Source of the DNA: Methylobacter sp.
GTDB taxonomy: Bacteria > Pseudomonadota > Gammaproteobacteria > Methylococcales > Methylomonadaceae
Direction of reading: 5' to 3'
NCBI RefSeq assembly: GCF_004322395.1
Contig: NZ_SCTW01000100.1
Location: 1-64,000, forward strand
DNA length: 64,000 nt
Of this stretch, positions 1 to 64,000 are shown piece by piece. Every line of letters begins with the position of its first letter. Position 1 is the first letter of the stretch. The notes under the pieces are model-generated. The model ran no database searches and was not told where the DNA came from. It was given only the letters and a program-made list of their open reading frames with translations. The position numbers and the translations under genes are program-made.

Positions 1-9
1 GGACAGGTT

Positions 10-648
10 TCATAAAGGCTCATATTTTTCATCAAAAAACTTAAATTCATTCAGCGGAAAATCAGGGAACTTTGTTTTGCTATTTTTTGTAGAAATAAGA
101 TTATCACTGCGGAATTTATCTTCAATGGCATTTCCCGTAAGGAAATTTATCGAGCGTTTTTCTTCTATACCGCAACCATCTTCGTCTTCTTTGTCATAAA
201 AACAAAAATGTTCATCTCGACCAGAAAAGCGCCAAGACTGATCGATCAGCGCAAACCGGTACGTAATTACACCAAGCGGTACAAAGTTATGCAAATTAAC
301 AGAAAAACTGCTGTCGGATTTTATTTCTACGCCATCCAAAACCTGTAAATTACCGCCAGAAAACCCACCAGAAGGGATTGAGCGGATAACTTCTTTAAAG
401 TTGTTGTTCTTCAATTTTTCTAAGATAAAGACACTAGCCAAATATGGGCTCATTTCGTCAGAAATATTTGCTGGTATACGCCACTGGACGGCACCAAATA
501 CATTTCCACTGCGAGAGAATTCAAAGCTTGAACTAACTATTGGCTGACCGTTGGTAAGATGTTCAAGATATGCTTCTACAGTGGTGAACGTTTCCGCAGT
601 TGCCCAGTTAGAGAACAGCAGTATAAACAGCGCGAAAAAATGTTTCAC
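10..648 (-). CDS. Hypothetical exported protein, cassette-borne
   Basis: This 212-residue protein is not recognised. Residues 1-19 form a clear signal peptide (MKHFFALFILL, ending in an ATA cleavage-type motif), so it is probably exported. The mature part is polar, without obvious repeats, and has a small cysteine cluster near residues 150-160 (HFCFYDKEDEDGCG) that could form a disulfide. It begins about 40 nt after the GTTGGAC core of an attC-like site at 685-773, on the same strand, as the next gene in an integron cassette array would. Its own attC would lie left of the window. No function is proposed. Confidence 0.7.
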   Translation of the reverse strand: MKHFFALFILLFSNWATAETFTTVEAYLEHLTNGQPIVSSSFEFSRSGNVFGAVQWRIPANISDEMSPYLASVFILEKLKNNNFKEVIRSIPSGGFSGGNLQVLDGVEIKSDSSFSVNLHNFVPLGVITYRFALIDQSWRFSGRDEHFCFYDKEDEDGCGIEEKRSINFLTGNAIEDKFRSDNLISTKNSKTKFPDFPLNEFKFFDEKYEPL

Positions 649-672
649 TGTAGAGATCTCCCAAAAATCGAA

Positions 673-1071
673 CTAGGGGTAGTTGTCCAACGTAGAGCTA
701 ACCGGGCGCGGCACGGAAAGCTGAAAAATAAAACCGCATTGTAACCGCGCTCCGGTTGAGCGCCATGTTAGGTTTTTTTGCCATGGGGAGCCACGCGGTT
801 CAACTAAATACCAATATACAAGCTCAGCTTGTGTGGCTGGCCAGAAGAATATGGTAGCAAGACCTTGTGCGGTGGAAATTCGCGGAGCGAGCATTGGGCT
901 GCCGAAATCTCCTGAAGAAATGTAATGTCCACCGACCTTTCTATTTTCACCAGCATCGGAATAATAGCCAGCACGGTGAATGAGCCAATTTTCACTACGG
1001 GCAACGCCATATGCTGCTGCATAGAGTAGGCAGAAGGTGACGATAATTGAGATTTTGGTTGCAGCTTTCAT
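673..1071 (-). CDS. Hypothetical membrane-anchored protein whose ORF reads through an attC site
   Basis: The 132-residue product is not recognised. Residues 7-24 form one hydrophobic segment that could be a signal anchor or an uncleaved signal peptide. The start lies 17 nt after a GTTAGGT core box (1088-1094) that would be the upstream recombination point of a cassette. The last 30 or so codons are encoded by the attC-like site at 685-773: the residues from NLTWRSTGARLQ onwards are translated attC sequence. Either the protein acquired this tail when the cassette formed, or the original stop codon was lost. A shorter ORF overlaps it in another frame (804-1022) but has no better support. Coding status is moderately likely. 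Confidence 0.55.
   Translation of the reverse strand: MKAATKISIIVTFCLLYAAAYGVARSENWLIHRAGYYSDAGENRKVGGHYISSGDFGSPMLAPRISTAQGLATIFFWPATQAELVYWYLVEPRGSPWQKNLTWRSTGARLQCGFIFQLSVPRPVSSTLDNYP
685..773 (-). repeat. attC-like integron recombination site (89 bp)
   Basis: Read on the minus strand the site starts with ACCTAAC (773 to 767), fitting the RYYYAAC core, and ends with GTTGGAC (691 to 685), fitting GTTRRRY. Inside these, CTCAACCGGAGCGCGG on one side pairs with CCGCGCCCGGTTAG on the other, leaving single unpaired bases like the extrahelical bases that IntI recognises in folded attC strands. It lies between two small minus-strand genes, as attC sites do in cassette arrays. Assignment is by inspection; no integrase gene is visible. 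Confidence 0.75.
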
Positions 1072-1087
1072 TGCGCCTGCTATCGAA

Positions 1088-1147
1088 ACCTAACGTAATA
1101 TATACGACATCAATTGTCGTATAAAAAAACGCGTTGTCGTATATCCT
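1088..1147 (-). repeat. attI-like repeat region at the head of the cassette array
   Basis: On the minus strand two direct copies of ATACGACAA, about 23 bp apart, are followed by an inverted copy (TGTCGTATA) and then GTTAGGT at 1094-1088. Two direct repeats, then an inverted element, then a GTTRRRY core box is the arrangement of known attI sites. The inverted pair TATACGACA/TGTCGTATA with a 5-bp spacer (about 1100-1122) could instead be a repressor operator for the cassette promoter. The nearest flanking gene is the end of the fused ATPase gene, not an integrase. Confidence 0.4.
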
Positions 1148-1301
1148 CCATACCATAGACCTACTTAATTGTTTTAATTAAACTTAATAGAACTCAACAG
1201 GACATAACGAATAAACAAATACGACTAATGAGCCGGGGTAGGATTATAACCCATATCGTAACGTTTCAAATGCGGCGACAGCCCAAATACAATCTAAATC
1301 A

Positions 1302-4300
1302 CTATATCCGCCGCCCAACCCGAATCCCAACCCACACCCATTCAAATAATTTACGCAATTCCTCAAAAACCAGCACAGTCGCAGCAACTCCAACCGCTAT
1401 CAGCCAATCCAGCTGCGTTAATGCGATGGTATGAAATATCCGTTGCGCGAGCGGCAAATATATGACCAGTATTTGCAGCATAATCACCCCGAAAATAGCC
1501 AGCCAAAGCAATCGGTTAGCGCAAAAATGCTGGTTGAAAGTCGTGCCTTTTTCCGATCTGGCATTAAACACATTAAACACCTGAAACAGCACAAAAGTCG
1601 TAAATGCCAGCGTCACGGCATGCGCCTCGCCTGCTCCCGACAGGCTTACGGCATCCCCGGCGATATCGCTTTCGCCGGTTTGCAAACCGTAATACAGCAC
1701 TCCCAAAGTACCGATAGCCATGGTCAAGCCGTAGCTGAAAAGATTGCCGAAACGGCGTAACGACAGTATCTGCGCGTCCGAGTTTCGCGGCGCTTCATTC
1801 ATGCTGCCGTTGCGGACGGGGTCAACGCCTAGCGACATGGCCGGCGGGCCGTCCATGATGATGTTGATCCACAGCAATTGCACGGCGGTAAACGGCACCG
1901 GCATGCCCAGCAGCGGGGCTCCGGCTACGGTCAGGATCGCACCGATATTAGTGGACAGCTGGAAGCGCACGAATTTGACCATGTTGTCGTAAATGCCTCT
2001 TCCTTCTTCGACCGCCTTGACGATGGTCGCAAAATTATCATCGGTCAAGATCATCGTTGCAGCTTCCTTTGCGACATCGGTGCCGGTGATGCCCATGGCG
2101 ATGCCTATGTCGGCAGTTTTCAAGGCAGGCGCATCGTTGACGCCGTCGCCAGTCATCGCGACTACATGACCGTCGAATCTCAAGGCTTTGACGATTCGTA
2201 CTTTCTGTTCGGGCGCAGTGCGGGCAAAGACGGTAATAGCGTTGATACGCGCGGCCAGAGCGTCATCGTCCAGTCCGGCCAATTCTTCGCCGTCGATCAC
2301 TTCGCCGGACAAACCCAGCTCCTGGGCAATCGCAAAAGCGGTCACTTTCTGGTCGCCGGTAATCATTTTGACCGCGATACCGGCCTGTTGGCAGAGCTTG
2401 ATGGCCTCACGGGCTTCGGCTCTTGGCGGGTCCATCAAACCGACCAGCCCGACGAAGGTAAGCTCCTTAATATACTGGAACAGATCGCTATCTGCTTGAT
2501 AGTCGGCTGCGGGCAGCGTGCGAACCGCCAGACCCAATACTCGCAGGCCAGTACTCGCCATGGTTTGGTTTTCGGCCAACAGTTCAACTTGCCGAATCGG
2601 GAGCGAGTCGCCATTGTTATCAACGACAGAATGACACAGTTTGAGCAAGACTTCAGGCGCGCCCTTAATAAACACCTTGATCCGGTCGCCCTGTCGATGG
2701 AAAGTCGCCATGAATTTATGCTCGGCATTAAAAGGGATTTCGGCGATGCGCGGCAGTTGCGAGAGTGCCTGTTCTTTGTCAATACCGCCTTTGGCGGCAA
2801 GCACCAGTAACGCTCTTTCCATCGGATCGCCAACCGCCTGCTTATCTTGAAAATGGCTGTTGTTACACAAGGCTAAAGGCAGCAATAAATCCGCTAAATC
2901 ATCGGCTATATCGCCGCCGCTAACGGGCAAAATTTTACCGGCAAGCTCATAGCCCTCACCGCTGACTTTGTAGCTTCGGCCTTTATAAAAAATTGATCGC
3001 GCCGTCATCTGGTTGACGGTCAAAGTGCCGGTTTTGTCGGTGCAGATAACCGTCGTGCAGCCCAAAGTTTCGACGGCGGCCAAGCGTTTGACGATAGCGC
3101 GTTGGCGGGCCATGCGATGCATTCCCAATGCAAGGGTTACGGTGACTACTGCGGGTAATCCTTCGGGAATGGCCGCCACGGCCAAGGCAATCGCAGTAAA
3201 TACAGTCTGGATCAACGGTTCTCCGCGCCACAAGGCAGTGATAAACAATATCGCGATGATGCCAAGCGCGATCAAGGCCAGCCGTTTACCCAGACTGTCG
3301 AGCTGTATTTGCAACGGGGTATCTTGGTCTTCTGCCTCTGCCAATAGTCCCGCCAATTTGCCGATTTCGGTATCCATGCCGATAGCGGTGACTACCATTT
3401 CCGCACGGCCGCGGGTGACCGCATTGTTCATATACAGCATGTTGCTGCGCTCGGCGAGCGGTATCGTTTCCAGCTCGAATGCCTGATGCTGCTTGGAAAC
3501 CGGCATCGACTCGCCAGTCAGCGCGGATTCATCGACTTCCAAGGTGTGACAGGAAATAATACGGCCGTCTGCGGGGATTTTATCGCCGGGTTCCAGAATG
3601 ACTATGTCCCCCGGCACCAGTTGATCGACGGGCAGCTGAACGGTATCGCCGTCTCGGCGCACAGCGGCCTGCAACCCGAGCATACTCTTAAGCGCGGCCA
3701 ATGATTTTTCGGCCTGAAATTCCTGATAAAACCCGAGTAGCGCGTTAATAGTCACAACTACCAAAATGACTGCACCATCTGTTAAATCGCCGATCGTAGC
3801 AGACACGACAGCTGCAAAAATCAGCACCAAAATAAGAAAACTTTTAAATTGGGATAACAGTAAATACCAGGCTGAACGCGGCGGTTTTTCGGTCAGTTGG
3901 TTGAGTCCGTAGCGATCTTGTCGATCTGAGGCGACTGCTTGGCTCAAGCCGGTAGAGGCATCAGTAGCCTGTGCCGAAAGCGTTTCCTCGACCGACAGGG
4001 TATGCCAACCGGGCTGAGGTAGATCAGGAGGAACTGCCGAATCTGAAGTCTCTTCTTCATGCTTTTGCAACTTCAGCCATGATTGCCATACAGACAGCAA
4101 AACGGCCAGAATCACCGGGCCTAAAAACAGGCCGATAGCGCCGAATGCCGTGAGTCCGCCAAGAACGCCGAACAACACCACCAGAAAAGGTATCCGCCCC
4201 GCACCGCTGATAACTAGCGGCCGGATTATATTATCCACTGTGCTGATCGCAAAAAAACCCCAAAGCAACAGTCCTATGCCCTGAAAAGGCTGTTCCGTAA

Positions 4301-5111
4301 CTATCAGCATGATACCTAGAGGCATCCATACCAGCGTCGCGCCCATCGGAATCATCGCCAACAGCGCGGTGACCGCCCCAAACAGCACCGGAGCTTTGAC
4401 GCCGGCAATAAAGTAACCCAATCCGGCTAACATTCCCTGGCCCAGCGCTGCAAGCACTAAGCCGTAAACCACGGCTCGGGTAGTGTGCCCTGCAGCTTGC
4501 AGATAAACATGCTGATATTTCCCTAAAAACCGCACCAGGCCTTGATGCAGCTGTTGAATGGCTTCTTCCCCGTCACGAAAACAAAAAAACACCGTCACCA
4601 GAATAACGCCCAGTTTCATAATGTAATTACCGACACCGCCGAGAAACGTTGCAAATTGGCCTGACCATTGCTGTGCCCAGTTAGCAAATTGCCCCATCAC
4701 TGCGGCTCGGTCATCGGCCAGCCGATCTAACCAGACCTGCATAGTGTTGCCCAACCACGGAATGCGCTTGATGAAATCCGGCAGGCGATAAGTATCCGGA
4801 CTAAAACCGCTGATCAGGGCTTGATAAGCGATTTTTAGCTCTTCTTGCAACATGGCAAGCAGCCAGTAGACTATCAATAAGATGACTGCTGCAATAATCG
4901 CCGTCATCAATGCTGCACTGAGCGTGGCATTGTCTTTGAGCCGTTGCCTTAAGTACCGATAAGGCGGCCATACTGCATAAGCGATGATCAGTGCCCAGGT
5001 CAGGGTGAGCAATAACTCACGCAGCACCATAAAGCCCAACAATAAAAGACCAGTCAATAAAATGCCTGGAATGAGCTGCCGTATTAATGTGTTACTCATA
5101 AAATCATTCAT
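1302..5111 (-). CDS. AI-2E-type permease fused to P2A-type cation-transporting ATPase
   Basis: One uninterrupted 1269-codon frame encodes two membrane proteins. Residues 1 to about 350 match the AI-2E/PerM (UPF0118) family: several membrane helices, a central soluble stretch and the C-terminal LFLGPVILAVL pattern. After a short polar linker (KHEEETSDSAVPPD), residues from about 374 form a full P-type ATPase of the Ca2+/Mg2+ (P2A) type: an N-terminal cation-ATPase segment, the TGES actuator motif at about 532, PEGLPAVVT in the membrane, the phosphorylated Asp692 in DKTGT, a TGDGVNDAP hinge near 985 and a C-terminal bundle of hydrophobic helices. Each half has normal family length, and no frameshift or internal stop is seen. 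P2A ATPases export divalent cations using ATP; the permease half's substrate is unknown. It could also start at the internal ATG of codon 5. The fusion is unusual. Confidence 0.9.
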   Translation of the reverse strand: MNDFMSNTLIRQLIPGILLTGLLLLGFMVLRELLLTLTWALIIAYAVWPPYRYLRQRLKDNATLSAALMTAIIAAVILLIVYWLLAMLQEELKIAYQALISGFSPDTYRLPDFIKRIPWLGNTMQVWLDRLADDRAAVMGQFANWAQQWSGQFATFLGGVGNYIMKLGVILVTVFFCFRDGEEAIQQLHQGLVRFLGKYQHVYLQAAGHTTRAVVYGLVLAALGQGMLAGLGYFIAGVKAPVLFGAVTALLAMIPMGATLVWMPLGIMLIVTEQPFQGIGLLLWGFFAISTVDNIIRPLVISGAGRIPFLVVLFGVLGGLTAFGAIGLFLGPVILAVLLSVWQSWLKLQKHEEETSDSAVPPDLPQPGWHTLSVEETLSAQATDASTGLSQAVASDRQDRYGLNQLTEKPPRSAWYLLLSQFKSFLILVLIFAAVVSATIGDLTDGAVILVVVTINALLGFYQEFQAEKSLAALKSMLGLQAAVRRDGDTVQLPVDQLVPGDIVILEPGDKIPADGRIISCHTLEVDESALTGESMPVSKQHQAFELETIPLAERSNMLYMNNAVTRGRAEMVVTAIGMDTEIGKLAGLLAEAEDQDTPLQIQLDSLGKRLALIALGIIAILFITALWRGEPLIQTVFTAIALAVAAIPEGLPAVVTVTLALGMHRMARQRAIVKRLAAVETLGCTTVICTDKTGTLTVNQMTARSIFYKGRSYKVSGEGYELAGKILPVSGGDIADDLADLLLPLALCNNSHFQDKQAVGDPMERALLVLAAKGGIDKEQALSQLPRIAEIPFNAEHKFMATFHRQGDRIKVFIKGAPEVLLKLCHSVVDNNGDSLPIRQVELLAENQTMASTGLRVLGLAVRTLPAADYQADSDLFQYIKELTFVGLVGLMDPPRAEAREAIKLCQQAGIAVKMITGDQKVTAFAIAQELGLSGEVIDGEELAGLDDDALAARINAITVFARTAPEQKVRIVKALRFDGHVVAMTGDGVNDAPALKTADIGIAMGITGTDVAKEAATMILTDDNFATIVKAVEEGRGIYDNMVKFVRFQLSTNIGAILTVAGAPLLGMPVPFTAVQLLWINIIMDGPPAMSLGVDPVRNGSMNEAPRNSDAQILSLRRFGNLFSYGLTMAIGTLGVLYYGLQTGESDIAGDAVSLSGAGEAHAVTLAFTTFVLFQVFNVFNARSEKGTTFNQHFCANRLLWLAIFGVIMLQILVIYLPLAQRIFHTIALTQLDWLIAVGVAATVLVFEELRKLFEWVWVGIRVGRRI

Positions 5112-5366
5112 ATCTATGACTCAAAAAAGTAAAAATAATCTGTCAACCCGATGTTAAAACTACATTGTAAGCCATAGTCATCTAATTATCAGTAATATAC
5201 GAGATGAGATTTATCCTATGGGTGCTCTGCTATATAATGATTTTCGCACGCCTTAATGAGGGACAATAACTCTTGCTGAAATATGCATCACCCTCTCATA
5301 CAAGTCCTAATCAGGAATAAAATTGCACACTCGACTTAAGATTTCTGCCGACTACCGGATAGCGCA

Positions 5367-6554
5367 ATGAATCTCGACATCCGTACGATGATGGTGATGA
5401 TCTCCGCGCTGTGCCTGATGTTTTCAGGCTTGCTGATATTAGCGGGATTACATGCCGGTAAGATCCGAGGAGTTCAACATTGGGCACTGGGCAGTTTATA
5501 CATCGGGCTGGGGCTAGGCTTTTCTTATATTATCCAACAAAAATCATCCGGCAGCGCTTGGGTTCTGGTATTTGGCGCTACGCTGATGGCGGCGGGTATA
5601 GGTTTGCAATTCAACGGCATCCAGGCATTCAAAAAGGGTTGCAGCAATGGATACATTCCATGGTTATTGGCCGGGCTGGTGTTTATTCAGAGCATATGGT
5701 TAGTTATCCTCCATCCGGATATCCATGCCCGAGTCATCGCCAACTCGGTTGTGTTCGCCTTGAGCAACGCAGCCTGCGCCTATGCCTTATTCATCCGCAT
5801 AGAACAACCTTTACGCACCGCGTATTGGTTTACCGGGACATCATTCGCTGTAGTTGCAATAATGTTTCTAGCCAGGGCAATAATTGTTTTTCTATCCCCA
5901 GCCGACACCTATACCCTTTATTCGCAAGTTACTATCAATCCTGTATCGTTTTTTATTGGCAGCATCGCACAAATGTGCCTGGCTTTCGGATTCGTGCTGA
6001 TGCTGAATTACCGGCTTGCCGCGGATCTGCAAAAATTGGCGGCGAGCGATGCGCTGACTGGAGCTCTGAATCGGCGCAGTTTGGAACAGGAAGCCACCCG
6101 GCTGTCAGCTCGCTGTACTCGTACCGGAGATACGCTGGCATTAATGATGATTGATGTCGATCATTTCAAATCCATCAACGATCGCTACGGTCATCCTGCG
6201 GGAGATTCTGTGTTAAAGCATCTTACTGCAATAGCGCAAAAGACCATCCGTAGCGACGATTATTTCGCTAGATATGGGGGCGAGGAATTTTGCATTCTAT
6301 TGCCATCCACCCTGGAAAAAGATGCCTGGTTACTGGCGGATCGCTTGCGTCAAAACTATGCTGAAATGGCGATGAAGTTCAATGACGAAGTCCTGCACAG
6401 CACCGTCAGTATCGGCGTTTCCGATTCACTACATGCCGGAGTTGAATTTGCCTCATTGGTAGCCGCCGCCGATCAGGCAATGTATAGAGCCAAACAAGAA
6501 GGCCGCAACCGGGTAGTGCTGCATTCATTATGCTTTAATAAGGCTACTATATAG
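5367..6554 (+). CDS. Membrane-bound diguanylate cyclase (GGDEF)
   Basis: The 395-residue protein has about six or seven hydrophobic helices in residues 5-220, followed by a GGDEF domain. The active-site loop is GGEEF at about residue 304, and the metal-binding MIDVDHFKSINDRYGH block precedes it, so it should condense two GTP into cyclic di-GMP. No RxxD inhibitory site is obvious just before GGEEF. The N-terminal membrane part resembles generic 7TM-type sensors and its ligand is unknown. The gene stands alone, divergent from the fused ATPase gene and convergent with tatD. A PilZ-domain gene lies 1 kb downstream, but that PilZ belongs to a conserved housekeeping cluster, so a direct link is not implied. 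Confidence 0.9.
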   Translation: MNLDIRTMMVMISALCLMFSGLLILAGLHAGKIRGVQHWALGSLYIGLGLGFSYIIQQKSSGSAWVLVFGATLMAAGIGLQFNGIQAFKKGCSNGYIPWLLAGLVFIQSIWLVILHPDIHARVIANSVVFALSNAACAYALFIRIEQPLRTAYWFTGTSFAVVAIMFLARAIIVFLSPADTYTLYSQVTINPVSFFIGSIAQMCLAFGFVLMLNYRLAADLQKLAASDALTGALNRRSLEQEATRLSARCTRTGDTLALMMIDVDHFKSINDRYGHPAGDSVLKHLTAIAQKTIRSDDYFARYGGEEFCILLPSTLEKDAWLLADRLRQNYAEMAMKFNDEVLHSTVSIGVSDSLHAGVEFASLVAAADQAMYRAKQEGRNRVVLHSLCFNKATI

Positions 6555-6631
6555 CTCAAGCTTTATTCGCAACAGCGATTCGGAATAGCCAAACTCTTTT
6601 TGTAGTGTTAGCGATCCCTGATTGGAATGAT

Positions 6632-7411
6632 TTAATGCTGTACCGTTTTGAATAATCTGTAGAAGTTTTCTGTAGATGACACTGCAATTTCATTTATCGT
6701 TGTTCCGCGCAACTTAGCCAGTTGTTCTGCAACATAACGCACGTAGATGGGATAGTTGGGTCTTCCGCGAAATGGTACCGGCGCAAGATAGGGCGAGTCG
6801 GTTTCTATTAAGAAACGGTCGGCAGGTACTTTTTTGGCGACTTCCTGGATTTCCTTGGCGCTGTTAAAAGTGACAATGCCGGAAAACGAAATATAAAAAT
6901 TCAAATCCAACGCCTTTTTGGCAAATTCCCAGTCTTCGGTAAAACAGTGAATAATCCCCCCTACTTCATTGGCGCCCTCTTCTTGCAGGATGCGTAAAGT
7001 ATCGTGTTTGGCTTCGCGGGTATGGATAATCAATGGTTTATCCAATATTTTTGCGGCGTTAATATGATTTCTGAAACGCTGATGTTGCCAACCTAAATCG
7101 CCTTCGCTGCGAAAATAGTCCAGACCGGTCTCGCCTATGCCTATAACTTTATCAGGACGGCCTAAAGCGATAAGCTCTTCGACACTGGGGTCATGACCCT
7201 CGTGGCTGTTAGGATGCACTCCGACAGTCACGGATATTTGCGGATAGGAAGATACCAAGTCCAGCATTGCCGGATAGGATTCCAAATCTATCGATATACA
7301 TAACAGGTGTTCGATTTGACTGTTTGCCGCTTCGTTCATGAAACAGGCAAAATCATTTTGATAAGGCGCAAGATCGATACGATCCAGGTGGCAATGGGAA
7401 TCTATTAACAT
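6632..7411 (-). CDS. tatD: TatD family metal-dependent hydrolase/deoxyribonuclease
   Basis: This is a TIM-barrel hydrolase of the TatD family (about 259 residues), which acts as a 3'-5' exonuclease on DNA. The metal ligands are visible in order: DSHCHLD at the N-terminus, GETGLDY, IIHTRE, IIHCFTED and ETDSPYLAP. The start is set at the ATG giving MLIDSHCHL, the usual N-terminus of the family; a TTG-initiated extension of eight residues upstream is less likely. It ends the cluster mltG-tmk-holB-pilZ-tatD, the order known from Pseudomonas and other gammaproteobacteria. A palindromic repeat separates it from pilZ. Confidence 0.9.
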   Translation of the reverse strand: MLIDSHCHLDRIDLAPYQNDFACFMNEAANSQIEHLLCISIDLESYPAMLDLVSSYPQISVTVGVHPNSHEGHDPSVEELIALGRPDKVIGIGETGLDYFRSEGDLGWQHQRFRNHINAAKILDKPLIIHTREAKHDTLRILQEEGANEVGGIIHCFTEDWEFAKKALDLNFYISFSGIVTFNSAKEIQEVAKKVPADRFLIETDSPYLAPVPFRGRPNYPIYVRYVAEQLAKLRGTTINEIAVSSTENFYRLFKTVQH

Positions 7412-7430
7412 GAAAGTTTTTATAAAAGCA

Positions 7431-7512
7431 GGCAAAGGGCGAAAGGCACAAGGCTAAGGGCGGGGTGTATTGACGCTCAGGTTTTTTCTCCTTTAGCCTT
7501 GTGCCCTTTGCC
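7431..7512. repeat. Imperfect palindromic repeat between pilZ and tatD
   Basis: The left arm (7431-7459) and right arm (7490-7512) are inverted copies built from GGCAAAGGGC and AAGGCACAAGGCTAA. The whole gap between the two genes is this element. Related short phrases occur near 61815-61860. It looks like a small dispersed palindrome of the REP kind and could fold in the pilZ-tatD transcript. Confidence 0.6.
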
Positions 7513-7863
7513 TCACATAGTATGCGTCGGACGATCGCCTTCTAAAGAACCGGCCAGATAGTTTTCTATTTTATTGCGCGATACGCCGCCGTCCTGATCG
7601 CTAAACTGTACGCCGACGCCTCTGGCTCTATAGCCTTCCGAGCCGGGCGGAGTTATCCAGATTATTTTCCCGGCTATCGGCAGCCGTTCGGTTTCCTCCA
7701 TTAAATTGAGCAGCATGAATACTTCCTGCCCCATTTCATATTCACGGTTGGTCGGAATGAATAGCCCGCCGTTGATAACAAAAGGCATATAGGCTGCGTA
7801 TAATGCGGTTTTATCTTTAATTGAAAGGGACAATATGCTTTGTCCGGCTCCTGCATCTGCCAT
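7513..7863 (-). CDS. pilZ: PilZ domain protein (type IV pilus PilZ)
   Basis: This 116-residue protein is a single PilZ domain, with the central GGLFIPT and GKIIWITPPG segments typical of the PilZ ortholog needed for type IV pilus assembly. The arginine-rich RxxxR c-di-GMP binding motif at the N-terminus is absent, as in Pseudomonas PilZ, which does not bind the nucleotide well. It follows holB by 2 nt and sits in the conserved holB-pilZ-tatD order, supporting this assignment over a generic c-di-GMP receptor. It would act in the cytoplasm with the pilus assembly ATPase. Confidence 0.85.
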   Translation of the reverse strand: MADAGAGQSILSLSIKDKTALYAAYMPFVINGGLFIPTNREYEMGQEVFMLLNLMEETERLPIAGKIIWITPPGSEGYRARGVGVQFSDQDGGVSRNKIENYLAGSLEGDRPTHTM

Positions 7864-7865
7864 GG

Positions 7866-8864
7866 TTATTTACTCCGGTTAAGTTCGTACCATTGTATTA
7901 AAATTTCTTCAAACAATAACTGTCTGTTTATTTGCGTATCCAGCCGTTGCCGACTTAATAATAATAGATCATACAACTTATAAAGTCCTTTTAATTCTAG
8001 CCGTTTGGCCAGTTCTTGCAACTGTCCGCTCAAATCCGGATTATATAAATTTTCGACCTGAGTGTGATAAAAACATTTAATCAGGTCGATGTTCCATGAT
8101 GTCATCCAGAACATCAAAGGCTCTGCCGGTAGCTTGTGCCAGTCTTCGGCAACAATGATTGGGGATTTATGCTGCCTTGCTATTGCCAGCCATGACTTGA
8201 AACATTCATTGCGCAAAGTTAATGTTTGCTCATTAACATAATCCAGTGCCAGCAAAGGAGCGCCTTGTGCTAGAGAGACGTAGTAATGCAAGTCCTCCTT
8301 TTGCAACAGGGGGGCTTTCTGTAATGTCTCCTCTGCCAGCCAACTCACTATAGCGTCCTTATCCGGAGTCGCTACTGCCAGCTTCTGGCAACGGCTGATG
8401 ATAGTCGCCGGCAGTTTGCCCGGTTTTTCGGTGATTAATATAAGCAAGGTACGCTCGGTCGGCTCTTCCAAACATTTTAAAAATGCGTTGGCTGCGGCAT
8501 TATTCATCTTATCCGCAGGATTGATAATAACGATACGATGAGTCTCATACTGGGGCTTTAAGGTTAACCGGGTAATCAGGCTGCGTATTTGCCCGATAGT
8601 AATGCCTTTGCCCGTTTCTTCAGGCTGTACCTGAATAAAATCGGGGTGTGTATCGGCATTAAACAGCAAGCAGCTGCTGCAAAGACCGCACGCTGTGCCG
8701 TTTGCTTTAGGTGTTGCGCAAAGCAGGGCAACGGCGAATTGACCGGCCAACTGCTGCTTGCCGAGCCCTTTATTGCCGGTGATGAGTAAAGCTTGGGGAA
8801 CGCGTTTTTGCGCGCTATAACTGCAAAGATGCTCCCATAAATGCTGTTGCCAAGGCAGAATCAT
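7866..8864 (-). CDS. holB: DNA polymerase III subunit delta'
   Basis: The 332-residue product is the delta-prime subunit of the clamp loader, which works with tau/gamma and delta to open the sliding clamp. Visible features are a P-loop-like GNKGLGKQQLAG near residue 30, the zinc-binding cysteines in CATPKANGTACGLCSSC at about 50-66, and the downstream sensor segment NAAANAFLKCLEEP. The start codon overlaps the end of tmk by 4 nt (ATGA type), implying translational coupling. Length and order (tmk-holB-pilZ) are standard. Confidence 0.92.
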   Translation of the reverse strand: MILPWQQHLWEHLCSYSAQKRVPQALLITGNKGLGKQQLAGQFAVALLCATPKANGTACGLCSSCLLFNADTHPDFIQVQPEETGKGITIGQIRSLITRLTLKPQYETHRIVIINPADKMNNAAANAFLKCLEEPTERTLLILITEKPGKLPATIISRCQKLAVATPDKDAIVSWLAEETLQKAPLLQKEDLHYYVSLAQGAPLLALDYVNEQTLTLRNECFKSWLAIARQHKSPIIVAEDWHKLPAEPLMFWMTSWNIDLIKCFYHTQVENLYNPDLSGQLQELAKRLELKGLYKLYDLLLLSRQRLDTQINRQLLFEEILIQWYELNRSK

Positions 8865-9535
8865 TTAACGAGGCCCTGCCTGGTGGAAGGGGTCGGGCAA
8901 TTCAATGCACACAAGCCTAACAAAGGACGAAGCACATCGGTAATGGCTCTTTGCACGTCAGGTAACGGTTGATTGGCTTTGATAAGTTTGATGCGCTCCG
9001 GATGCAGTTCGGCCTGCAATAAATAAGCCCGTCTTACATTTTCAAAAAAACTGATCTTTTCCGACTCGAAACGATCGAAAGCTCCGCGCTCTCTAACGCG
9101 CGCGATACCTATCTCGACCGGCGCGTCCAACAACAGTGTTAAATCAGGCCTTAATGTGCCTTGCACCATATTTTCCAACCATTTTATAGTGCTGATTTTC
9201 ATATTCCGGCCGCCGCCTTGATAAGCGTAGGTAGCGTCTGTGAAGCGATCGCAAAGCACCCATTTTCCTTGCGCCAACGCCGGTTCGATGATGTGTTTGA
9301 TGTGCTGGGCTCTAGCCGCGAACATCATTAATAACTCGGCCTGATCTGAAATAGCCTCGCTTTCTTTATCCAGCAATAATTCGCGTATCTTTTCGGCCAA
9401 GCGAGTGCCGCCGGGCTCGCGTGTCACAACGACCGATATATTATGTTGTTCCAGGTAGTCTTTGATAAAAGCCAGATTGGTAGTTTTACCTACCCCTTCT
9501 CCGCCTTCCAGGGTAATAAATTTCCCTCTGATCAT
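8861..9535 (-). CDS. tmk: Thymidylate kinase
   Basis: Thymidylate kinase phosphorylates dTMP to dTDP for DNA synthesis. The 224-residue protein shows the P-loop EGGEGVGKTT at residues 10-19, the REPGGT substrate motif near 40, and the DRFTDATYAYQGGGR segment near 95-110. The C-terminal end, after about residue 205 (LCALNCPTPSTRQGLVK), is longer than in the Escherichia coli enzyme. It overlaps mltG upstream and holB downstream by 4 nt each, so the three are probably one transcript. Confidence 0.93.
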   Translation of the reverse strand: MIRGKFITLEGGEGVGKTTNLAFIKDYLEQHNISVVVTREPGGTRLAEKIRELLLDKESEAISDQAELLMMFAARAQHIKHIIEPALAQGKWVLCDRFTDATYAYQGGGRNMKISTIKWLENMVQGTLRPDLTLLLDAPVEIGIARVRERGAFDRFESEKISFFENVRRAYLLQAELHPERIKLIKANQPLPDVQRAITDVLRPLLGLCALNCPTPSTRQGLVK

Positions 9536-10560
9536 TTTTTATTCCTTTGAAACTTGTCGACGGCCAATTTGTGGTCTTTTAAAGTCGCTGAAAATACATG
9601 CGTACCGTCACCGCGGGCTACGAAATAAAGACTGTCGCTTTTGTCAGGATGCAGAACGGCATAAAGCGCATCTCGTCCGGGCATCGCAATCGGCGTTGGC
9701 GGCAAGCCGCTAATGACATAAGTATTGTAGGGTGTGGCTGTGGTTAAATCTTTAGACTTAATATCGCCCTGATAGCTTTCGCCCATGCCGTAAATAACGG
9801 TAGGATCGGTTTGCAACAGCATATTTTGTTCCAATCTGCGGATAAACACCCCGGCTATTAAAGGTCTTTCAGCAACTGCTCCGGTTTCTTTTTCGACAAT
9901 CGAAGCGAGAATCAAGGCTTCATAAGGCGTTTTAAACGGCAGGCCTTCCGTTTTGTTGAGCCATTCCTGCTGCAACACCCGTTGCATTTTGTCGTAGGCT
10001 CTTTTTAATAAAGCCACATCGGATGTGTGTTTCTCAAAAAAATAAGTATCAGGAAAAAACAAGCCTTCTGGCGATGCAGGAGCATCCGGATTGAATTTTG
10101 TCATTATGCTTTTAAAATCAACGCCGTTTAACGTATGCTCAATATTGGGATTTTTCTCAATTTCATGCAGTATTTCCTTAAAGCTCCAACCTTCCGGAAA
10201 TGTAATAGGGTGTTGCTTGGTTTTCCCTTGAACGAATAGCTTTAAGATTTTAGGTATAGTCAAACCGGAAGTTAACTCGTATTCTCCAGTTTTAAGTTTT
10301 TTGAGCGCGCTTTCCTGAAAGGCGATGACTTTAAACCAGAATGGTTTAACAGCCAGTTTTTGATCTACAAGTTTATCGATAATGTGACTAAGCGAATCGC
10401 CTTTTTCAATTTCTATAACAACAGTTTTATTTATCAACGCTGGCTGATATAACGCCCTTTGATAGTCCATCCACAGCCAGCCGCTTACAAAACTTAAAAT
10501 CAATAAAGCAAAACCAATGATTTTATGGTTCTTTGTTAAAAATTCCGGCAACCGCTTCAT
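9532..10560 (-). CDS. mltG: Endolytic murein transglycosylase MltG
   Basis: MltG is an inner-membrane lytic transglycosylase that cuts nascent glycan strands and is thought to terminate their growth. The 342-residue protein has a short cytoplasmic head, one membrane helix at about residues 12-30 and a periplasmic YceG domain. The catalytic glutamate lies in LASIVEKET (about residues 215-223), followed by the conserved RLEQNMLLQTDPTVIYG and YNTYVISGLPPTPI blocks. It overlaps pabC by 4 nt upstream and tmk by 4 nt downstream. Order pabC-mltG-tmk-holB is conserved in gammaproteobacteria. Confidence 0.93.
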   Translation of the reverse strand: MKRLPEFLTKNHKIIGFALLILSFVSGWLWMDYQRALYQPALINKTVVIEIEKGDSLSHIIDKLVDQKLAVKPFWFKVIAFQESALKKLKTGEYELTSGLTIPKILKLFVQGKTKQHPITFPEGWSFKEILHEIEKNPNIEHTLNGVDFKSIMTKFNPDAPASPEGLFFPDTYFFEKHTSDVALLKRAYDKMQRVLQQEWLNKTEGLPFKTPYEALILASIVEKETGAVAERPLIAGVFIRRLEQNMLLQTDPTVIYGMGESYQGDIKSKDLTTATPYNTYVISGLPPTPIAMPGRDALYAVLHPDKSDSLYFVARGDGTHVFSATLKDHKLAVDKFQRNKK

Positions 10561-11405
10561 GCCTTATCCGCCTCCAGCCATGCAGTCTTACTGGTGGATT
10601 CGTTCAACCAGATTTGAATACTCTTGGTTATCGGGCCAACTGAAAAATGCATAGCTTCGATTTGCTTGATGGGCCAAATGCCGATAATTGAATTACAGAC
10701 GAATATTTCATCGGCCGATAATAACTCATTTTTCGTAAACAGATGTTCAATTACCGAAAGGCCATGGTCAACTGAAATCGTCATTACAATACCGCGAATA
10801 ATTCCGGCAACGCCTGATTGAGACAGTACTGATGTATAAAGACTATTGTTTTTAATGTAGAACAGGTTAGTCATTGTTCCTTCAATAACACGATCATTGA
10901 CATCCAGCATAAGCCCTTCCTGCACGGCTGAGTCGTTCCATTCAGCTCGTGCCATGACTTGTTCAAGCCGGTTCAGGTGTTTAATTCCTGCTAAGGTGGG
11001 ATTCAGGCCTAAACGAGTAGTACAAATACGGGCGACTATGCCTCGCTCTGAGTATATTTTCGGATAATCAGGATAGGGATGGAGACTTAATATGCGGGTG
11101 GGTTGAATGACATCAGGTTGGCGATAACCTCGCCCGCCTGTGCCGCGCGTGACTATGATTTTAAGCACAGCATGAGCTGAAGGCCATTGGCGGCAAAGTG
11201 CCTTAGCCTCAAGACTAAGCAATTGTCCATCCGGAAAAGGAATGTAAAGCCTGTCACAACCTGACTTTAAACGTTCTAAATGGCGTTCAAAAAAAACTGC
11301 TTTTCCGTCTCTAACTTCAATGGTCTCGAACAATCCATCGCCGTATTGAAAACCACGATCGGATATTTCGATATGCTCCTTGCTTTCACCATTGATGAGA
11401 ATCAT
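10557..11405 (-). CDS. pabC: Aminodeoxychorismate lyase
   Basis: PabC is a PLP enzyme of fold type IV that turns 4-amino-4-deoxychorismate into p-aminobenzoate and pyruvate for folate synthesis. The 282-residue protein shows the N-terminal ISDRGFQYGDGLFETI motif, the PLP lysine in AGIKHLNRLEQ (about residue 142) and the EGTMTNLFYI motif binding the cofactor phosphate. Its position between fabF and mltG is the usual one. D-amino acid transaminases share the fold, but context and motifs favour PabC. Confidence 0.9.
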   Translation of the reverse strand: MILINGESKEHIEISDRGFQYGDGLFETIEVRDGKAVFFERHLERLKSGCDRLYIPFPDGQLLSLEAKALCRQWPSAHAVLKIIVTRGTGGRGYRQPDVIQPTRILSLHPYPDYPKIYSERGIVARICTTRLGLNPTLAGIKHLNRLEQVMARAEWNDSAVQEGLMLDVNDRVIEGTMTNLFYIKNNSLYTSVLSQSGVAGIIRGIVMTISVDHGLSVIEHLFTKNELLSADEIFVCNSIIGIWPIKQIEAMHFSVGPITKSIQIWLNESTSKTAWLEADKA

Positions 11406-11499
11406 TTTTTTAGCCGGGCAGTATCCACAGGATGAATGACATTATGGCGAATGGCGGACGGAAAAGTCCTTACTTTTGGCGCCCATTTTACAAGGCTAA

Positions 11500-12744
11500 T
11501 TACTCATAGCGTTTAAAAACCAACGAACCATTAGTGCCGCCAAAACCGAATGAATTGGACATAGCTACATCGATCTTCATATTTCTTGCGACATTCGGCA
11601 CATAATCCAGATCACATTCAGGATCTTGATTTTCCAAATTGATGGTTGGTGGAGCGATCTGATTTTTGATACTTAATGCGGTCAGCACTGCCTCAATGCC
11701 GCCCGCAGCGCCTAATAAATGACCAATCATCGACTTTGTTGAGCTGACGGCAAGTTTATAGGCGTGGTCGCCCAATGCTGCTTTCATCGCCTGGGTTTCA
11801 CCTACGTCACCGGCCGGCGTTGATGTACCGTGAGCATTGATATAATCGACGGCATCGGCATTTAAACCGGCATCGCGCAACGCATTCTTCATACAACGTG
11901 CAGCGCCTTCGCCACCGATTGAAGGCGTAGTCATATGATAAGCGTCACCGCTCATGCCATAACCTACTAATTCAGCATAAATTTTTGCACCGCGCGCTTT
12001 AGCATGTTCCAACTCTTCTAAAACCACAATACCGGCACCATCGCTTAACACAAAGCCGTCACGGTCTTTATCCCAAGGGCGACTGGCGGCTTGCGGATCA
12101 TCATTGCGGCGAGACAAGGCTTTTGCCGAAGCAAAACCGCCCATTGCTGTTGGCGATGTAGTGCAGCGTTCAGCGCCACCCGCGACCATTACATCAGCAT
12201 CGCCATATTTAATTAAACGTGCCGCGTCGCCAATATTATGAGTGCCTGAAGAACAAGCTGTAACAATGGCAAAATTTGGACCTTTTAATCCATATTTGAT
12301 TGAAAGGTTGCCTGAAATCATGTTAATGATGTTACCAGGAACAAAAAACGGCGAGATACGGCGCGGACCGCTCTTATCATAGAGTGCGTAACATTCTTCA
12401 ATACCGGTAATGCCGCCTATACCCGATCCGATAGCAACACCGATGCGCTCGGCATTAGCCTCAGTTACTTCAATACCTGAATCCTCAATTGCCTGACTAC
12501 CCGCTGCAATTCCGTAATGGATGAAACCGTCCATGCGCTTAGCGTCTTTTTCTGGAATATATTGACCGGGATCAAAATTTCTTATGACGCCGCCGAAAGT
12601 AGTGGCAAAAGAAGAAATATCGAAAGAATCAATTGGACTTATGCCGCTTTTACCATTAATAATACCGTCCCATGTTTCTGAGACTGTGTTAGCTAAAGGC
12701 GTGATTGCGCCTAATCCAGTTATTACAACCCGACGTTTGCTCAA
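11500..12744 (-). CDS. fabF: 3-oxoacyl-ACP synthase II
   Basis: FabF condenses malonyl-ACP with long acyl-ACP in fatty-acid elongation and is needed for cis-vaccenate. The 414-residue protein has the catalytic Cys in TACSSGTHN near residue 163, the histidines in [11 protein letters not shown] and [11 protein letters not shown], and the C-terminal [13 protein letters not shown] loop. The start codon is TTG (12742-12744), chosen because the product begins [12 protein letters not shown] as in the family and no ATG fits. It lies downstream of acpP, separated by about 235 nt that contain a terminator-like hairpin, so FabF may be made at lower level than ACP. Confidence 0.95.
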
Positions 12745-12815
12745 TGTGGTTTACCGTAAGAAAAATAAAGGCGGGAAATGGGTTAGATATGTAGGCCGGA
12801 GTGTAACGGAACAAT

Positions 12816-12896
12816 CAAAAAGCACTCAGATGGGTAACGATACGCTCGGCAACCGCTCCTGCATCTTACTAGAGGCGCCTACTTGAGTGCTTTTTG
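12816..12896 (-). terminator. Terminator-like hairpin between acpP and fabF
   Basis: A perfect 13-bp inverted repeat (12816-12828 with 12884-12896) has arms CAAAAAGCACTCA and TGAGTGCTTTTTG. Read in the direction of transcription, the distal arm ends in a run of five T, like an intrinsic terminator with a 55-nt loop. It could attenuate readthrough from the highly expressed acpP into fabF. The loop could fold further and may itself be an inserted repeat. Confidence 0.5.
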
Positions 12897-12980
12897 GCAA
12901 CCTCTCCAGGTGTTGCTCCACTTCCTGCGTCCATGCAGTCGCAACCCAACCTACAAGCTCATCAACTAAGAAATCAGATT

Positions 12981-13211
12981 TTAAGCATTTTTTACTACAT
13001 AATCAATAGCTTGCTGAACAGTTGTAATTTTTTCAGCTTCATCGTCTGGAATTTCGCATTCGAATTCTTCTTCAAGAGCCATGACGAGTTCAACTGTATC
13101 AAGAGAATCAGCACCTAGATCATCTACGAATGAAGCATCGGTAGCGATATCTTCTTTAACACCTAATTGTTCCGCAACAATCTTTTTTACTCGTTCTTCA
13201 ATGTTACTCAT
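12981..13211 (-). CDS. acpP: Acyl carrier protein
   Basis: ACP carries growing acyl chains on a phosphopantetheine arm. The 76-residue product starts at the ATG giving [12 protein letters not shown]; an upstream in-frame extension of five codons is unlikely. The attachment serine is in [13 protein letters not shown] near residue 37. The protein is strongly acidic, as expected. It lies between fabG and fabF in the classical gammaproteobacterial fab order, with 175 nt between fabG and acpP that could hold its own promoter. Confidence 0.96.
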
Positions 13212-13386
13212 AATTTTTATCCTCAAACAATGTAAGCTCCTCAGCGTCTAATCTGAGACCTACACTAGTATTGTTATTAGTTTTATTTGAAATCCCGTCT
13301 CCGGAAATTCCAGACGGCGGGGGAATTATACTTTATATTACCTTAATATCACAATATTAAGGCATGAACATACTATACGGTCTATA

Positions 13387-14115
13387 TTACGACATGAACA
13401 TACCGCCATTTACATGAATGTTTTCGCCGGTAATATAAGCCGCACCATCAGAGGCCAAAAACGAAACCGTATGGGCAATTTCTTCCGCCTTGCCCAAACG
13501 GGACAAGGGAATAGATGACAGCAAGGTATTTTTAATATCATCATTCAGTTCCTTGGTCATATCGGTATCAATAAATCCAGGCGACACTGTGTTGATGGTA
13601 ATGTTGCGTGAACCTACTTCCTTGGCCATCGATTTGGCAAACCCGACCATTCCGGCTTTAGCTGCGGCGTAATTTGCCTGCCCGGCATTACCGGTCGAAC
13701 CTACTACAGATGAAATATTGATAATACGCCCTGTTTTGGCTTTCATCATACCCCGCATTACTGCCTTGCTCATGCGAAAAACCGAAGTCAGGTTGGTATT
13801 GATAATATCATCCCATTCTTCGTCCTTCATTCGCATCAATAAATTATCACGAGTAATGCCGGCATTATTGACCAGCACAGTCGGCGCACCAAACTCGTCA
13901 TTAATAATATTCATGACTTCTGCAATAGAATCAGGATTACCAACATCCAGCTTCAAGCCCTTTCCCTGACCCTCCAGATAGACTGAAATTGAATCGGCGC
14001 CGCTATCTGTGGTTGCAGTACCGATAACAAAAAAACCATCCTGAGCCAATCTTTCTGCGATTGCACGACCGATGCCGCGACTGGCACCCGTCACTAAAGC
14101 TACTTGCTTAACCAT
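13387..14115 (-). CDS. fabG: 3-oxoacyl-ACP reductase
   Basis: FabG reduces 3-oxoacyl-ACP to 3-hydroxyacyl-ACP with NADPH. The 242-residue SDR protein has the TGASRGIGRA dinucleotide loop at residues 8-17, the NNAG motif near 86, and the catalytic serine, tyrosine and lysine in the ISSVVGSTGNAGQANYAAAKAG stretch (about 135-156). It overlaps the end of fabD by 8 nt, indicating coupling. Family length and the C-terminal HVNGGMFM motif are normal. Confidence 0.95.
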   Translation of the reverse strand: MVKQVALVTGASRGIGRAIAERLAQDGFFVIGTATTDSGADSISVYLEGQGKGLKLDVGNPDSIAEVMNIINDEFGAPTVLVNNAGITRDNLLMRMKDEEWDDIINTNLTSVFRMSKAVMRGMMKAKTGRIINISSVVGSTGNAGQANYAAAKAGMVGFAKSMAKEVGSRNITINTVSPGFIDTDMTKELNDDIKNTLLSSIPLSRLGKAEEIAHTVSFLASDGAAYITGENIHVNGGMFMS

Positions 14116-15058
14116 TGAGTTGTTCCAATACTGTAATTAATGATTCCGGGTCATGAATAGACATATGTTCGGCTTCCTTGGCAATACGCCTATTCAAGCC
14201 GATCAATACTTTGCCGGGTCCGCATTCAACAAAACAGGTAACGCCCTGATCATGCATGAACTTAATACTGTCGGCCCAGCGCACCGGCTTATAGAGTTGT
14301 TCTTTTAATGCGTTGCGGATGACTTCCGAGGCGCTGTGCGATGCAACATCTACATTATGAATCAGCGTCATTTTGGGCGTATCAATATTCGTGTTTTGCA
14401 ATTGTTCATCCAGTTTTTGAGCTGCCGGCTCCATTAATGCACAGTGCGAAGGAACACTGACCGGTAATAATACCGCTCGTTTAGCGCCCGCCGCTTTTGC
14501 CTCAAGCATTGCTCTCTCAACGGCTGCAACATGGCCCGCAATAACCACCTGCCCTGGCGAGTTGAAATTGACCGCTGAAACTATTTCGCCCTGAGCCGCA
14601 TTGGCGCAAACCTGAACGACTTGATGGTCCTCAAGACCCAGAATTGCCGCCATTGCGCCGACGCCGGGAGGCACAGCTTCCTGCATCAGTCGCCCTCTTG
14701 CCGCAACCAGTTTTATAGCATCTTCAAACGACATGGCATCCGAACAAACCAAGGCAGTATATTCGCCCAAACTGTGTCCTGCCATCCATGCGGGACGAAT
14801 ATTACTATGCTTGCACCAGACTTCCCAAACCGCTACACCGGCGGCCAGCATTGCAGGCTGGGTATTATGCGTTTGATTAAGCTCTTCGTCAGGGCCTTCA
14901 TTAACAATAGTCCATAGATCTTTGCCTAATGCATCGGACGCACGTTCGAAAGTATGCTTTACCTCAGGATAGCTGGCAGCCAAATCTGTTAACATACCGA
15001 TTGATTGCGAACCCTGACCGGGGAAAACAAAGGCTAAGTTATAAGTTTGGTTATTCAT
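14108..15058 (-). CDS. fabD: Malonyl-CoA:ACP transacylase
   Basis: FabD moves malonyl groups from CoA to ACP. The 316-residue protein shows the FPGQGSQ motif at residue 12, the catalytic serine in AGHSLGEYTAL near 93, the conserved arginine in AARGRLMQEA and the catalytic histidine in PSHCALM near 202. It lies 12 nt from fabH and overlaps fabG, so fabH-fabD-fabG form a tight operon. Confidence 0.95.
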   Translation of the reverse strand: MNNQTYNLAFVFPGQGSQSIGMLTDLAASYPEVKHTFERASDALGKDLWTIVNEGPDEELNQTHNTQPAMLAAGVAVWEVWCKHSNIRPAWMAGHSLGEYTALVCSDAMSFEDAIKLVAARGRLMQEAVPPGVGAMAAILGLEDHQVVQVCANAAQGEIVSAVNFNSPGQVVIAGHVAAVERAMLEAKAAGAKRAVLLPVSVPSHCALMEPAAQKLDEQLQNTNIDTPKMTLIHNVDVASHSASEVIRNALKEQLYKPVRWADSIKFMHDQGVTCFVECGPGKVLIGLNRRIAKEAEHMSIHDPESLITVLEQLNG

Positions 15059-15070
15059 ATCGATACGCTT

Positions 15071-16039
15071 TTAGTATTTAATTAATGCAGAACCCCAAGT
15101 GAATCCCGCCCCAAACGCTTCAAGTAAAACGACTTGTCCACGTTGAATACGACCATCCCGAATACCTTCATTAAGAGCGAGCAATACAGACGCAGATGAG
15201 GTATTGCCCTGATTTTCAAGTGTCAAAATAACATTATTCATGGACATTTTTAATTTTTTTGCGGTCGCGGCAATAATTCGTGTATTCGCCTGATGAGGAA
15301 CCAACCAATCAACATCGGACTGTTGCATGTTGTTTGCAGCCAAAGTTTCATCGACTATGCGGCCCAGCGTGTTAACTGCCACCTTGAACACTTCATTGCC
15401 GCGCATCTTGATGTAGCCGGCTTCATCTTTATTCGCCTCAATAGCGACCTGAGGGTTTGGACAATACAACAGCTCTTCATATTCCCCGTCTGAGTGGATA
15501 TGCGTCGACAAAATACCGGCATCATCCGATGCACCGAGCAATACTGCGCCTGCACCATCACCAAATAAAATACAAGTGCCTCGATCTGTCCAGTCAACAA
15601 GGCGCGAACAAATTTCAGAACCGACAACAAGAACTTTCTTGGCAGCACCCGATTTAATATATTGATCGGCAATGCTTAACGCAAAAATCGAACCTGAACA
15701 TGCGGCCTGTACATCAAAAGCGACGCAATTTTTAATACCTAGGCGCCGCTGCAACAAACAACCGGTACTGGGGTAAACGCGATCAGGCGTCCCGGTCGCA
15801 ACAATGATTAAATCAATCTCTTCGGGATCGCAATTTGCAGCTGCTATAGCTTGTCTTGCCGCAATTTCGGCCATACTTGAAGCCGTTTCATCAGCACCGG
15901 CAATACGACGGCTTTTGATACCGGTTCGCTCAATAATCCAGCTATCCGAAGTATCAACAGTTTGTGATATTTGCTCATTAGTGCGAACCTCTTCGGGCAG
16001 ATAACCACCGGTACCGATTACTCTTGAATAACGAGTCAT
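15071..16039 (-). CDS. fabH: 3-oxoacyl-ACP synthase III
   Basis: FabH starts fatty-acid synthesis by condensing acetyl-CoA with malonyl-ACP. The 322-residue protein carries the Cys of the Cys-His-Asn triad in [10 protein letters not shown] near residue 112, the His in VPHQANTRI near 248 and the Asn in [11 protein letters not shown] near 278. The N-terminal [15 protein letters not shown] is family-typical. Its start overlaps the end of plsX by 4 nt. Confidence 0.95.
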
Positions 16040-17064
16040 GCATTCTCTCTCTGAGCCAAAGTTCTTTCGACTTGTTCGCTTATTTTTCTTATAACGTCTT
16101 TTTTTACTTCAATTTCAGCAAGATGAATGGCTGTCTTAAACGCCAGCACATCAGCACCGCCATGACTTTTAATAACCAGCCCGCGCAACCCTAAAAAGCT
16201 CGCGCCATTGTATAAACGGGGATCTATGCGCTTTTTAAATGACTTGAGCACCGGATAAGCCAGCAATCCCGCTAACTTGGTTACGATGTTTTTACCAAAA
16301 GCCTCTTTTAATGCAGTACCGATCATTTTTGCCGCACCCTCAATGGATTTAAGCGCGACATTGCCGACAAAACCATCCGCAACAATCAGATCAACCGGAA
16401 CATGTCCTGCATTTAAAGAATCGCCTTCTACATAACCTATATAATTTAGTGAAGAATTTTCCAGTAATTTTGACGCCGATTTAACCTGCTCATTACCTTT
16501 CACGTCTTCTTCACCGATATTTAACAACCCTACTTTAGGATTATCAATATTTTCGACCGCTTTAACCAGTTCCGCGCCCATCACTGCAAATTGAAAAAGA
16601 TGCTCCGCAGTACAATCCACGTTTGCCCCTAAATCAAGCATGTGAGTATGCCCGTCGATTGACGGCAATGTAGAAATAATGGCTGGACGATCAATACCCG
16701 GAATCATTTTAAGCACAAAACGGGCAGTAGCCATTAAAGCCCCTGTATTACCGGCGCTAACACAGGCATCCGCATGCCCGTCACGAACCAAGTTTATGGC
16801 AACCCGCATTGACGAGTCTTTTTTATTTTTCAGTGCTTTGGACGGAGATTCATCCATCTCAACGCATTGGGATGCGTGCCAAATAATGAGTCTATCTTGA
16901 TAATCAATTAAGGCTTGGGCTAACTGCGGCTTAAGAACAGTTTCATCGCCCACTAAAATCAGTTTTAAGTCTGGATTGTTCTTTAAACAATCCAATGATG
17001 CCGGAATGGTGACTTCAGGACCGTAATCCCCGCCCATTGCATCAATCGAAATTGTTAGGCTCAC
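16036..17064 (-). CDS. plsX: Phosphate acyltransferase PlsX
   Basis: PlsX converts acyl-ACP to acyl-phosphate, the donor for glycerol-3-phosphate acylation in phospholipid synthesis. I place the start at GTG (17062-17064), giving [16 protein letters not shown], which matches the family N-terminus; an AGGAG lies 12 nt upstream. A longer frame extends to 17130 but runs through a terminator hairpin. Conserved blocks include [14 protein letters not shown] and DGFVGNV. It overlaps fabH by 4 nt. The rpmF-plsX-fabH order is classical. Confidence 0.93.
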
Positions 17065-17084
17065 GCTTACGGATGACTCCTGAG

Positions 17085-17120
17085 TTATTAAAAAAGAAGC
17101 CGAACCTGGTCGGGTTCGGC
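17085..17120 (-). terminator. Intrinsic terminator between rpmF and plsX
   Basis: The stem GCCGAACC/GGTTCGGC (17099-17106 with 17113-17120) has a 6-nt loop. Read on the minus strand it is followed by TTCTTTTTTAATAA, a good U-run. It lies 30 nt after the rpmF stop codon and just before the plsX ribosome binding site, so it should end or attenuate yceD-rpmF transcription. Confidence 0.75.
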
Positions 17121-17151
17121 ATATCATCATGTTTACAAATTGGAAGATTTA

Positions 17152-17334
17152 TTAATCTTCGTCGCCATTAGTTACAATTTGACGACCTTTAAAAAAGCCA
17201 TCAGGAGTAACATGATGACGAATATGAGTTTCACCTGTCATTGGATCCTGAGACAAGGTTTTGCCGGTTAATGCGTCGTGTGAACGGCGTTGACCGCGTC
17301 TTGAACGCGTTACTTTACTTTTTTGTACGGCCAT
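17152..17334 (-). CDS. rpmF: 50S ribosomal protein L32
   Basis: The 60-residue basic protein is L32 of the large ribosomal subunit, recognised by the N-terminal [20 protein letters not shown] signature and the C-terminal GxxxGRQIV. It lacks the zinc-binding cysteine pairs, so it is the non-zinc form. Its ATG shares one base with the yceD stop codon, implying coupled translation. A terminator follows. Confidence 0.96.
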
Positions 17335-17861
17335 TATAAATCTCCAGTATTTTTTAATTTGGCTAAGATGGAAAAAGGGTTTTCGGGAGGAGACTGTTGT
17401 TCATTTTGTACAAAATCCACTTTAGCATTATCCGGTTTTTGAGCGAGACATTGATGCTGATGTTTAGGAAATGTAGGCAAAATAAGTAACAACTCGTCTT
17501 CAACAATATTCTTTAGAAGGATTTTTCCCTCATCGACTAACAACGGTTCATAATCCTCGGGCAATCTGTCCGCTTGATCTAATGAAGTAACAATCCCCAG
17601 CTTGACAGTATTTTTGACAGGCCATTGTACCGCCTGCAAACAATTTTGGCATTCAAGTTCCAGAACCGCTTCTATTTGCCCTTCAACTTTGGCCAATCTT
17701 CCTTCCCGACCAAAAAAAAGCTCAACAGTCACCGTCCCGGTATCGCTAAACAGTATATCCGCTAAACGATCCAGTCTGCTTATCGGTATTTGCCCCTTCA
17801 ATTCACCACGCTTATCAGCTAGGTGCAAAGGGTCTATATATTCAGGTAATCGAGCTAACAT
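17334..17861 (-). CDS. yceD: YceD/DUF177 family protein
   Basis: This 175-residue DUF177 protein is the usual partner gene upstream of rpmF and is linked in other bacteria to 23S rRNA accumulation. The conserved C-x-x-C segment LECQNCLQ occurs near residue 90, and the C-terminal FSILAKLK motif is family-typical. The last codon overlaps the rpmF start. No upstream gene is close, so the yceD-rpmF promoter should lie in 17862-17919. Confidence 0.88.
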
Positions 17862-17919
17862 AACCGGGTAATGTTATATGGAAACAACAAGTTCGTCAAA
17901 TCCATGTGACATCACGTCA

Positions 17920-18426
17920 TCAACGCTTAACGATGACGGGCTTATTGGAAAGTTCATTTAAATTATTTTCACCGGGTGGAAAATGGGTAGCAAGCAGCAT
18001 CGTTATACGCTCGATACCTTGTAGCGACCCACGTAAAAAATCTCCTTGCTGATATTCTTTCTGCATAGCTTCTGCAACTGCATCCCATTCTGCTTGTTCA
18101 ACGCGTTTGGCAATACCCCGGTCTGCAACAATATGAACTTCACGATCCGCGAGCAACAGATAAATCAGAACGCCGCTGTTTTCTTCGGTATCCCAGACCT
18201 GTAAATCTGAAAACATTTCTACCGCACGTTGACGAGCGGATATACCATTCCACACTTTACCAAGCGCAAGCGCATTTTCAACAGCAAAACGAAGTTCGCC
18301 ACAGTGCTGATGCTCGGAATGTTTTATTGCTTCTTCTATGTCGATCAGCGCATTTTTAGGGAAAAGCACACGCCAGCGCCAAGGCAGCATAAAGGCATGA
18401 CGAAACCAACGTTTAATATTTACCAT
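17920..18426 (-). CDS. TPM domain protein (second of two)
   Basis: The 168-residue product is a soluble or peripheral TPM domain (also called TPM_phosphatase), without signal peptide. The start is set at the ATG giving MVNIKRWFRHAF, which overlaps the preceding TPM gene by 7 nt. The segments HCGELRFAVENAL, NSGVLIYLLLADREVHIVADRGIA and the C-terminal FLRGSLQGIERI match the family. TPM proteins often pair with LemA, and in some organisms aid photosystem II repair or membrane-protein turnover; the function here is unknown. Confidence 0.85.
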   Translation of the reverse strand: MVNIKRWFRHAFMLPWRWRVLFPKNALIDIEEAIKHSEHQHCGELRFAVENALALGKVWNGISARQRAVEMFSDLQVWDTEENSGVLIYLLLADREVHIVADRGIAKRVEQAEWDAVAEAMQKEYQQGDFLRGSLQGIERITMLLATHFPPGENNLNELSNKPVIVKR

Positions 18427-19265
18427 GATCCTGATGCGCCTCCTCCGCCAAAGCGGCCACCGCCGCCACTCCATGAGCCGCCGCCACTACTTCCGCCAAA
18501 GCCGCCACCGTTAGACCAACCCCGTCCGCCCGTTGAACGAACTCCAACGATAAAAAAAACCATTAACCCAATAAATAACGCCACCGAAAAAGCTAATCCC
18601 ATAACCAGTGCAGCTACCAAACCACTACCCAAGCCCGCCAGCATACCGCCCATGACCCGTCCCATCATGACTGACAATGCAAAGCCCAAGATTAAACCGC
18701 CAATCAAAATGAACATAAAAGCCCCATCGCCCTGTGCTTCACTCAGTCCTTCCGATGGTGCGGGCAACGCCTCGCCCCCGATCAATCCAATTAACTGTGT
18801 AACCCCGGCATCAATGCCGCCCGCGTAGTCGCCATTCTTAAAATAGGGAGTAATAGTCTCAGAAATTATACGCTTGGCAACTGCATCCGGAATTACGCCC
18901 TCCAGACCATAGCCGACTTCCAGACGCAACTTTCGATCATCTTTCGCCACTATCAGGATGACACCGTCATCAACGCCTTTACGACCGATTTGCCATAAAT
19001 CTGCAACCTCTATGCCGAATTCTGCTATATCTTTAGGCTGAGTAGTCGGGACGATTAACACCGCAATCTGACTACCTTTTTGGGTTTCGAATGCAGCCAG
19101 CTTATTCTCCAGTGCCGCAACCTGCTCGGTGCTGAGTGTTGAGGTAAGATCGGTAACTCGACGCGATAACTCGGGAACGCCAACTATCGCCCAAGCCATC
19201 ATGCAAAACAACAGCAGTAAAAACCCGAATCCGTAACGGGCTCGGGGAAATATCGCTGGCAACAT
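18420..19265 (-). CDS. TPM domain membrane protein (YgcG-like)
   Basis: The 281-residue protein has an N-terminal membrane anchor or signal (about residues 10-27), a periplasmic TPM domain with the conserved RRVTDLTSTLS start and VGYGLEGVIPDA motif, two or more membrane helices near residues 180-230 and a Gly/Ser/Trp-rich tail ending in GGGGASGSW. The start is placed at MLPAIFP because it directly follows lemA (1-2 nt spacing). Order lemA-TPM-TPM indicates one operon. The tail type is common in YgcG proteins. Function is not established. Confidence 0.85.
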   Translation of the reverse strand: MLPAIFPRARYGFGFLLLLFCMMAWAIVGVPELSRRVTDLTSTLSTEQVAALENKLAAFETQKGSQIAVLIVPTTQPKDIAEFGIEVADLWQIGRKGVDDGVILIVAKDDRKLRLEVGYGLEGVIPDAVAKRIISETITPYFKNGDYAGGIDAGVTQLIGLIGGEALPAPSEGLSEAQGDGAFMFILIGGLILGFALSVMMGRVMGGMLAGLGSGLVAALVMGLAFSVALFIGLMVFFIVGVRSTGGRGWSNGGGFGGSSGGGSWSGGGGRFGGGGASGSW

Positions 19266-19266
19266 T

Positions 19267-19872
19267 CTAATGTCCGCCAGCCGGTGCAGGTGAGCCAAAG
19301 TCCACTGTGGGCGGCTTTGCAATCTCTTGTTCATTTTCTACGGTAAAGCTTGGCTTGGCTTTATGACCGAACATCATCGCAGTAAGATTGGTGGGGAACG
19401 AACGCACCGTAATATTGTATTCCTTGACCGCGGCAATATAACGGTTGCGCGCCACGGTAATACGGTTTTCCGTACCTTCCAGCTGCGCTTGCAAATCACG
19501 GAACAGACCATCGGCTTTCAGTTGCGGATAGTTTTCGGCCACGGCCAGCAGCCGTGAAATCGCACTGGTCATTTGCCCTTGAGCGGCAATAAACTTCTGG
19601 AACGCCTGCTCATCATTAACCAATTCTGGCGTGGCTTGCAACGATCCGACCTTGGAGCGAGCCTCGGTAACTTCGGTCAGCACATCCTTTTCGTGAGCGG
19701 CATAGCCTTTCACCACATTCACCAGATTAGGCACCAGATCGGCGCGGCGCTGGTATTGATTTAACACCTCTGCCCATGCCGCTTTAATGCTCTCGTCGCC
19801 GGACTGTAACGTGTTATAACCGCAGCCGGACAAAATAGTCATCATGAATAAAACAATCAGCCGTTTAAACAT
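19267..19872 (-). CDS. lemA: LemA family lipoprotein
   Basis: The 201-codon gene encodes a LemA protein: after an N-terminal signal, the lipobox LSGCGY places a lipid-modified Cys near residue 16, and the body is a long helical bundle with the conserved YQRRADLVPNLVNVVKGYA and RNRYIAAVKEYN segments. The ATG giving MFKRLIVLF is chosen because it begins the lipoprotein signal and has GAGG upstream; a longer frame runs to 19956. It opens the lemA-TPM-TPM operon. LemA function is poorly defined; it would sit in the outer or inner membrane periplasmic face. Confidence 0.88.
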   Translation of the reverse strand: MFKRLIVLFMMTILSGCGYNTLQSGDESIKAAWAEVLNQYQRRADLVPNLVNVVKGYAAHEKDVLTEVTEARSKVGSLQATPELVNDEQAFQKFIAAQGQMTSAISRLLAVAENYPQLKADGLFRDLQAQLEGTENRITVARNRYIAAVKEYNITVRSFPTNLTAMMFGHKAKPSFTVENEQEIAKPPTVDFGSPAPAGGH

Positions 19873-19983
19873 ATCAACCTCGCAGATTAGATTCCAAAAT
19901 TCAAGTCTGACCTTGTTCTCGAGCCTGCCATTTGCCCTAATCACGCTAGCCGGCAAATGGCATAAGCATAGTGGATGTGTTTT

Positions 19984-22110
19984 CTAAAAATTAAACCACC
20001 CCGAACCAAATGAAGTAGCGAAAACAAGACTGACTATAGTCATTAGTTTGATCAAAATATTCAAAGATGGGCCACTGGTGTCTTTAAACGGATCACCCAC
20101 CGTGTCGCCCACTACCGCAGCTTTATGAGAGTCGGAACCCTTTCCTCCGAATTGTCCTGTTTCAATCCATTTTTTCGCATTGTCCCAAGCGCCGCCGGCA
20201 TTTGCCATCATCACCGCCAGCAGGAAACCGGAAGACATAGTACCGACCAGCATGCCTGCGAGGGCTTCTTTACCCAAAACATGACCCACAATCAACGGTA
20301 CAACAACTGCCAATGTGCCGGGCAAGATCATTTCACGCAAAGCACTTTCGGTGCTGATACCGACGCAAGTCGCGTAATCTGGTTCTCCTGTACCGTCCAT
20401 CAAGCCCGGAATTTCGCGAAACTGGCGACGGACCTCTACAACAATCTCGTGAGCCGCTTTACCCACCGCCATCATGGTCAGCGCGGAAAACAAATAAGGC
20501 ATCATCGCGCCAATTAGGATACCCGGTAACATAGTAGGCCCTAAGATATTCAAATTGTCGATTTTTGCTGCCGTCACATAAGCGGCTAATAAGGCCAACG
20601 CTGTTAGTACAGCCGAGCCAATCGCAAAACCTTTACCGGTAGCAGCTGTAGTATTGCCCAAGCTATCCAGCGCGTCGGTGCGATGGCGCACTTCACTGGG
20701 CAAATGGCTCATTTCGGCAATGCCGCCCGCATTATCGGCGACCGGGCCGTAAGCATCCGTCGCCAAGGTAACACCCAAGGTGCTGAGCATACCCACGCCC
20801 GCCAGAGCTACCGCGTAAAGTCCGGCTGCAATAGTGCCGTCAGCCTTATGGCCCAGCCAGATACTCAGCAAGATAGACACAGCGACGATCAATACCGGGA
20901 ACACAGTACTCATCATACCGACTGCCAAGCCTTGGATAATGGTAGTCGCCGCACCTGTTTGGGTGGCGTGAGCAATGGCTTGCGTGGGTTTTTCAGTGTA
21001 AGCCGTATAGTATTCAGTCACATAGGCGATAGCGTTGCCCGCTACCAAACCGACCAGGATAACCAACCAATAATTAAAACTGATCCCCGAAATTAATATA
21101 GCAAGTAAAGAAAGCCCCAAAATGACCACCGAAGCCCCCCAAACTGAATGACGCAACGCTTTCAGCAAATCATCCAAACTGGCATTTTCGTCAATATTTA
21201 TTACATATTGCCCGATAAAACGGGTGATGCGGACCATTATGGAATCATCGGCATGTTCCGTCTGCTGTTGTTCATCGCCGGTTACCATATAAATACCAAA
21301 AAGACTGGCAATGATGCCGACAGCGGCAACCAAAAACGGCAGACCTATAAAAGCCGGGGATTTTGCACCCAATGCCGCACCCAAAGTTGCAGCAGCAATT
21401 ATCGAACCGCTATAACTTTCAAATAAGTCGGCACCCATACCCGCAACATCGCCGACATTATCGCCCACATTATCAGCAATGACGGCAGGATTGCGCGGAT
21501 CGTCTTCGGGGATGCCCTGTTCGACCTTACCGACCAGATCAGCGCCCACATCGGCAGCCTTGGTATAGATACCGCCGCCGACCCGTGCAAACAATGCAAT
21601 ACTGCTTGCACCAAAACCAAAGCCGGTAATATAGGTCAACTGATTCGGATTGCCGTTAAAGATCAAAAACAATACCGTCATACCGATAAGACTAAAGCTG
21701 ACCACCGCCATGCCCATAATCGAGCCGCTGCCGAAAGCAACACGCAAGCCTTCATGCAGATTACGGTCGGCTGCAGCGGCCGTCCTGACATTGGCGCGAA
21801 CCGCAACATACATCCCCAGATAGCCAGCGCCTGCCGATGCAATAGCGCCCACCACAAAACACAGCGCAGTCTGCCAATGTAAAAATGTCGAAATAATCGT
21901 AGCGACAATAGCCACAAAAATCGCAATAACGCGATATTCGCGCGATAAAAAAGCTGCTGATCCTTCTTGAATAGCCTTTGCAATGGCTTGCATCGTTTCA
22001 TTACCTTGGTCATAAGCAAGAATACGCCGCAATTCCCATATCACGAATGCGCCTCCTGCAATACCCATCAATAATGCGATGACAACTGATGCAGATGTTG
22101 GAAACATCAT
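19984..22110 (-). CDS. hppA: Membrane-bound ion-translocating pyrophosphatase
   Basis: The 708-residue protein is a vacuolar-type pyrophosphatase with about 16 membrane helices, hydrolysing pyrophosphate to pump H+ or Na+. The substrate loops are clear: [21 protein letters not shown] leading to [20 protein letters not shown], and [16 protein letters not shown] near the C-terminus. The segment [11 protein letters not shown] has Ala where K+-independent enzymes have Lys, so it should be the K+-dependent type; whether it moves Na+ or H+ cannot be decided here. It may recover energy from the pyrophosphate made in biosynthesis. It stands alone upstream of the lemA operon. Confidence 0.95.
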
Positions 22111-22222
22111 AACTTCCTCTCCTCTTTAATTGATTTGACTAAGCCCATAAGAGCCCGCCATTTTTTATTATTTATTCAGCTATCGCACACAATTGTACAG
22201 CCGTCGCTATTAGAAACGGCAT

Positions 22223-22705
22223 TTACGCAAGACGCAACTTTTTAAGTTTAGCACACGCCTCTCCCCCTTCAATGTCCGGAATTATTCTTAATTCCAATGC
22301 CTTCAATTGCTTAAGCTTGGCATGATAATGCTCGATTTCGCATGTAGTGTTTGGCGGGCTGAAATGATACTGCTGTCGCAAAATCTCCTGATAGATATTT
22401 TCTTTATCCATCAACCAAAGCAGGACAAATTCTTGGGTGCGAGACTGTTGCTGCTCATCGAACCTTAAAACGATATGCTCTATAGTCCGAGGTTGATCAA
22501 AAACGATACGGATTATTTGCTCGCCGGCGCTTGCCGCCACCCATCCTGAATCCGAGTCTCCGTTCAACAATAGGGCTGACTCAACAGGATGTTCCTGACA
22601 CTCCGAAGTAAACTCTACTTGTGCAAGATGCTCCAAATCCAGAAAATTCAGATCGGAAATTGGAGGCTTCTCAACAGCTTGGTCGATCATTATTTTACGC
22701 ATCAT
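22223..22705 (-). CDS. Conserved hypothetical protein, discoidin-like fold suspected
   Basis: This 160-residue protein has no signal peptide or membrane segment. The stretch from residue 40 (ESALLLNGDSDSGWVAASAGEQIIRIVFDQPRTIEHIVLRF, given in parts here only as landmarks GDSDSGW and IVFDQPRTIEHIVLRF) and the late LKALELRIIPDIEGG resemble F5/8 type C or galactose-binding-like beta sandwiches. An AGGAG stands 5 nt before the first ATG. It is monocistronic, about 110 nt upstream of hppA. The function is unknown; the fold is an inference from pattern only. Confidence 0.7.
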   Translation of the reverse strand: MMRKIMIDQAVEKPPISDLNFLDLEHLAQVEFTSECQEHPVESALLLNGDSDSGWVAASAGEQIIRIVFDQPRTIEHIVLRFDEQQQSRTQEFVLLWLMDKENIYQEILRQQYHFSPPNTTCEIEHYHAKLKQLKALELRIIPDIEGGEACAKLKKLRLA

Positions 22706-23123
22706 TAATCTCCTGTTGCAGTGTGCAGAGCCATTTGAGGCTTGACGCCCCTATCTCAGAAAACAGTGTAAACCTCCGTTAACTGATAGTGAAAGAAGTA
22801 TTAGTACGGATGAAAACCAAATGAACAAACGAAATGAAGTTAAATTAACACTTGCATAGCTTATTACTTCCGGGTCTGGGCGCGCCAAAGTTTATGATTT
22901 CCTCTACTACAAAATACTCAAATCAATGTAATAAAAAACCGCGCTCTGAAGATTCCATAACATAAGTATTTCCCCATATAATTGGGCAGTTAAACTCACA
23001 CAAGGAAATTTGGTTGTACCTTATCTGCTGCATATCTTACAATCCTATTGGGTGGGCAGTAAGGTATTGGGCTATTTAAGTTCCCCTCACATTAATAACA
23101 TTAAATAACATTTGGAGTATGGT
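22706..23123. other. Intergenic region upstream of the diheme peroxidase gene
   Basis: About 415 bp separate two divergent genes. I see no coding potential, RNA gene or clear repeat. It must hold the promoters of both genes, but no convincing -35/-10 pair stands out. GGAG at 23114-23117 is the ribosome binding site of the peroxidase gene. Confidence 0.4.
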
Positions 23124-24128
23124 ATGTTTAAAATTCGTTCTCTGGTTACCGCGTTGGCGTTAGCAAGTTCAGTTTCGGTGGCTTCGGCTTGGGAGGCTTT
23201 ACCGACACAGGTTGATGCACCTGCTGACAATCCTACTACTGCGGCTAAAGTCGAGTTAGGTCAAATGCTGTATCATGATCCGCGTTTGTCTTCTACCGGT
23301 ACAGTTTCCTGTTCTTCTTGTCATAACACCATGCTGGGCGGTGAAGATAATAGACCAAATTCTATGGGCGTTAATGGGCAAACGGGCGGACGTAGTGCAC
23401 CGACAGTCTGGAATTCCGCGTTTAATACCGTCCAGTTTTGGGACGGCAGAGCGGCAAGCCTGGAAGCACAGGCAGCAGGCCCCGTAACTAACCCTATTGA
23501 AATGGGCATGAAAAGCTGGGATGACGTAGTAGCTCGTTTGAAAGCGATTGAAGGTTATCAGCAGGCGTTTGAGCAAGCTTTCGGTAAGGATTCAATTTCC
23601 AAAGACAATGCAACCAAAGCGATCGCGGCTTACGAAAGAACCTTGATTACGCCAAACAGCCCTTATGACAAGTACGTAGGCGGCGATAAGTCGGCTTTAT
23701 CGGCGCAACAAGTTCGCGGCATGGAAAAAGTTGCGGAATTGGGTTGTACAAATTGCCATAGCGGCCCGGCGTTTAACGGTCCGGGTATGTTCCAGAAGTT
23801 TCCTGTGATTCCAAATGGCTATTTTGAAGCGCAATATCATATCAGCAAGGATAAAGGTTTAGCGGAAGTCAGCAAAAATCCGGCTGATGAGCATTTATTT
23901 AAAGTGCCTACTTTGCGAAACGTCGCTTTGACTGCGCCTTATTTCCACAACGGCTCGGTTAAAACGCTGGATAAAGCGGTAACATTGATGGCCAAGCTGC
24001 AATTGGGCAAGGATTTAACCAAAGAGGAAGTTGCGGATATTGTGGCTTTTTTGAATGGTTTGACCGGCGAGTTTCCTAAACAAAAAATGCCGGCTTTGCC
24101 AGCCACACCGGATTCTACTTTTAACTAA
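23124..24128 (+). CDS. Diheme cytochrome c peroxidase
   Basis: The 334-residue periplasmic protein has a signal peptide ending at ASA (about residue 22), and two CxxCH heme sites: CSSCH near residue 68 and CTNCH near residue 211. The LGQMLYHDPRLSSTGTVSC start and the GPMxNPxEM-like PVTNPIEMGM segment mark the bacterial CCP/MauG family. It should reduce hydrogen peroxide with electrons from a c-type cytochrome or copper protein. The start is placed at ATG 23124 with GGAG upstream. The gene is monocistronic and ends in an intrinsic terminator. Confidence 0.93.
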   Translation: MFKIRSLVTALALASSVSVASAWEALPTQVDAPADNPTTAAKVELGQMLYHDPRLSSTGTVSCSSCHNTMLGGEDNRPNSMGVNGQTGGRSAPTVWNSAFNTVQFWDGRAASLEAQAAGPVTNPIEMGMKSWDDVVARLKAIEGYQQAFEQAFGKDSISKDNATKAIAAYERTLITPNSPYDKYVGGDKSALSAQQVRGMEKVAELGCTNCHSGPAFNGPGMFQKFPVIPNGYFEAQYHISKDKGLAEVSKNPADEHLFKVPTLRNVALTAPYFHNGSVKTLDKAVTLMAKLQLGKDLTKEEVADIVAFLNGLTGEFPKQKMPALPATPDSTFN

Positions 24129-24171
24129 GCTTGACTTGAGAGCGGCCAACGTCGCCACTATAAGTAAATTT

Positions 24172-24197
24172 AGGGAGCTTTTTAGCTCCCTTTTTTT
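24172..24197 (+). terminator. Intrinsic terminator of the peroxidase gene
   Basis: AGGGAGCT and AGCTCCCT (24172-24179, 24184-24191) form a stem with a four-base T loop, followed by seven T. It ends transcription 45-70 nt after the peroxidase stop codon and just before the convergent next gene's stop. Confidence 0.85.
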
Positions 24198-25530
24198 ATT
24201 CTGCGTTATAAATAGGCATGGCTAGAATCCGCTCATCAATCTGCTTCGAGATCTCCTGATAAACGGGGCTGTTTATCGATTCAAAACGTTGTTTAAAGTC
24301 GGCCTCATTCATGTGTTCAGGAAGATATCTGGGGTCCGGCATAAAATCGCTGTAATCTTTTATCTCGGACATGGCTTTTTGCATTTTCCGTGCATTTTCC
24401 GGTGATGATGTTGCCATTTCGCCAAAACGTGTGCCTGCTTTATCGGCAGCTAAGTCGATAAAACTGAAACCGCTGCCGCCGTGTGCGTCGCTTAGCTCTT
24501 TTTCTTCACCCGCAATCTGCGCTGCTTGCTTATTTACCGATGCGGTAAGCGCGGCCGAACCTATAAAATGTTGAGCAAGATCTATGCGTTTATATAAGAA
24601 AGCAGAATATTGCTGTCCGGTTGCCGGCGCAGATTCAGGTGTGGACAGGAGTTTTTTGGTCTCCTTTTTATTGACGTAGTCGTTGATCGCGGAAATAACA
24701 ACCCTGTTTTCATCAATAGCGTTTTCCAGTGTAGAGCGCTGGTAAGCCAGCTCGAACAACGGACGCAACAGTTCCGCAAGCGACAATCGCCATGCCGGAT
24801 CGTGTTTGGCAACGATTTCGGCCAATTTTTGCTGATAAATGTTCAGCGTAGCGTTGTCGCCTGTATGAGTCAGGAAGTTTCGCGCCTGAATCAATGTATC
24901 CTTATTCGGATAGTAAGTAATGGTGAGCTTTTGCGTGTCGATTTTAACCGATTTGATGGGCCGGGTTGCCAGGATGAAATATTCATTCAACGATGAATGC
25001 TGAATAACGGTATCAATAACAAAGGCAGCCAGTCTCGCCGGTAACAATAACTTTCCGGCTTTAAATTTGGTTATGACCGGAAGATCATTATTTTCAGCAT
25101 TACCTAATCTAAAGCTGATGTTTAAATATTTACCAATACTATTTTCCGGCAAAGTTATGGTAACTTCGAACCTCAACTTGTTGTTTTTCAGTTCGATAAG
25201 AGCGGCGCTTTTACTATACCGGTTTAACAAATAATTGCCGGCAAGATTCAGGTCGGCCTCGGTTAATTCAATGATACCAATTTCATCAGGCTTAGTTTTG
25301 GAACCTTCATGCAGAATTTTTTTTGCCCTGACCAGATCGTCACGCGTCGGCGACCATCCCACTTCAAGGTCGGGTTTATCGCCAACGCCGAAAAACACCA
25401 GCATGATGCTTAAGATGACTAATACACCAATGCAATACAACAAAAGACGTACGACGACTTGGATGTAGGGAACAAACCAATGCATAAAGCGGTTGTCGAA
25501 TAAAGTTTTCATCAATTGATGCTTAGACAA
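24196..25530 (-). CDS. Conserved hypothetical inner-membrane-anchored protein
   Basis: The 444-residue protein is not recognised. It has one hydrophobic segment at about residues 25-47 and a large region after it, probably periplasmic, which is rich in polar residues and contains an SLAELLRPLFELAYQRS helix and a late GGSGFSFIDLAADKAGTRFGE stretch reminiscent of domains in other uncharacterised proteins. It begins inside the last codons of ppx (8-nt overlap), so the two are cotranscribed; an alternative start at ATG 25512 would leave no overlap. The coupling suggests a role related to polyphosphate or stress response, but this is context only. Confidence 0.8.
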   Translation of the reverse strand: MSKHQLMKTLFDNRFMHWFVPYIQVVVRLLLYCIGVLVILSIMLVFFGVGDKPDLEVGWSPTRDDLVRAKKILHEGSKTKPDEIGIIELTEADLNLAGNYLLNRYSKSAALIELKNNKLRFEVTITLPENSIGKYLNISFRLGNAENNDLPVITKFKAGKLLLPARLAAFVIDTVIQHSSLNEYFILATRPIKSVKIDTQKLTITYYPNKDTLIQARNFLTHTGDNATLNIYQQKLAEIVAKHDPAWRLSLAELLRPLFELAYQRSTLENAIDENRVVISAINDYVNKKETKKLLSTPESAPATGQQYSAFLYKRIDLAQHFIGSAALTASVNKQAAQIAGEEKELSDAHGGSGFSFIDLAADKAGTRFGEMATSSPENARKMQKAMSEIKDYSDFMPDPRYLPEHMNEADFKQRFESINSPVYQEISKQIDERILAMPIYNAE

Positions 25531-27022
25531 ATTCGAGTTTAAATCCTGCCGATTTTAAATAATCAGCTTCTTGAATTAAATCGGCATGAGTCAGCGGCGC
25601 CTGTGCCAGCCAATAGTCAGGAAACTGTAAGCGGATTTTTGGCTTTGTTAGCGATATTTTAAAATCGGGCAAATTATGCTGCTGGCGATTGCGGTGCAAC
25701 AACACTGCCAGCCGTAGAATTACGGTCAGAATGGGGGCGTCAACATTCCACGGAGACGGTAATTTATTAAAATGAGCTCGCAAGAATTTACGTCGATGCG
25801 ATTTTACGATGATTGCCAATAAAATTTGGTCTTGCCTGGAGAAACCGGCAAAGTCGCCGTTTTCAATAATATAAGCGCTGTGTTTATGGTATTGGCCGTG
25901 AGCGATGTCATGCCCTATCTCATGCAGGTCCGCAGCCCAGTTTAAAAACTGAACAACATGTTCGTGGTTCGGCCCGCAGAAATCATCGCCTAATTGATCA
26001 AGCATGTAGCTAATAGTCTGTTTAATACGGGCAGTCTGTTCTTTATCGATATGGTAACGATCCGCTAAACCCTGCACGGTTGCCGAGCGAATATCATGAT
26101 CGTAAAGCCGGCCCAGCAAGTCCTGGATAAGCCCTTCCCTCAACGCCCCGTCAGAAACGGTCATTTGCTGAATGCCCAAGCTTTTGAAAGTAGCGTAGAG
26201 GATCGCTACACCGCCGGGAAATACAGGGAGACGCTCAGGATCGAGTTCCGGCAAGTTAAGGTCATTAATATGACTGCATTGGTTAATATGGGCGACCAGT
26301 TGCTCCAGTCCTTCCCGGGTGATACCGTTATTGCTCCAGTTTTTGACTTGAAGAACCTTATCAATAGCTTTTAAACTGCCTGATGCGCCGATGGCTTCGC
26401 CCCAGTTCTCACGCTGAAATTGTTTCTGGATCGGTTCAAGCTGTTGTTCTGCGAACAAGGTTGCCTGAGTGAATGCATTTTTGGATAGCTTACCATCTTT
26501 AAAAAAGTCGTTACTTACCAATACGCAACCCATCGGCGTACTTTCTTTTATTATGGGCGTGTCGCCTGAACCAATGATGTATTCGGTGCTGCCGCCGCCT
26601 ATGTCCATAACCAACCGTAAATTGGCATTGCTGCCCAGACTGTGCGCAACCCCTTGATAAATTAAGCGGGCCTCTTCGATGCCTGAAATGATATGGATAG
26701 GATGGTTGAGCGCTTTTTCAGCTTTTTCCAAAAACTGCTGGGAGTTTTTAGCTTGGCGCAAAGCACTGGTGCCGACCACCCTGACGCTTTCCGGCGGAAA
26801 GTTCCGGATTCTCTGTCCGAAACGCTCCAGGCAGCCTAAAGCTCTTTCCTGGGTATCGGCATCGAGGTAATTCTTTTTGTCCAGGCCGGATGCAAGCCTG
26901 ACCATTTCTTTAAGTCGGTCGAGAGTTTGCAAGTTTCCATTAGTTAAGCTGCAAACAATCATGTGGAAACTGTTAGAGCCCAAGTCAACGGCGGCAACGA
27001 TTTCGGGAGGTTTCTTCGGCAC
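25523..27022 (-). CDS. ppx: Exopolyphosphatase / guanosine pentaphosphate phosphatase
   Basis: The 499-residue protein belongs to the Ppx/GppA family, which releases phosphate from polyphosphate or converts pppGpp to ppGpp. The ASKHA-type motifs are VDLGSNSFHMIVC at residue 10, the central DIGGGSTEYIIG near 142 and EEARLIYQG just before it; the C-terminal half carries an HD-like segment (HEIGHDIAHGQYHKHS). Length fits Ppx. Ppx and GppA cannot be separated by eye. It is transcribed towards an overlapping membrane protein gene and is divergent from the ABC exporter. Confidence 0.92.
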   Translation of the reverse strand: MPKKPPEIVAAVDLGSNSFHMIVCSLTNGNLQTLDRLKEMVRLASGLDKKNYLDADTQERALGCLERFGQRIRNFPPESVRVVGTSALRQAKNSQQFLEKAEKALNHPIHIISGIEEARLIYQGVAHSLGSNANLRLVMDIGGGSTEYIIGSGDTPIIKESTPMGCVLVSNDFFKDGKLSKNAFTQATLFAEQQLEPIQKQFQRENWGEAIGASGSLKAIDKVLQVKNWSNNGITREGLEQLVAHINQCSHINDLNLPELDPERLPVFPGGVAILYATFKSLGIQQMTVSDGALREGLIQDLLGRLYDHDIRSATVQGLADRYHIDKEQTARIKQTISYMLDQLGDDFCGPNHEHVVQFLNWAADLHEIGHDIAHGQYHKHSAYIIENGDFAGFSRQDQILLAIIVKSHRRKFLRAHFNKLPSPWNVDAPILTVILRLAVLLHRNRQQHNLPDFKISLTKPKIRLQFPDYWLAQAPLTHADLIQEADYLKSAGFKLEFV

Positions 27023-27070
27023 GAGTTATCCAGTTTTGTCTATGAAGCGTGTTAATATCTGATAAAATTG

Positions 27071-27123
27071 TGGGCTGGAATTTATTCGCGTTGCCGCTAT
27101 AAACGCGAATAAATTCGCGCCCA
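27071..27123. repeat. Palindromic repeat with GCGAATAAATTCGC-type core
   Basis: The arms GGAATTTATTCGCGTT and AACGCGAATAAATTC form a near-perfect inverted repeat (about 19 of 21 positions) with an 8-nt loop. It sits in the divergent gap between ppx and the ABC transporter. I know similar phrases as dispersed repeats in methanotroph genomes, though that is from memory. Confidence 0.6.
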
Positions 27124-27165
27124 CTTTAACTTATTTAAAGGCTTCCGTTAAGTGTTAGTTTCAGC

Positions 27166-28095
27166 ATGAATGCATTATCCCTGCGTAATCTAAAAAAAAC
27201 CTACAATAATGGCCTTGAGGCCTTAAAAGGTATTGATCTGGATGTTGAGGCCGGCGATTTTTTTGCCTTGCTGGGCCCGAATGGCGCCGGAAAGTCAACC
27301 GCTATCGGCATCATCAGCTCATTGATCAATGAAACAAGCGGTTCGGTCAGCATCTTCGGCCATGATTTAAGGCGTGAGCGGGAAAAAGCCAAAAGCTGCA
27401 TCGGCCTGGTTCCTCAGGAAGTTAACTTTAACCAATTCGACACCGTCAAAAACATTTTACTCAACCAAGCCGGTTATTACGGCACGCCGCGTAAACTCGC
27501 CCTGCAGCGCACCGAGTACTGCCTTAAACAAATGGATTTGTGGGATAAGCGCGACACTGTTTCCAGACGCTTGTCAGGCGGCATGAAGCGAAGGGTCATG
27601 ATAGCCAGAGCTTTAGTACATGCGCCCAAGCTGTTGATTCTTGACGAACCAACTGCCGGCGTCGATATAGAAATACGCCGTTCCATGTGGAAAATGATGC
27701 AGGAAGTCAATCAGCAAGGCACGACTATCATTCTAACCACTCACTATCTGGAAGAAGCGGAAAGCCTATGCCGCAATATCGCGATTATTAATCATGGACG
27801 GATTGTTGAAAATTCCGATATGGCAGGCTTGCTGGCAAGGCTGCATGTGGAGCATTTTGTATTGGATCTGGCGCACCCGATTGCTGCGGCGCCTGTGATC
27901 GAAGGCTGCCAGATTGAGCGAATAACTGATAGGACGCTTAATGTCGCGATACCTAAAGAACACGGGCTTAACAAGCTGTTCAGTCAATTAACCGCACAGA
28001 ATATCGAAGTTATTAGCTTAAAAAACAAGACTAACCGGCTGGAACAGTTATTTATGGATTTGATAGATTCAAACCCAACAGGTGATAAACGATGA
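27166..28095 (+). CDS. ABC transporter ATP-binding protein (DrrA/NodI type)
   Basis: The 309-residue ATPase has the Walker A GPNGAGKST near residue 40, signature LSGGMKRR near 138, Walker B LLILDEPTAGVD near 158 and a switch histidine in LTTHYLEEAE. It resembles DrrA/NodI/CcmA-type exporters. It overlaps the permease gene by 4 nt, giving a two-gene exporter. The substrate is unknown; NodIJ-like pairs export lipo-oligosaccharides in rhizobia, but other members carry drugs or polysaccharide. Confidence 0.92.
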   Translation: MNALSLRNLKKTYNNGLEALKGIDLDVEAGDFFALLGPNGAGKSTAIGIISSLINETSGSVSIFGHDLRREREKAKSCIGLVPQEVNFNQFDTVKNILLNQAGYYGTPRKLALQRTEYCLKQMDLWDKRDTVSRRLSGGMKRRVMIARALVHAPKLLILDEPTAGVDIEIRRSMWKMMQEVNQQGTTIILTTHYLEEAESLCRNIAIINHGRIVENSDMAGLLARLHVEHFVLDLAHPIAAAPVIEGCQIERITDRTLNVAIPKEHGLNKLFSQLTAQNIEVISLKNKTNRLEQLFMDLIDSNPTGDKR

Positions 28096-28856
28096 ACTAC
28101 TCCATTGCTTTTAGAACCATCGTTATCAAAGAGATATTCCGGTTTATCCGTATCTGGCCGCAAACTTTGCTGCCCCCAGCCATTACCACCGCGCTGTATT
28201 TCCTGATTTTCGGCAAATTGATCGGCGAACGCGTAGGTACTATCAGCGGCGCCAGTTATATGGATTACATTGTCCCCGGTATTATTCTGATGTCGGTTAT
28301 CAGTCACTCTTATGCTAATGTGGTGTCTTCGTTTTACTCAACCAAATTCCAGCGGAATATTGAAGAGTTACTGGTTGCCCCGATACCCAACTGGGTGATT
28401 TTGGGCGGCTATGTGAGCGGCGGCATTATTCGCGGATTACTGGTGGGCGTGGTGGTCGCCTTAATATCCCTGTTATTTTCAGATATCAAGATTAATAACA
28501 TTACGATTACCCTGTCCATCATGGTGCTAACAGCCACTGTCTTTGCGTTGGCCGGCTTTATCAACGCGATACTTGCGGAGAGTTTCGACGACATCTCGAT
28601 TATCCCGAACTTTGTGTTAACCCCGTTAAGCTATCTGGGCGGCGTTTTTTATTCAGTCGATATGTTGCCCGGTGTTTGGCAAAGCATCTCAATGGGAAAC
28701 CCCATTTTGTATATGATCAATGCCTTTCGTTACGGCTTGATAGGCGTGACGGATATTGACATTCAAATGAGCTTTATCATTACCGGCGGATTTATTATTA
28801 CCTTGACCTTATTTAGTCTTTACCTTTTGCATAAAGGTGTTGGGATTAAAAATTAG
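28092..28856 (+). CDS. ABC-2 type permease
   Basis: The 254-residue protein has six hydrophobic segments and matches the ABC-2 family: a cytosolic N-terminus, YMDYIVPGIILMSVISHSYANV, GGYVSGGIIRGLLVG and the late PLSYLGGVFYSVDMLPGVWQ motif just before the last two helices. It pairs with the overlapping ATPase gene upstream and likely forms a homodimeric channel with two ATPases. Confidence 0.92.
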   Translation: MNYSIAFRTIVIKEIFRFIRIWPQTLLPPAITTALYFLIFGKLIGERVGTISGASYMDYIVPGIILMSVISHSYANVVSSFYSTKFQRNIEELLVAPIPNWVILGGYVSGGIIRGLLVGVVVALISLLFSDIKINNITITLSIMVLTATVFALAGFINAILAESFDDISIIPNFVLTPLSYLGGVFYSVDMLPGVWQSISMGNPILYMINAFRYGLIGVTDIDIQMSFIITGGFIITLTLFSLYLLHKGVGIKN

Positions 28857-28872
28857 TAAAATAAGAAACTCT

Positions 28873-29394
28873 TTAATGCCAACCGCCGTATTGCGTAGTC
28901 GGATCGCCGCGCCAACCGGTGGTGGTTTTATTAGCGTCAGGAACATGCGCAGTATCTTCCGCCGCACGGATCATATTGGCATGGGTATAGCCGCCCATCG
29001 CTTTTGCGGCTTTAGCAATCGCTGTCGAGGATGGATTAATCTCATATCTGGTGATCGAGTCATGAATGACTGCGGCGACTAATTTCTCACCCGACTCGGA
29101 AGAAAACGTCAACAGAATAGGCAAAATCGTATTGGCCGGAATTTCTATACTGTAATGACCGCTATCCACAGCCGCATGAGTAATAAGGCGGCCGCTTTCA
29201 TCGGTCACTTCCACCCTACCGGTTTTAATCACGCCTTTATTATTGCTGACCACGCCTTCTAAGGTTGTTGCTTTAGAATATTTTTTAAGTACGGCCGGAC
29301 TTACTTTTTCCGCTTTTTGTCCTTGTTCGCAACCGGTGACTACGAAACCGCTTAAGGCCATCGGCAGTAACATTAATAATACTGTGTGCTTCAT
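28873..29394 (-). CDS. Hypothetical lipoprotein
   Basis: The 173-residue protein has a lipoprotein signal with the lipobox VVTGC (Cys at about 22). The mature part starts with a charged stretch and a short Ig-like segment (LEGVVSNNKGVIKTGRVEVTDESG, by landmarks GVVSNNKG and VEVTDESG), followed by NPSSTAIAKAAKAMGGYT and a Trp/His-ended tail. It may be a carboxypeptidase-regulatory-like or Ig-like domain, but I do not recognise it. It converges with the ABC genes and is monocistronic. Confidence 0.7.
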   Translation of the reverse strand: MKHTVLLMLLPMALSGFVVTGCEQGQKAEKVSPAVLKKYSKATTLEGVVSNNKGVIKTGRVEVTDESGRLITHAAVDSGHYSIEIPANTILPILLTFSSESGEKLVAAVIHDSITRYEINPSSTAIAKAAKAMGGYTHANMIRAAEDTAHVPDANKTTTGWRGDPTTQYGGWH

Positions 29395-29511
29395 AAATTT
29401 CCTCGTAGTTGGTAGGCGACAAAAACGGTCATCACCGTAAAAACCTACTGCTTAAATTACTCCATATTGGAATTCATTGATACGCCTGGTTTGATCCCGG
29501 CCTTGCCCCTT

Positions 29512-30033
29512 TCAAATATTTTTTCTTTCTTCTTCTTGATGATGATTTTCTTCGCTTTCAATCACACTTATCCGTCCATCGTCCTCAATATAAGCCTCTT
29601 TCACTGCTGAAACATCGGAAATTCCTTGTTCGCGCAGATGTTCCATCAAATCCGCGTCAGTTATTAATTCTTTCCTCATGTTTCTGCGTAATAACCGACC
29701 ATTCTTTATCAGAGGGAGAGGCGGCGATTTAATAAGGCATTGGAAACGATGAGATTTAAAACTCAGCCAGTCGAGCGCGTAATCCCAAAAAATAATGGTA
29801 GCAACAAGCACTATTCCATTAGGAAGAGATTTGTAATCACCAGCCATACCATTCTGCGAGGCATCGGCAATAAGAGTGATCAAAAGCAAATCGGTTATCC
29901 CAAGTGTTCCAGACTGCCGCTTAAGAATTATGCGTAGCAGAATGAAGAGCACAAGATACATTATCGATCCGCGCACTATGATCTCGATGATAGGAACATC
30001 AGGTAAGAACATAGTTTTCCAATCAATATTCAT
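29512..30033 (-). CDS. DUF421 (YetF-like) membrane protein
   Basis: The 173-residue protein has three N-terminal membrane helices in residues 15-95, then a cytoplasmic DUF421 domain with the conserved LIKNGRLLRRNMRKELITDADLMEHLREQG pattern, partly visible as LIKNGRLL and DLMEHLRE. The end is acidic (EENHHQEEER). YetF-like proteins are linked to spore or membrane functions in Bacillus; the role here is unknown. It is monocistronic and upstream of a gene-poor stretch. Confidence 0.85.
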   Translation of the reverse strand: MNIDWKTMFLPDVPIIEIIVRGSIMYLVLFILLRIILKRQSGTLGITDLLLITLIADASQNGMAGDYKSLPNGIVLVATIIFWDYALDWLSFKSHRFQCLIKSPPLPLIKNGRLLRRNMRKELITDADLMEHLREQGISDVSAVKEAYIEDDGRISVIESEENHHQEEERKNI

Positions 30034-30083
30034 AAAGTATCGCCTTTAATATGGTCTACATCTCGCTCTAACCACCCATTTAT

Positions 30084-30356
30084 TTGAGTGTTATGACTCA
30101 TGACAGATTATGTCCGATAAGGTCCGTTATTGCCAAGACAACAAAGAGCTGGCCATGTTTATATATTGAATCATACCCATCTTTTCGTGATTTCATCGAA
30201 TTTATCGATGGCTCTTATGGGGTTTCAAACCATTCATTCCCGCTAAAACTCAGAGCCACTCACGAAACTGCAAAGTCGGAGTATTTTGAAAAACTGCTTG
30301 TTGATGCAACATTATTTACCAGACCTGACCGTTCTGTTGTATTGTTATTTTGCTGA
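30084..30356 (+). CDS. Doubtful small ORF
   Basis: A 90-codon frame occurs in a 430-bp gap. It has no recognisable domain, no clear ribosome binding site and a composition unlike its neighbours. It may be chance. It is listed because no other feature explains the gap between the DUF421 gene and the next gene. Confidence 0.2.
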   Translation: MSVMTHDRLCPIRSVIAKTTKSWPCLYIESYPSFRDFIEFIDGSYGVSNHSFPLKLRATHETAKSEYFEKLLVDATLFTRPDRSVVLLFC

Positions 30357-30465
30357 CAAAATAGAATTAACTAAAGGAGTTTGGTAACATTTTGGAATTA
30401 TGTTTAGCGATTAAAATAAAAACGATTAGATTAAAGAACTTATCACATAACTGAAAAGGCTAAAA

Positions 30466-30903
30466 ATGAGTTTTAAAACCGGTTTAATAAAAATGGCAAT
30501 AAAATTGACCCCCAACATGATGGTTATATGGGGGGCAAATATAATGCTTAAGGGTATTGCAGAATTAAAAGATTTTAGTTTTGACCTTGATGCGCGAACA
30601 GCATACGTTCAAACACAGCTCTACGGCGAAGCGGAAATGATCGAAGTTTCGCTGGAAGATTTTGCCGTTGTTAAGGATGAGGAATCCTACAAATTAATCA
30701 TTCATCAAGCACAATCAAACCGGCCTTGGTTGAATAACTTACTTTCTCGTATCGTAGGAAAAACCTGGAAAATTCCTGCGATACCCCAATTCGCGGCTGA
30801 AATTGAGCTTATCTCCGAGCTGTTCAAAGCCGAAAGTCCGGAACAAGGAGATAAAAATTTAGAACAGGAAGAATTGATTGAGGAAGATAGCAGGCCCCTT
30901 TAG
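30466..30903 (+). CDS. Conserved hypothetical protein
   Basis: The 145-residue protein has an amphipathic N-terminus with a hydrophobic stretch at about residues 9-30 (IKMAIKLTPNMMVIWGANIML) that could anchor it, then a beta-rich body and an acidic C-terminus (LEQEELIEEDSRPL). No family is recognised. No Shine-Dalgarno is obvious, but codon use is in line with neighbouring genes and the frame is long for the AT-rich region. Confidence 0.6.
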   Translation: MSFKTGLIKMAIKLTPNMMVIWGANIMLKGIAELKDFSFDLDARTAYVQTQLYGEAEMIEVSLEDFAVVKDEESYKLIIHQAQSNRPWLNNLLSRIVGKTWKIPAIPQFAAEIELISELFKAESPEQGDKNLEQEELIEEDSRPL

Positions 30904-30993
30904 CCCGCTGTTATTAATTCAAGAACAAGATCTGAATTATTCAAGTTTTTATTTTCTTTTAAAAAAATTCACAAAACCTTAAGGGAACGTGAA

Positions 30994-31032
30994 GCCATGT
31001 AAGGAGAGCGCATTGCGCACCCCTTACATGGC
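30994..31032. repeat. Inverted repeat with GCGCATTGCGC loop
   Basis: GCCATGTAAGG (30994-31004) and CCTTACATGGC (31022-31032) are perfect inverted copies around GCGCATTGCGC. It lies about 90 nt after the upstream gene and could be its terminator-like stem or a dispersed palindrome; no T-run follows on either strand. Confidence 0.5.
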
Positions 31033-31205
31033 GTGGCATTTATTAAAGCGAGCGCCATGACAATTATTCAATTTAACATGAATTACATTATGTTAGATGA
31101 AGGAATAATGCATCAAATCTGACCTAACCCGGCTTTTCCACCTTACAAATCTCCGTCTTGCAGCGTCTGATTATGACGTTCAGCCTCCCGGCAAAAACAA
31201 AAAGC

Positions 31206-31249
31206 TTGACAATATCCGTCAATTTCTTTAATTTCTGTTTAAACAGAAA
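31206..31249 (+). promoter_or_regulatory. Putative promoter with 18-bp palindromic operator
   Basis: TTGACA at 31206-31211 is followed 17 nt later by TAATTT, a weak -10. Over and just after the -10 lies TTTCTGTTTAAACAGAAA (31232-31249), a perfect 18-bp palindrome. It is immediately upstream of the AGGAG and start of the GbsR/MarR-type gene, as expected for an autoregulatory operator. The assignment is by pattern only. Confidence 0.55.
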
Positions 31250-31262
31250 TAGGAGAATAATT

Positions 31263-31799
31263 ATGACTCTCACCGCCTCTATGGAACGCTTTGTTTTGCA
31301 CTGGGGAGAAATGGGTACACGCTGGGGCTTTAATCGTTCCGTTGCCCAAGTCCATGCATTGCTTTATCTCTCTCCTAAACCGCTTAATGCTGAAGAAATT
31401 GCCGATACCCTGGTTCTTGCGCGATCGAATGTTTCCTCAAGCTTGAAAGAATTGCAAAGCTTTGGCTTGATCAAAGTCACCCATGTGGTGGTAGGCGATA
31501 GACGCGATTATTTTGAAGCCATTAAAGATGTGCAAGAGATGTTCAATTTAGTCGTGGAAGGACGCAGAAAACGAGAAATTGACCCCACGCTTTCGTTACT
31601 GCGCGATCTTTGCATTGAGGCAAATGCCGATACTGAAACCGATGCCGAAGTTAAAAAGCGCATGGCTGATATGTTGGACTTTTTGGAGGTAATGACTCAT
31701 TGGTACGATCAACTTAGAAAACTGCCAAACAATACGTTAATGCAACTGGTTAAACTCGGCGATACTGTAGTTAGGTTATTGCCGTTTACCAATAAGTAA
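31263..31799 (+). CDS. GbsR/MarR family transcriptional regulator
   Basis: The 178-residue protein has a winged-helix DNA-binding domain of the GbsR group: FVLHWGEMGTRWGFNRSVAQVHALLYLSPKPL and then EEIADTLVLARSNVSSSLKELQSFGLI as the recognition helix. The start is at ATG 31263, 4-8 nt after AGGAG; a longer upstream frame would cross the operator. It lies upstream of an SDR-DUF2269-DUF4166 operon in the same orientation, with a repeat in the 250-bp gap, and probably controls itself and that operon. Confidence 0.88.
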   Translation: MTLTASMERFVLHWGEMGTRWGFNRSVAQVHALLYLSPKPLNAEEIADTLVLARSNVSSSLKELQSFGLIKVTHVVVGDRRDYFEAIKDVQEMFNLVVEGRRKREIDPTLSLLRDLCIEANADTETDAEVKKRMADMLDFLEVMTHWYDQLRKLPNNTLMQLVKLGDTVVRLLPFTNK

Positions 31800-31845
31800 C
31801 GCCCGATAAAGAACATTCCAGAATCCGATAGATAGAAAAAACAAG

Positions 31846-31940
31846 GTCCACGAAAAACACGAAAAGCACGAAAAACACGAAAAGTTGCGTAACACAGCTC
31901 TGCCGGCTGTTTTTTCGTGTCTTTCGTGCTTTTCGTGGAC
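31846..31940. repeat. CACGAAAA-type inverted repeat, copy 1
   Basis: The left arm (from 31846) repeats CACGAAAAACACGAAAAGCACG and the right arm (31911-31940) is its inverted counterpart, TTTCGTGTCTTTCGTGC. Similar elements are at 57293-57354 and 60276-60404. They fill intergenic gaps and can form long imperfect hairpins. Confidence 0.75.
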
Positions 31941-32045
31941 AATTCCTCCGCTAGATTCTATTGGAAATCAGCTTGTTCAAAGATGATTTAAGGTAGCACT
32001 TTGCGCATTGATTTCTTAAATTTCAGAAATAACGGTAATTACAAT

Positions 32046-33332
32046 ATGAATATACTCCTCACCGGCGCAACCGGTTTTATTGGTCAGCATTTGTTACGCG
32101 CCTTATTAGCCGGGAATCATCAAGTCACAGTGTGTTGTCGACAGCCTGAACAACTGCTGAGTCAGTTTCCATCAATTAAAGCCGTTGCCTTGGATCTTGC
32201 TACCGCCACCAATAGCGACGATTGGCTGCCCCATTTACAGCATATCGATGCCGTTATTAATGCGGCGGGCATTATCAAAGAAACCCGCCAGGCGAGCTTT
32301 GACCAGCTGCATCATCTGGCGCCCGCCGCCTTGTTTAAAGCATGCACCCAAATGCAGGTAAAAAAAGTCGTACAGATTTCCGCGTTAGGGGCGGAGCTCA
32401 ATGCAACGACCGAATATTTCACCAGTAAGGCTAAAGCCGATGCACTGCTGCAATCGCTGGACCTGGATTGGTTTATTTTCAAACCCTCGCTGGTGTTCGG
32501 ATCAGGCGCTAAAAGCATGGGTTTATTGACGGCGCTGGCCGGTTTACCGATAACCCCGATTATGGATGACGGTCAGCAAGCCTTACAGCCGGTGGCAATC
32601 AAAGACTTGCAGCAGGCGGTTTTATTGGCATTAAAGCCCCAGACACCGGCACGGCAAATTATTAATGCCGTCGGCCCGAAGCCTATCCCTTTTATAAGTT
32701 TGATGAATTTGCTAGCCAATCACTTGGGACGAAAGTTAATACCCTTTCACATTTCCGGCACGTGGCTAGCCGCAATTTCACCTCTAGCTGTTTGTGTCGA
32801 TGAACCGATACTCAACAAACAAAGCATCACCATGCTGCAACACGGCAATACCGCCGACGCAAAAGGCTTTACCGACTATCTTGGCCATAGCCCAAACAGC
32901 CTGGAACAGACATTGCAGGAATCACCTGCCTCGCAAGCCGAGCGTTGGCATGCGCGTTTGTATTTTCTGCGTCCGCTGTTAAACATCAGCATCGCGTTAG
33001 TCTGGTTGTGGGCCGGCTTAGTGTCGGCATTCCTGTATCCGGTAGCTGACAGTTATCAAATGCTCAGCCGCGTCGGCATTACCGGAGCCTGGGCGCCGCT
33101 GACCCTGTACGGCGCATCGCTGGCCGACTTTCTCTTGGGCATCTTGGTGTTAATACGCTGGCGAGTTCGGCTGGTGGCGATGCTGCAAATCAGCATCATG
33201 CTGGCCTACAGCGTGGTGATCAGTTTCTGCTTACCGGAATTTTGGCTGCATCCTTTCGGCCCGTTAATAAAAAACTTGCCGTTACTACCGGCAATTCTTG
33301 TGTTGTTAATTATTGAAGAGGAAAGACCATGA
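32046..33332 (+). CDS. SDR oxidoreductase fused to a DoxX-like membrane domain
   Basis: The 428-residue protein has an N-terminal NAD(P)-binding extended SDR (ATG at 32046 giving MNILLTGATGFIGQHLL) with GATGFIG near residue 8 and the catalytic-like YFTSK near residue 130. Residues from about 295 hold four hydrophobic helices of the DoxX-like type. The DUF2269 gene overlaps by 4 nt and a DUF4166 gene follows, forming a conserved operon. The substrate is unknown. It could be anchored at the inner membrane. Confidence 0.85.
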   Translation: MNILLTGATGFIGQHLLRALLAGNHQVTVCCRQPEQLLSQFPSIKAVALDLATATNSDDWLPHLQHIDAVINAAGIIKETRQASFDQLHHLAPAALFKACTQMQVKKVVQISALGAELNATTEYFTSKAKADALLQSLDLDWFIFKPSLVFGSGAKSMGLLTALAGLPITPIMDDGQQALQPVAIKDLQQAVLLALKPQTPARQIINAVGPKPIPFISLMNLLANHLGRKLIPFHISGTWLAAISPLAVCVDEPILNKQSITMLQHGNTADAKGFTDYLGHSPNSLEQTLQESPASQAERWHARLYFLRPLLNISIALVWLWAGLVSAFLYPVADSYQMLSRVGITGAWAPLTLYGASLADFLLGILVLIRWRVRLVAMLQISIMLAYSVVISFCLPEFWLHPFGPLIKNLPLLPAILVLLIIEEERP

Positions 33333-33802
33333 TTTACTTGACCTTTAAAAGCTTGCATATCTTGAGCATGATTTTACTATTCGGCACTGGCCTCGGCAGT
33401 GCCTTTTACAAATATATGGCAGATTTGCATGGCGACGTTCGCGCCATTTACACGACCAATAAACATGTCGTGTTGGCGGATTGGCTATTTACCACGCCGA
33501 CAATTTTGATCCAGCCGATAACCGGCTATTACCTGCTGCAAGAACTGCCGTTTTCAATCACCACGCCGTGGCTATTAGCCTCTATCATTTTGTATTTGCT
33601 GGCCGGTGCTTGCTGGCTTCCGGTCGTGGTGCTGCAAATTCGTATGCGTGAATTATCCAAGCAAGCGGTTCTGCAACAAACCGCATTAAGTCCGCAGTAT
33701 TTCAACTATGCACGTATGTGGTTTTGGCTTGGAGTTCCGGCTTTTATAGCCATGGTTCTGATTGTCGCGTTAATGGTCCTAAAACCAACATTGTGGAGCT
33801 GA
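33329..33802 (+). CDS. DUF2269 membrane protein
   Basis: This 157-residue protein has four hydrophobic helices and belongs to the DUF2269 group; typical features are the N-terminal KSLHILSMILLFGTGLGSAFY and the RMWFWLGVPAF stretch in the last helix. It overlaps the SDR gene by 4 nt and is followed 2 nt later by a DUF4166 gene. Function is unknown; the three-gene linkage suggests joint action. Confidence 0.82.
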   Translation: MIYLTFKSLHILSMILLFGTGLGSAFYKYMADLHGDVRAIYTTNKHVVLADWLFTTPTILIQPITGYYLLQELPFSITTPWLLASIILYLLAGACWLPVVVLQIRMRELSKQAVLQQTALSPQYFNYARMWFWLGVPAFIAMVLIVALMVLKPTLWS

Positions 33803-33803
33803 T

Positions 33804-34400
33804 ATGAATACATCTCTAATACAACGTGTACTTGGCGAAGATTGGGCCGCCCTGCCCGCTGTCATTCAACGCCATTACCAGATAACCGCACCGCAGCAAG
33901 CGATTGTCGTAACCGGCAATATGGCGATTGATTATCCCCGTCGGCTAACGCCGGTGTTAAAGCTGCTGCGTTTGTTGGGTGCATTGGTCGATTTAAAAGG
34001 CGAACAGATGGCGGTTCAGGTAAAGAAATGGCAGCAAACCGATCCGTCAGTACTCTATTGGCAACGACATATTCAAGCTCCCGGCGGCAAGCGGTGCCAA
34101 TTTGCCTCGCGCATGGTCTGGCAGCAGGATCATGAGTTGATTGAGTTGGTCGGCATGGGCTTTGGTATTCGTTTAAAACTCAGCGTTGAACAAGGCAAGC
34201 TGATTTATCGAAGCTGCGGGCATTTATTGAAACTCGGGCCGCTAACCCTGCCTATCCCTGATAGCCTGCTGTTGGGAAGCGCTATCATCAGCGAACAAGC
34301 GCTATCGGAAGACTCATTCCTGTTGGATTTTCAGATCGTTCACCCGTTATGGGGTAAAACCTATTACTACGGCGGTATTTTTAAAGTGCCGAAAATCTGA
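33804..34400 (+). CDS. DUF4166 protein
   Basis: The 198-residue protein matches DUF4166: the N-terminal LPAVIQRHYQ, an internal WQRHIQAPGGKRCQFASRMV and the C-terminal YYYGGIFKVP. No signal peptide or membrane helix is seen. It closes the operon with the SDR-DoxX and DUF2269 genes. Its role is unknown. Confidence 0.85.
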   Translation: MNTSLIQRVLGEDWAALPAVIQRHYQITAPQQAIVVTGNMAIDYPRRLTPVLKLLRLLGALVDLKGEQMAVQVKKWQQTDPSVLYWQRHIQAPGGKRCQFASRMVWQQDHELIELVGMGFGIRLKLSVEQGKLIYRSCGHLLKLGPLTLPIPDSLLLGSAIISEQALSEDSFLLDFQIVHPLWGKTYYYGGIFKVPKI

Positions 34401-34801
34401 CTATTGGCTTAAGCTGGGCTTACAACCGTGCTGACTGATAAATTAAATTACAATAAGAAGGAGAAGGTTTATGTACACTGATACATGCAGGAAAAAATAA
34501 TTCTATACAGCATGCTGTTCATTAACAAAGTAAACTTTGCTACCGAACCACTACTGATAAATATGTAAAACTTATATTTATCTATTCTGGTTAAACGATA
34601 ACTGGCGTTGCCACCTATATTGAGCTCGCCCACTGCGCTAATTATGCCAGCCCCCAAGCTTCCATACTTGGGGATTGGCACAAACTCTGTGATATCACAA
34701 TTGACGGCCAAAATCGTCATACTAAACACTTCAAAGGGCAATCCATTTCGGACTTCAAAACTAACCTTACAGCGTTGGGAGAAAGTATGCAGTATGCATG
34801 G
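34401..34801. other. Gap with a headless 70-codon frame
   Basis: Between the DUF4166 gene and the DedA gene, the plus strand is open from a TAA at 34592 to a stop at 34805-34807. The frame has no ATG until residue 64 but reads like real protein, with landmarks YIELAHCANY, GDWHKLCDITIDG and SDFKTNLTALGES. It may be the 3' end of a decayed gene. At 34461 an AGGAG-like site precedes a nine-codon peptide. The rest of the gap is AT-rich and shows nothing else. Confidence 0.35.
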
Positions 34802-35434
34802 CTATAATAGTTCTTGGGGACTACTTAACTCCTGCTCCGCAATTTTCGGAAAACGGTTAGTCCTTTTTTGTAAAAAATGCCGCTCGAGTTTTTGGAAATA
34901 AGTACAGACTCCATATAGAAACCCTCCAGCTGTTGGCAGTACTAAATACCAATACTGTTTAGCGTTAATTAATAAATTTAATATTTCCTCACCGTATAAA
35001 TAAGCAGGCGTTACAGTAATTACGGCCCATACCCATGCGCTAAGAAGATTAATCAATGCAAATTTTTTTGCCGAATATTTGGTAATGCCAATCGACATAG
35101 GAATAACGGTACGTAAACCATACATATAGCGCTGCATAAAAATTATGGGCCAACCATATTTTTTTAACAGCAAATGCGCAATCGCAAACTTACGCCGCTG
35201 CTTGTGCAATTTGCGCTGAATATAACCTTTATTAAAACGGCCAATGTAAAAATAAATTTGGTCCCCAGTGAAACCACCCAGACCCGCTACAAAAATCGTC
35301 ATGAAGTACTGCATGTCACCGGTATGAGACATGATTCCACCCATGACCAAGCCCATTTCTCCTTCGAGTATGCTCCACAGAAACAAAATAACGTAGCCGT
35401 ATTCCTTAAGCCAATCAATAAATAGTTCTTCCAT
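34802..35434 (-). CDS. DedA family membrane protein
   Basis: The 210-residue protein belongs to the DedA/SNARE-associated family of lipid scramblases (undecaprenyl phosphate or phospholipid translocases). Key features are EYGYVILFLWSILEGEMGLVMGG at residues 10-30, GFTGDQIYFYIGRF with the conserved Asp/Arg pair and the RYMYGLRTVIPMSIG helix hairpin. Five hydrophobic helices are visible. The start is set at ATG 35434 with GGGC upstream; a TTG-based extension to 35473 is possible. It is monocistronic. Confidence 0.88.
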   Translation of the reverse strand: MEELFIDWLKEYGYVILFLWSILEGEMGLVMGGIMSHTGDMQYFMTIFVAGLGGFTGDQIYFYIGRFNKGYIQRKLHKQRRKFAIAHLLLKKYGWPIIFMQRYMYGLRTVIPMSIGITKYSAKKFALINLLSAWVWAVITVTPAYLYGEEILNLLINAKQYWYLVLPTAGGFLYGVCTYFQKLERHFLQKRTNRFPKIAEQELSSPQELL

Positions 35435-35841
35435 AAAGCCCTTAATTTCGTTGAGATACTGTTCTAATTGCAACCATGTTTACAGTCATCAAATTAAAAA
35501 TTTCGTTTTTAATGATCAAGGACATATGGACATGGAGTGTGTAAAAAATCCGTTTAGGTTGTCATCGCATAAAATTCAGGCTTTTAACCTGAAGCATTAT
35601 CATAAAGCTGGTTTCCAGCCGCGTAAAGATATAGAACATTTTTTCAGTCGTTCTCTATAACCAGGATATAACCAGCATAAATTATTTTCATTTCAGATCT
35701 GGACATTGGGGAAAATATTTCCTTATGTTGATCATCTTTTCAATTGCGCTATTTTTAAGAAATCGTGGCATCAAGTGCTATTAAAATACGTAAAGCTTGC
35801 TCACATACCGAACTACAACGGACAGTTTCTGTGACTTGCGA
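35435..35841. other. Non-coding gap between DedA and GNAT genes
   Basis: About 400 bp, AT-rich, with no coding frame I can support. Short open frames on the plus strand are shadows. No repeat or RNA gene was recognised. Promoters for the divergent... both genes point left, so only the DedA promoter is expected here. Confidence 0.3.
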
Positions 35842-36693
35842 TCATCCAAGCTCAAAAGATGTCACGCCGAACAACCGGTTTATCGGCAAATCAGGTCTTT
35901 GCCCTGTATACATCCGAGCCGTCTCGAACGAGACAATCATATTATGCCGATTCACCAAATCGACTGCTGCTGCATTCACTGCCGGTATATCCAAAAAAAC
36001 CGGAACGCCTTCCAGAGCATGTGAGTTTAAAGCCAGGAAAAGCTGTTCAGCAAACTCCGGACTGTCTGCAAACAACGGCCCCACCTTGTACCCGGTACGG
36101 CAGATGCGCAGAACTCCATAACCGGCCAGCTTGTTGTTACTCAAAATACCTAATGCAATACTTTGCGGCTGATTTATCCAGCACCTCAGGAAATCCTTGC
36201 GATTATCAGGAAAAAAAGGTTGGTCGTATACGCAAATATCATCAAAAGCCAGCGTAGACAACGGCACGATGCCGGAATCAGCCGTATAATGCCCGCCGCC
36301 GGTTCCCTGGTACCGAACATTGCTATAGGCTAATGCAAACCCTGACTTTTTGTAGTTATCCTGCTGGGCGACTACACCATCAAGACCGATGGTGCGACCG
36401 CGAAGCAACCCCAGTCCGGCATTCCATATTTTAATACCGTAACCCTTGCCACGATACTCCGGCTTGACGATATAAAACCCGAGAAAACCGAACGAACTGC
36501 CGTATTTAACGACTGAAATCGTTGCAATGGGTTCATCGCCAAGCAATCCGATAAGGAAACCGTTTGGGTCGGCGGCATAGAAGCAATCCGCATCATACAC
36601 CCCCGGATTCCATCCCTCTTCGGCAGCCCAGTTGATCCCGATGTTAACTTCTTGCCGGGTCATCGTTCTTATTGTATAGCTACTTTTTTGCAT
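35842..36693 (-). CDS. GNAT N-acetyltransferase with YitH-like C-terminal domain
   Basis: The 283-residue protein has an N-terminal GNAT fold with the acetyl-CoA loop VKPEYRGKGYGIKIWNAG near residues 77-94, and a second half (from about 150) resembling the Acetyltransf_18/YitH domain, with the landmark YGVLRICRTGYKVGPL. The substrate is unknown, probably an amine or amino acid. It starts at ATG 36693 and is monocistronic. Codon use is like the neighbours. Confidence 0.85.
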   Translation of the reverse strand: MQKSSYTIRTMTRQEVNIGINWAAEEGWNPGVYDADCFYAADPNGFLIGLLGDEPIATISVVKYGSSFGFLGFYIVKPEYRGKGYGIKIWNAGLGLLRGRTIGLDGVVAQQDNYKKSGFALAYSNVRYQGTGGGHYTADSGIVPLSTLAFDDICVYDQPFFPDNRKDFLRCWINQPQSIALGILSNNKLAGYGVLRICRTGYKVGPLFADSPEFAEQLFLALNSHALEGVPVFLDIPAVNAAAVDLVNRHNMIVSFETARMYTGQRPDLPINRLFGVTSFELG

Positions 36694-37088
36694 GATTTTT
36701 CGATCGAATTAATGAGATCAAACTCTGATGAGCCAGTCCCTGCTAAATCTATCCGAAAAACACAAGGTAGTCCATGCCCCTTATTACGCTTAGCACCTAA
36801 TAAGTTTGCCAATGCTTGCGTTTTACACTCACTTGGCTCACTTCGAGTAATGGCATCGTTTCATTCTATAACCACCGGCATCGCTCTCGGACAACGTCCA
36901 AGCATGTAAAGTATCCCGTCAGGATAACAATGACATCGATGGTAAAAGGCCATCCTGTTTGCTCCATGTGAAATGCGTTTCGAGCAGCCCGCATGAAGCG
37001 TAGCGGACACAAAGCACTGGTTCCGCAAGCTCCATCCAAGCTACTCGAAGGAGCACGAGCACAATAGCCGTCGCTCGAGTAATGCACG
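36694..37088. other. Gap with degenerate repeat debris
   Basis: About 395 bp without a supported gene. It contains a phrase GATGAAGCGTAGCGG-like at 36990-37010 that is part of a dispersed REP-type repeat also at 47184-47215, and a GACTAAC-like box at the stop codon of the next gene. Frames that cover it are chance readings of these repeats. Confidence 0.3.
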
Positions 37089-37505
37089 TTAGTCCCAGCC
37101 AACAGGTTGATACCCGCGCTCCTGAAGACATCTATCTACGAAGTTCTCAAAGGCGGGGTTGCGTGTCGGCTCGCTGAAAATCCAGTGCAGCAGTGCGGCG
37201 GTGGCTCCAGAAGCCGCTCCGATCGCCGACCCGGAGCCCGCCGCGCCCACCACCGCGCCTCCCACGGCACCCGATGCAGCACCGATGGCAGCGCCTCCAG
37301 CAGCATTAGTTGCCGCCCGCCCTGCTTTGCTGCCGCCGGAATCGGCGCCGGCAGTCTCTGCGAGCTCCATGCAGTTTTCGACATCACGTTCCGCGGCCTT
37401 TGACCCGACGCTATTGAAATACTGGTTGGGATAAAGAACCGGGCGGGTCGATGCGCAGCCCTCCATTGTCAGAACAATGAGAAGAGCAAAAAAGATCTTA
37501 AACAT
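37089..37505 (-). CDS. Glycine-zipper lipoprotein
   Basis: The 138-residue protein has a lipoprotein signal with Cys at residue 17 (lipobox MEGC) and a Gly/Ala-rich zipper (AGGAAIGAASGAVGGAVVG) at about residues 67-105. Such glycine-zipper proteins insert into the outer membrane or peptidoglycan interface. After the zipper comes a conserved tail with two cysteines (ENFVDRCLQERGYQPVGWD). Its stop codon lies within a GACTAAC box, possibly a degenerate attC core. Function is unknown. Confidence 0.8.
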   Translation of the reverse strand: MFKIFFALLIVLTMEGCASTRPVLYPNQYFNSVGSKAAERDVENCMELAETAGADSGGSKAGRAATNAAGGAAIGAASGAVGGAVVGAAGSGSAIGAASGATAALLHWIFSEPTRNPAFENFVDRCLQERGYQPVGWD

Positions 37506-37567
37506 CAGAATCTCCTATTTCAGAGGATAATTGAAAATACGATTTTGTGCCGAATGTAACCGTTGGG

Positions 37568-37720
37568 TTACGTAGCAGGGATGGAATGATGTTCATGCAC
37601 AACTGACCACTGACCGTCGATCTTACGTAGGCCAATTGTCAGTCGAAATGCAAGAGGTACCACTACCAAGGATGGGAGAGGTAAAATCGCCTCTGGAACA
37701 GCGATCGTGAGCACCAGCAT
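37568..37720 (-). pseudogene. SnoaL/NTF2-like fragment
   Basis: The minus strand reads 50 codons, starting at ATG 37720. The last thirty residues (landmarks RLTIGLRKIDGQW and VVHEHHSIPAT) match the C-terminal end of SnoaL-like/DUF4440 proteins. The first 20 residues do not match and the N-terminal two thirds of the domain are missing, so this is a truncated remnant. Confidence 0.55.
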
Positions 37721-37992
37721 TAGGCGCTTTACGACTGGCAGATATTTTGCTCCTGCATTACCCTACTACACGCCATCCATGGCGTTAATACAAAATCTGC
37801 ATTGCCTATAGGATGTAGGTAAGGAGCGGAAACTTCCCCACATCCTTGGGTGATGCCGATGACAGCCTGTCGCAGTCGCTGTGGATTACCTAGCGGCGAA
37901 TCCACTCTACAAACATCCACCTTACAACGTTCGCCTTGAGCAATTCATTAGACCCGCAGTTCATCCGGAAAGCATAAGCTAGAAAAACCATT
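37721..37992. other. Remainder of gap with degenerate core-box phrases
   Basis: The gap between the SnoaL fragment and aqpZ has no gene. Two phrases read on the minus strand, GTCTAATGAATTGCTCAAG near 37945 and GCGCCTAATGCTGG near 37725, resemble the first part of attC sites with the core AAC changed to AAT. I treat them as weak evidence of old cassette debris. Confidence 0.25.
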
Positions 37993-38682
37993 TTAATTTT
38001 CCGTGCGGCCAATGAATCGGTAGATTACCGCGCCTAATACGGCACCAACAATCGGCGCCAGCCAAAATAACCACAATTGAGCTACAGCCCAATCGCCAAC
38101 GAAAAAAGCGACACCTGTACTACGGGCAGGATTAACGGAGGTATTAGTTACCGGAATACTTATCAGGTGAATCAAGGTAAGGCAAAAACCTATAGCGATA
38201 GGCGCCATGCCCTGCGGTGCTCGTTTATCTGTCGCGCCGAGAATGACAAGTAGGAACATCATTGTCATAACAACTTCTGTGACTAAGGCCGCCAGAAAAG
38301 AATAACCACCCGGCGAATGGGCGCCATAGCCATTAGAAGCAAAACCCGCTGACACATCAAAACCGGCCTTGCCGCTGGCTATGAGGTAAAGCACTCCACC
38401 GGCAACGATAGCCCCTAATACTTGAGCAATGATATAAGGCAACAATTGATTAGCTGGAAAACGACCGCCGGCCCATAGGCCGACAGAAACTGCCGGATTG
38501 AGGTGACAACCGGATATATGCCCAATTGCATAAGCCATGGTAAGAACGGTCAAACCAAAAGCCAGCGAGACACCGAGTAAACCGATACCCACGTTGGGAA
38601 ACGCAGCTGCTAGAACCGCACTTCCGCACCCGCCAAGTACCAGCCAAAATGTTCCGAAAAACTCAGCACCATACTTTTCCAT
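37993..38682 (-). CDS. aqpZ: Aquaporin Z
   Basis: The 229-residue protein is a six-helix aquaporin with two NPA loops: [11 protein letters not shown] near residue 63 and [11 protein letters not shown] near residue 185. The first helix and the [23 protein letters not shown] segment match AqpZ, the bacterial water channel, rather than glycerol facilitators (the selectivity arginine follows the second NPA). The gene is monocistronic with RBS AAGGAG upstream of ATG 38682. Confidence 0.94.
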
Positions 38683-38715
38683 ACTTTTCTCCTTATTTGT
38701 TGTTGATTGTGATAC

Positions 38716-38913
38716 TTAACTAAATTAAGCACTCTAAATCTACGCAGAATATTGCGTTATTTGCATGTCTAATACCTTAATAAAGCGAAAAATCATTTTT
38801 TTCATTAGGTTGAATAAATTTAATACCTCTAAAATAAATACAAGTAGCGTCACCAAAAAACATGAGCAATCAAATCCATAAATATCCACACCAAGCGATA
38901 CTAACCCTAACCT
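38716..38913. repeat. Diverged copy of the sequence downstream of sdhE
   Basis: This block aligns in the same orientation with 48726-48924, the region just after sdhE, with many substitutions but shared phrases such as CCTAAAATAAATACA-like CTCTAAAATAAATACAAG and AATATCCACACCAAGCGATAC-type text. The first part belongs to the R-repeat family also found at 47048-47168. Confidence 0.6.
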
Positions 38914-39034
38914 TTAGCTACCGCTATACGCAAAAACCCTTATCTTCTTAACCAAACCTTCCATTTCTTCATTTCCAAATTCCCCATCGATTCATCATTT
39001 AACATCTCAATAACAAAGCTCTCCTGCTGATCCG
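38914..39034 (-). pseudogene. Frameshifted duplicate of the sdhE 3' end
   Basis: On the minus strand the sequence reads DQQESFVIEMLND and then, after a frame change, KKIRVFAYSGS followed by TAA. This matches the C-terminal half of the intact SdhE at 48925-49167 (ADQEEMALFVELLG and EKIRVFAYGGS). The copy lacks the N-terminal half and has at least one frameshift. Together with the block at 38716-38913 it forms a degenerate direct repeat of the sdhE end. Confidence 0.7.
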
Positions 39035-39089
39035 AAGTTAGTGTCTGATGCAATTCTATTGAGCGTTACGCTTCCGCATTAATATATGC

Positions 39090-39120
39090 AGCCGGACGGG
39101 ATTGCAAACTCCGTCCGGCT
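39090..39120. repeat. Perfect 10-bp inverted repeat
   Basis: AGCCGGACGG and CCGTCCGGCT (39090-39099, 39111-39120) are exact inverted copies with an 11-nt loop. No T-run follows. It lies in a non-coding gap; no other element explains it. Confidence 0.5.
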
Positions 39121-39307
39121 TGAAGTATGTCGCTGTTTCAACAGGTTACCGGAAAAAAATATCAACCGCCCGCCACAAAATTGCGTCGATAGTTAGGATA
39201 CAGTATCCGCATGATAAACGTAGCATTGAAAGGCAATTTCGCGCCGCAACTGCTCCTGCATCCATGCAGTTGCCGAGCAAAGCGCAATATCCAATACAAC
39301 CGGGCAT

Positions 39308-39341
39308 AAAAAACCCCCGCTTGAAAAAATCCAAGCGGGGG
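39308..39341 (-). terminator. Intrinsic terminator of the NlpE-like gene
   Basis: CCCCCGCTTG and CAAGCGGGGG (39314-39323, 39332-39341) form a perfect 10-bp stem. On the minus strand it is followed by TTTTTT. It lies 26 nt downstream of the stop codon of the NlpE-like gene. Confidence 0.9.
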
Positions 39342-39367
39342 TCAGATTCATGGCTTTGTTTACTGCG

Positions 39368-39901
39368 TTAGTGAATATGCACCTCACGCGACTTCACCGT
39401 ATCGCTTCGGCGTAAAGTATAGCGATCTTCATCACCAGCCATCTTCCCGCCATCACTATTAAGCTGAATGAGAGTTCCTTCATCTTCAATGCGATATTGC
39501 TTTACGGATGATTCATTACGTGGTGTTAAAACAACGGTACGATTTTCGTCATTCCAACTGTATTTTCCTTTTTCATAAAATTCTCTTGAAGATTCTCTTG
39601 CCGGCTGAGTCACCAACAGATAATTGTTATTTTGTTTTAAAGACAACGTCGCTTTAATCCCATCGCAATCGTTACAAGGGAGATAACCGTAAAAAACGCC
39701 GTGAAAATCCTGGCTTTTATCGATAGGGCTTATATGGGCTGAGTGATCTGTGTTTTGCTGGCTGCTATTTACACGCGCCTTGAGATACTTTTCTTGAGCT
39801 TCAAGGTCGGTTCTTGCCATTGCAGGGTGATAAGCAGAAAACAGAGTACCGAAAAAAATCAAAGCCAGATTTTGTTTTAATTGTTTTTTTAATGTTTGCA
39901 T
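39368..39901 (-). CDS. NlpE N-terminal domain protein
   Basis: The 177-residue protein starts at ATG 39901 (MQTLKKQLKQNLA) with a signal peptide ending at PAMA, about residue 28; an in-frame extension upstream to 40027 is read-through of a repeat. The mature protein carries the NlpE N-terminal domain: FHGVFYGYLPCNDCDGI with the CxxC pair near residue 70 and the repeating beta strands after it. NlpE proteins sense envelope or copper stress. It lacks a lipobox, so it is probably soluble in the periplasm. A strong terminator follows. Confidence 0.8.
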   Translation of the reverse strand: MQTLKKQLKQNLALIFFGTLFSAYHPAMARTDLEAQEKYLKARVNSSQQNTDHSAHISPIDKSQDFHGVFYGYLPCNDCDGIKATLSLKQNNNYLLVTQPARESSREFYEKGKYSWNDENRTVVLTPRNESSVKQYRIEDEGTLIQLNSDGGKMAGDEDRYTLRRSDTVKSREVHIH

Positions 39902-39929
39902 GTAAGTGTCTCTATAAATATTTAATTTA

Positions 39930-40000
39930 TGTTTAATGCTTGCCGCACAACATGAACGGCCACGAAAATGCGCAATGCAAACCCCGACCCTTTTTTGCTG
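39930..40000. repeat. Dispersed repeat upstream of the NlpE-like gene, copy 1
   Basis: This block resembles 42731-42800 in the same orientation, sharing GTTTAATG, TTGCCG, GAATGG/GAACGG, AAATGC-like and CCGGCTC/CCGACCC phrases. Identity is moderate. It lies directly upstream of NlpE and of AraC-side sequence, so it may carry a promoter. Confidence 0.4.
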
Positions 40001-40029
40001 TGTATTCAACTTCTGCCATACCGTCACGC

Positions 40030-40105
40030 CCTAACAGAAAGACACGATACAGAAAGCTGAAAAAGAGCCATTATAACCTCGCTCCGGCTGAGCGCAATGT
40101 TAGCC
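40030..40105 (-). repeat. Degenerate attC-like site
   Basis: On the minus strand it reads GGCTAACATTGCGCTCAGCC, a near match in order and wording to the attC at 685-773 (ACCTAACATGGCGCTCAACC), then CTTTTTCAGCTTTCTGTATCG, similar to the other copy. The distal core is GTTAGGG, one base off consensus, and inner pairing is weaker. It sits between a doubtful small gene (40071-40316) and the NlpE-like gene. Confidence 0.5.
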
Positions 40106-40316
40106 TAAGTGTGTGATTGTACGGCCCTGACCCCTCACTTTTCATCCAAACTTCTTGTTTGTCAATTATTTTGAAATAGTCGGTAAATCGGCTACATCTC
40201 CTTGCCAATCGGCCGTCAGAATACCATCGGCAACATGCGATGGAAAGTTGAATGCGGCCAATCGAACGCAAAAACGGGTCAGTTTTAACAAGAACCGGCC
40301 CGTTTTTCTGTAGCAT
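40071..40316 (-). CDS. Doubtful small hypothetical protein
   Basis: An 81-codon frame whose last residues (NHTLRLTLRSAGARL) are translated attC-like sequence. The N-terminal part has no recognisable domain. It may be a cassette ORF or a decayed gene. Coding evidence is weak. Confidence 0.25.
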   Translation of the reverse strand: MLQKNGPVLVKTDPFLRSIGRIQLSIACCRWYSDGRLARRCSRFTDYFKIIDKQEVWMKSEGSGPYNHTLRLTLRSAGARL

Positions 40317-40323
40317 TAGAACA

Positions 40324-40728
40324 TTATTTCAATAAATTGGTTTGTTTCGCACAACGCCAATGAGCGGTATTAAAATCAACTTCTGCAGTGGCTTCTTTGT
40401 CCATGCAAAGCCAATACGATGTCGGTTTCAGTTCAGTTTTGCACGAGGCAGATATAGGCGCTTCCGCAGCTTTTTTGTTCCCTTTAGCCATTTCCTGTTG
40501 CTCGAAGCGCTGGGTAGCGCGTAAGCAGATATTGAAAGCTTCATTTTGCTCATCGACAGAGCCAGTGCTCTTATCCTGTGAAGTCTCTCGAGCCGGGGAG
40601 CCGGGGGGCAAGGCTTCAGAAGATGACCCCGGAACGGTCTCCAGACGTTGAACCTCGTTGGGCGCTTGGGCTTTACCCACCATGGGTAAAGCCATAATTA
40701 GAATAAATCCCGCAATTAATATACGCAT
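40324..40728 (-). CDS. Hypothetical secreted protein
   Basis: The 134-residue protein has a signal peptide ending at GKAQA (about residue 21), then a low-complexity Pro/Ser/Glu region (residues 30-65) and a C-terminal domain with four cysteines (ICLRATQ, ASCKTEL, LCMDKEA, RCAKQ). This spacing could form two disulfides. No family is recognised. RBS GGAG precedes the ATG at 40728. Confidence 0.65.
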   Translation of the reverse strand: MRILIAGFILIMALPMVGKAQAPNEVQRLETVPGSSSEALPPGSPARETSQDKSTGSVDEQNEAFNICLRATQRFEQQEMAKGNKKAAEAPISASCKTELKPTSYWLCMDKEATAEVDFNTAHWRCAKQTNLLK

Positions 40729-40941
40729 GTTAGAACTCCTCTAAAGAACGGGTTTTAAGGAAAACGATTGCTTAGTACGATCTGGCATCGTCTATATAAT
40801 CCCCCCCGCTTCAGGTAGTCTGTATGGTTCCGCACATACAATCCTATGGCATCCCGGTTCTGTCTAAATTAGTTAGTGAAACCGATACAGGGAGGGAGCA
40901 GTCTACCCCATTGCCTTATAGAGTTACGTTATCTCGCACGC

Positions 40942-41364
40942 TTACATTAAATCTTTTTCCATACCATCAATACCTGCACTGATAGCGCCCTGTACTAGTT
41001 CTGCCACTGATGCGCTATCTTCCGGCTTTGATTCGAAATCAATCGTCCAAACTACAATACCCAACCCATCATACGATGTGAACACTTCGACTGTTCCTTT
41101 GTAATAAGTCACAGGGAACGGCGATATCGGCCGAAGATATATTAATTTCATGTTTTTTGAATCAATTTCTTCAATGGTGTCTTTTATATCGCCACCACCA
41201 TCGACTATGGTCATATATCTCAATGCACCCGGTCCATTACCCTCTACCTTACAAGTCTCAATGAACGGAAACCATACATCGAGCCTTCCTATTTTGCTGA
41301 TCGCTTCCCATACCTTCTCAGAGGGTACATTTAATTTCTTTGTAATCGCTTGCTTAGTCAACAT
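40942..41364 (-). CDS. SRPBCC family protein
   Basis: The 140-residue protein has the START-like SRPBCC fold, seen from the N-terminal VPSEKVWEAISKIGRLDVWFPFIETCKVEG pattern (VWEAI, WFPFIETCKVEG), GALRYMTIVDGGG and the terminal helix. It is likely a ligand-binding polyketide-cyclase-like protein (Polyketide_cyc2); the ligand is unknown. The start is set at ATG 41364 after AGGAG with 7-nt spacing; an ATG six codons upstream is less well placed. It is monocistronic. Confidence 0.8.
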   Translation of the reverse strand: MLTKQAITKKLNVPSEKVWEAISKIGRLDVWFPFIETCKVEGNGPGALRYMTIVDGGGDIKDTIEEIDSKNMKLIYLRPISPFPVTYYKGTVEVFTSYDGLGIVVWTIDFESKPEDSASVAELVQGAISAGIDGMEKDLM

Positions 41365-41461
41365 CGGTATCTCCTGACTCATAAAATTTAAGCTTTATAG
41401 AAGCTTGATTAATAAATTGAATTGGTTTTAATCATTAACAGGTTTTCAAATGAATCTAAAA

Positions 41462-41632
41462 ATCAGTTGAACATCCCAAATTCCGTTCGCCCTGAGCCTT
41501 TCGACTCTGCTCAGGAGACACCCTGTCGAAGGATGAAAGGGATTTGGGACGTTCACCAACTGGACGGTGTCGCGGAAACCGCTCATGCTTCGACAAGCTC
41601 AGCACGAACGGTTTCCACGCGTTCCAACTGAT
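41462..41632. repeat. Nested mosaic palindrome with GAGCCTGTCGAA-type repeats
   Basis: Outer arms ATCAGTTGAAC/GTTCCAACTGAT and inner arms CATCCCAAAT/ATTTGGGAC enclose phrases such as GTTCGCCCTGAGCC and GCTTCGACAAGCTCAGCACGAAC, which I recognise as a repeat phrase found in many bacterial genomes. The same phrase type lies inside rlmG (56408-56443). It is intergenic here. Confidence 0.6.
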
Positions 41633-41811
41633 TTTTTAGGGTGAACTGTTAGGTGCACTTTAACAATACGAACTATCCGTTGTATTGGAAAAAACCGACA
41701 ATTTAAATTGATATGATTTTAGGGGATCGCTACTGGCAATTTTAGATGGACTATAACAAACCAATTGGGAAGCGCTACGATCTAATCTGAAACATCCATA
41801 GAATCATGGAC

Positions 41812-42636
41812 TTAATCTGTTTGATATAAATTTAACAGCCCGGAAAACTGTATCGTTTGGGAAACATCAATTTGAGGGTAAAGGGATTCCGGTGAAATTC
41901 CATAAAGTTCTTGAAAGTCGCGAATCATATGACTTTGATCGTAGTAACCTACTGTATGAGCCACATCCGCCCAAGTTGACAGCGTTTTACGTTGGAAAAT
42001 AGCGTTCCGCAAACGTACTACGCGAGCATATTTTTTGGGCGTAGCGCCAACATGAGCCAGAAAACGCCGTTCCAGGGTACGTTCGGTTAAACCGAGATTT
42101 CGAGCGAGCATCCCAATAGGATAATTTCCGTTAGAACTGCTTAACTCCCTGCAAGCTTTTTGAATCAGCAAATCCTCATTGTCCCGGTTCAATATCGCAA
42201 GTAAAAAATTCTCTACGCATTGAACACGCTCTTGTGCTGTTCTCTTTTGCGACAAGCTATCTTCGATTTTTTCTATCGCATACCGAGGGAAAATATCCCT
42301 GCAATCCACTCGTCTTTCGGCACAATCTCTGGCTATACCGCTACGAAATACATTTAATCCCCAAGGCGTAAGCCGTGCGGAAACGCCCGATACCTTTCCT
42401 ATACCTCCCAGGTCGCTTCGATAACTTTGGAAACCGGCGAGTCCGCTACGAGTGGTATAAATAGCGTCTTTGTGGGTGGTCTGGAGCAAATCGACATACA
42501 AAAAACATAAATACGTTGCGGTGTCCGGCAAGATTGAAAGCGCTGAATTATCGCTACCCGTTAAGTCTTCATAATCCCAAATGGCCGTAACGTAGGGAGC
42601 CAATAATTTGGATGGTGCAAAAATTCTCAAACTCAT
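41812..42636 (-). CDS. AraC family transcriptional regulator
   Basis: The 274-residue protein has an N-terminal sensor region and a C-terminal AraC HTH: LGLTERTLERRFLAHVGATPKKYARVVRLRNA followed by VAHTVGYYDQSHMIRDFQELYGISP, the second HTH and its conserved SP end. The N-terminal half (landmarks WDYEDLTG, SILPDTATYLCFLY) resembles other AraC regulators with a DUF6597-type sensor. It lies 280 nt upstream of the ICMT-like gene on the same strand; whether it controls the CmoA-like pair is unknown. Confidence 0.85.
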   Translation of the reverse strand: MSLRIFAPSKLLAPYVTAIWDYEDLTGSDNSALSILPDTATYLCFLYVDLLQTTHKDAIYTTRSGLAGFQSYRSDLGGIGKVSGVSARLTPWGLNVFRSGIARDCAERRVDCRDIFPRYAIEKIEDSLSQKRTAQERVQCVENFLLAILNRDNEDLLIQKACRELSSSNGNYPIGMLARNLGLTERTLERRFLAHVGATPKKYARVVRLRNAIFQRKTLSTWADVAHTVGYYDQSHMIRDFQELYGISPESLYPQIDVSQTIQFSGLLNLYQTD

Positions 42637-42730
42637 AATGACGTCCTCAATTCTTTGAATGACCAGTAGGCTTCGATATGTCGGGTCGCGTTATCTCGCT
42701 ATGCTCTCAATAAGCTAGCCCGACTAACAT

Positions 42731-42800
42731 GGCTCACGTTTAATGTTTGCCGAATTGCCTGAATGGTCATGAGAATGCATAACCCGGCTCTTTTTAGTGC
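42731..42800. repeat. Dispersed repeat, copy 2
   Basis: A moderately similar copy of 39930-40000 in the same orientation, with phrases GTTTAATGTTTGCCG, GAATGGTCATGAGAATGC and CCCGGCTC. It lies upstream of the AraC gene. Confidence 0.4.
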
Positions 42801-42915
42801 TTCTTGATACAATTATTACAGTCCTCCAATTAAAAAAGGAAACGCCATGCCGTACCGACGCGTAGCTGGCGAGCTGAATTCCGGAAACCGAGCAAATAGA
42901 GTTTAAGGGAGAAGG

Positions 42916-43629
42916 TTACAAGCCTTGTAAAGTACCCGATTTTTTGAGATAGCGGATCCCCAAATAAATGGCAGTCAGTAACGGTAATAAAACTACTAAT
43001 AATTGGTCGCGAAGTTGTGCATTATTATCAATGAGTTCGGGATATTTAAATAACAAGATCAAGACAATACCGATTAACCAGACATAGATAGATGAGTTTT
43101 CCTTAACCACAGGGCGCTGCCACCTAAAGCTCATGTTGTTAAAGGTCGCAACTAGACCGGAAAACCTGAGACTCCAACGATTGGTTCGTTGACAATAAGC
43201 ATCGAATTCATGGCCGAATTTACTGCGCAAAAAGTTTTCTTCAGCTAATACTATCGTTTGGTATATAAACAAAAAACCCGGTATAAAAAGCGCAATATAG
43301 AGCAATGAATTAGATAATATTCCGATGCCTGCTATTTTGAGGATATTGCCTACGTATAATGGATTACGGCAGTGGTTGAAAATGCCCTCTGTAACCAATT
43401 GAGAAGCATAAACCTTTTTATCTTTACCGCCACGTTCGATGTATGCCAAACCGATAGTTGCGCACCGAATTACCTGACCTAAAATGGTGATAAACAAACC
43501 TATCCACATCACCCAATAACGCTGTTCAGCGGCTAATATCTCAGGTGATGGCATAAATAGCGCTAAATACAGAGGTATAAATACCCAGTTTCGATATTTA
43601 AAAAAGAAATTTCCTATTTGAATCATCAT
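42916..43629 (-). CDS. ICMT/phospholipid methyltransferase-like membrane protein
   Basis: The 237-residue protein has six hydrophobic helices and the isoprenylcysteine carboxyl methyltransferase/PEMT signature: GIFNHCRNPLYVGNILKIAG near residues 95-115, a conserved SAM-binding region with HxRNP-like HCRNPLY, and EENFLRSKFGHEFDAYCQRTNRWSL after it. The start is at ATG 43629 overlapping the CmoA-like gene by 4 nt (ATGA); longer frames upstream cross into the CmoA gene. It should use SAM to methylate a lipophilic substrate. The target is unknown. Confidence 0.82.
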   Translation of the reverse strand: MMIQIGNFFFKYRNWVFIPLYLALFMPSPEILAAEQRYWVMWIGLFITILGQVIRCATIGLAYIERGGKDKKVYASQLVTEGIFNHCRNPLYVGNILKIAGIGILSNSLLYIALFIPGFLFIYQTIVLAEENFLRSKFGHEFDAYCQRTNRWSLRFSGLVATFNNMSFRWQRPVVKENSSIYVWLIGIVLILLFKYPELIDNNAQLRDQLLVVLLPLLTAIYLGIRYLKKSGTLQGL

Positions 43630-44357
43630 GGTTTCTTGACCGCAATAAGTCCGACAAAGTTGTACCATTTGAAAAATACTTCGCAATGCGCAAAACCGGT
43701 ATCAAGCAATAAAGTGATATTTTCAGTGGATTTATAAGGGATAAGAATATTTTCCAAAGCTTCACGTTTTTGCGATATTTCCATTTCACTATAATTATTA
43801 CGTCGCTTATGGTTGTAATAATATTTAATAAAATCGCGGTTAAAAACGCCGTCTTCCGCTAATATTTTTTCCACAAGAATTAAAACGCCGCCTCTGTGTA
43901 AACCATCAAAGATGCATTTCAATAACTTTGCTCTGTTTATGGGGCGGACAAATTGTAACGTTAGACATAAAATCGCGACCGAAGCGTTGGAAATATCGAC
44001 ATTTTGATTTAAGTCTGCAACTCGTAATTCGAAAGGGCGTTTAAAACCAGCTTCTTCTAGCTTGGTTTGACATTTAACCAACATTTCGGGTGAATCATCT
44101 ATACCAATAAAACGGATGTCTTCGTTTATTGAGGTATTCATGCCAATTAAAGTAGTTCCAGTGGCGCAACCCAAGTCATAAACATCAGTGCCTGACTTGG
44201 CATAGTCAGCAGCTTGTTCCGCGATCATGCGCTGCATTTCTCCGTAAAAAGGCACTGACCTGTTCACCATATCATCAAATACACTGGCAACCGCAGTGCC
44301 GAATTTAAAATCAGCAGTCTTTTGGATTGCTTCTTTAAAAACTTGATCTTTATCCAT
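43626..44357 (-). CDS. CmoA-like carboxy-S-adenosylmethionine synthase
   Basis: The 243-residue class I methyltransferase-fold protein resembles CmoA, which makes carboxy-SAM from SAM and prephenate for tRNA modification. Landmarks are AVASVFDDMVNRSVPFYGEM, the SAM-loop VYDLGCATGTTL near residue 55, CLTLQFVRP and NNYSEMEISQKREALENIL. The start is ATG 44357 with AGGA upstream. Its usual partner cmoB is absent here, and the gene instead overlaps an ICMT-like gene by 4 nt, so this may be a paralog with a different role rather than the housekeeping CmoA. Confidence 0.75.
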   Translation of the reverse strand: MDKDQVFKEAIQKTADFKFGTAVASVFDDMVNRSVPFYGEMQRMIAEQAADYAKSGTDVYDLGCATGTTLIGMNTSINEDIRFIGIDDSPEMLVKCQTKLEEAGFKRPFELRVADLNQNVDISNASVAILCLTLQFVRPINRAKLLKCIFDGLHRGGVLILVEKILAEDGVFNRDFIKYYYNHKRRNNYSEMEISQKREALENILIPYKSTENITLLLDTGFAHCEVFFKWYNFVGLIAVKKP

Positions 44358-44531
44358 AGTACTTAAATCCTGAAAGCTCAAATATTAAAAATTGATGCAT
44401 CGGTTGATATAAAAAATTTATTTTTAACATCTATTTTCTCTGAAGTTAGTTTATCAGATAACACATTGCCTTTAACTTCTTCATCCCTTTTAAATTTCCA
44501 TCTAGCCATTTATAGTTAAGTGCATAATTTA

Positions 44532-45270
44532 CTATAAAAAGCCCCCCACCAGAAACGCCTCGATCCAATGTTTGGCAAAGCCTAAACCATCAAATAACTC
44601 ATTCCACACCTTGTTAACGGTAGCTTTCATCTCATCGATAGTCTTGATGAAATCTTTCGATAATGCTCGCTTCATGCTTTTCCAGAGATATTCTTCCAGA
44701 TTGAGATCGGGAGAATAGGAAAGACGAATAACCCAACGATTCAACGTAGCGCTATTCACTTTAACACCTCTTTGTTACAGGATTTCTTCAAAATATTGAT
44801 TAAGAAGCAAGACATAGTTAGGCAAGGCAAGTACACCAGATAAACGCCAAGCTTTGCCGCCGCAACCTTAACATTGGGCTGATAGAGTTGTCCCAGTTCA
44901 CAACAATAGCCTGATATTCTGCATTTGCCGCTTTAATCCGTTCCAGAAAAGCTTGGATTGACTCTTGCTTGGAGTTAGACAAGAACGCTTGGCGGCTATG
45001 TCCTTCAAGCGATAAATAACCCAGATCGACATCGTCCAACTGTGGAGGGCGACCGGCATTTCCACCCATGCTTTCCTGAAGCCCTTTATAGCCCGACTTA
45101 TCCACTTACGTATCCACCAATAGCTGGTTGAAGTGGCAATACCAAACGCCTGACACAATGGTTCCAGGTCGGACTTTAATTGAGCAAAGCATTGCAAGAA
45201 GGCTAATTTAAGCCTGATCTTGGCATCGGTTTCTTGACTGAGATGCGTCTGAAGGTCAGATGGTTCATTA
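44532..45270 (-). pseudogene. Decayed IS630-family transposase
   Basis: Fragments of an IS630 transposase occur in several frames. From the right: QETDAKIRLKLAFLQCFAQLK and SDLEPLCQAFGIATSTSYWWIRKW (HTH), then in another frame GYKGLQESMGGNAGRPPQL, then IVVNWDNS (first catalytic Asp region), then SYSPDLNLEEYLW near 44700, the DDE C-terminal motif. At least three frame changes are needed, so it is inactive. Terminal inverted repeats were not recognised. Confidence 0.7.
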
Positions 45271-45371
45271 ATCGATCTCCTTTCATGGCTAACCTCCAGG
45301 CTGAAGCGGATTTTATATAGATTAATGATATTCCTTTTTGGTTTTATGGTGAATAAGTAAAACTACCTAAT

Positions 45372-45425
45372 AATATTAGACATCCTAAAATTCTAGCCAT
45401 TGCATCATTAGGATGTCTATTAACT
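45372..45425. repeat. R-family repeat, short derivative with inverted arms
   Basis: TAATATTAGACATCCTAA on the left and its inverse TTAGGATGTCTATTAA on the right surround CATTGCATCATT, a phrase also in the longer R copies at 47048-47168 and 48726-48855. It looks like an internally deleted or folded derivative. Confidence 0.55.
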
Positions 45426-45448
45426 TAATTAAAATCATTCTAACAGTC

Positions 45449-45644
45449 GGACGGGGTTATAAGCCATACGCATCAAGCTAAGACATACAACCATGAAGAA
45501 CATGAAGTTCATGAAGTTTTTACCCTCGTTCTTCTTTATGAACTCCATGTTCTTCATGGTTTATTGATCACAAGTTTGCATTTTATCGATTGGATATACT
45601 GACTTTTTGCTTAGCTTGATGCGTATGGGTTACAAGCCCCGTCC
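45449..45644. repeat. Nested palindrome beside the RAYT gene
   Basis: The outer arms GACGGGGTTATAAGCCATAC... (45449-45482) and ...GTATGGGTTACAAGCCCC (45610-45644) are inverted copies of about 34 bp ending in GCATCAAGCTAAG/CTTAGCTTGATGC. Nested inside, ACCATGAAGAACATGAAG (45490) and its inverse CTTTATGAACTCCATGTTCTTCATGGT form a second stem to 45560. It lies 32 bp from the RAYT gene stop. It may be a mobilisable palindrome or MITE-like element. Confidence 0.65.
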
Positions 45645-45676
45645 CGCTTGGTAACCTGACCTACATGGCTTGCTTC

Positions 45677-46186
45677 TTATTCATTTGCGATCGAAATTAT
45701 ATCCGAAAAATCTAGCGGTTCTTCTAGTGAACATCCCCAGTCAGAATTATACACGCCACGTTTTACCCAGCGGTGAAAAGTTGAATAAGGCCAATCGCGG
45801 GGGCTTTTCACCAAGCCATGTTTTACCGGATTGTAATGGATATAATCGAAATGCCGTTGGTAATCTCGTTCATCGCGTAAAGCATGCTCTGCGTAGTAAC
45901 GTTGCCAGACACCTTCGCCGATGATGAGCGATACGGGATGACGAGCGGTTTTTTCCGCGCCACCCAGAGAGATCCAGGATTGAGTGAAATGTTTTTTAAT
46001 CGCGCCCCAGCGTTTGGGATAGGCGGCATCCACGCGAAACGGCGGCCAGCGTTGAAAGCAATCCTGAAAAGCCGCCCGTAATAAATCCCTGGCAAGATCG
46101 TTCCCCAAAATTTTCGCCCGCCGTTCAGTCACCACAGTGAAAAAATAAGAGCCGCCAGGAACGTAACACCGCCGGTAATTCGACAT
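45677..46186 (-). CDS. RAYT-family transposase with deleted HUH region
   Basis: The 169-residue protein belongs to the REP-associated tyrosine transposase family: N-terminal YRRCYVPGGSYFFTVVTERRAK, then later GEGVWQRYYAEHALRDERDYQRHFDYIHYNPVKHGLV with the conserved tyrosine region, and WPYSTFHRWVKRGVY. Normal family members have a PDHLH-type HUH motif followed by an acidic WTLP-like region between the residues equivalent to FRVDA and IKKHF; here the frame jumps from FRVDA straight to AYPKRWGAIKKHF. About 25 residues containing the catalytic histidines are missing, in frame, so it is probably inactive or at most a binding protein. Confidence 0.85.
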   Translation of the reverse strand: MSNYRRCYVPGGSYFFTVVTERRAKILGNDLARDLLRAAFQDCFQRWPPFRVDAAYPKRWGAIKKHFTQSWISLGGAEKTARHPVSLIIGEGVWQRYYAEHALRDERDYQRHFDYIHYNPVKHGLVKSPRDWPYSTFHRWVKRGVYNSDWGCSLEEPLDFSDIISIANE

Positions 46187-46337
46187 AATTCAACCCACCC
46201 AATGTAGTTATACAGCATAACCGATGTAGTAAATGGGGCGGTTATTTTAAACATTTCAACAGACAAGCTATTTTGGAAATCAAAACTCCCAGTACGATTG
46301 AACTCCGAAATGGGGCGCGATGCGCCCCCTACCCGGC
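46187..46337. other. Short gap with GC-rich hairpin
   Basis: GGGGCGC and GCGCCCC with a 3-nt loop lie near 46312-46328, just before the lipoprotein stop. No T-run follows. No gene is seen. Confidence 0.4.
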
Positions 46338-47033
46338 TTATGGCATTTCATACGGCGCTGACCAATGCCTTATCTTTGATAGATGACTTTTATCAAAATA
46401 AAGAGTTACTCTGGAATAAAAGGGGTTCTTGAACCTGGATAGTTGCTTGAGGCCATTGAACTGCCAAGCATCATTTGCGAGGATAAGATTTGTATAGCCA
46501 GTCTCTGATTTATTCCCACCCGTACGAAACTCCTGGAGCCCTACAACGAAGTTGCCTATTTGCTTTGAAAGCTCGGTATCAAATGAAGTTATTGTTTTGT
46601 AAATATCATTTCGGGACGATCCGATAATTATTTTGTTTGCCAACCTTTTGATTTCTGAACAGGCAATATTCATGCTTGGTTGGGACGCCATGCATTTCTC
46701 GCTGGCTCCCCATGTATTGACCACTACATTGTCTTTTAACTCTATTCTTAATGGCCATGGATAATGGTCAAGCCAGACAAGGATGCCATTATTTTCATCT
46801 ACGGCATGGATTGACTCTTCTGTTGGCCCGTCCAAGTAAACTTCGCGGGAAGGGATGGGCTCTATAAACAGCATGTTTCTAATCGCTTCAGTCTTTTCGA
46901 GAGCAATTACCTTTTCGAGAGTGATGACCTTATTGTCTCCGATAGCAAATGGACCATAAGTGCCATGGGAAATTTCCTTTGTTTGCTCGCACCCACTAAT
47001 GCACATGAACACTAGAACCAATATGGCTCTCAT
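46338..47033 (-). CDS. Hypothetical lipoprotein
   Basis: The 231-residue protein has a lipoprotein signal with lipobox ISGC (Cys at about 15). The mature protein begins EQTKEISHGTYGPFAIGD, with a mid-length beta-rich body, two cysteines (KCMASQPSMNIACSEI) and no recognised domain. It has no close neighbour in operon. The R repeat lies just upstream of the start (47048), which may supply its promoter. Confidence 0.7.
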   Translation of the reverse strand: MRAILVLVFMCISGCEQTKEISHGTYGPFAIGDNKVITLEKVIALEKTEAIRNMLFIEPIPSREVYLDGPTEESIHAVDENNGILVWLDHYPWPLRIELKDNVVVNTWGASEKCMASQPSMNIACSEIKRLANKIIIGSSRNDIYKTITSFDTELSKQIGNFVVGLQEFRTGGNKSETGYTNLILANDAWQFNGLKQLSRFKNPFYSRVTLYFDKSHLSKIRHWSAPYEMP

Positions 47034-47047
47034 ATTTTCCTATCCCT

Positions 47048-47168
47048 TAACTAATATTAGACATCCTAATAAACGCAAAACATTGCAACACTTGTTTGTC
47101 TAAAATTTTATAAAAACAAAAAATCATTGTTGTTTCATTCAGTTGTGTAAATCCTAAAATAAATACAG
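47048..47168. repeat. R-family repeat, copy flanking the isochorismatase block on the left
   Basis: This 120-bp block is nearly identical in most positions to 48726-48855. Landmarks are TAACTAATATTAGACATCCTAATA at the left end, CATTGCAACACTTGTTTGTC in the middle and CCTAAAATAAATACAG at the right end. Same orientation. Confidence 0.8.
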
Positions 47169-47183
47169 ATCGTAGCTCCGAAG

Positions 47184-47215
47184 CCCCGGATTCCGCTACG
47201 CTTCATCCAGGCTAC
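47184..47215. repeat. REP-type repeat copy
   Basis: The phrase CCCCGGATTCCGCTACGC followed by TTCATCCAGGCTAC is a known type of dispersed REP sequence in gammaproteobacteria. RAYT proteins mobilise such repeats; the RAYT above is 1 kb away. Confidence 0.5.
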
Positions 47216-47248
47216 TTGCTGGCTGGAGGGCATAGGCTCCATGCCTTC

Positions 47249-47255
47249 GTTAGGC
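47249..47255 (-). repeat. attC first core box without a clear second core
   Basis: GCCTAAC (minus strand) fits RYYYAAC and overlaps the TAA of the gene. No GTTRRRY box is found in the following 100 nt; a REP-type phrase and the R repeat follow instead. The site is probably truncated. Confidence 0.4.
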
Positions 47256-47840
47256 GATTGGTGGGAGTACGTCTTGAAACAGTATGGCAAGCAATTGGCC
47301 GCCTTCTGGCCGACTCCAGTCCTGAGCAAGTTCGGCCATAAGCGTGTTTGTTGCGGTAAGCACCACTCCCTCGCGCTCCATGCGTCGCCGCGACATATCT
47401 TCAGAGAGTTCGTAAGGCGACCCTGATGCATCCATAACTGCCTGCACCTGGTAGCCATCGCGACAGGCGCTAATTGCCGGATACACCAAACACACATCGG
47501 TGGTCACCCCGGCCATTATGAGATTCCTTCGACCTGTCGCTTCGACGGCCTTCTTGAAGTTCGCATCGTTCCAAGCGTTGACAATCCCGGCTCGCTGAAC
47601 CCTGGCAGCAAACGCCTCAGGAAGAATTTGCTCGAGTTCTGGAAGCAATGGTCCCTGAACGTTCTGCTCCTGCGAACTCGTGAGGACGACAGGAATGTTC
47701 AAAATCTTGGCTGTTTTGGCAAGAGCCAGCGTGTTTCGTTTCACTACATCAAGGGGGATGTTCCTAATGAGCTTCATCGTCCCCAGTTGATGGTCGATGA
47801 GCAAGAGGACACTGTTAGTGGGTGAGAATGTACCGATCAT
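47250..47840 (-). CDS. Isochorismatase-family cysteine hydrolase
   Basis: The 196-residue protein is an isochorismatase-like hydrolase: LLLIDHQLGTMKLI with the catalytic Asp near residue 16, a conserved lysine region and the nucleophile Cys in GVTTDVCLVYPAISA near residue 118. The stop codon TAA lies inside GCCTAAC, the first core box of an attC-like site at 47249-47255, as in classical cassettes. An attC separates it from the next such gene. Substrate is unknown; the family includes nicotinamidases, isochorismatases and carbamoyl-amide hydrolases. Confidence 0.85.
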   Translation of the reverse strand: MIGTFSPTNSVLLLIDHQLGTMKLIRNIPLDVVKRNTLALAKTAKILNIPVVLTSSQEQNVQGPLLPELEQILPEAFAARVQRAGIVNAWNDANFKKAVEATGRRNLIMAGVTTDVCLVYPAISACRDGYQVQAVMDASGSPYELSEDMSRRRMEREGVVLTATNTLMAELAQDWSRPEGGQLLAILFQDVLPPIA

Positions 47841-47868
47841 TCTAGGCCTCCTTGAAGTTGATGGTGTA

Positions 47869-47935
47869 GTCTAACGCACCAAGCTGAGAGGCGCCGCGCT
47901 TTTTGCGGCGTCCCTCCTCCAGCGCTTGGTTAGCC
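47869..47935 (-). repeat. attC-like site between the two isochorismatase genes
   Basis: On the minus strand it starts GGCTAACCAAGCGCTGGAG and ends CTCAGCTTGGTGCGTTAGAC. The ends fold on each other with the inner pair GACGCCGC/GCGGCGCC around an AAAAAG loop and unpaired bases, as in attC sites. GTTAGAC fits GTTRRRY; GGCTAAC is one base off RYYYAAC. It lies 23 nt after the stop codon of 47959-48648 and 29 nt before the start of the next gene. Confidence 0.75.
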
Positions 47936-47958
47936 AACGATCCTTTCGGAAGCATGGA

Positions 47959-48648
47959 TTACTTCTTGGCTTGGGCGGCTTCTAGGAGATCCAACTTGGT
48001 CTCCCGCCCGACTTTTTGCACGCTCTGTGCCTTGTCGTAGCTTTCCATTAATGCATGATAGCCGGGGATAATATGGTCGGCAGAAATCACCGCGAATTCC
48101 ATCGCATCGGGACGGTTCCACGTGCTCTGGAGTTCGGCCAGGACAGCTAATGTGTCAATCGGCATGGCACCGGCCTGAACAACGCGAGCTAGCGTGATGT
48201 CGGTCGCCATCTTGGACCAGTTGCCCGAGGCATCGACGATGCAGAAGACCTTGTACCCGGCGACGACAGTGCTCAGCGCGGGGAACGCCATGCAAACGCT
48301 CGTTAGAGTACCGGCTATGAGGAGCGTCTTGCGCTTGGTTTTCTCGATCGCCTCTACCCACGCCGGGTTATCCCAGGCGTTGATCTGGCCCGTGCGTGGG
48401 ATGTAGACCGCTTCGGGGTTATATTGGTGGATCTCGGGGATAAGCGGGCCGTTCGGGCCGTCGGGGACCGAGGCCGTAGTGAATGTCGGGATCTTGGCGA
48501 GACAGGCCACTTTGGCGAGTGCGGTAACATTCGAGCGAAGGACGGGAAGGTCTATGTCCTTTACTAGCTGGAATAGTCCGCTCTGATGGTCGATCAGAAG
48601 CATGACGGCATCCTCGGGGTCGATCATCCACTTGTTGACTTTGGTCAT
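47959..48648 (-). CDS. Isochorismatase-family hydrolase (YcaC-like)
   Basis: The 229-residue protein has the same fold as its neighbour: [19 protein letters not shown] with catalytic Asp near 20, and the nucleophile Cys in [14 protein letters not shown] near residue 117. It is GC-richer than surrounding genes, suggesting it came from elsewhere. It has RBS AGGAGAAT before ATG 48648. It resembles YcaC-like octameric hydrolases. With the next gene and the attC between them it forms a two-cassette pair. Confidence 0.85.
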
Positions 48649-48722
48649 GGGATTCTCCTCTAGCTAAAGCGATTTCGGTTTTCTCTTGTCTCCTTAGGCT
48701 TGCCCCCGGCACGGGCCAAGCC

Positions 48723-48729
48723 GGCTAAC
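48723..48729 (-). repeat. GTTAGCC box at the upstream end of the cassette pair
   Basis: On the minus strand GTTAGCC is one base from GTTRRRY, as would be expected of the entry boundary of a cassette. It overlaps the R repeat edge. Confidence 0.3.
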
Positions 48730-48855
48730 TAATATTAGACATCCTAATAGACGCAAAACATTGCATCATTTGTTTGTCTAAAATTTTATAAAAACAAAGA
48801 ATCATTGTTGTTTCATTCAGTTGTGTAAATTTAGTACGTCCTAAAATAAATACAG
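48726..48855. repeat. R-family repeat, copy downstream of sdhE
   Basis: See 47048-47168. The copy here has an extra TAGTACGT-like stretch before the CCTAAAATAAATACAG end. It directly follows the sdhE 3' region. Confidence 0.8.
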
Positions 48856-48924
48856 GAAGCATCATCAAAAATATAAGCAATCAATCACATAAATATCCAT
48901 GCCACGCAAGACTAACCCTAAACC

Positions 48925-49167
48925 CTAGCTACCGCCATATGCAAAAACCCGTATTTTCTCAACCACCCCCCCCATTTCCTCCACTTCCAAATCCCCCATC
49001 AAAACCCCGGCCAACACATCATCCTCCATCCCCAACAACTCAACAAACAAAGCCATCTCCTCCTGATCCGCCACCAAATACCCCGTTTCCAAATACCGGT
49101 TCAACAGAAAATCCAGCTCCTTAGTCCCTCGCCGACATTGCCACTTTAATCGAGCCAGCTCGTCCAT
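48925..49167 (-). CDS. sdhE: FAD assembly factor SdhE
   Basis: SdhE helps covalent FAD attachment to SdhA. The 80-residue protein starts at an ATG that overlaps the sdhB stop (TGATG), which is why the frame is set at 49167; the longer frame upstream is sdhB sequence in another frame. Landmarks are the conserved RRGTKELDFLLNRYLE, LLGMEDDVLAG and the C-terminal EKIRVFAYGGS. A degenerate copy of its second half is at 38914-39034. Confidence 0.9.
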   Translation of the reverse strand: MDELARLKWQCRRGTKELDFLLNRYLETGYLVADQEEMALFVELLGMEDDVLAGVLMGDLEVEEMGGVVEKIRVFAYGGS

Positions 49168-49952
49168 CAACCCAGTTTTCTCTGCACCAACAGTTTCTTG
49201 GTTTCGGCAATCGCCTTGGCCGGATTCAAGTTCTTGGGACAAGTATCGGTGCAATTCATGATTGTATGACAACGGTACAACTTAAACGGGTCTTCCAGTT
49301 CGTCCAGCCGTTCACCGGTGTTTTCGTCGCGACTGTCGACCAGCCAGCGGTAGGCTTGCAGCAGCACCGCAGGGCCTAGGTAACGCTCGCTGTTCCACCA
49401 GTAACTGGGGCAACTGGTCGAGCAACAGGCGCACAGGATGCAGTCGTATAAACCATCCAGCTTTTCCCGGTCTTCCTTGCTTTGCAGACGCTCGGAATCG
49501 GCAGGCGGCGGGGTTTGGGTTTCTATCCAGGGTTTAATCGAGGCGTACTGGGCAAAGAAATGAGTTGTATCCGGCACCAAATCTTTAACGACATCCATAT
49601 GCGGTAACGGGTAGATTTTGATAGTGCCGGAATAGGAATCGATGGCTTTGGTGCAGGCCAAGCTGTTCCTGCCGTTGATGTTCATCGCGCAGGAACCGCA
49701 CACGCCTTCGCGGCAGGAACGCCGGAAGGTTAAAGTACTGTCGATCTCGTTCTTGATTTTCAGGATCGCGTCCAGCACCATCGGGCCGCAGTTGTCCATA
49801 TCCAGCTCGAACGCATCGATGCGTGGGTTTTCGCCAGACTCTGGGTCCCAACGATACACTTCAAAACGGCGGATATTGATTGCTCCGGCAGGCGCTTTAA
49901 AGGTTTTGCCTTCGATTAAAACCGAGTTTTTAGGCAGGGTAAATTCAGCCAT
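49167..49952 (-). CDS. sdhB: Succinate dehydrogenase iron-sulfur subunit
   Basis: SdhB transfers electrons from SdhA to quinone through three Fe-S clusters. The 261-residue protein has the 2Fe-2S ligands [21 protein letters not shown] near residues 83-104, then 4Fe-4S ligands [16 protein letters not shown] near 168-180 and the 3Fe-4S motif [17 protein letters not shown] near 228-243. It overlaps sdhA and sdhE by 1 and 1 nt, so sdhCDAB-sdhE is one operon. Confidence 0.97.
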
Positions 49953-51736
49953 TAGTACACCCTCTCTTTCGGTGGAATTACGTCGACGTCATCGGTTAAT
50001 GTGTACATGTGTACCGGCCGGTAATCGATTTTAACTTGATCGTCGGTCAACCAGGTCAGAGTATGCTTCAACCAGTTTTCGTCGTCACGGTTCGGGTAAT
50101 CTTCCCGTGCATGGCCGCCCCGGCTCTCGGTGCGGTTCGCTGCCGCGCTGATCGCGACGGTAGCTTGACTCAGCAGGTTATCCAGCTCCAGCGTTTCAAC
50201 CAGATCGGTATTCCAGATTAACGACTTGTCGGTCACTTTGACATCAGCAAAGGTTTTTCTGACTTCGTCCATTTGCTGAATGCCTTCGGCCAGTGTCGAG
50301 CCGGTCCTGAACACCGCTGCTTTGCTTTGCATAACTTTTTGCATGTCCAGGCGAATATCGGCGGTGCTGCGGCTGCCGTTCGCATTACGGATTTTATCGA
50401 AACGGGCGATAGCTTTGTCGCAAGCATTGCTCGCCAACGGTTTTTGCCTTGATCCGGGTTTGATCAGTTCGGCGCAGCGTATCGCGGCGGAGCGGCCGAA
50501 CACCACCAGATCAAGCAGCGAGTTTGAGCCCAAGCGGTTCGCGCCATGCACGGACACACAGGCCGCTTCGCCAATTGCCATCAGGCCCGGCACGACCGCA
50601 TCGGGGTCGCCGTCTTTCAAGGTCACGACTTCGGCTTTGTAATTGGTTGGAATGCCACCCATGTTGTAATGCACGGTCGGCAAAACCGGAATCGGCTGCT
50701 TGGTCACGTCGACATTGGCAAAAATTTTGGAGGTTTCCGATATGCCCGGCAAGCGCTCGTGAATAATGGCCGGATCGAGATGTTCGATATGCAGATAAAT
50801 GTGATCTTTCAGCGGCCCGACGCCCCGGCCTTCTTCAATTTCAATGGTCATCGCCCGGCTGACGACATCGCGAGAAGCCAAGTCTTTAGCGGACGGCGCA
50901 TAGCGTTCCATGAAGCGCTCGCCTTCGGAGTTGGTCAGGTAACCGCCCTCGCCTCTAACGCCTTCGGTAATCAAACAGCCTGCGCCGTAGATGCCGGTCG
51001 GGTGAAACTGTATGAACTCCATATCCTGTAACGGCAAACCGGCGCGCAACGCCATCGCGTTGCCGTCGCCGGTCACGGTATGCGCCGAGGTGCAGGAAAA
51101 AAACGTACGCCCGTAGCCGCCGGTCGCCAATACGGTCATCTGGGATTTAAATAAATGCAATGAACCGTCATCCAGACACCAAGCCAGAATGCCGCGGCAT
51201 TCGCCGCCTTCCATAATTAAATCCAGCGCGATATATTCAATAAAAAATTCAGCCCGATGTTTTAACGACTGCTGATACAAGGTATGCAAAATGGCATGGC
51301 CGGTCTTGTCGGCCGCTGCGCAAGTGCGTTGCGCCAAGCCTGTGCCGTAATGCGTGGTCATGCCGCCGAACGCGCGCTGGTAGATTTTGCCGTCGGCCGT
51401 TCTTGAAAACGGCACGCCGTAATGCTCCAGCTCGATTACGGCGGGGATGGCTTCGCGGCACATATATTCAATCGCATCCTGGTCACCGAGCCAGTCGGAG
51501 CCTTTGACGGTGTCGTACATATGAAAGCGCCAGTCGTCTTCGCCCATATTGCCCAACGCCGCGCTGATACCGCCTTGCGCGGCAACGGTATGGCTGCGGG
51601 TTGGAAAGACTTTGGTGATGCAGGCGGTTTTCAGGCCTTTTTCCGCCATACCTAAAGTAGCACGAAGACCTGCGCCGCCCGCGCCAACTACCACCACGTC
51701 GTAAGCATGCTCAATAATTTTATAGTCTGCGGCCAT
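49952..51736 (-). CDS. sdhA: Succinate dehydrogenase flavoprotein subunit
   Basis: SdhA oxidises succinate to fumarate. The 594-residue protein has the dinucleotide site [12 protein letters not shown] near residue 16, the FAD-attachment histidine region in [16 protein letters not shown], catalytic HPTGIYGAG and the C-terminal [14 protein letters not shown]. It follows sdhD by 3 nt. Confidence 0.97.
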
Positions 51737-51739
51737 GAA

Positions 51740-52120
51740 TCACCCTATCGATACGATACGAAACACGGCCAGTAAAGCCGCAATCGCCAAAAACAAGAAA
51801 GCCAGATTGACGGCCCAGATTGAAATAATTTTGGGGCCTTCGGCAGCGATATAATCTTCAATCACCACTTGCAAACCCAACGCTGCGTGATAGAAAGCGG
51901 CGATGATCCAGGCCACGATGCAGATACTGTTAACCGGCGATACCAGCCAATCTACGGTTTGTTGATAAGGAGCCGTCAAGCTCAAGCCCAGAAACTTGAT
52001 TAGCCAAAAAGATAGCGGAATCAGCGTTACGGCAGTGATGCGCTGCATCCACCAGTGATCCGTTCCGTTTTTTGCAGAACCCAAGCCCTTGGCCCTGGAT
52101 AAAGGCGTTCTATAGTCCAT
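51740..52120 (-). CDS. sdhD: Succinate dehydrogenase membrane anchor subunit
   Basis: The 126-residue protein has three membrane helices and the motif AAFYHAALGLQVVIEDY, which holds the heme histidine and conserved region of SdhD. It overlaps sdhC by 11 nt and precedes sdhA by 3 nt. Confidence 0.94.
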   Translation of the reverse strand: MDYRTPLSRAKGLGSAKNGTDHWWMQRITAVTLIPLSFWLIKFLGLSLTAPYQQTVDWLVSPVNSICIVAWIIAAFYHAALGLQVVIEDYIAAEGPKIISIWAVNLAFLFLAIAALLAVFRIVSIG

Positions 52121-52499
52121 AATGCCCCCATACGAAAGTCATCAAAGTCAATATTAACGAAGACGCCAGCTCAATCATGGCGTACCGATTCAGCGTTTCA
52201 AGTTCAAAGCTGCTGCCTGTATCCCAAATTAAATGACGAACGCCATGGCACAGGTGAAAAAACAGCGCATAGATAAATCCCCAACCCACCAGTTTGAATA
52301 GCCATTGGTTCATGATTGTTTGCATGGTGTCGTATGACTCCGCACCGCCCGCCAGTGCCGAAATAACGTAAACAAATAAGATCAAACCGGCTGAAAGCAT
52401 AACGCCGGTCATGCGGTGGGTGATGGAAATAATGCCTGTTAAAGGCAATCTGTAGACTTGCAGGTGCGGGGACGTGGGTCTGTTAGTGTTTATCGCCAT
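52110..52499 (-). CDS. sdhC: Succinate dehydrogenase cytochrome b556 subunit
   Basis: The 129-residue protein has three membrane helices, the SPHLQVYRLPLTGIISITHRMTG N-terminal quinone-site pattern and HLCHGVRHLIWDTG with a heme-ligand histidine. It is the first gene of the operon; the promoter should be in 52500-52711, where nothing else is seen. Confidence 0.94.
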   Translation of the reverse strand: MAINTNRPTSPHLQVYRLPLTGIISITHRMTGVMLSAGLILFVYVISALAGGAESYDTMQTIMNQWLFKLVGWGFIYALFFHLCHGVRHLIWDTGSSFELETLNRYAMIELASSLILTLMTFVWGHYGL

Positions 52500-52711
52500 A
52501 GTATTATCCGGTTGTTGTGTTTACCCAATGATCTTCTAAATCAAAAATCGATGCAATAACCATTCTGCTTCCGGCCGCCATAGCAGGTAGAATCAGCCGA
52601 ATTATGTTGTACCACATATTGCAGATACCCGCTTAAGTTAATAACTGCATAAACATAACTGCCTCCATGTTTTTCATGTAGTTGTTAATTGCGCTTATAC
52701 AAACACACTAT

Positions 52712-54802
52712 TCAACAAACCACATTCTCAAAAACTACGACAGTCTTACTATTTACCGCATAAACATTTTCGAATAACGGCTTTTGATCTTGCGGAAATA
52801 CGATATCCTGCGGCGATTTCAATGACGTGTCCAAAGCCAAGCACCATGCACGGCCGGGAATAACCGGCAGTTCAATGATGACTTGTTGATCCGACATGCT
52901 CATTGCAACATGCAGATCGGGCTCGCCATTTTCAACCCCGGCCTGGGTAAAAACCAGAACTTTGGCCTCAGGATCATTCCATAACGGCTTATTGAGTTCA
53001 GTGCCATGCCATTGAATTTCAGCTATTCCCCTGCCGTTAACCGGTTTTCCGGTCAAAAAGCGCCGCCTCATGATCGATGGATGTCTTTTTCGCAACGCTA
53101 TCATCAGCTGAACAAAGCGCAGCATATCGGCATTTTGCTCAGTCATATTCCAGTCTATCCAGGACAATTCGTTATCCTGGCAATAACAGTTATTATTCCC
53201 GCGCTGGCTGTTTAATAATTCGTCTCCCGCCAATAGCATAGGAACGCCATGGCTGAGCAGCAGCATGGCGAAAACATTTTTCACCTGTTTTCTGCGTAAC
53301 CCTAAAATGCTCGCATCTTTGGTTTCTCCTTCGATGCCGCAATTGAAACTTAAATTATTATTGCAGCCGTCCTGATTATATTCTCCGTTAGCATAGTTAT
53401 GTTTTTCGTTGTAACTGAACAGGTCATACAGGGTAAAGCCGTCATGACAAGTTACGAAATTAATGCTGTTAATAGGCAATCGGCCTTTATGTTCATATAG
53501 ATCGTTGCTGCCGCAGAGACGGGTTGCAAGCTCGCTGACCAAGCCTTTATCACCACGCACAAATCGGCGGATAACATCCCGGTATCTGCCGTTCCATTCG
53601 GCCCAGCGATAGCCGGGGAAACTGCCGACCTGGTACAGCCCTGCCGCATCCCAAGCCTCGGCAATCAGTTTGGTTTTTGCCAGCTGCTCAGACAATTCTA
53701 TTCCCCAGAGCAAAGGCGGATCTTGCAACACTTCGCCGCCCTCCCCTCGTGCTAATGCGCTGGCAAGATCAAAGCGGAAACCATCGACATGCATCTCCCT
53801 GACCCAATATTCCAGGCAACTGATAATGAAGTTGGACACCAAGGGGTGATTGGCGTTTACTGTGTTGCCGCAGCCGGTGTAGTCGTGAAGAATGCTTTTA
53901 TTAAATTTGTCATGATGATAAAAAATATCATCGCCTATGCCCCTGAAATTAATAATCGGCCCATCCGCCCCGGCCTCTGCGGTATGGTTAAACACGACAT
54001 CCATGATGACACCGATACCTGCCCGATGCAGCGCTTTAACCAGATCGCGAAATTCATGTACATGCGTTCCCTGCTCAGGAGTAACGCAGTAACCCGGATG
54101 GGGACTGAAAAAACTGTGGGTACTGTAACCCCAGTAGTTTTTCAGCCCCATCTCAGAGGTGTAGCTGGGAACATCCTGCTCATCGAAAGCCATTACCGGC
54201 AATAGTTCGACATGGGTAATGCCGAGTTTTTGCAGGTAAGGGATTTTTTCAATGAGTCCGGCAAACGTACCCGGATTAGCCACTTTTGACGAAGGATGCC
54301 GCGTAAATCCGCCTACATGCAATTCGTAAACAATGGCTTTTTCGCTGCGAATGCGTAGCGGCACATCGCCTTCCCAATCGTAACGGTCATCAACGACAAC
54401 GCAACGCATCGAAGTCAGCTTATTGTCACCCGGCAGGCATGCCATCTTCCGGCTCCAGCGTTTATGGCTGACCGCGCGTGCCCAGGGGTCAATCAGCTGT
54501 TTGTCCTTATCAAAATGCAAACCCGCTTCACGGACTTGAGTAGGCCCGTCCATACGCCAAGCATACCAAGTGCCGACCGGCAACGCGCTCACATAAACGT
54601 GCCAGGAAAAAAAAGTGCGATTAATATCTTCTTGTAAAACTATGGTTTGAAAGGGTTCAATGCAATCCGGCGTGTTAAAGAGCAAAAGCTCCACATGCGT
54701 CGCATAACGGCTGAAAATGGAAAAGTTAACACCCTTGGATTTGGCCCTGGAGCCGGAAGGATAAGGACTTCCCGGCTTTAATTGGTATTCTTTTTTCTGC
54801 AT
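52712..54802 (-). CDS. glgX: Glycogen debranching enzyme GlgX
   Basis: GlgX hydrolyses alpha-1,6 branches in limit dextrin. The 696-residue protein has an N-terminal CBM48 domain (PYPSGSRAKSKGVNFSIFSRYATHVELLLF), then a GH13 barrel with DVVFNHTAEAG near residue 275, FRFDLASAL with the nucleophile Asp near 345, LIAEAWDAAGLY with the acid Glu and VTCHDGFTLYDL with the stabiliser Asp. It is monocistronic and longer than the 657-residue Escherichia coli enzyme mainly at the C-terminal end. Confidence 0.93.
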   Translation of the reverse strand: MQKKEYQLKPGSPYPSGSRAKSKGVNFSIFSRYATHVELLLFNTPDCIEPFQTIVLQEDINRTFFSWHVYVSALPVGTWYAWRMDGPTQVREAGLHFDKDKQLIDPWARAVSHKRWSRKMACLPGDNKLTSMRCVVVDDRYDWEGDVPLRIRSEKAIVYELHVGGFTRHPSSKVANPGTFAGLIEKIPYLQKLGITHVELLPVMAFDEQDVPSYTSEMGLKNYWGYSTHSFFSPHPGYCVTPEQGTHVHEFRDLVKALHRAGIGVIMDVVFNHTAEAGADGPIINFRGIGDDIFYHHDKFNKSILHDYTGCGNTVNANHPLVSNFIISCLEYWVREMHVDGFRFDLASALARGEGGEVLQDPPLLWGIELSEQLAKTKLIAEAWDAAGLYQVGSFPGYRWAEWNGRYRDVIRRFVRGDKGLVSELATRLCGSNDLYEHKGRLPINSINFVTCHDGFTLYDLFSYNEKHNYANGEYNQDGCNNNLSFNCGIEGETKDASILGLRRKQVKNVFAMLLLSHGVPMLLAGDELLNSQRGNNNCYCQDNELSWIDWNMTEQNADMLRFVQLMIALRKRHPSIMRRRFLTGKPVNGRGIAEIQWHGTELNKPLWNDPEAKVLVFTQAGVENGEPDLHVAMSMSDQQVIIELPVIPGRAWCLALDTSLKSPQDIVFPQDQKPLFENVYAVNSKTVVVFENVVC

Positions 54803-55153
54803 ATCCTCGTCTCGCGCTTTGTCATAGCAAAGCTTTATTAAATAATTTCAGTTGTTTTCAACTGAAAACATGAATTCATAACAACCATTATCCAAAGCCC
54901 ACGACTACAAGGCAAAGAATTTAAAAATTTGCTGAAAACCACGCAGGAATACTCAGCACTCAGTCTAGCACTCCATTGATTTAAACATCTGGGCTAAATT
55001 TTCTGTGATCTAAGACCAATATCTAAAACCAATTATCTACATATAGGAAACTATTAATCAATAATTACTGATATTGTCAACTAATAAGTGCGTCGGTATA
55101 GTATATTCAACGCTGATTAATTCTTTCCAGAAAAATAGCAAAGGAGCTTTAAA
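54803..55153. other. AT-rich gap upstream of a small membrane peptide gene
   Basis: About 350 bp with no gene. It must hold the glgX promoter (divergent) and that of the small plus-strand gene. No repeat is seen. RBS AAGGAG at 55141-55146 belongs to the small gene. Confidence 0.4.
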
Positions 55154-55306
55154 ATGACTGACTTTCAAAGAGATATTCTAATAGGGCTGATGTTTATCGT
55201 TGGTATTTTGGGTTTTATTTCCGGTGAATTCATTGTTTCAACCATTATGTTTGCAACCGCTGCTGTATTTACCAATATAGTCCTGAGTCACAGATTGCAT
55301 AGCTAA
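55154..55306 (+). CDS. 50-residue membrane peptide
   Basis: The frame gives a 50-residue peptide with two hydrophobic segments: residues 8-24 (LIGLMFIVGILGF) and 27-44 (FIVSTIMFATAAVFTNIV), separated by SGE. It has a strong ribosome binding site AAGGAGC 8 nt before ATG, and an intrinsic terminator 60 nt after the stop, so it is likely real. Function is unknown; small hairpin membrane peptides often assist larger membrane complexes. Confidence 0.65.
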   Translation: MTDFQRDILIGLMFIVGILGFISGEFIVSTIMFATAAVFTNIVLSHRLHS

Positions 55307-55365
55307 GTTTTTACCCGCCTCTTGGTATCCTACCTCAAACAGTATCTCTCCTGTTTGACTTCTCG

Positions 55366-55397
55366 CTCCCGAAGCTTACGCACCGGGAGTTTTTTTT
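55366..55397 (+). terminator. Intrinsic terminator of the small membrane peptide gene
   Basis: CTCCCG and CGGGAG (55366-55371, 55384-55389) form a short stem followed by eight T. It sits between the convergent rlmG and the peptide gene. Confidence 0.8.
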
Positions 55398-55411
55398 GCC
55401 TGAATTTTAAG

Positions 55412-56575
55412 TCAACCGGCCAATACAGCTTTCGCAATAACGAATTTCGAGTTGGATGCGACTACCGCATGCCTACCAAAAAGGCGGTTAAGATAGACAT
55501 GATAATCCAGGTGCCGATTACCGATCACCCATAGCTCGCCGCCCTTGCGCAATACTCTTTGCGACTGTTTAAACAGGCTGACGGCAATCTGATCGCCTAC
55601 CGTATTTTGCTGGTGAAACGGCGGATTGCATAGAATCAGGTCGGCCGACTCCGATTTAACCTCGACCAAGCCATCGCCAACCCAAAAAATCGCTTTGCGC
55701 TGCTCACCAAATGCGCGATAGAAATTGTCTTTGGCCGATGCAACCGCCATAAAAGACTCATCAATAAAATGTACAGTTGCAACCGGGCTGCGTTCAGCCG
55801 CAATTAAACCGACCAAGCCGTTACCGCACCCCAAGTCGATAATGTCGCAGGCATCCTGCCGGAACGGGAGATGCTGGAGGAAAAAGCGCGTCCCTATATC
55901 AAGGCTGTCGCGCGAAAATACATTGGCGTGATTGCTAATCAGGTACTCGGTGTTTTCAAGCCGGTAAATAACAGGATAAGGACTTGGCGGAATAATCAGC
56001 TCGGCATCGACGGATGCAAAAATCAGCCGCGCCTTTTTTTTTGCCAATGAGGTCGTAGTCGGCCCGACCAATCGTTCCAGCAGCTTCCAAACCGAGGACG
56101 GCAGGGTTTTGATCATGCCCGCTACGATGACTTGAGTTGTAGGTGTCAAGTGCGGACGCAAGCGTATCAACTCGTCTTCCAATAACGCCAGTGTCTTCGG
56201 TACCTTAATCAGCACTAGGTCAAACACCCCCTCCAGCGGATCAAGGCTATTTTTCAAGATGACGTTATGCGGAGGCATGTTATTTGCCGCGAGGTTGAGT
56301 CGTGTCGCCTGTTGCGACAGATAGGAATCCGATACCGCATAAGGCCGGAACTCGCTTAGCGCGACAGCCAATGCGCCGAAACTGTCATTCAAAATCAAAA
56401 CCCGCAAATTACTTGTGCTGAGCGCATTACTTGTGCTGAGCGTAGCCGAAGCATCAGCAAGCGTATTAAGCAGATATTCATCCGCTGCATCCCAAGCGAG
56501 CAGCAATTCACGCGGCCGTTTCGGCAAGCGGTTTAGTTCAAATTCGCCTTGGGCAACGGTTAAACGATTAGTCAT
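55412..56575 (-). CDS. rlmG: 23S rRNA (guanine-N2)-methyltransferase RlmG
   Basis: The 387-residue protein has an N-terminal RsmC/RlmG-like domain and a catalytic C-terminal domain with IIDLGCGNGLVGLIAAE (SAM loop) near residue 240 and LILCNPPFHQQNTVGD (NPPF) near 305. It methylates G1835 of 23S rRNA in Escherichia coli. The frame contains a tandem in-frame 18-bp repeat at 56408-56443 that gives ALSTSN twice (residues about 46-57), probably an inserted repeat phrase. Length is close to normal. Confidence 0.92.
   Translation of the reverse strand: MTNRLTVAQGEFELNRLPKRPRELLLAWDAADEYLLNTLADASATLSTSNALSTSNLRVLILNDSFGALAVALSEFRPYAVSDSYLSQQATRLNLAANNMPPHNVILKNSLDPLEGVFDLVLIKVPKTLALLEDELIRLRPHLTPTTQVIVAGMIKTLPSSVWKLLERLVGPTTTSLAKKKARLIFASVDAELIIPPSPYPVIYRLENTEYLISNHANVFSRDSLDIGTRFFLQHLPFRQDACDIIDLGCGNGLVGLIAAERSPVATVHFIDESFMAVASAKDNFYRAFGEQRKAIFWVGDGLVEVKSESADLILCNPPFHQQNTVGDQIAVSLFKQSQRVLRKGGELWVIGNRHLDYHVYLNRLFGRHAVVASNSKFVIAKAVLAG
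56408..56443. repeat. In-frame tandem 18-bp repeat inside rlmG
   Basis: The unit ATTACTTGTGCTGAGCG plus one base occurs twice, followed by TAGCCGAAGC. The wording matches the GTGCTGAGC and CGAAGCAT phrases of the dispersed repeat at 41462-41632. Each unit adds six codons without a frame change. Confidence 0.75.
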
Positions 56576-56578
56576 GAC

Positions 56579-57145
56579 TCAAGCGCGTGACATGAATTTC
56601 CCCGTTTCGGTATTGATCTTAATCAATTCCTCAGGCTCCAGGTATTCCGGCACCTGAACCTCCAGCCCGGTGGTCACCCTGGCCGTTTTGGTACGCCCTG
56701 ACGCGGTCGCCCCTTTAATAGCAGGAGCTGTTTCTACTATCGGCAATATCACCGAACTTGGCAGCTCAATGCCCAATATCGCATCATCCACCAACAAAGC
56801 CACGATGCCTTCAAGGCCTTCGATCAGATAATCGATTTGATCTTCCAAATCATCGCTGCTCAAGCTGTATTGAGTGTAATCTTCCATATCCATGAAAATA
56901 TAATTATCCCCGTCTACGTAAGAAAATTGCACTTTAGCCCGCACCAAATCGGCATCCTTGAAAAAATCATCGCCTTTTAAAGACTCATCCAGTTTTTGAC
57001 CGGTTTTAAGATTGGTAAAACGGATTTTGTACAAAGTTGATGCGCCGCGGGACGATGGGCTTTTAGCATCGACCTGCTTAACCGCATGCGGTACACCGTT
57101 TATTTCAACCACCATGCCCCTTTTTAAATCACTAGCCTTTGCCAC
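56579..57145 (-). CDS. efpL: Elongation factor P-like protein EfpL (YeiP)
   Basis: EfpL is a paralog of EF-P that rescues ribosomes stalled at proline-containing motifs. The 188-residue protein starts at GTG 57145 (giving VAKASDLKRGMVV) with GAGGAAG upstream. It has the three OB/KOW domains and the loop SPSSRGAS near residue 33, where EF-P has SGKGGA-like; the tip Arg is the unmodified residue typical of EfpL. No lysine modification is needed. It overlaps nothing and precedes rlmG by 3 nt. Confidence 0.9.
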   Translation of the reverse strand: MAKASDLKRGMVVEINGVPHAVKQVDAKSPSSRGASTLYKIRFTNLKTGQKLDESLKGDDFFKDADLVRAKVQFSYVDGDNYIFMDMEDYTQYSLSSDDLEDQIDYLIEGLEGIVALLVDDAILGIELPSSVILPIVETAPAIKGATASGRTKTARVTTGLEVQVPEYLEPEELIKINTETGKFMSRA

Positions 57146-57292
57146 GCTAACTTCCTCTCGATTAAACTTGCCAGTTAAATGCGGCAAGGATTTGTATTAT
57201 ATGAAGGTATAAAGTCGCATTATACCGTAGAATCGTCCTCCGAAGTTCGGCGCGGCTGCCTCGATTAACTGATAACCTTTAAACTCCAGTTA

Positions 57293-57354
57293 GTCCACGA
57301 AAAGCACGAAAATCTTGTTGTCGAACTTTCGTGCTTTTCGTGTCTTTCGTGGAC
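57293..57354. repeat. CACGAAAA-type inverted repeat, copy 2
   Basis: GTCCACGAAAAGCACGAAAAT on the left and its inverse TTTCGTGCTTTTCGTGTCTTTCGTGGAC on the right. It is flanked by CAGTTAGTCC on the left and TTTTCTAGGATA on the right, the same flanks as copy 3. Confidence 0.8.
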
Positions 57355-57381
57355 GAGATAATTTTTTCTAGGATAAGGATT

Positions 57382-58266
57382 ATGCCCCGTACAAAACCAA
57401 TTCTCGGCTTCATCGGCATCGGCTTGATGGGCAAGCCGATGACCTTGCGTTTGCTTGATGCAGGCTTTAGCGTCAATGTCTGGAACCGCAGCCCTGAAAA
57501 GCTCCAACCGGTCATTGATGCGGGCGCAAAACCCTGTAACTCAATCGCCGAATTAGTCCGAGCCTCCGAAGTGATTATCCTGTGCCTGGCCGATACCGCG
57601 GTTGTAGAATCGGTGGTACGCAATGACATTGTAGCCAGCGATACAGCAGGTAAGCTGCTGATTGATTTATCCAGCATCCATCCGGAAAACACTCGGCAAT
57701 TGGCAGTACTGCTGCATGAACAATGCGCCATGGGCTGGGTCGATGCACCGGTTTCCGGCGGCGTTGCCGGTGCGGAACAAGGCAATCTGGCGATTATGGC
57801 GGGAGGTGCTACGGAAAACATCGAAATCGCCCGGCTGGTTCTCGCGCCGCTTTATAAACAATTAACCCACATGGGCGAAGTCGGCAGCGGCCAGATCACC
57901 AAGATCTGCAATCAGATGATAGTCAGTTGCAACGTATTGGTTATCGCCGAAATGATGGCGTTGGCAAAGCAAGCCGGCGTTGATGCTAAACAAATACCGG
58001 TAGCGTTGAGCGGGGGCTTTGCAGATTCCAAACCCTTGCAAATCGTCGGCCCCGAAATAGCGGCAGACACCTTTGAACCGATCAAGTGGCGGGTTAAAAC
58101 CCTGTTGAAAGATTTAAACATGGCGGTCGATTTATCCGCCAAGCAGGGTACTGCCGTGCCGATGTCTGCCCTGGCCTCGCAGTTGATGCAACTGCACGGC
58201 AGCCACGGTTACCTTGAACAAGATCCCTCCACGTTAATCAAACTCTACACTAAAACCGATGCTTAA
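57382..58266 (+). CDS. garR: 2-hydroxy-3-oxopropionate reductase (tartronate semialdehyde reductase)
   Basis: The 294-residue protein is a 3-hydroxyisobutyrate dehydrogenase-family enzyme: N-terminal dinucleotide loop GFIGIGLMGKPM, DAPVSGGVAGAEQGNLAIMAGG near residue 115-138 and the catalytic Lys in GSGQITKICNQM near residue 171. With hyi downstream it points to tartronate semialdehyde reductase of glyoxylate metabolism (GarR/GlxR). The start is at ATG 57382 with AAGGA upstream. The next gene overlaps by 8 nt. Confidence 0.88.
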   Translation: MPRTKPILGFIGIGLMGKPMTLRLLDAGFSVNVWNRSPEKLQPVIDAGAKPCNSIAELVRASEVIILCLADTAVVESVVRNDIVASDTAGKLLIDLSSIHPENTRQLAVLLHEQCAMGWVDAPVSGGVAGAEQGNLAIMAGGATENIEIARLVLAPLYKQLTHMGEVGSGQITKICNQMIVSCNVLVIAEMMALAKQAGVDAKQIPVALSGGFADSKPLQIVGPEIAADTFEPIKWRVKTLLKDLNMAVDLSAKQGTAVPMSALASQLMQLHGSHGYLEQDPSTLIKLYTKTDA

Positions 58267-59041
58267 CTTTACCGCCAACCTGAGCCTGTTATTTACCGAA
58301 GTAGAGCTGATCGATCGTTTCAAGGCCGCCAAGCAAGCGGGGTTTAACGCCGTCGAGATCCAGTTTCCTTACGACTTAAGCGCAACCGCCATAAAAGACA
58401 AACTGGACGAATACGGCTTAAAATTGGTTTTGTTCAATGTACCCGCTGCCGATTTATTGCAAGGCGGCGAAGGGCTGGCTTGCGTGCCTGAAAAGCGCGA
58501 TCAGTTTAAGGAAGCCGTTGCTCAAGCCGTTAGCTATGCAGAGCAGTTAAAACCGGAAGCGATCAACGTGTTACCGGGGCGCTGCCTGAATAACGACCGC
58601 CTGGAGCAATATCTGGAAACCTTTAACGAAAACCTGTGTTTCGTTGTCGAGGCGTTTTCGCCGTCAGGCATTAAAACCGTGTTTGAGGCAATCAACACTC
58701 GCGACATGCCGGGATTTATCCTGCATAGTGGAGCACAAATGCTCGAAGTGTTGGATCAGCTTAACCGCGATGGGCTTTTTATGCAGTATGATATTTATCA
58801 TATGCTGATGATGGGTGAAAAACCCGAAACGTTTATTGCCGAACATGCTGATAAAATCGGTCATATCCAGTTTGCCGATTGCCCTGGCAGAGGACAACCC
58901 GGCACCGGTCAGGTTGATTTTGACCGGATATTTTCAGCTATTGAAAGATCAAACTATTCGGGATGGGTCGGAGCGGAATATAAGCCGGTTGGAACTACGA
59001 TTGAAAGCTTGGATTGGTTAATGCTGTCAATATCAACTTAA
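58259..59041 (+). CDS. hyi: Hydroxypyruvate isomerase
   Basis: Hyi interconverts hydroxypyruvate and tartronate semialdehyde. The 260-residue TIM-barrel protein has GFNAVEIQFPYD near residue 31, QYDIYHMLMMGE near 178, IGHIQFADCPGRGQPGTG with metal and substrate residues and GAEYKPVG near the end. It overlaps garR by 8 nt. A perfect 20-bp palindrome follows. A decayed copy of its 3' end is at 60510-60635. Confidence 0.92.
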   Translation: MLNFTANLSLLFTEVELIDRFKAAKQAGFNAVEIQFPYDLSATAIKDKLDEYGLKLVLFNVPAADLLQGGEGLACVPEKRDQFKEAVAQAVSYAEQLKPEAINVLPGRCLNNDRLEQYLETFNENLCFVVEAFSPSGIKTVFEAINTRDMPGFILHSGAQMLEVLDQLNRDGLFMQYDIYHMLMMGEKPETFIAEHADKIGHIQFADCPGRGQPGTGQVDFDRIFSAIERSNYSGWVGAEYKPVGTTIESLDWLMLSIST

Positions 59042-59060
59042 AACTAAAGGGTATCTAATG

Positions 59061-59103
59061 AAACCATGCTGAATGGAGTTGAAAACTCCATTCAGCATGG
59101 TTT
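59061..59103. repeat. Perfect 20-bp palindrome downstream of hyi
   Basis: AAACCATGCTGAATGGAGTT and AACTCCATTCAGCATGGTTT are exact inverse copies with a GAA loop. No T-run follows on the plus strand. It could be a terminator-like or mRNA-stabilising stem, or a palindromic insertion. Confidence 0.6.
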
Positions 59104-59258
59104 AAAGCTTGTTTACCGGCTTGCAACAGTGCACAGCGACTCTACACAAACCGCATACTGTGCTGACAGTCTGCGCACTAGAAGTACAAGGCTACCGTCT
59201 CCATAACCCAAAGAAGTGCCCTTGCAGTCTTCCCCGAAAGGGCCGAAGCGCCGAATGC

Positions 59259-59945
59259 TCAGCGCCGTTTTGCCCGCCGTAGCGCGATCAGGCCTAAGCC
59301 TAGCAAAGCCAAACTGCCCGGCTCAGGTATATTGGCAGGCGGGGCGACATCGCCGGAGCGAACCGCCCATGCAAAGTACTCATTGCCCTTACCGAAGGGA
59401 CTCTGGAAACCATAGCTGTTATTGAAGTACCACGCTAAGTTAGTATTGGGCGCGTACTCGCTATCCAACCAGTACCTAAAATTTTGCAGATTACTAAAAG
59501 GCCCATTATTGACCAAGCCAAAGTTAACGCCTGAATTACCGCCTCGAAAGAATCCAGCTTCATTGACACCCGACAAATTATTTAGATCGATAAAGAACAA
59601 GTGAGCCAATTCCGATGAACTGGTGTCAACGTTGTAGCCGCAGTCGGTGCCGCTATTGGCAAAGTTACAGCCTGAAGGGCCTGTATCTGTGATGGTCGGT
59701 AAACGCCAGTCGTCATAGCCTTGATAAACCAGACCGGCGGCCCAGACGGTGGCGTTATTCCAGTTCATCAGGCCGTCGCTGTCGTAGCCCGAGGTTTTGG
59801 CGTAGTTGGCGTCTTGCAGCCAAGTGATATTTTGAGCCGAATCGTAAATCATGCCGTTGCCGCGATCTATCAGCGTTGCCTGGGCTGGAATGGCGTTGAG
59901 ACTAAGCAGCAAGCCTGCGACCCACAGGCTTTTTTTATAATTCAT
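59259..59945 (-). CDS. DUF1566 PEP-CTERM protein
   Basis: The 228-residue protein has a signal peptide (MNYKKSLWVAGLLLSLNAIPAQA), a DUF1566-type region with DANYAKTSGYDSDGLMNW and YDDWRLPT motifs, and a C-terminal PEP-CTERM sorting tail: NIPEPGSLALLGLGLIALRRAKRR. PEP-CTERM tails are processed by exosortase, so it is likely exported and surface-anchored. No exosortase is in the window. It is monocistronic. Confidence 0.85.
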   Translation of the reverse strand: MNYKKSLWVAGLLLSLNAIPAQATLIDRGNGMIYDSAQNITWLQDANYAKTSGYDSDGLMNWNNATVWAAGLVYQGYDDWRLPTITDTGPSGCNFANSGTDCGYNVDTSSSELAHLFFIDLNNLSGVNEAGFFRGGNSGVNFGLVNNGPFSNLQNFRYWLDSEYAPNTNLAWYFNNSYGFQSPFGKGNEYFAWAVRSGDVAPPANIPEPGSLALLGLGLIALRRAKRR

Positions 59946-60275
59946 GGACTTGATCCTTGTATTGTTTGCTAAATAAACTGGCTGCACGCCAAGTAGCTCA
60001 GCTGGTTTATTACGACTAGCATCGAGTTAACAATTTTCAGGCCATTTTTGTAATTTTGATTTACTTTCAAAAAGTTGCATTACCAACAAGCTGCATAGAG
60101 CAGCGTTAAGTGTAAAAATTTCCGACAGTTTTATACTTGCCAAACTAAATAATGGACTTTTTCTCGTTCCCACGCGTTGCACCCGTCTTTGCACACAAGT
60201 TTTAAAAGCGCGTCACACCAGCAGATAGCAGTGTTTCGCAGGCACTTGGCTATAAACCTAAAAAAACGCAGTTAG

Positions 60276-60404
60276 TCCACGAAAAACACAAAAAGCACGA
60301 AAAAATTCAAATAGATACCCAATTGCAGGTAGTGCCCCAAAGGGTGAATAACTAAATCAATGAAACATATTGATTTCTTTCGTGTCTTTTGTGCTTTTCG
60401 TGGA
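60276..60404. repeat. CACGAAAA-type inverted repeat, copy 3
   Basis: GTCCACGAAAAACACAAAAAGC on the left and GTGTCTTTTGTGCTTTTCGTGGA on the right, with a longer internal part than copy 2. It is followed by TTTTCTAGGATA as in copy 2. Confidence 0.75.
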
Positions 60405-60412
60405 TCAAATGA

Positions 60413-60424
60413 TTTTTCTAGGAT
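60413..60424. repeat. Flank shared with garR leader
   Basis: TTTTCTAGGATA appears here and at 57363-57374, just upstream of garR. Confidence 0.6.
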
Positions 60425-60509
60425 AAAACAATACGCGCTACGTAAATCCAGTTAAGGCGCGATCAACGCGCCCAAACGCAGGTATCTCGACTTAAGATGA
60501 GCGCATCCC

Positions 60510-60638
60510 ATATTGCAATATTTTTAGCTATTAATTGGCAGGATGGGGCGGAGCGGAATTAAGCCGGTTGGAGCTACGGCTGAAAGCTTGGATTGGCTAT
60601 TGCCTTACATATCGACTTAAACGAAAGGTATTCAATAA
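60510..60638 (+). pseudogene. Decayed copy of the hyi 3' end
   Basis: This stretch aligns with 58925-59050 from the 3' end of hyi, including GGATGGGGCGGAGCGGAAT, AAGCCGGTTGGAGC, GAAAGCTTGGATTGG and CGACTTAAACGAAAGG, with substitutions and small deletions. It lies after a copy of the repeat that precedes garR, in the same order and strand. Confidence 0.7.
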
Positions 60639-60706
60639 AACGCGGATGACGCAAGATTTTTCTTAAACACTCTGCGTTTATCATAATTATCCGCTTCATC
60701 CGCGTT
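60637..60706. repeat. Palindromic repeat with AACGCGGATGA arms
   Basis: AACGCGGATGA and TCATCCGCGTT (with a long partly inverted interior) form a palindrome just before the ferredoxin gene end. It is intergenic and may be a dispersed repeat. Confidence 0.5.
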
Positions 60707-60740
60707 CCATTTTTTTTAATTCAAGCGCAGAACTAAACAA

Positions 60741-61001
<261 letters not shown>

Positions 61002-61026
61002 CTACAACGTTGCTGAACAATAATGT

Positions 61027-61257
61027 TCAGCCAAAAAAACTTACACATTTCTTATACAAACTATCTTTGGCTTTGTGGATACCGTCGTTGGGACACACCG
61101 CTTCACATAATGGCTCGCCGTAACGTTCCTTGCATTCGGTACATAATAACGGATCTATCACATAAGCGTTTTCAGTCTGTTTAATAGCCTCATTCGGACA
61201 TTCGGGTTCACAAACGCCGCATCGGGCGCATTTATCTTCGTCAATAACCAGGGCCAT
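61027..61257 (-). CDS. YfhL-type 2[4Fe-4S] ferredoxin, second copy
   Basis: The 76-residue protein has CARCGVCEPECP and CTECKERYGEPLCEAVCP. It is close in sequence to its neighbour but diverged at the C-terminus. It lies 3 nt after coaD, so it is likely cotranscribed with it. Confidence 0.9.
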   Translation of the reverse strand: MALVIDEDKCARCGVCEPECPNEAIKQTENAYVIDPLLCTECKERYGEPLCEAVCPNDGIHKAKDSLYKKCVSFFG

Positions 61258-61260
61258 ACT

Positions 61261-61758
<498 letters not shown>

Positions 61759-61901
61759 TCAAAAAAAGCGGCAATTCTATACCAAGAGTCTGCTTTTAAA
61801 TACTTATTTAATATTAGGCGCAAGGCAAAAGACGAAAAAACCTAAGCTTCAACAAGGCCGCCTTTAGCCTACTCTTCAATACATGTAGATAATCAGAAAC
61901 A

Positions 61902-62456
61902 TCATTCAACCCGTTCAAACAAATAATAGCCGACTTCGCCCGCACTTTTATTTTTCAGCTGCCGCCAGTTTTCGGGCATGCCTGCAAAATCAAAGTACCG
62001 TTCCGTTTCAACATAAATCTTGGCATGTTCGGCCAGCCAAGCGTTTTCTTCCAGCAGCCTACAGGTTTGAACAACCATATTCAGGCCGAATGGCGGATCG
62101 AGAAACACCACATCAAAAGCTTGTGCATCTCCCGACAAATAGCGCAATACATCGCTTTGCACGATTTTTATCTGCCCGGCGGACAGCGCAACGGCATTGT
62201 CCTTCAAACAGCGGCAGGCCTGAGCATTATTTTCCACCTGGACGACCGATTTCGCGCCTCTGGAAGCGGCTTCAAAACCCAAAGCGCCGCTCCCGGCATA
62301 CAAATCCAGACACTGCTTGCCGACAATTTCATACTGCAACCAGTTGAATAAAGTTTCCCTGACTCTGGCGGGCGTGGGCCTTAATCCCGGCGCATCGACA
62401 AAACTTAACTGCCGGCTGCGCCAGTCCCCGCCGATAATCCTGAGCTTATTTTTCAC
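61902..62456 (-). CDS. rsmD: 16S rRNA (guanine966-N2)-methyltransferase
   Basis: RsmD methylates G966 of 16S rRNA. The 184-residue protein has the SAM loop LDLYAGSGALGFEAASRGA near residue 50 and the DPPF motif in VVFLDPPFGLN near residue 118. It overlaps the M16 peptidase gene by 11 nt, and coaD is downstream, a common order. Confidence 0.95.
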   Translation of the reverse strand: MKNKLRIIGGDWRSRQLSFVDAPGLRPTPARVRETLFNWLQYEIVGKQCLDLYAGSGALGFEAASRGAKSVVQVENNAQACRCLKDNAVALSAGQIKIVQSDVLRYLSGDAQAFDVVFLDPPFGLNMVVQTCRLLEENAWLAEHAKIYVETERYFDFAGMPENWRQLKNKSAGEVGYYLFERVE

Positions 62457-63825
62457 TCTTCTTAGCGCTCCCGCCTACAGTGATGGTTTGCATTAGCTGA
62501 GGATCAATGCGGCGCTTAAAAGCGTCTTTTACCGATGCCATCGTCACCTTCTCGACGTTTTGCTGGAACGTATCCAGATAATCCAGCGGCATTTCATAGA
62601 AACCGATCATGGACACGTAACTGGCCAGTTCTTTATTGGTATCGAAACGCATAGCAAAACCGCCGGTGATGTTCTTCTTGGCGGCAGTCAGCTCGGCTTC
62701 TGTAGGCCCTTGCACAATAAAATCGGCCAGGGTTTTATTCAAAACCTCCAGCGCTTGCCCGGTTTGATCATTACGGGTTTGCAAGCTTATCGCAAACGGT
62801 CCTTTTCTGAACAAAGGCCCCAAAGAGCTGCTCGCACTATACGCCAACCCGCGCTTTTCCCTGATTTCCTCAAAAAGCTTAGATACCAGAACAGCTCCGC
62901 CCAAAATATGGTTGCCGACATACAAAGTAAAATAATCGGGATCTTTACGGTATGTACCGGGCACCCCAACCAGAACATGAGTTTGCGAGGAAGGGAAATC
63001 GATATGCTGCATGCCGGCTTTCACAGGCATAGCCACTTCCGGCAATGGCTCCGGTTTTTGGCCTGTCGGCAAACCGCTTACCAACTTTTCGGCGACTTGT
63101 TCCGCCTGTTGCCGGGGCAAGTCGCCCACAATCACCACCATCGCATTAGCGGCCACATAATATTTCTGATAAAAATCGCGCAGATCTCCCACCACAAAAT
63201 CGGACACTGTAGCGATAGTTCCGGGAGCCGGATGCCCGTAAGGATGATCGCCGTACAAGGCTTTATAGAACGCAATGCCGGCTAACTCGGCGGGAGATTC
63301 TTCCTGTTGCTTTAAACCAGCCAGCGTCCGGTTTTTTTCCCTCTGGAAATCGGCTTCATTAAAACTTGGCTGGGCCAAAATGACTTGCAGGGTTTCCAGC
63401 GCTTTATCGAATAACGGCTTATCCGTTAACGTGCGTAGCGAAACAGAAGCCATATCGTTGGAAATATTGGAACCGAATTGCGCGCCGACACTTTCAAAGC
63501 GTTGGGCAATTTGATCGGCATTCCACTGCCCTGCTCCGGTATCCAGCAAGGCGGACGTTAACGCCGACAAACCGAACCGGCTTCCGTCGCGTGCACTGCC
63601 AGCGTCGAAAGCAACCTGTATATCCACCATCGGCAGACCTTCGGTATGGACATAATAAACCCGGCTACCCTGCGGCGTTTGCCAGTGTTCAATTTTTGCA
63701 GCGGCCTGTGCTGTATTACAAAAAGCCGCTAACCAAGCTACCAACATAAAGCTGAGTTGAGCAGCTTGTCTGCTCAAACGAAACTTATGCCCTTTGGGTA
63801 TAAAATTTAATAGACGAATACGCAT
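62446..63825 (-). CDS. M16 family peptidase-like protein without HxxEH motif
   Basis: The 459-residue protein has a signal peptide (cleavage after AQA near 42) and the M16 fold. Where active members have HFLEH, it reads GLSALTSALLD, so it lacks the zinc ligands and would be the non-catalytic partner. Landmarks are QVAFDAGSARDG, YGDHPYGHPAPGT and LVGVPGTYRKDPDY. Its ATG overlaps the stop of the upstream M16 gene (TAATG). The catalytic partner is probably that gene. Confidence 0.88.
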   Translation of the reverse strand: MRIRLLNFIPKGHKFRLSRQAAQLSFMLVAWLAAFCNTAQAAAKIEHWQTPQGSRVYYVHTEGLPMVDIQVAFDAGSARDGSRFGLSALTSALLDTGAGQWNADQIAQRFESVGAQFGSNISNDMASVSLRTLTDKPLFDKALETLQVILAQPSFNEADFQREKNRTLAGLKQQEESPAELAGIAFYKALYGDHPYGHPAPGTIATVSDFVVGDLRDFYQKYYVAANAMVVIVGDLPRQQAEQVAEKLVSGLPTGQKPEPLPEVAMPVKAGMQHIDFPSSQTHVLVGVPGTYRKDPDYFTLYVGNHILGGAVLVSKLFEEIREKRGLAYSASSSLGPLFRKGPFAISLQTRNDQTGQALEVLNKTLADFIVQGPTEAELTAAKKNITGGFAMRFDTNKELASYVSMIGFYEMPLDYLDTFQQNVEKVTMASVKDAFKRRIDPQLMQTITVGGSAKKSEK

Positions 63826-64000
63826 TATCTAACTCCTTTTTCAGTCTTAGTCTCGGTAATGTGTCCGGTGATAGGCAAAGGCTCCAAATAAGCCACACTC
63901 AATTTATCCTCAATTAAATATTTACGCGCCACATCGCGCACTTGCTCAGCAGTAACTTGATTAACCTTATCGACATATTCATCGACTTTTTTCCAGCCCA
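63825..64000 (-). CDS. Partial M16 family peptidase (C-terminal end)
   Basis: The 3' end of a second M16 peptidase gene enters from the right edge. The visible residues end with KVDEYVDKVNQVTAEQVRDVARKYL, seen in part as VDEYVDKVNQV and VARKYLIEDKL, then AYLEPLPITG and KGVR followed by TAA at 63825-63827. Its catalytic motif should lie outside the window. Confidence 0.85.
   Translation of the reverse strand, partial: GWKKVDEYVDKVNQVTAEQVRDVARKYLIEDKLSVAYLEPLPITGHITETKTEKGVR

Follow-up and report, generated by a model that had tools for sequence, protein, structure and literature searches.

Does a cation pump that carries a complete permease at its N-terminus represent a true double transporter, and what would the two halves do for each other? 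This question is raised by a gene of Methylobacter sp. (contig NZ_SCTW01000100.1) in the 64,000-nucleotide stretch of DNA analysed here, which is called the window. What AI-2E permeases do is under dispute, as both AI-2 export and Na+/H+ antiport have been assigned to them. A preliminary description had claimed that an AI-2E permease and a P2A cation ATPase share one frame, and this was borne out by a single open reading frame with an ATG start, a TAG stop and 1269 codons, in which both halves carry their Pfam domain sets. The features of the gene are as follows.

1302–5111, minus strand: complete fused gene, AI-2E permease and P2A ATPase, 1269 amino acids
4077–5111, minus strand: AI-2E (PF01594) permease, YdiK-like, residues 1–345 (Pfam 14–344; PDB 7ot9)
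4008–4076, minus strand: variable polar linker, residues 346–368, 23 residues (25-protein alignment; model pLDDT)
1305–4007, minus strand: P2A cation ATPase, SPCA/PMR1-like, residues 369–1269 (Pfam, NCBIfam, PDB relatives)
3507–3518, minus strand: TGES, residues 532–535, dephosphorylation loop (translation; invariant in the alignment)
3153–3167, minus strand: PEGLP, residues 649–653, M4 ion-site motif (25/25 fused proteins; same in human SPCA1)
3024–3038, minus strand: DKTGT, residues 692–696, phosphorylation site (translation; 25/25 fused proteins)
2127–2153, minus strand: TGDGVNDAP, residues 987–995, hinge (translation; TGDGVND in 25/25 fused proteins)
1839–1871, minus strand: WINIIMDGPPA, residues 1081–1091, M6 ion-site motif (25/25 fused proteins; same in human SPCA1)

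The AI-2E_transport model (PF01594) matched residues 14–344 with 130.9 bits against a cut-off of 34.3, covering model positions 4–325 of 327. The Pfam domains of the ATPase half were Cation_ATPase_N (369–437), E1-E2_ATPase (481–670), Hydrolase (688–1001), Cation_ATPase (747–828) and Cation_ATPase_C (1071–1256), and a complete P2A ATPase spans about residues 369–1257 of the fused protein. The window protein combines this full domain set with TGES, DKTGT and TGDGVNDAP; TGES, DKTGT and TGDGVND were found in all 25 aligned fused proteins, the window protein included. Pfam and the alignment therefore agree with the earlier claim of complete domains with intact motifs. The start of the ATPase, placed at residue 374, had to be moved, since homology begins at about residue 369. 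The short polar linker proposed between them was recovered as the 23 residues 346–368, and in the 25 fused proteins its length ranged from 15 to 24 residues with variable sequence. The AlphaFold model of residues 1–1200 (mean pLDDT 61, pTM 0.36) was too poor for a fold search, and in this low-confidence model the linker region 349–371 had a pLDDT below 50. Two matches to known RNA or riboswitch families were obtained near the fused gene (positions 1–9000), both far below the family gathering scores.

Related named loci were sought with the permease parts of 16 fused proteins as the query, and the best 80 of 124 matches were used. The AI-2E frame ran on into a P2A ATPase in 38 of these 80 loci, of which 30 were complete, four were open at the sequence end and four stopped early. 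The fused loci include those of Methylobacter tundripaludum SV96 and OWC-G53F, M. psychrophilus Z-0021, Methylovulum miyakonense HT12, M. psychrotolerans Sph1 and Crenothrix polyspora MAGs. One further fused locus (L111) is labelled Geobacteraceae and is probably misbinned. Within the genus, a fused frame was present in 10 of the 22 other genomes; one of these is cut at a contig end, and the count includes G003, whose ATPase is a different one. The preliminary description had proposed a search for the same domain order in other genomes, and many separately assembled genomes indeed carry the same fused frame. It had also named a frameshift or misassembly near 4050–4060 and separate genes in close relatives as grounds for doubt. 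The occurrence of the same frame in many separate assemblies, with the SV96 fusion lying on a 2.9-Mb contig, excludes the former for practical purposes. The latter was partly borne out, as separate genes were found in some species; fusion of the two is therefore optional within this lineage. The separate genes of some relatives could also be taken to mean that the long frame is an artefact, produced by a frameshift, by misassembly or by reading through two genes. Against this, the 30 complete frames come from separate assemblies, and no in-frame ATG is present at the junction (residues 330–420), where the four GTG/TTG codons lack a Shine-Dalgarno-like sequence in a simple pattern test; we consider the probability of an artefact to be negligible.

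The AI-2E/P2A fusion is thus a real methanotroph domain architecture built from two known families, and the fused double transporter belongs to Methylomonadaceae-type methanotrophs. A model of the junction was spanned in one of 369 genomes of the class among the matches listed, which were ranked by score, namely the source genome itself, and a widespread architecture within the class was rejected on this ground. The architecture is lineage-specific and labile. The preliminary description knew of no such pairing, in agreement with our literature search, in which no description of an AI-2E/P2A ATPase fusion was found among open-licence papers; apparently the architecture has been undescribed so far. 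It would be an unusual bacterial P-type ATPase, joined to a complete secondary transporter.

The dN/dS values between the window and SV96 (Nei-Gojobori with a simple correction; dS was saturated for more distant pairs) were 0.15 (permease half), 0.11 (ATPase half) and 0.40 (linker); the rows L095 and L104, in which a wrong long ORF had been taken, were excluded. These values indicate purifying selection on both halves, and within the fused protein constraint is weakest in the linker. The distances of the two halves rise in parallel (r 0.94; 300 pairs among 25 proteins), a descriptive value that mainly reflects shared ancestry.

The best solved relative of the ATPase half was human SPCA1 (ATP2C1; 628 bits), followed by Listeria LMCA1 (542 bits); both are without an N-terminal permease, unlike the window protein. 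The PMR1-type model (TIGR01522) scored best, yet stayed just under its cut-off (781.4 against 798.3 bits), and the PMCA-type model (TIGR01517) passed its own (521.1 against 507.05 bits). The M4 stretch AVAAIPEGLP and the M6 stretch WINIIMDGPPA are identical in the window ATPase and SPCA1. When the ion-site residues were aligned with those of SPCA1 and LMCA1, the Glu of PEGLP in M4 and the Asn/Asp of site II in M6 were found in all 25 fused proteins, and we take these motifs to be ion site II of P2 pumps. In M5 of the window ATPase, Ala stands where site I would have a Glu, as is to be expected of a one-ion pump. Judged by these matches, the ATPase half is a P2A ATPase nearest to SPCA/PMR1 with one canonical ion site. 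LMCA1 is described in an excerpt of PMC11977196 as a one-site pump that moves one Ca2+ per cycle, with a proton thought to enter at the site Glu.

YdiK of E. coli (PDB 7ot9) was homologous to window residues 11–347 (E 4e-26), and among the NCBIfam models that of YdiK also fitted the permease half best. The window protein reached 135.8 bits with the YdiK equivalog model (NF008216), far short of the cut-off of 305. YdiK, with about 370 amino acids, is a protein on its own, whereas the window permease is the N-terminal part of a fusion. The 7ot9 entry holds five chains, and we take YdiK to be a pentamer there; a pentameric AI-2 exporter has reportedly been described. According to excerpts of PMC5379678 and PMC7221264, a UPF0118 protein of Halobacillus andaensis, a member of the same Pfam family, is a Na+(Li+)/H+ antiporter; this shows that cation/H+ antiport does occur among AI-2E proteins. 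The antiporter group is characterised in the latter by the signature E179-R182-K215-Q217-D251-R292-R293-E296-K298-S307. This signature was absent from the window AI-2E when the two were compared by eye on conserved prolines against the motif texts excerpted from PMC7221264. For example, motif D, IRRTVEPKVMG, corresponds to VDNIIRPLVIS in the window protein, and the Asp of motif C to Ala. An assignment of the window AI-2E as an antiporter from the excerpted Halobacillus signature was rejected, as the signature residues are missing.

The history of the fusion was followed on trees of both halves. The AI-2E tree had 83 rows (40 fused, 42 unfused, and L093, of unknown state, set aside), and fusion state changed at least 11 times on it, six of the changes being forced by starred branches. 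The ATPase tree was made by a quick method from 80 rows; L159 was set aside as unknown, and L171 was counted among those with no fusion despite being cut at its start. Here the 35 rows fused to the window-type AI-2E needed only five changes, one of them forced, so the window-type fusion may have arisen just once. It would have arisen in Methylococcales and would then have been repeatedly lost or rearranged. Several loci illustrate such changes. In L059, a stop codon follows the permease, and a shrunken, decayed remnant of the ATPase lies behind it; in L077, ATPase fragments are kept just upstream of AI-2E. In two genomes (G010, G011) the same locus holds an AI-2E on its own, next to the GGDEF gene that also adjoins the fusion in G007 and G019. 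The permease does not depend on the pump, since it stands alone in these two genomes and survives in L059. The order is reversed in G025 (L079), with the ATPase before AI-2E as two genes, and in G008 and G021 the two lie on different contigs.

The main lead provided by the fusion is that its partners are swapped. In G526, G550 and G552, the same ATPase subfamily (57% identity) is fused to an AI-2E that is only 30–31% identical, and these fusions form one clade with a support of 100 in the ATPase tree. In two other genomes of the same order (G088, G076), the same subfamily (59%) carries a PF00999 Na+/H+ exchanger at its N-terminus; a secondary transporter thus occupies the same place, but it is not an AI-2E. 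In G076 only, TrkA_N is joined to the exchanger. In the ATPase tree, the two group together as a single clade, next to the unfused G091. No description of a Na+/H+ exchanger-P2A ATPase fusion was found in the open-licence part of the literature. The opposite exchange is seen in L083 (G003), on a single MAG contig with about 3-fold coverage by its name. Its AI-2E is 73% identical to that of the window, identity drops at residues 350–370, the domain border, and its ATPase belongs to another subfamily, of which G008, G011 and G002 have unfused copies with 75–78% identity to it. The next relatives of this ATPase include plasmid ATPases that adjoin Na+/H+ exchangers in Marinobacter and Chelatococcus, and in an Agrobacterium plasmid relative one gene lies between the ATPase and the exchanger.

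Neighbouring AI-2E and P2A genes were also found on plasmids of Rhizobium sp. (with a 4-nt overlap), Caballeronia and the haloarchaeon Haloplanus rubicundus, and on a Xanthobacter plasmid a P2A gene adjoins a shortened AI-2E. On a Thiothrix plasmid, and likewise in G011, P2A ATPases belong to clusters that also contain genes for NhaD, SulP and universal stress proteins. Plasmid records covering 80% of the query numbered two, three and five for the three fusion types among the matches listed. Across these sequences, the pairing of AI-2E or an exchanger with P2A is recurrent, with no enrichment implied. ATPases of the same subfamily outside the order (57–65% identical to the ATPase part of L051) were unfused at all 13 places in 12 genomes of the class. 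AI-2E or an exchanger was near none of the 13 in the flanks examined, several of them short or contig-cut, with a small query set. A weak Ca2+/Na+-antiporter-like neighbour was noted at one of these places. No P2A neighbour was detected by tblastn with the domain set at six AI-2E loci of other families, where the alignment ran past the stop codon (0/6). Elsewhere in the class, no Na+/H+ exchanger-ATPase fusion was present among the matches listed for 274 genomes, with two candidates scored in each. A long frame with AI-2E in G856 was rejected as an ATPase fusion, as it proved not to be one, and the long frames L251, L252, L256 and L257 had no second Pfam domain in their long N-terminal stretch.

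We propose that the fused protein is a tethered Ca2+(Mn2+) pump and an active secondary permease that cooperate in cation/pH homeostasis, a proposal whose chances we see as evenly balanced. The predicted pump would use ATP to export Ca2+ (or Mn2+) and would take up H+ in return, by analogy with LMCA1 and SPCA, and the AI-2E half would serve cation or pH homeostasis as an active secondary permease. The fusion would keep the permease beside the pump at a 1:1 stoichiometry, and the two would cooperate perhaps through a local flux of H+ or cations. The linker would lie in the cytoplasm, since this is where P2A pumps have their N-terminus. As AI-2E can be replaced at the same place by another AI-2E or a Na+/H+ exchanger, the halves would seem to cooperate rather than to be joined by accident, a hint of paired action by pump and permease. 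The preliminary description had suggested that ion export might be coupled to the transport of another solute, or that the pairing might be regulatory; the partner swaps would lend the coupling indirect support. Evidence against coupling comes from the survival of AI-2E on its own, from the missing antiporter signature, and from the 13 places outside the order and the six AI-2E loci of other families, where no such neighbour was found in the regions examined. A tether of equal stoichiometry without functional coupling is a strong rival: two independent transporters would share one chain by chance, and AI-2E would be at most a membrane anchor or an aid to co-expression. Among the unfused, uncut rows of the ATPase tree, a hydrophobic 19-residue segment (Kyte-Doolittle at least 1.6) lies upstream of the ATPase homology in 24 of 38, in place of AI-2E, and is absent in the other 14; some N-terminal membrane element seems to be enough. 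The low constraint on the linker and the frequent changes of fusion state also fit such a passive arrangement. On the other hand, if anchoring were its only role, there would be no need for a permease of full length that is kept by purifying selection, and the reuse of whole transporters at the same place would be left unexplained. We regard it as a serious possibility, though on balance not a probable one.

The AI-2E half could also have given up transport and now serve the pump as a regulator or sensor. Its covalent position before the actuator domain would suit this role, and the function of AI-2E proteins in general is poorly known. However, AI-2E has its full family length and its residues are strongly conserved in the fused proteins, and closely related copies of this gene have persisted unfused, so that AI-2E presumably keeps a function of its own; we consider a purely regulatory half improbable. 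The covalent tie to a pump of well-understood chemistry, together with the exchanger swap, provides a concrete and testable hint that some AI-2E proteins take part in cation/proton homeostasis. A wider version would be a general, so far unrecognised module of a P2A Ca2+(Mn2+)/H+ pump and an exchangeable secondary transporter (AI-2E or a Na+/H+ exchanger), in which protons or ions moved by one half would supply its partner; if AI-2E oligomerises like YdiK, several pumps would be arrayed round one permease assembly. This version is speculative and, in our view, rather unlikely.

The source genome contains five AI-2E regions, the fused one included; it also encodes other P2-type ATPases, which are 44% and 39% identical.

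The AI-2E-ATPase fusion gene is divergent from a GGDEF-type gene, which was named by eye:

5367-6554 of the window, forward strand: GGDEF-type gene

Relatives of this gene adjoin the fusion in two genomes (G007 and G019), and they adjoin the stand-alone AI-2E permease gene in two others (G010 and G011).

A HlyIII (PF03006) membrane domain was observed N-terminal to a P2A ATPase, in the same frame, at two loci:

L227 (genome G470), 2106-5627: HlyIII-P2A ATPase frame
L253 (genome G478), 1489-4959: HlyIII-P2A ATPase frame

The P2A ATPases of these loci show an identity of 42-43%. The two frames are a further case of a P2A pump fused with a membrane domain.

A P2A paralogue carries additional domains at the other end, and frames of 1672 and 1677 aa, comparable to its 1672 aa, were also found in G544 and G008:

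L226 (genome G038), 1-3570: ATPase of the P2A paralogue, followed on its C-terminal side by two HMBD heavy-metal-binding repeats

A Methylococcales-type AI-2E-ATPase frame was found on L111, a contig labelled uncultured Geobacteraceae, which is probably misbinned. A stop or frame break lies inside the fused genes of L118, L094 and L117, and decay or assembly error is a possible cause:

L118, 4989-8756: interrupted fused gene

P2A ATPase genes also occur in clusters. A cluster in which a P2A ATPase is grouped with NhaD, SulP and a universal stress protein recurs in L237, a Thiothrix plasmid, and in L288, from the same-genus Methylobacter genome G011. Another locus holds three genes inside 13 kb:

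L039 (genome G008), 164-12859: P2A ATPase genes, all three from different subfamilies
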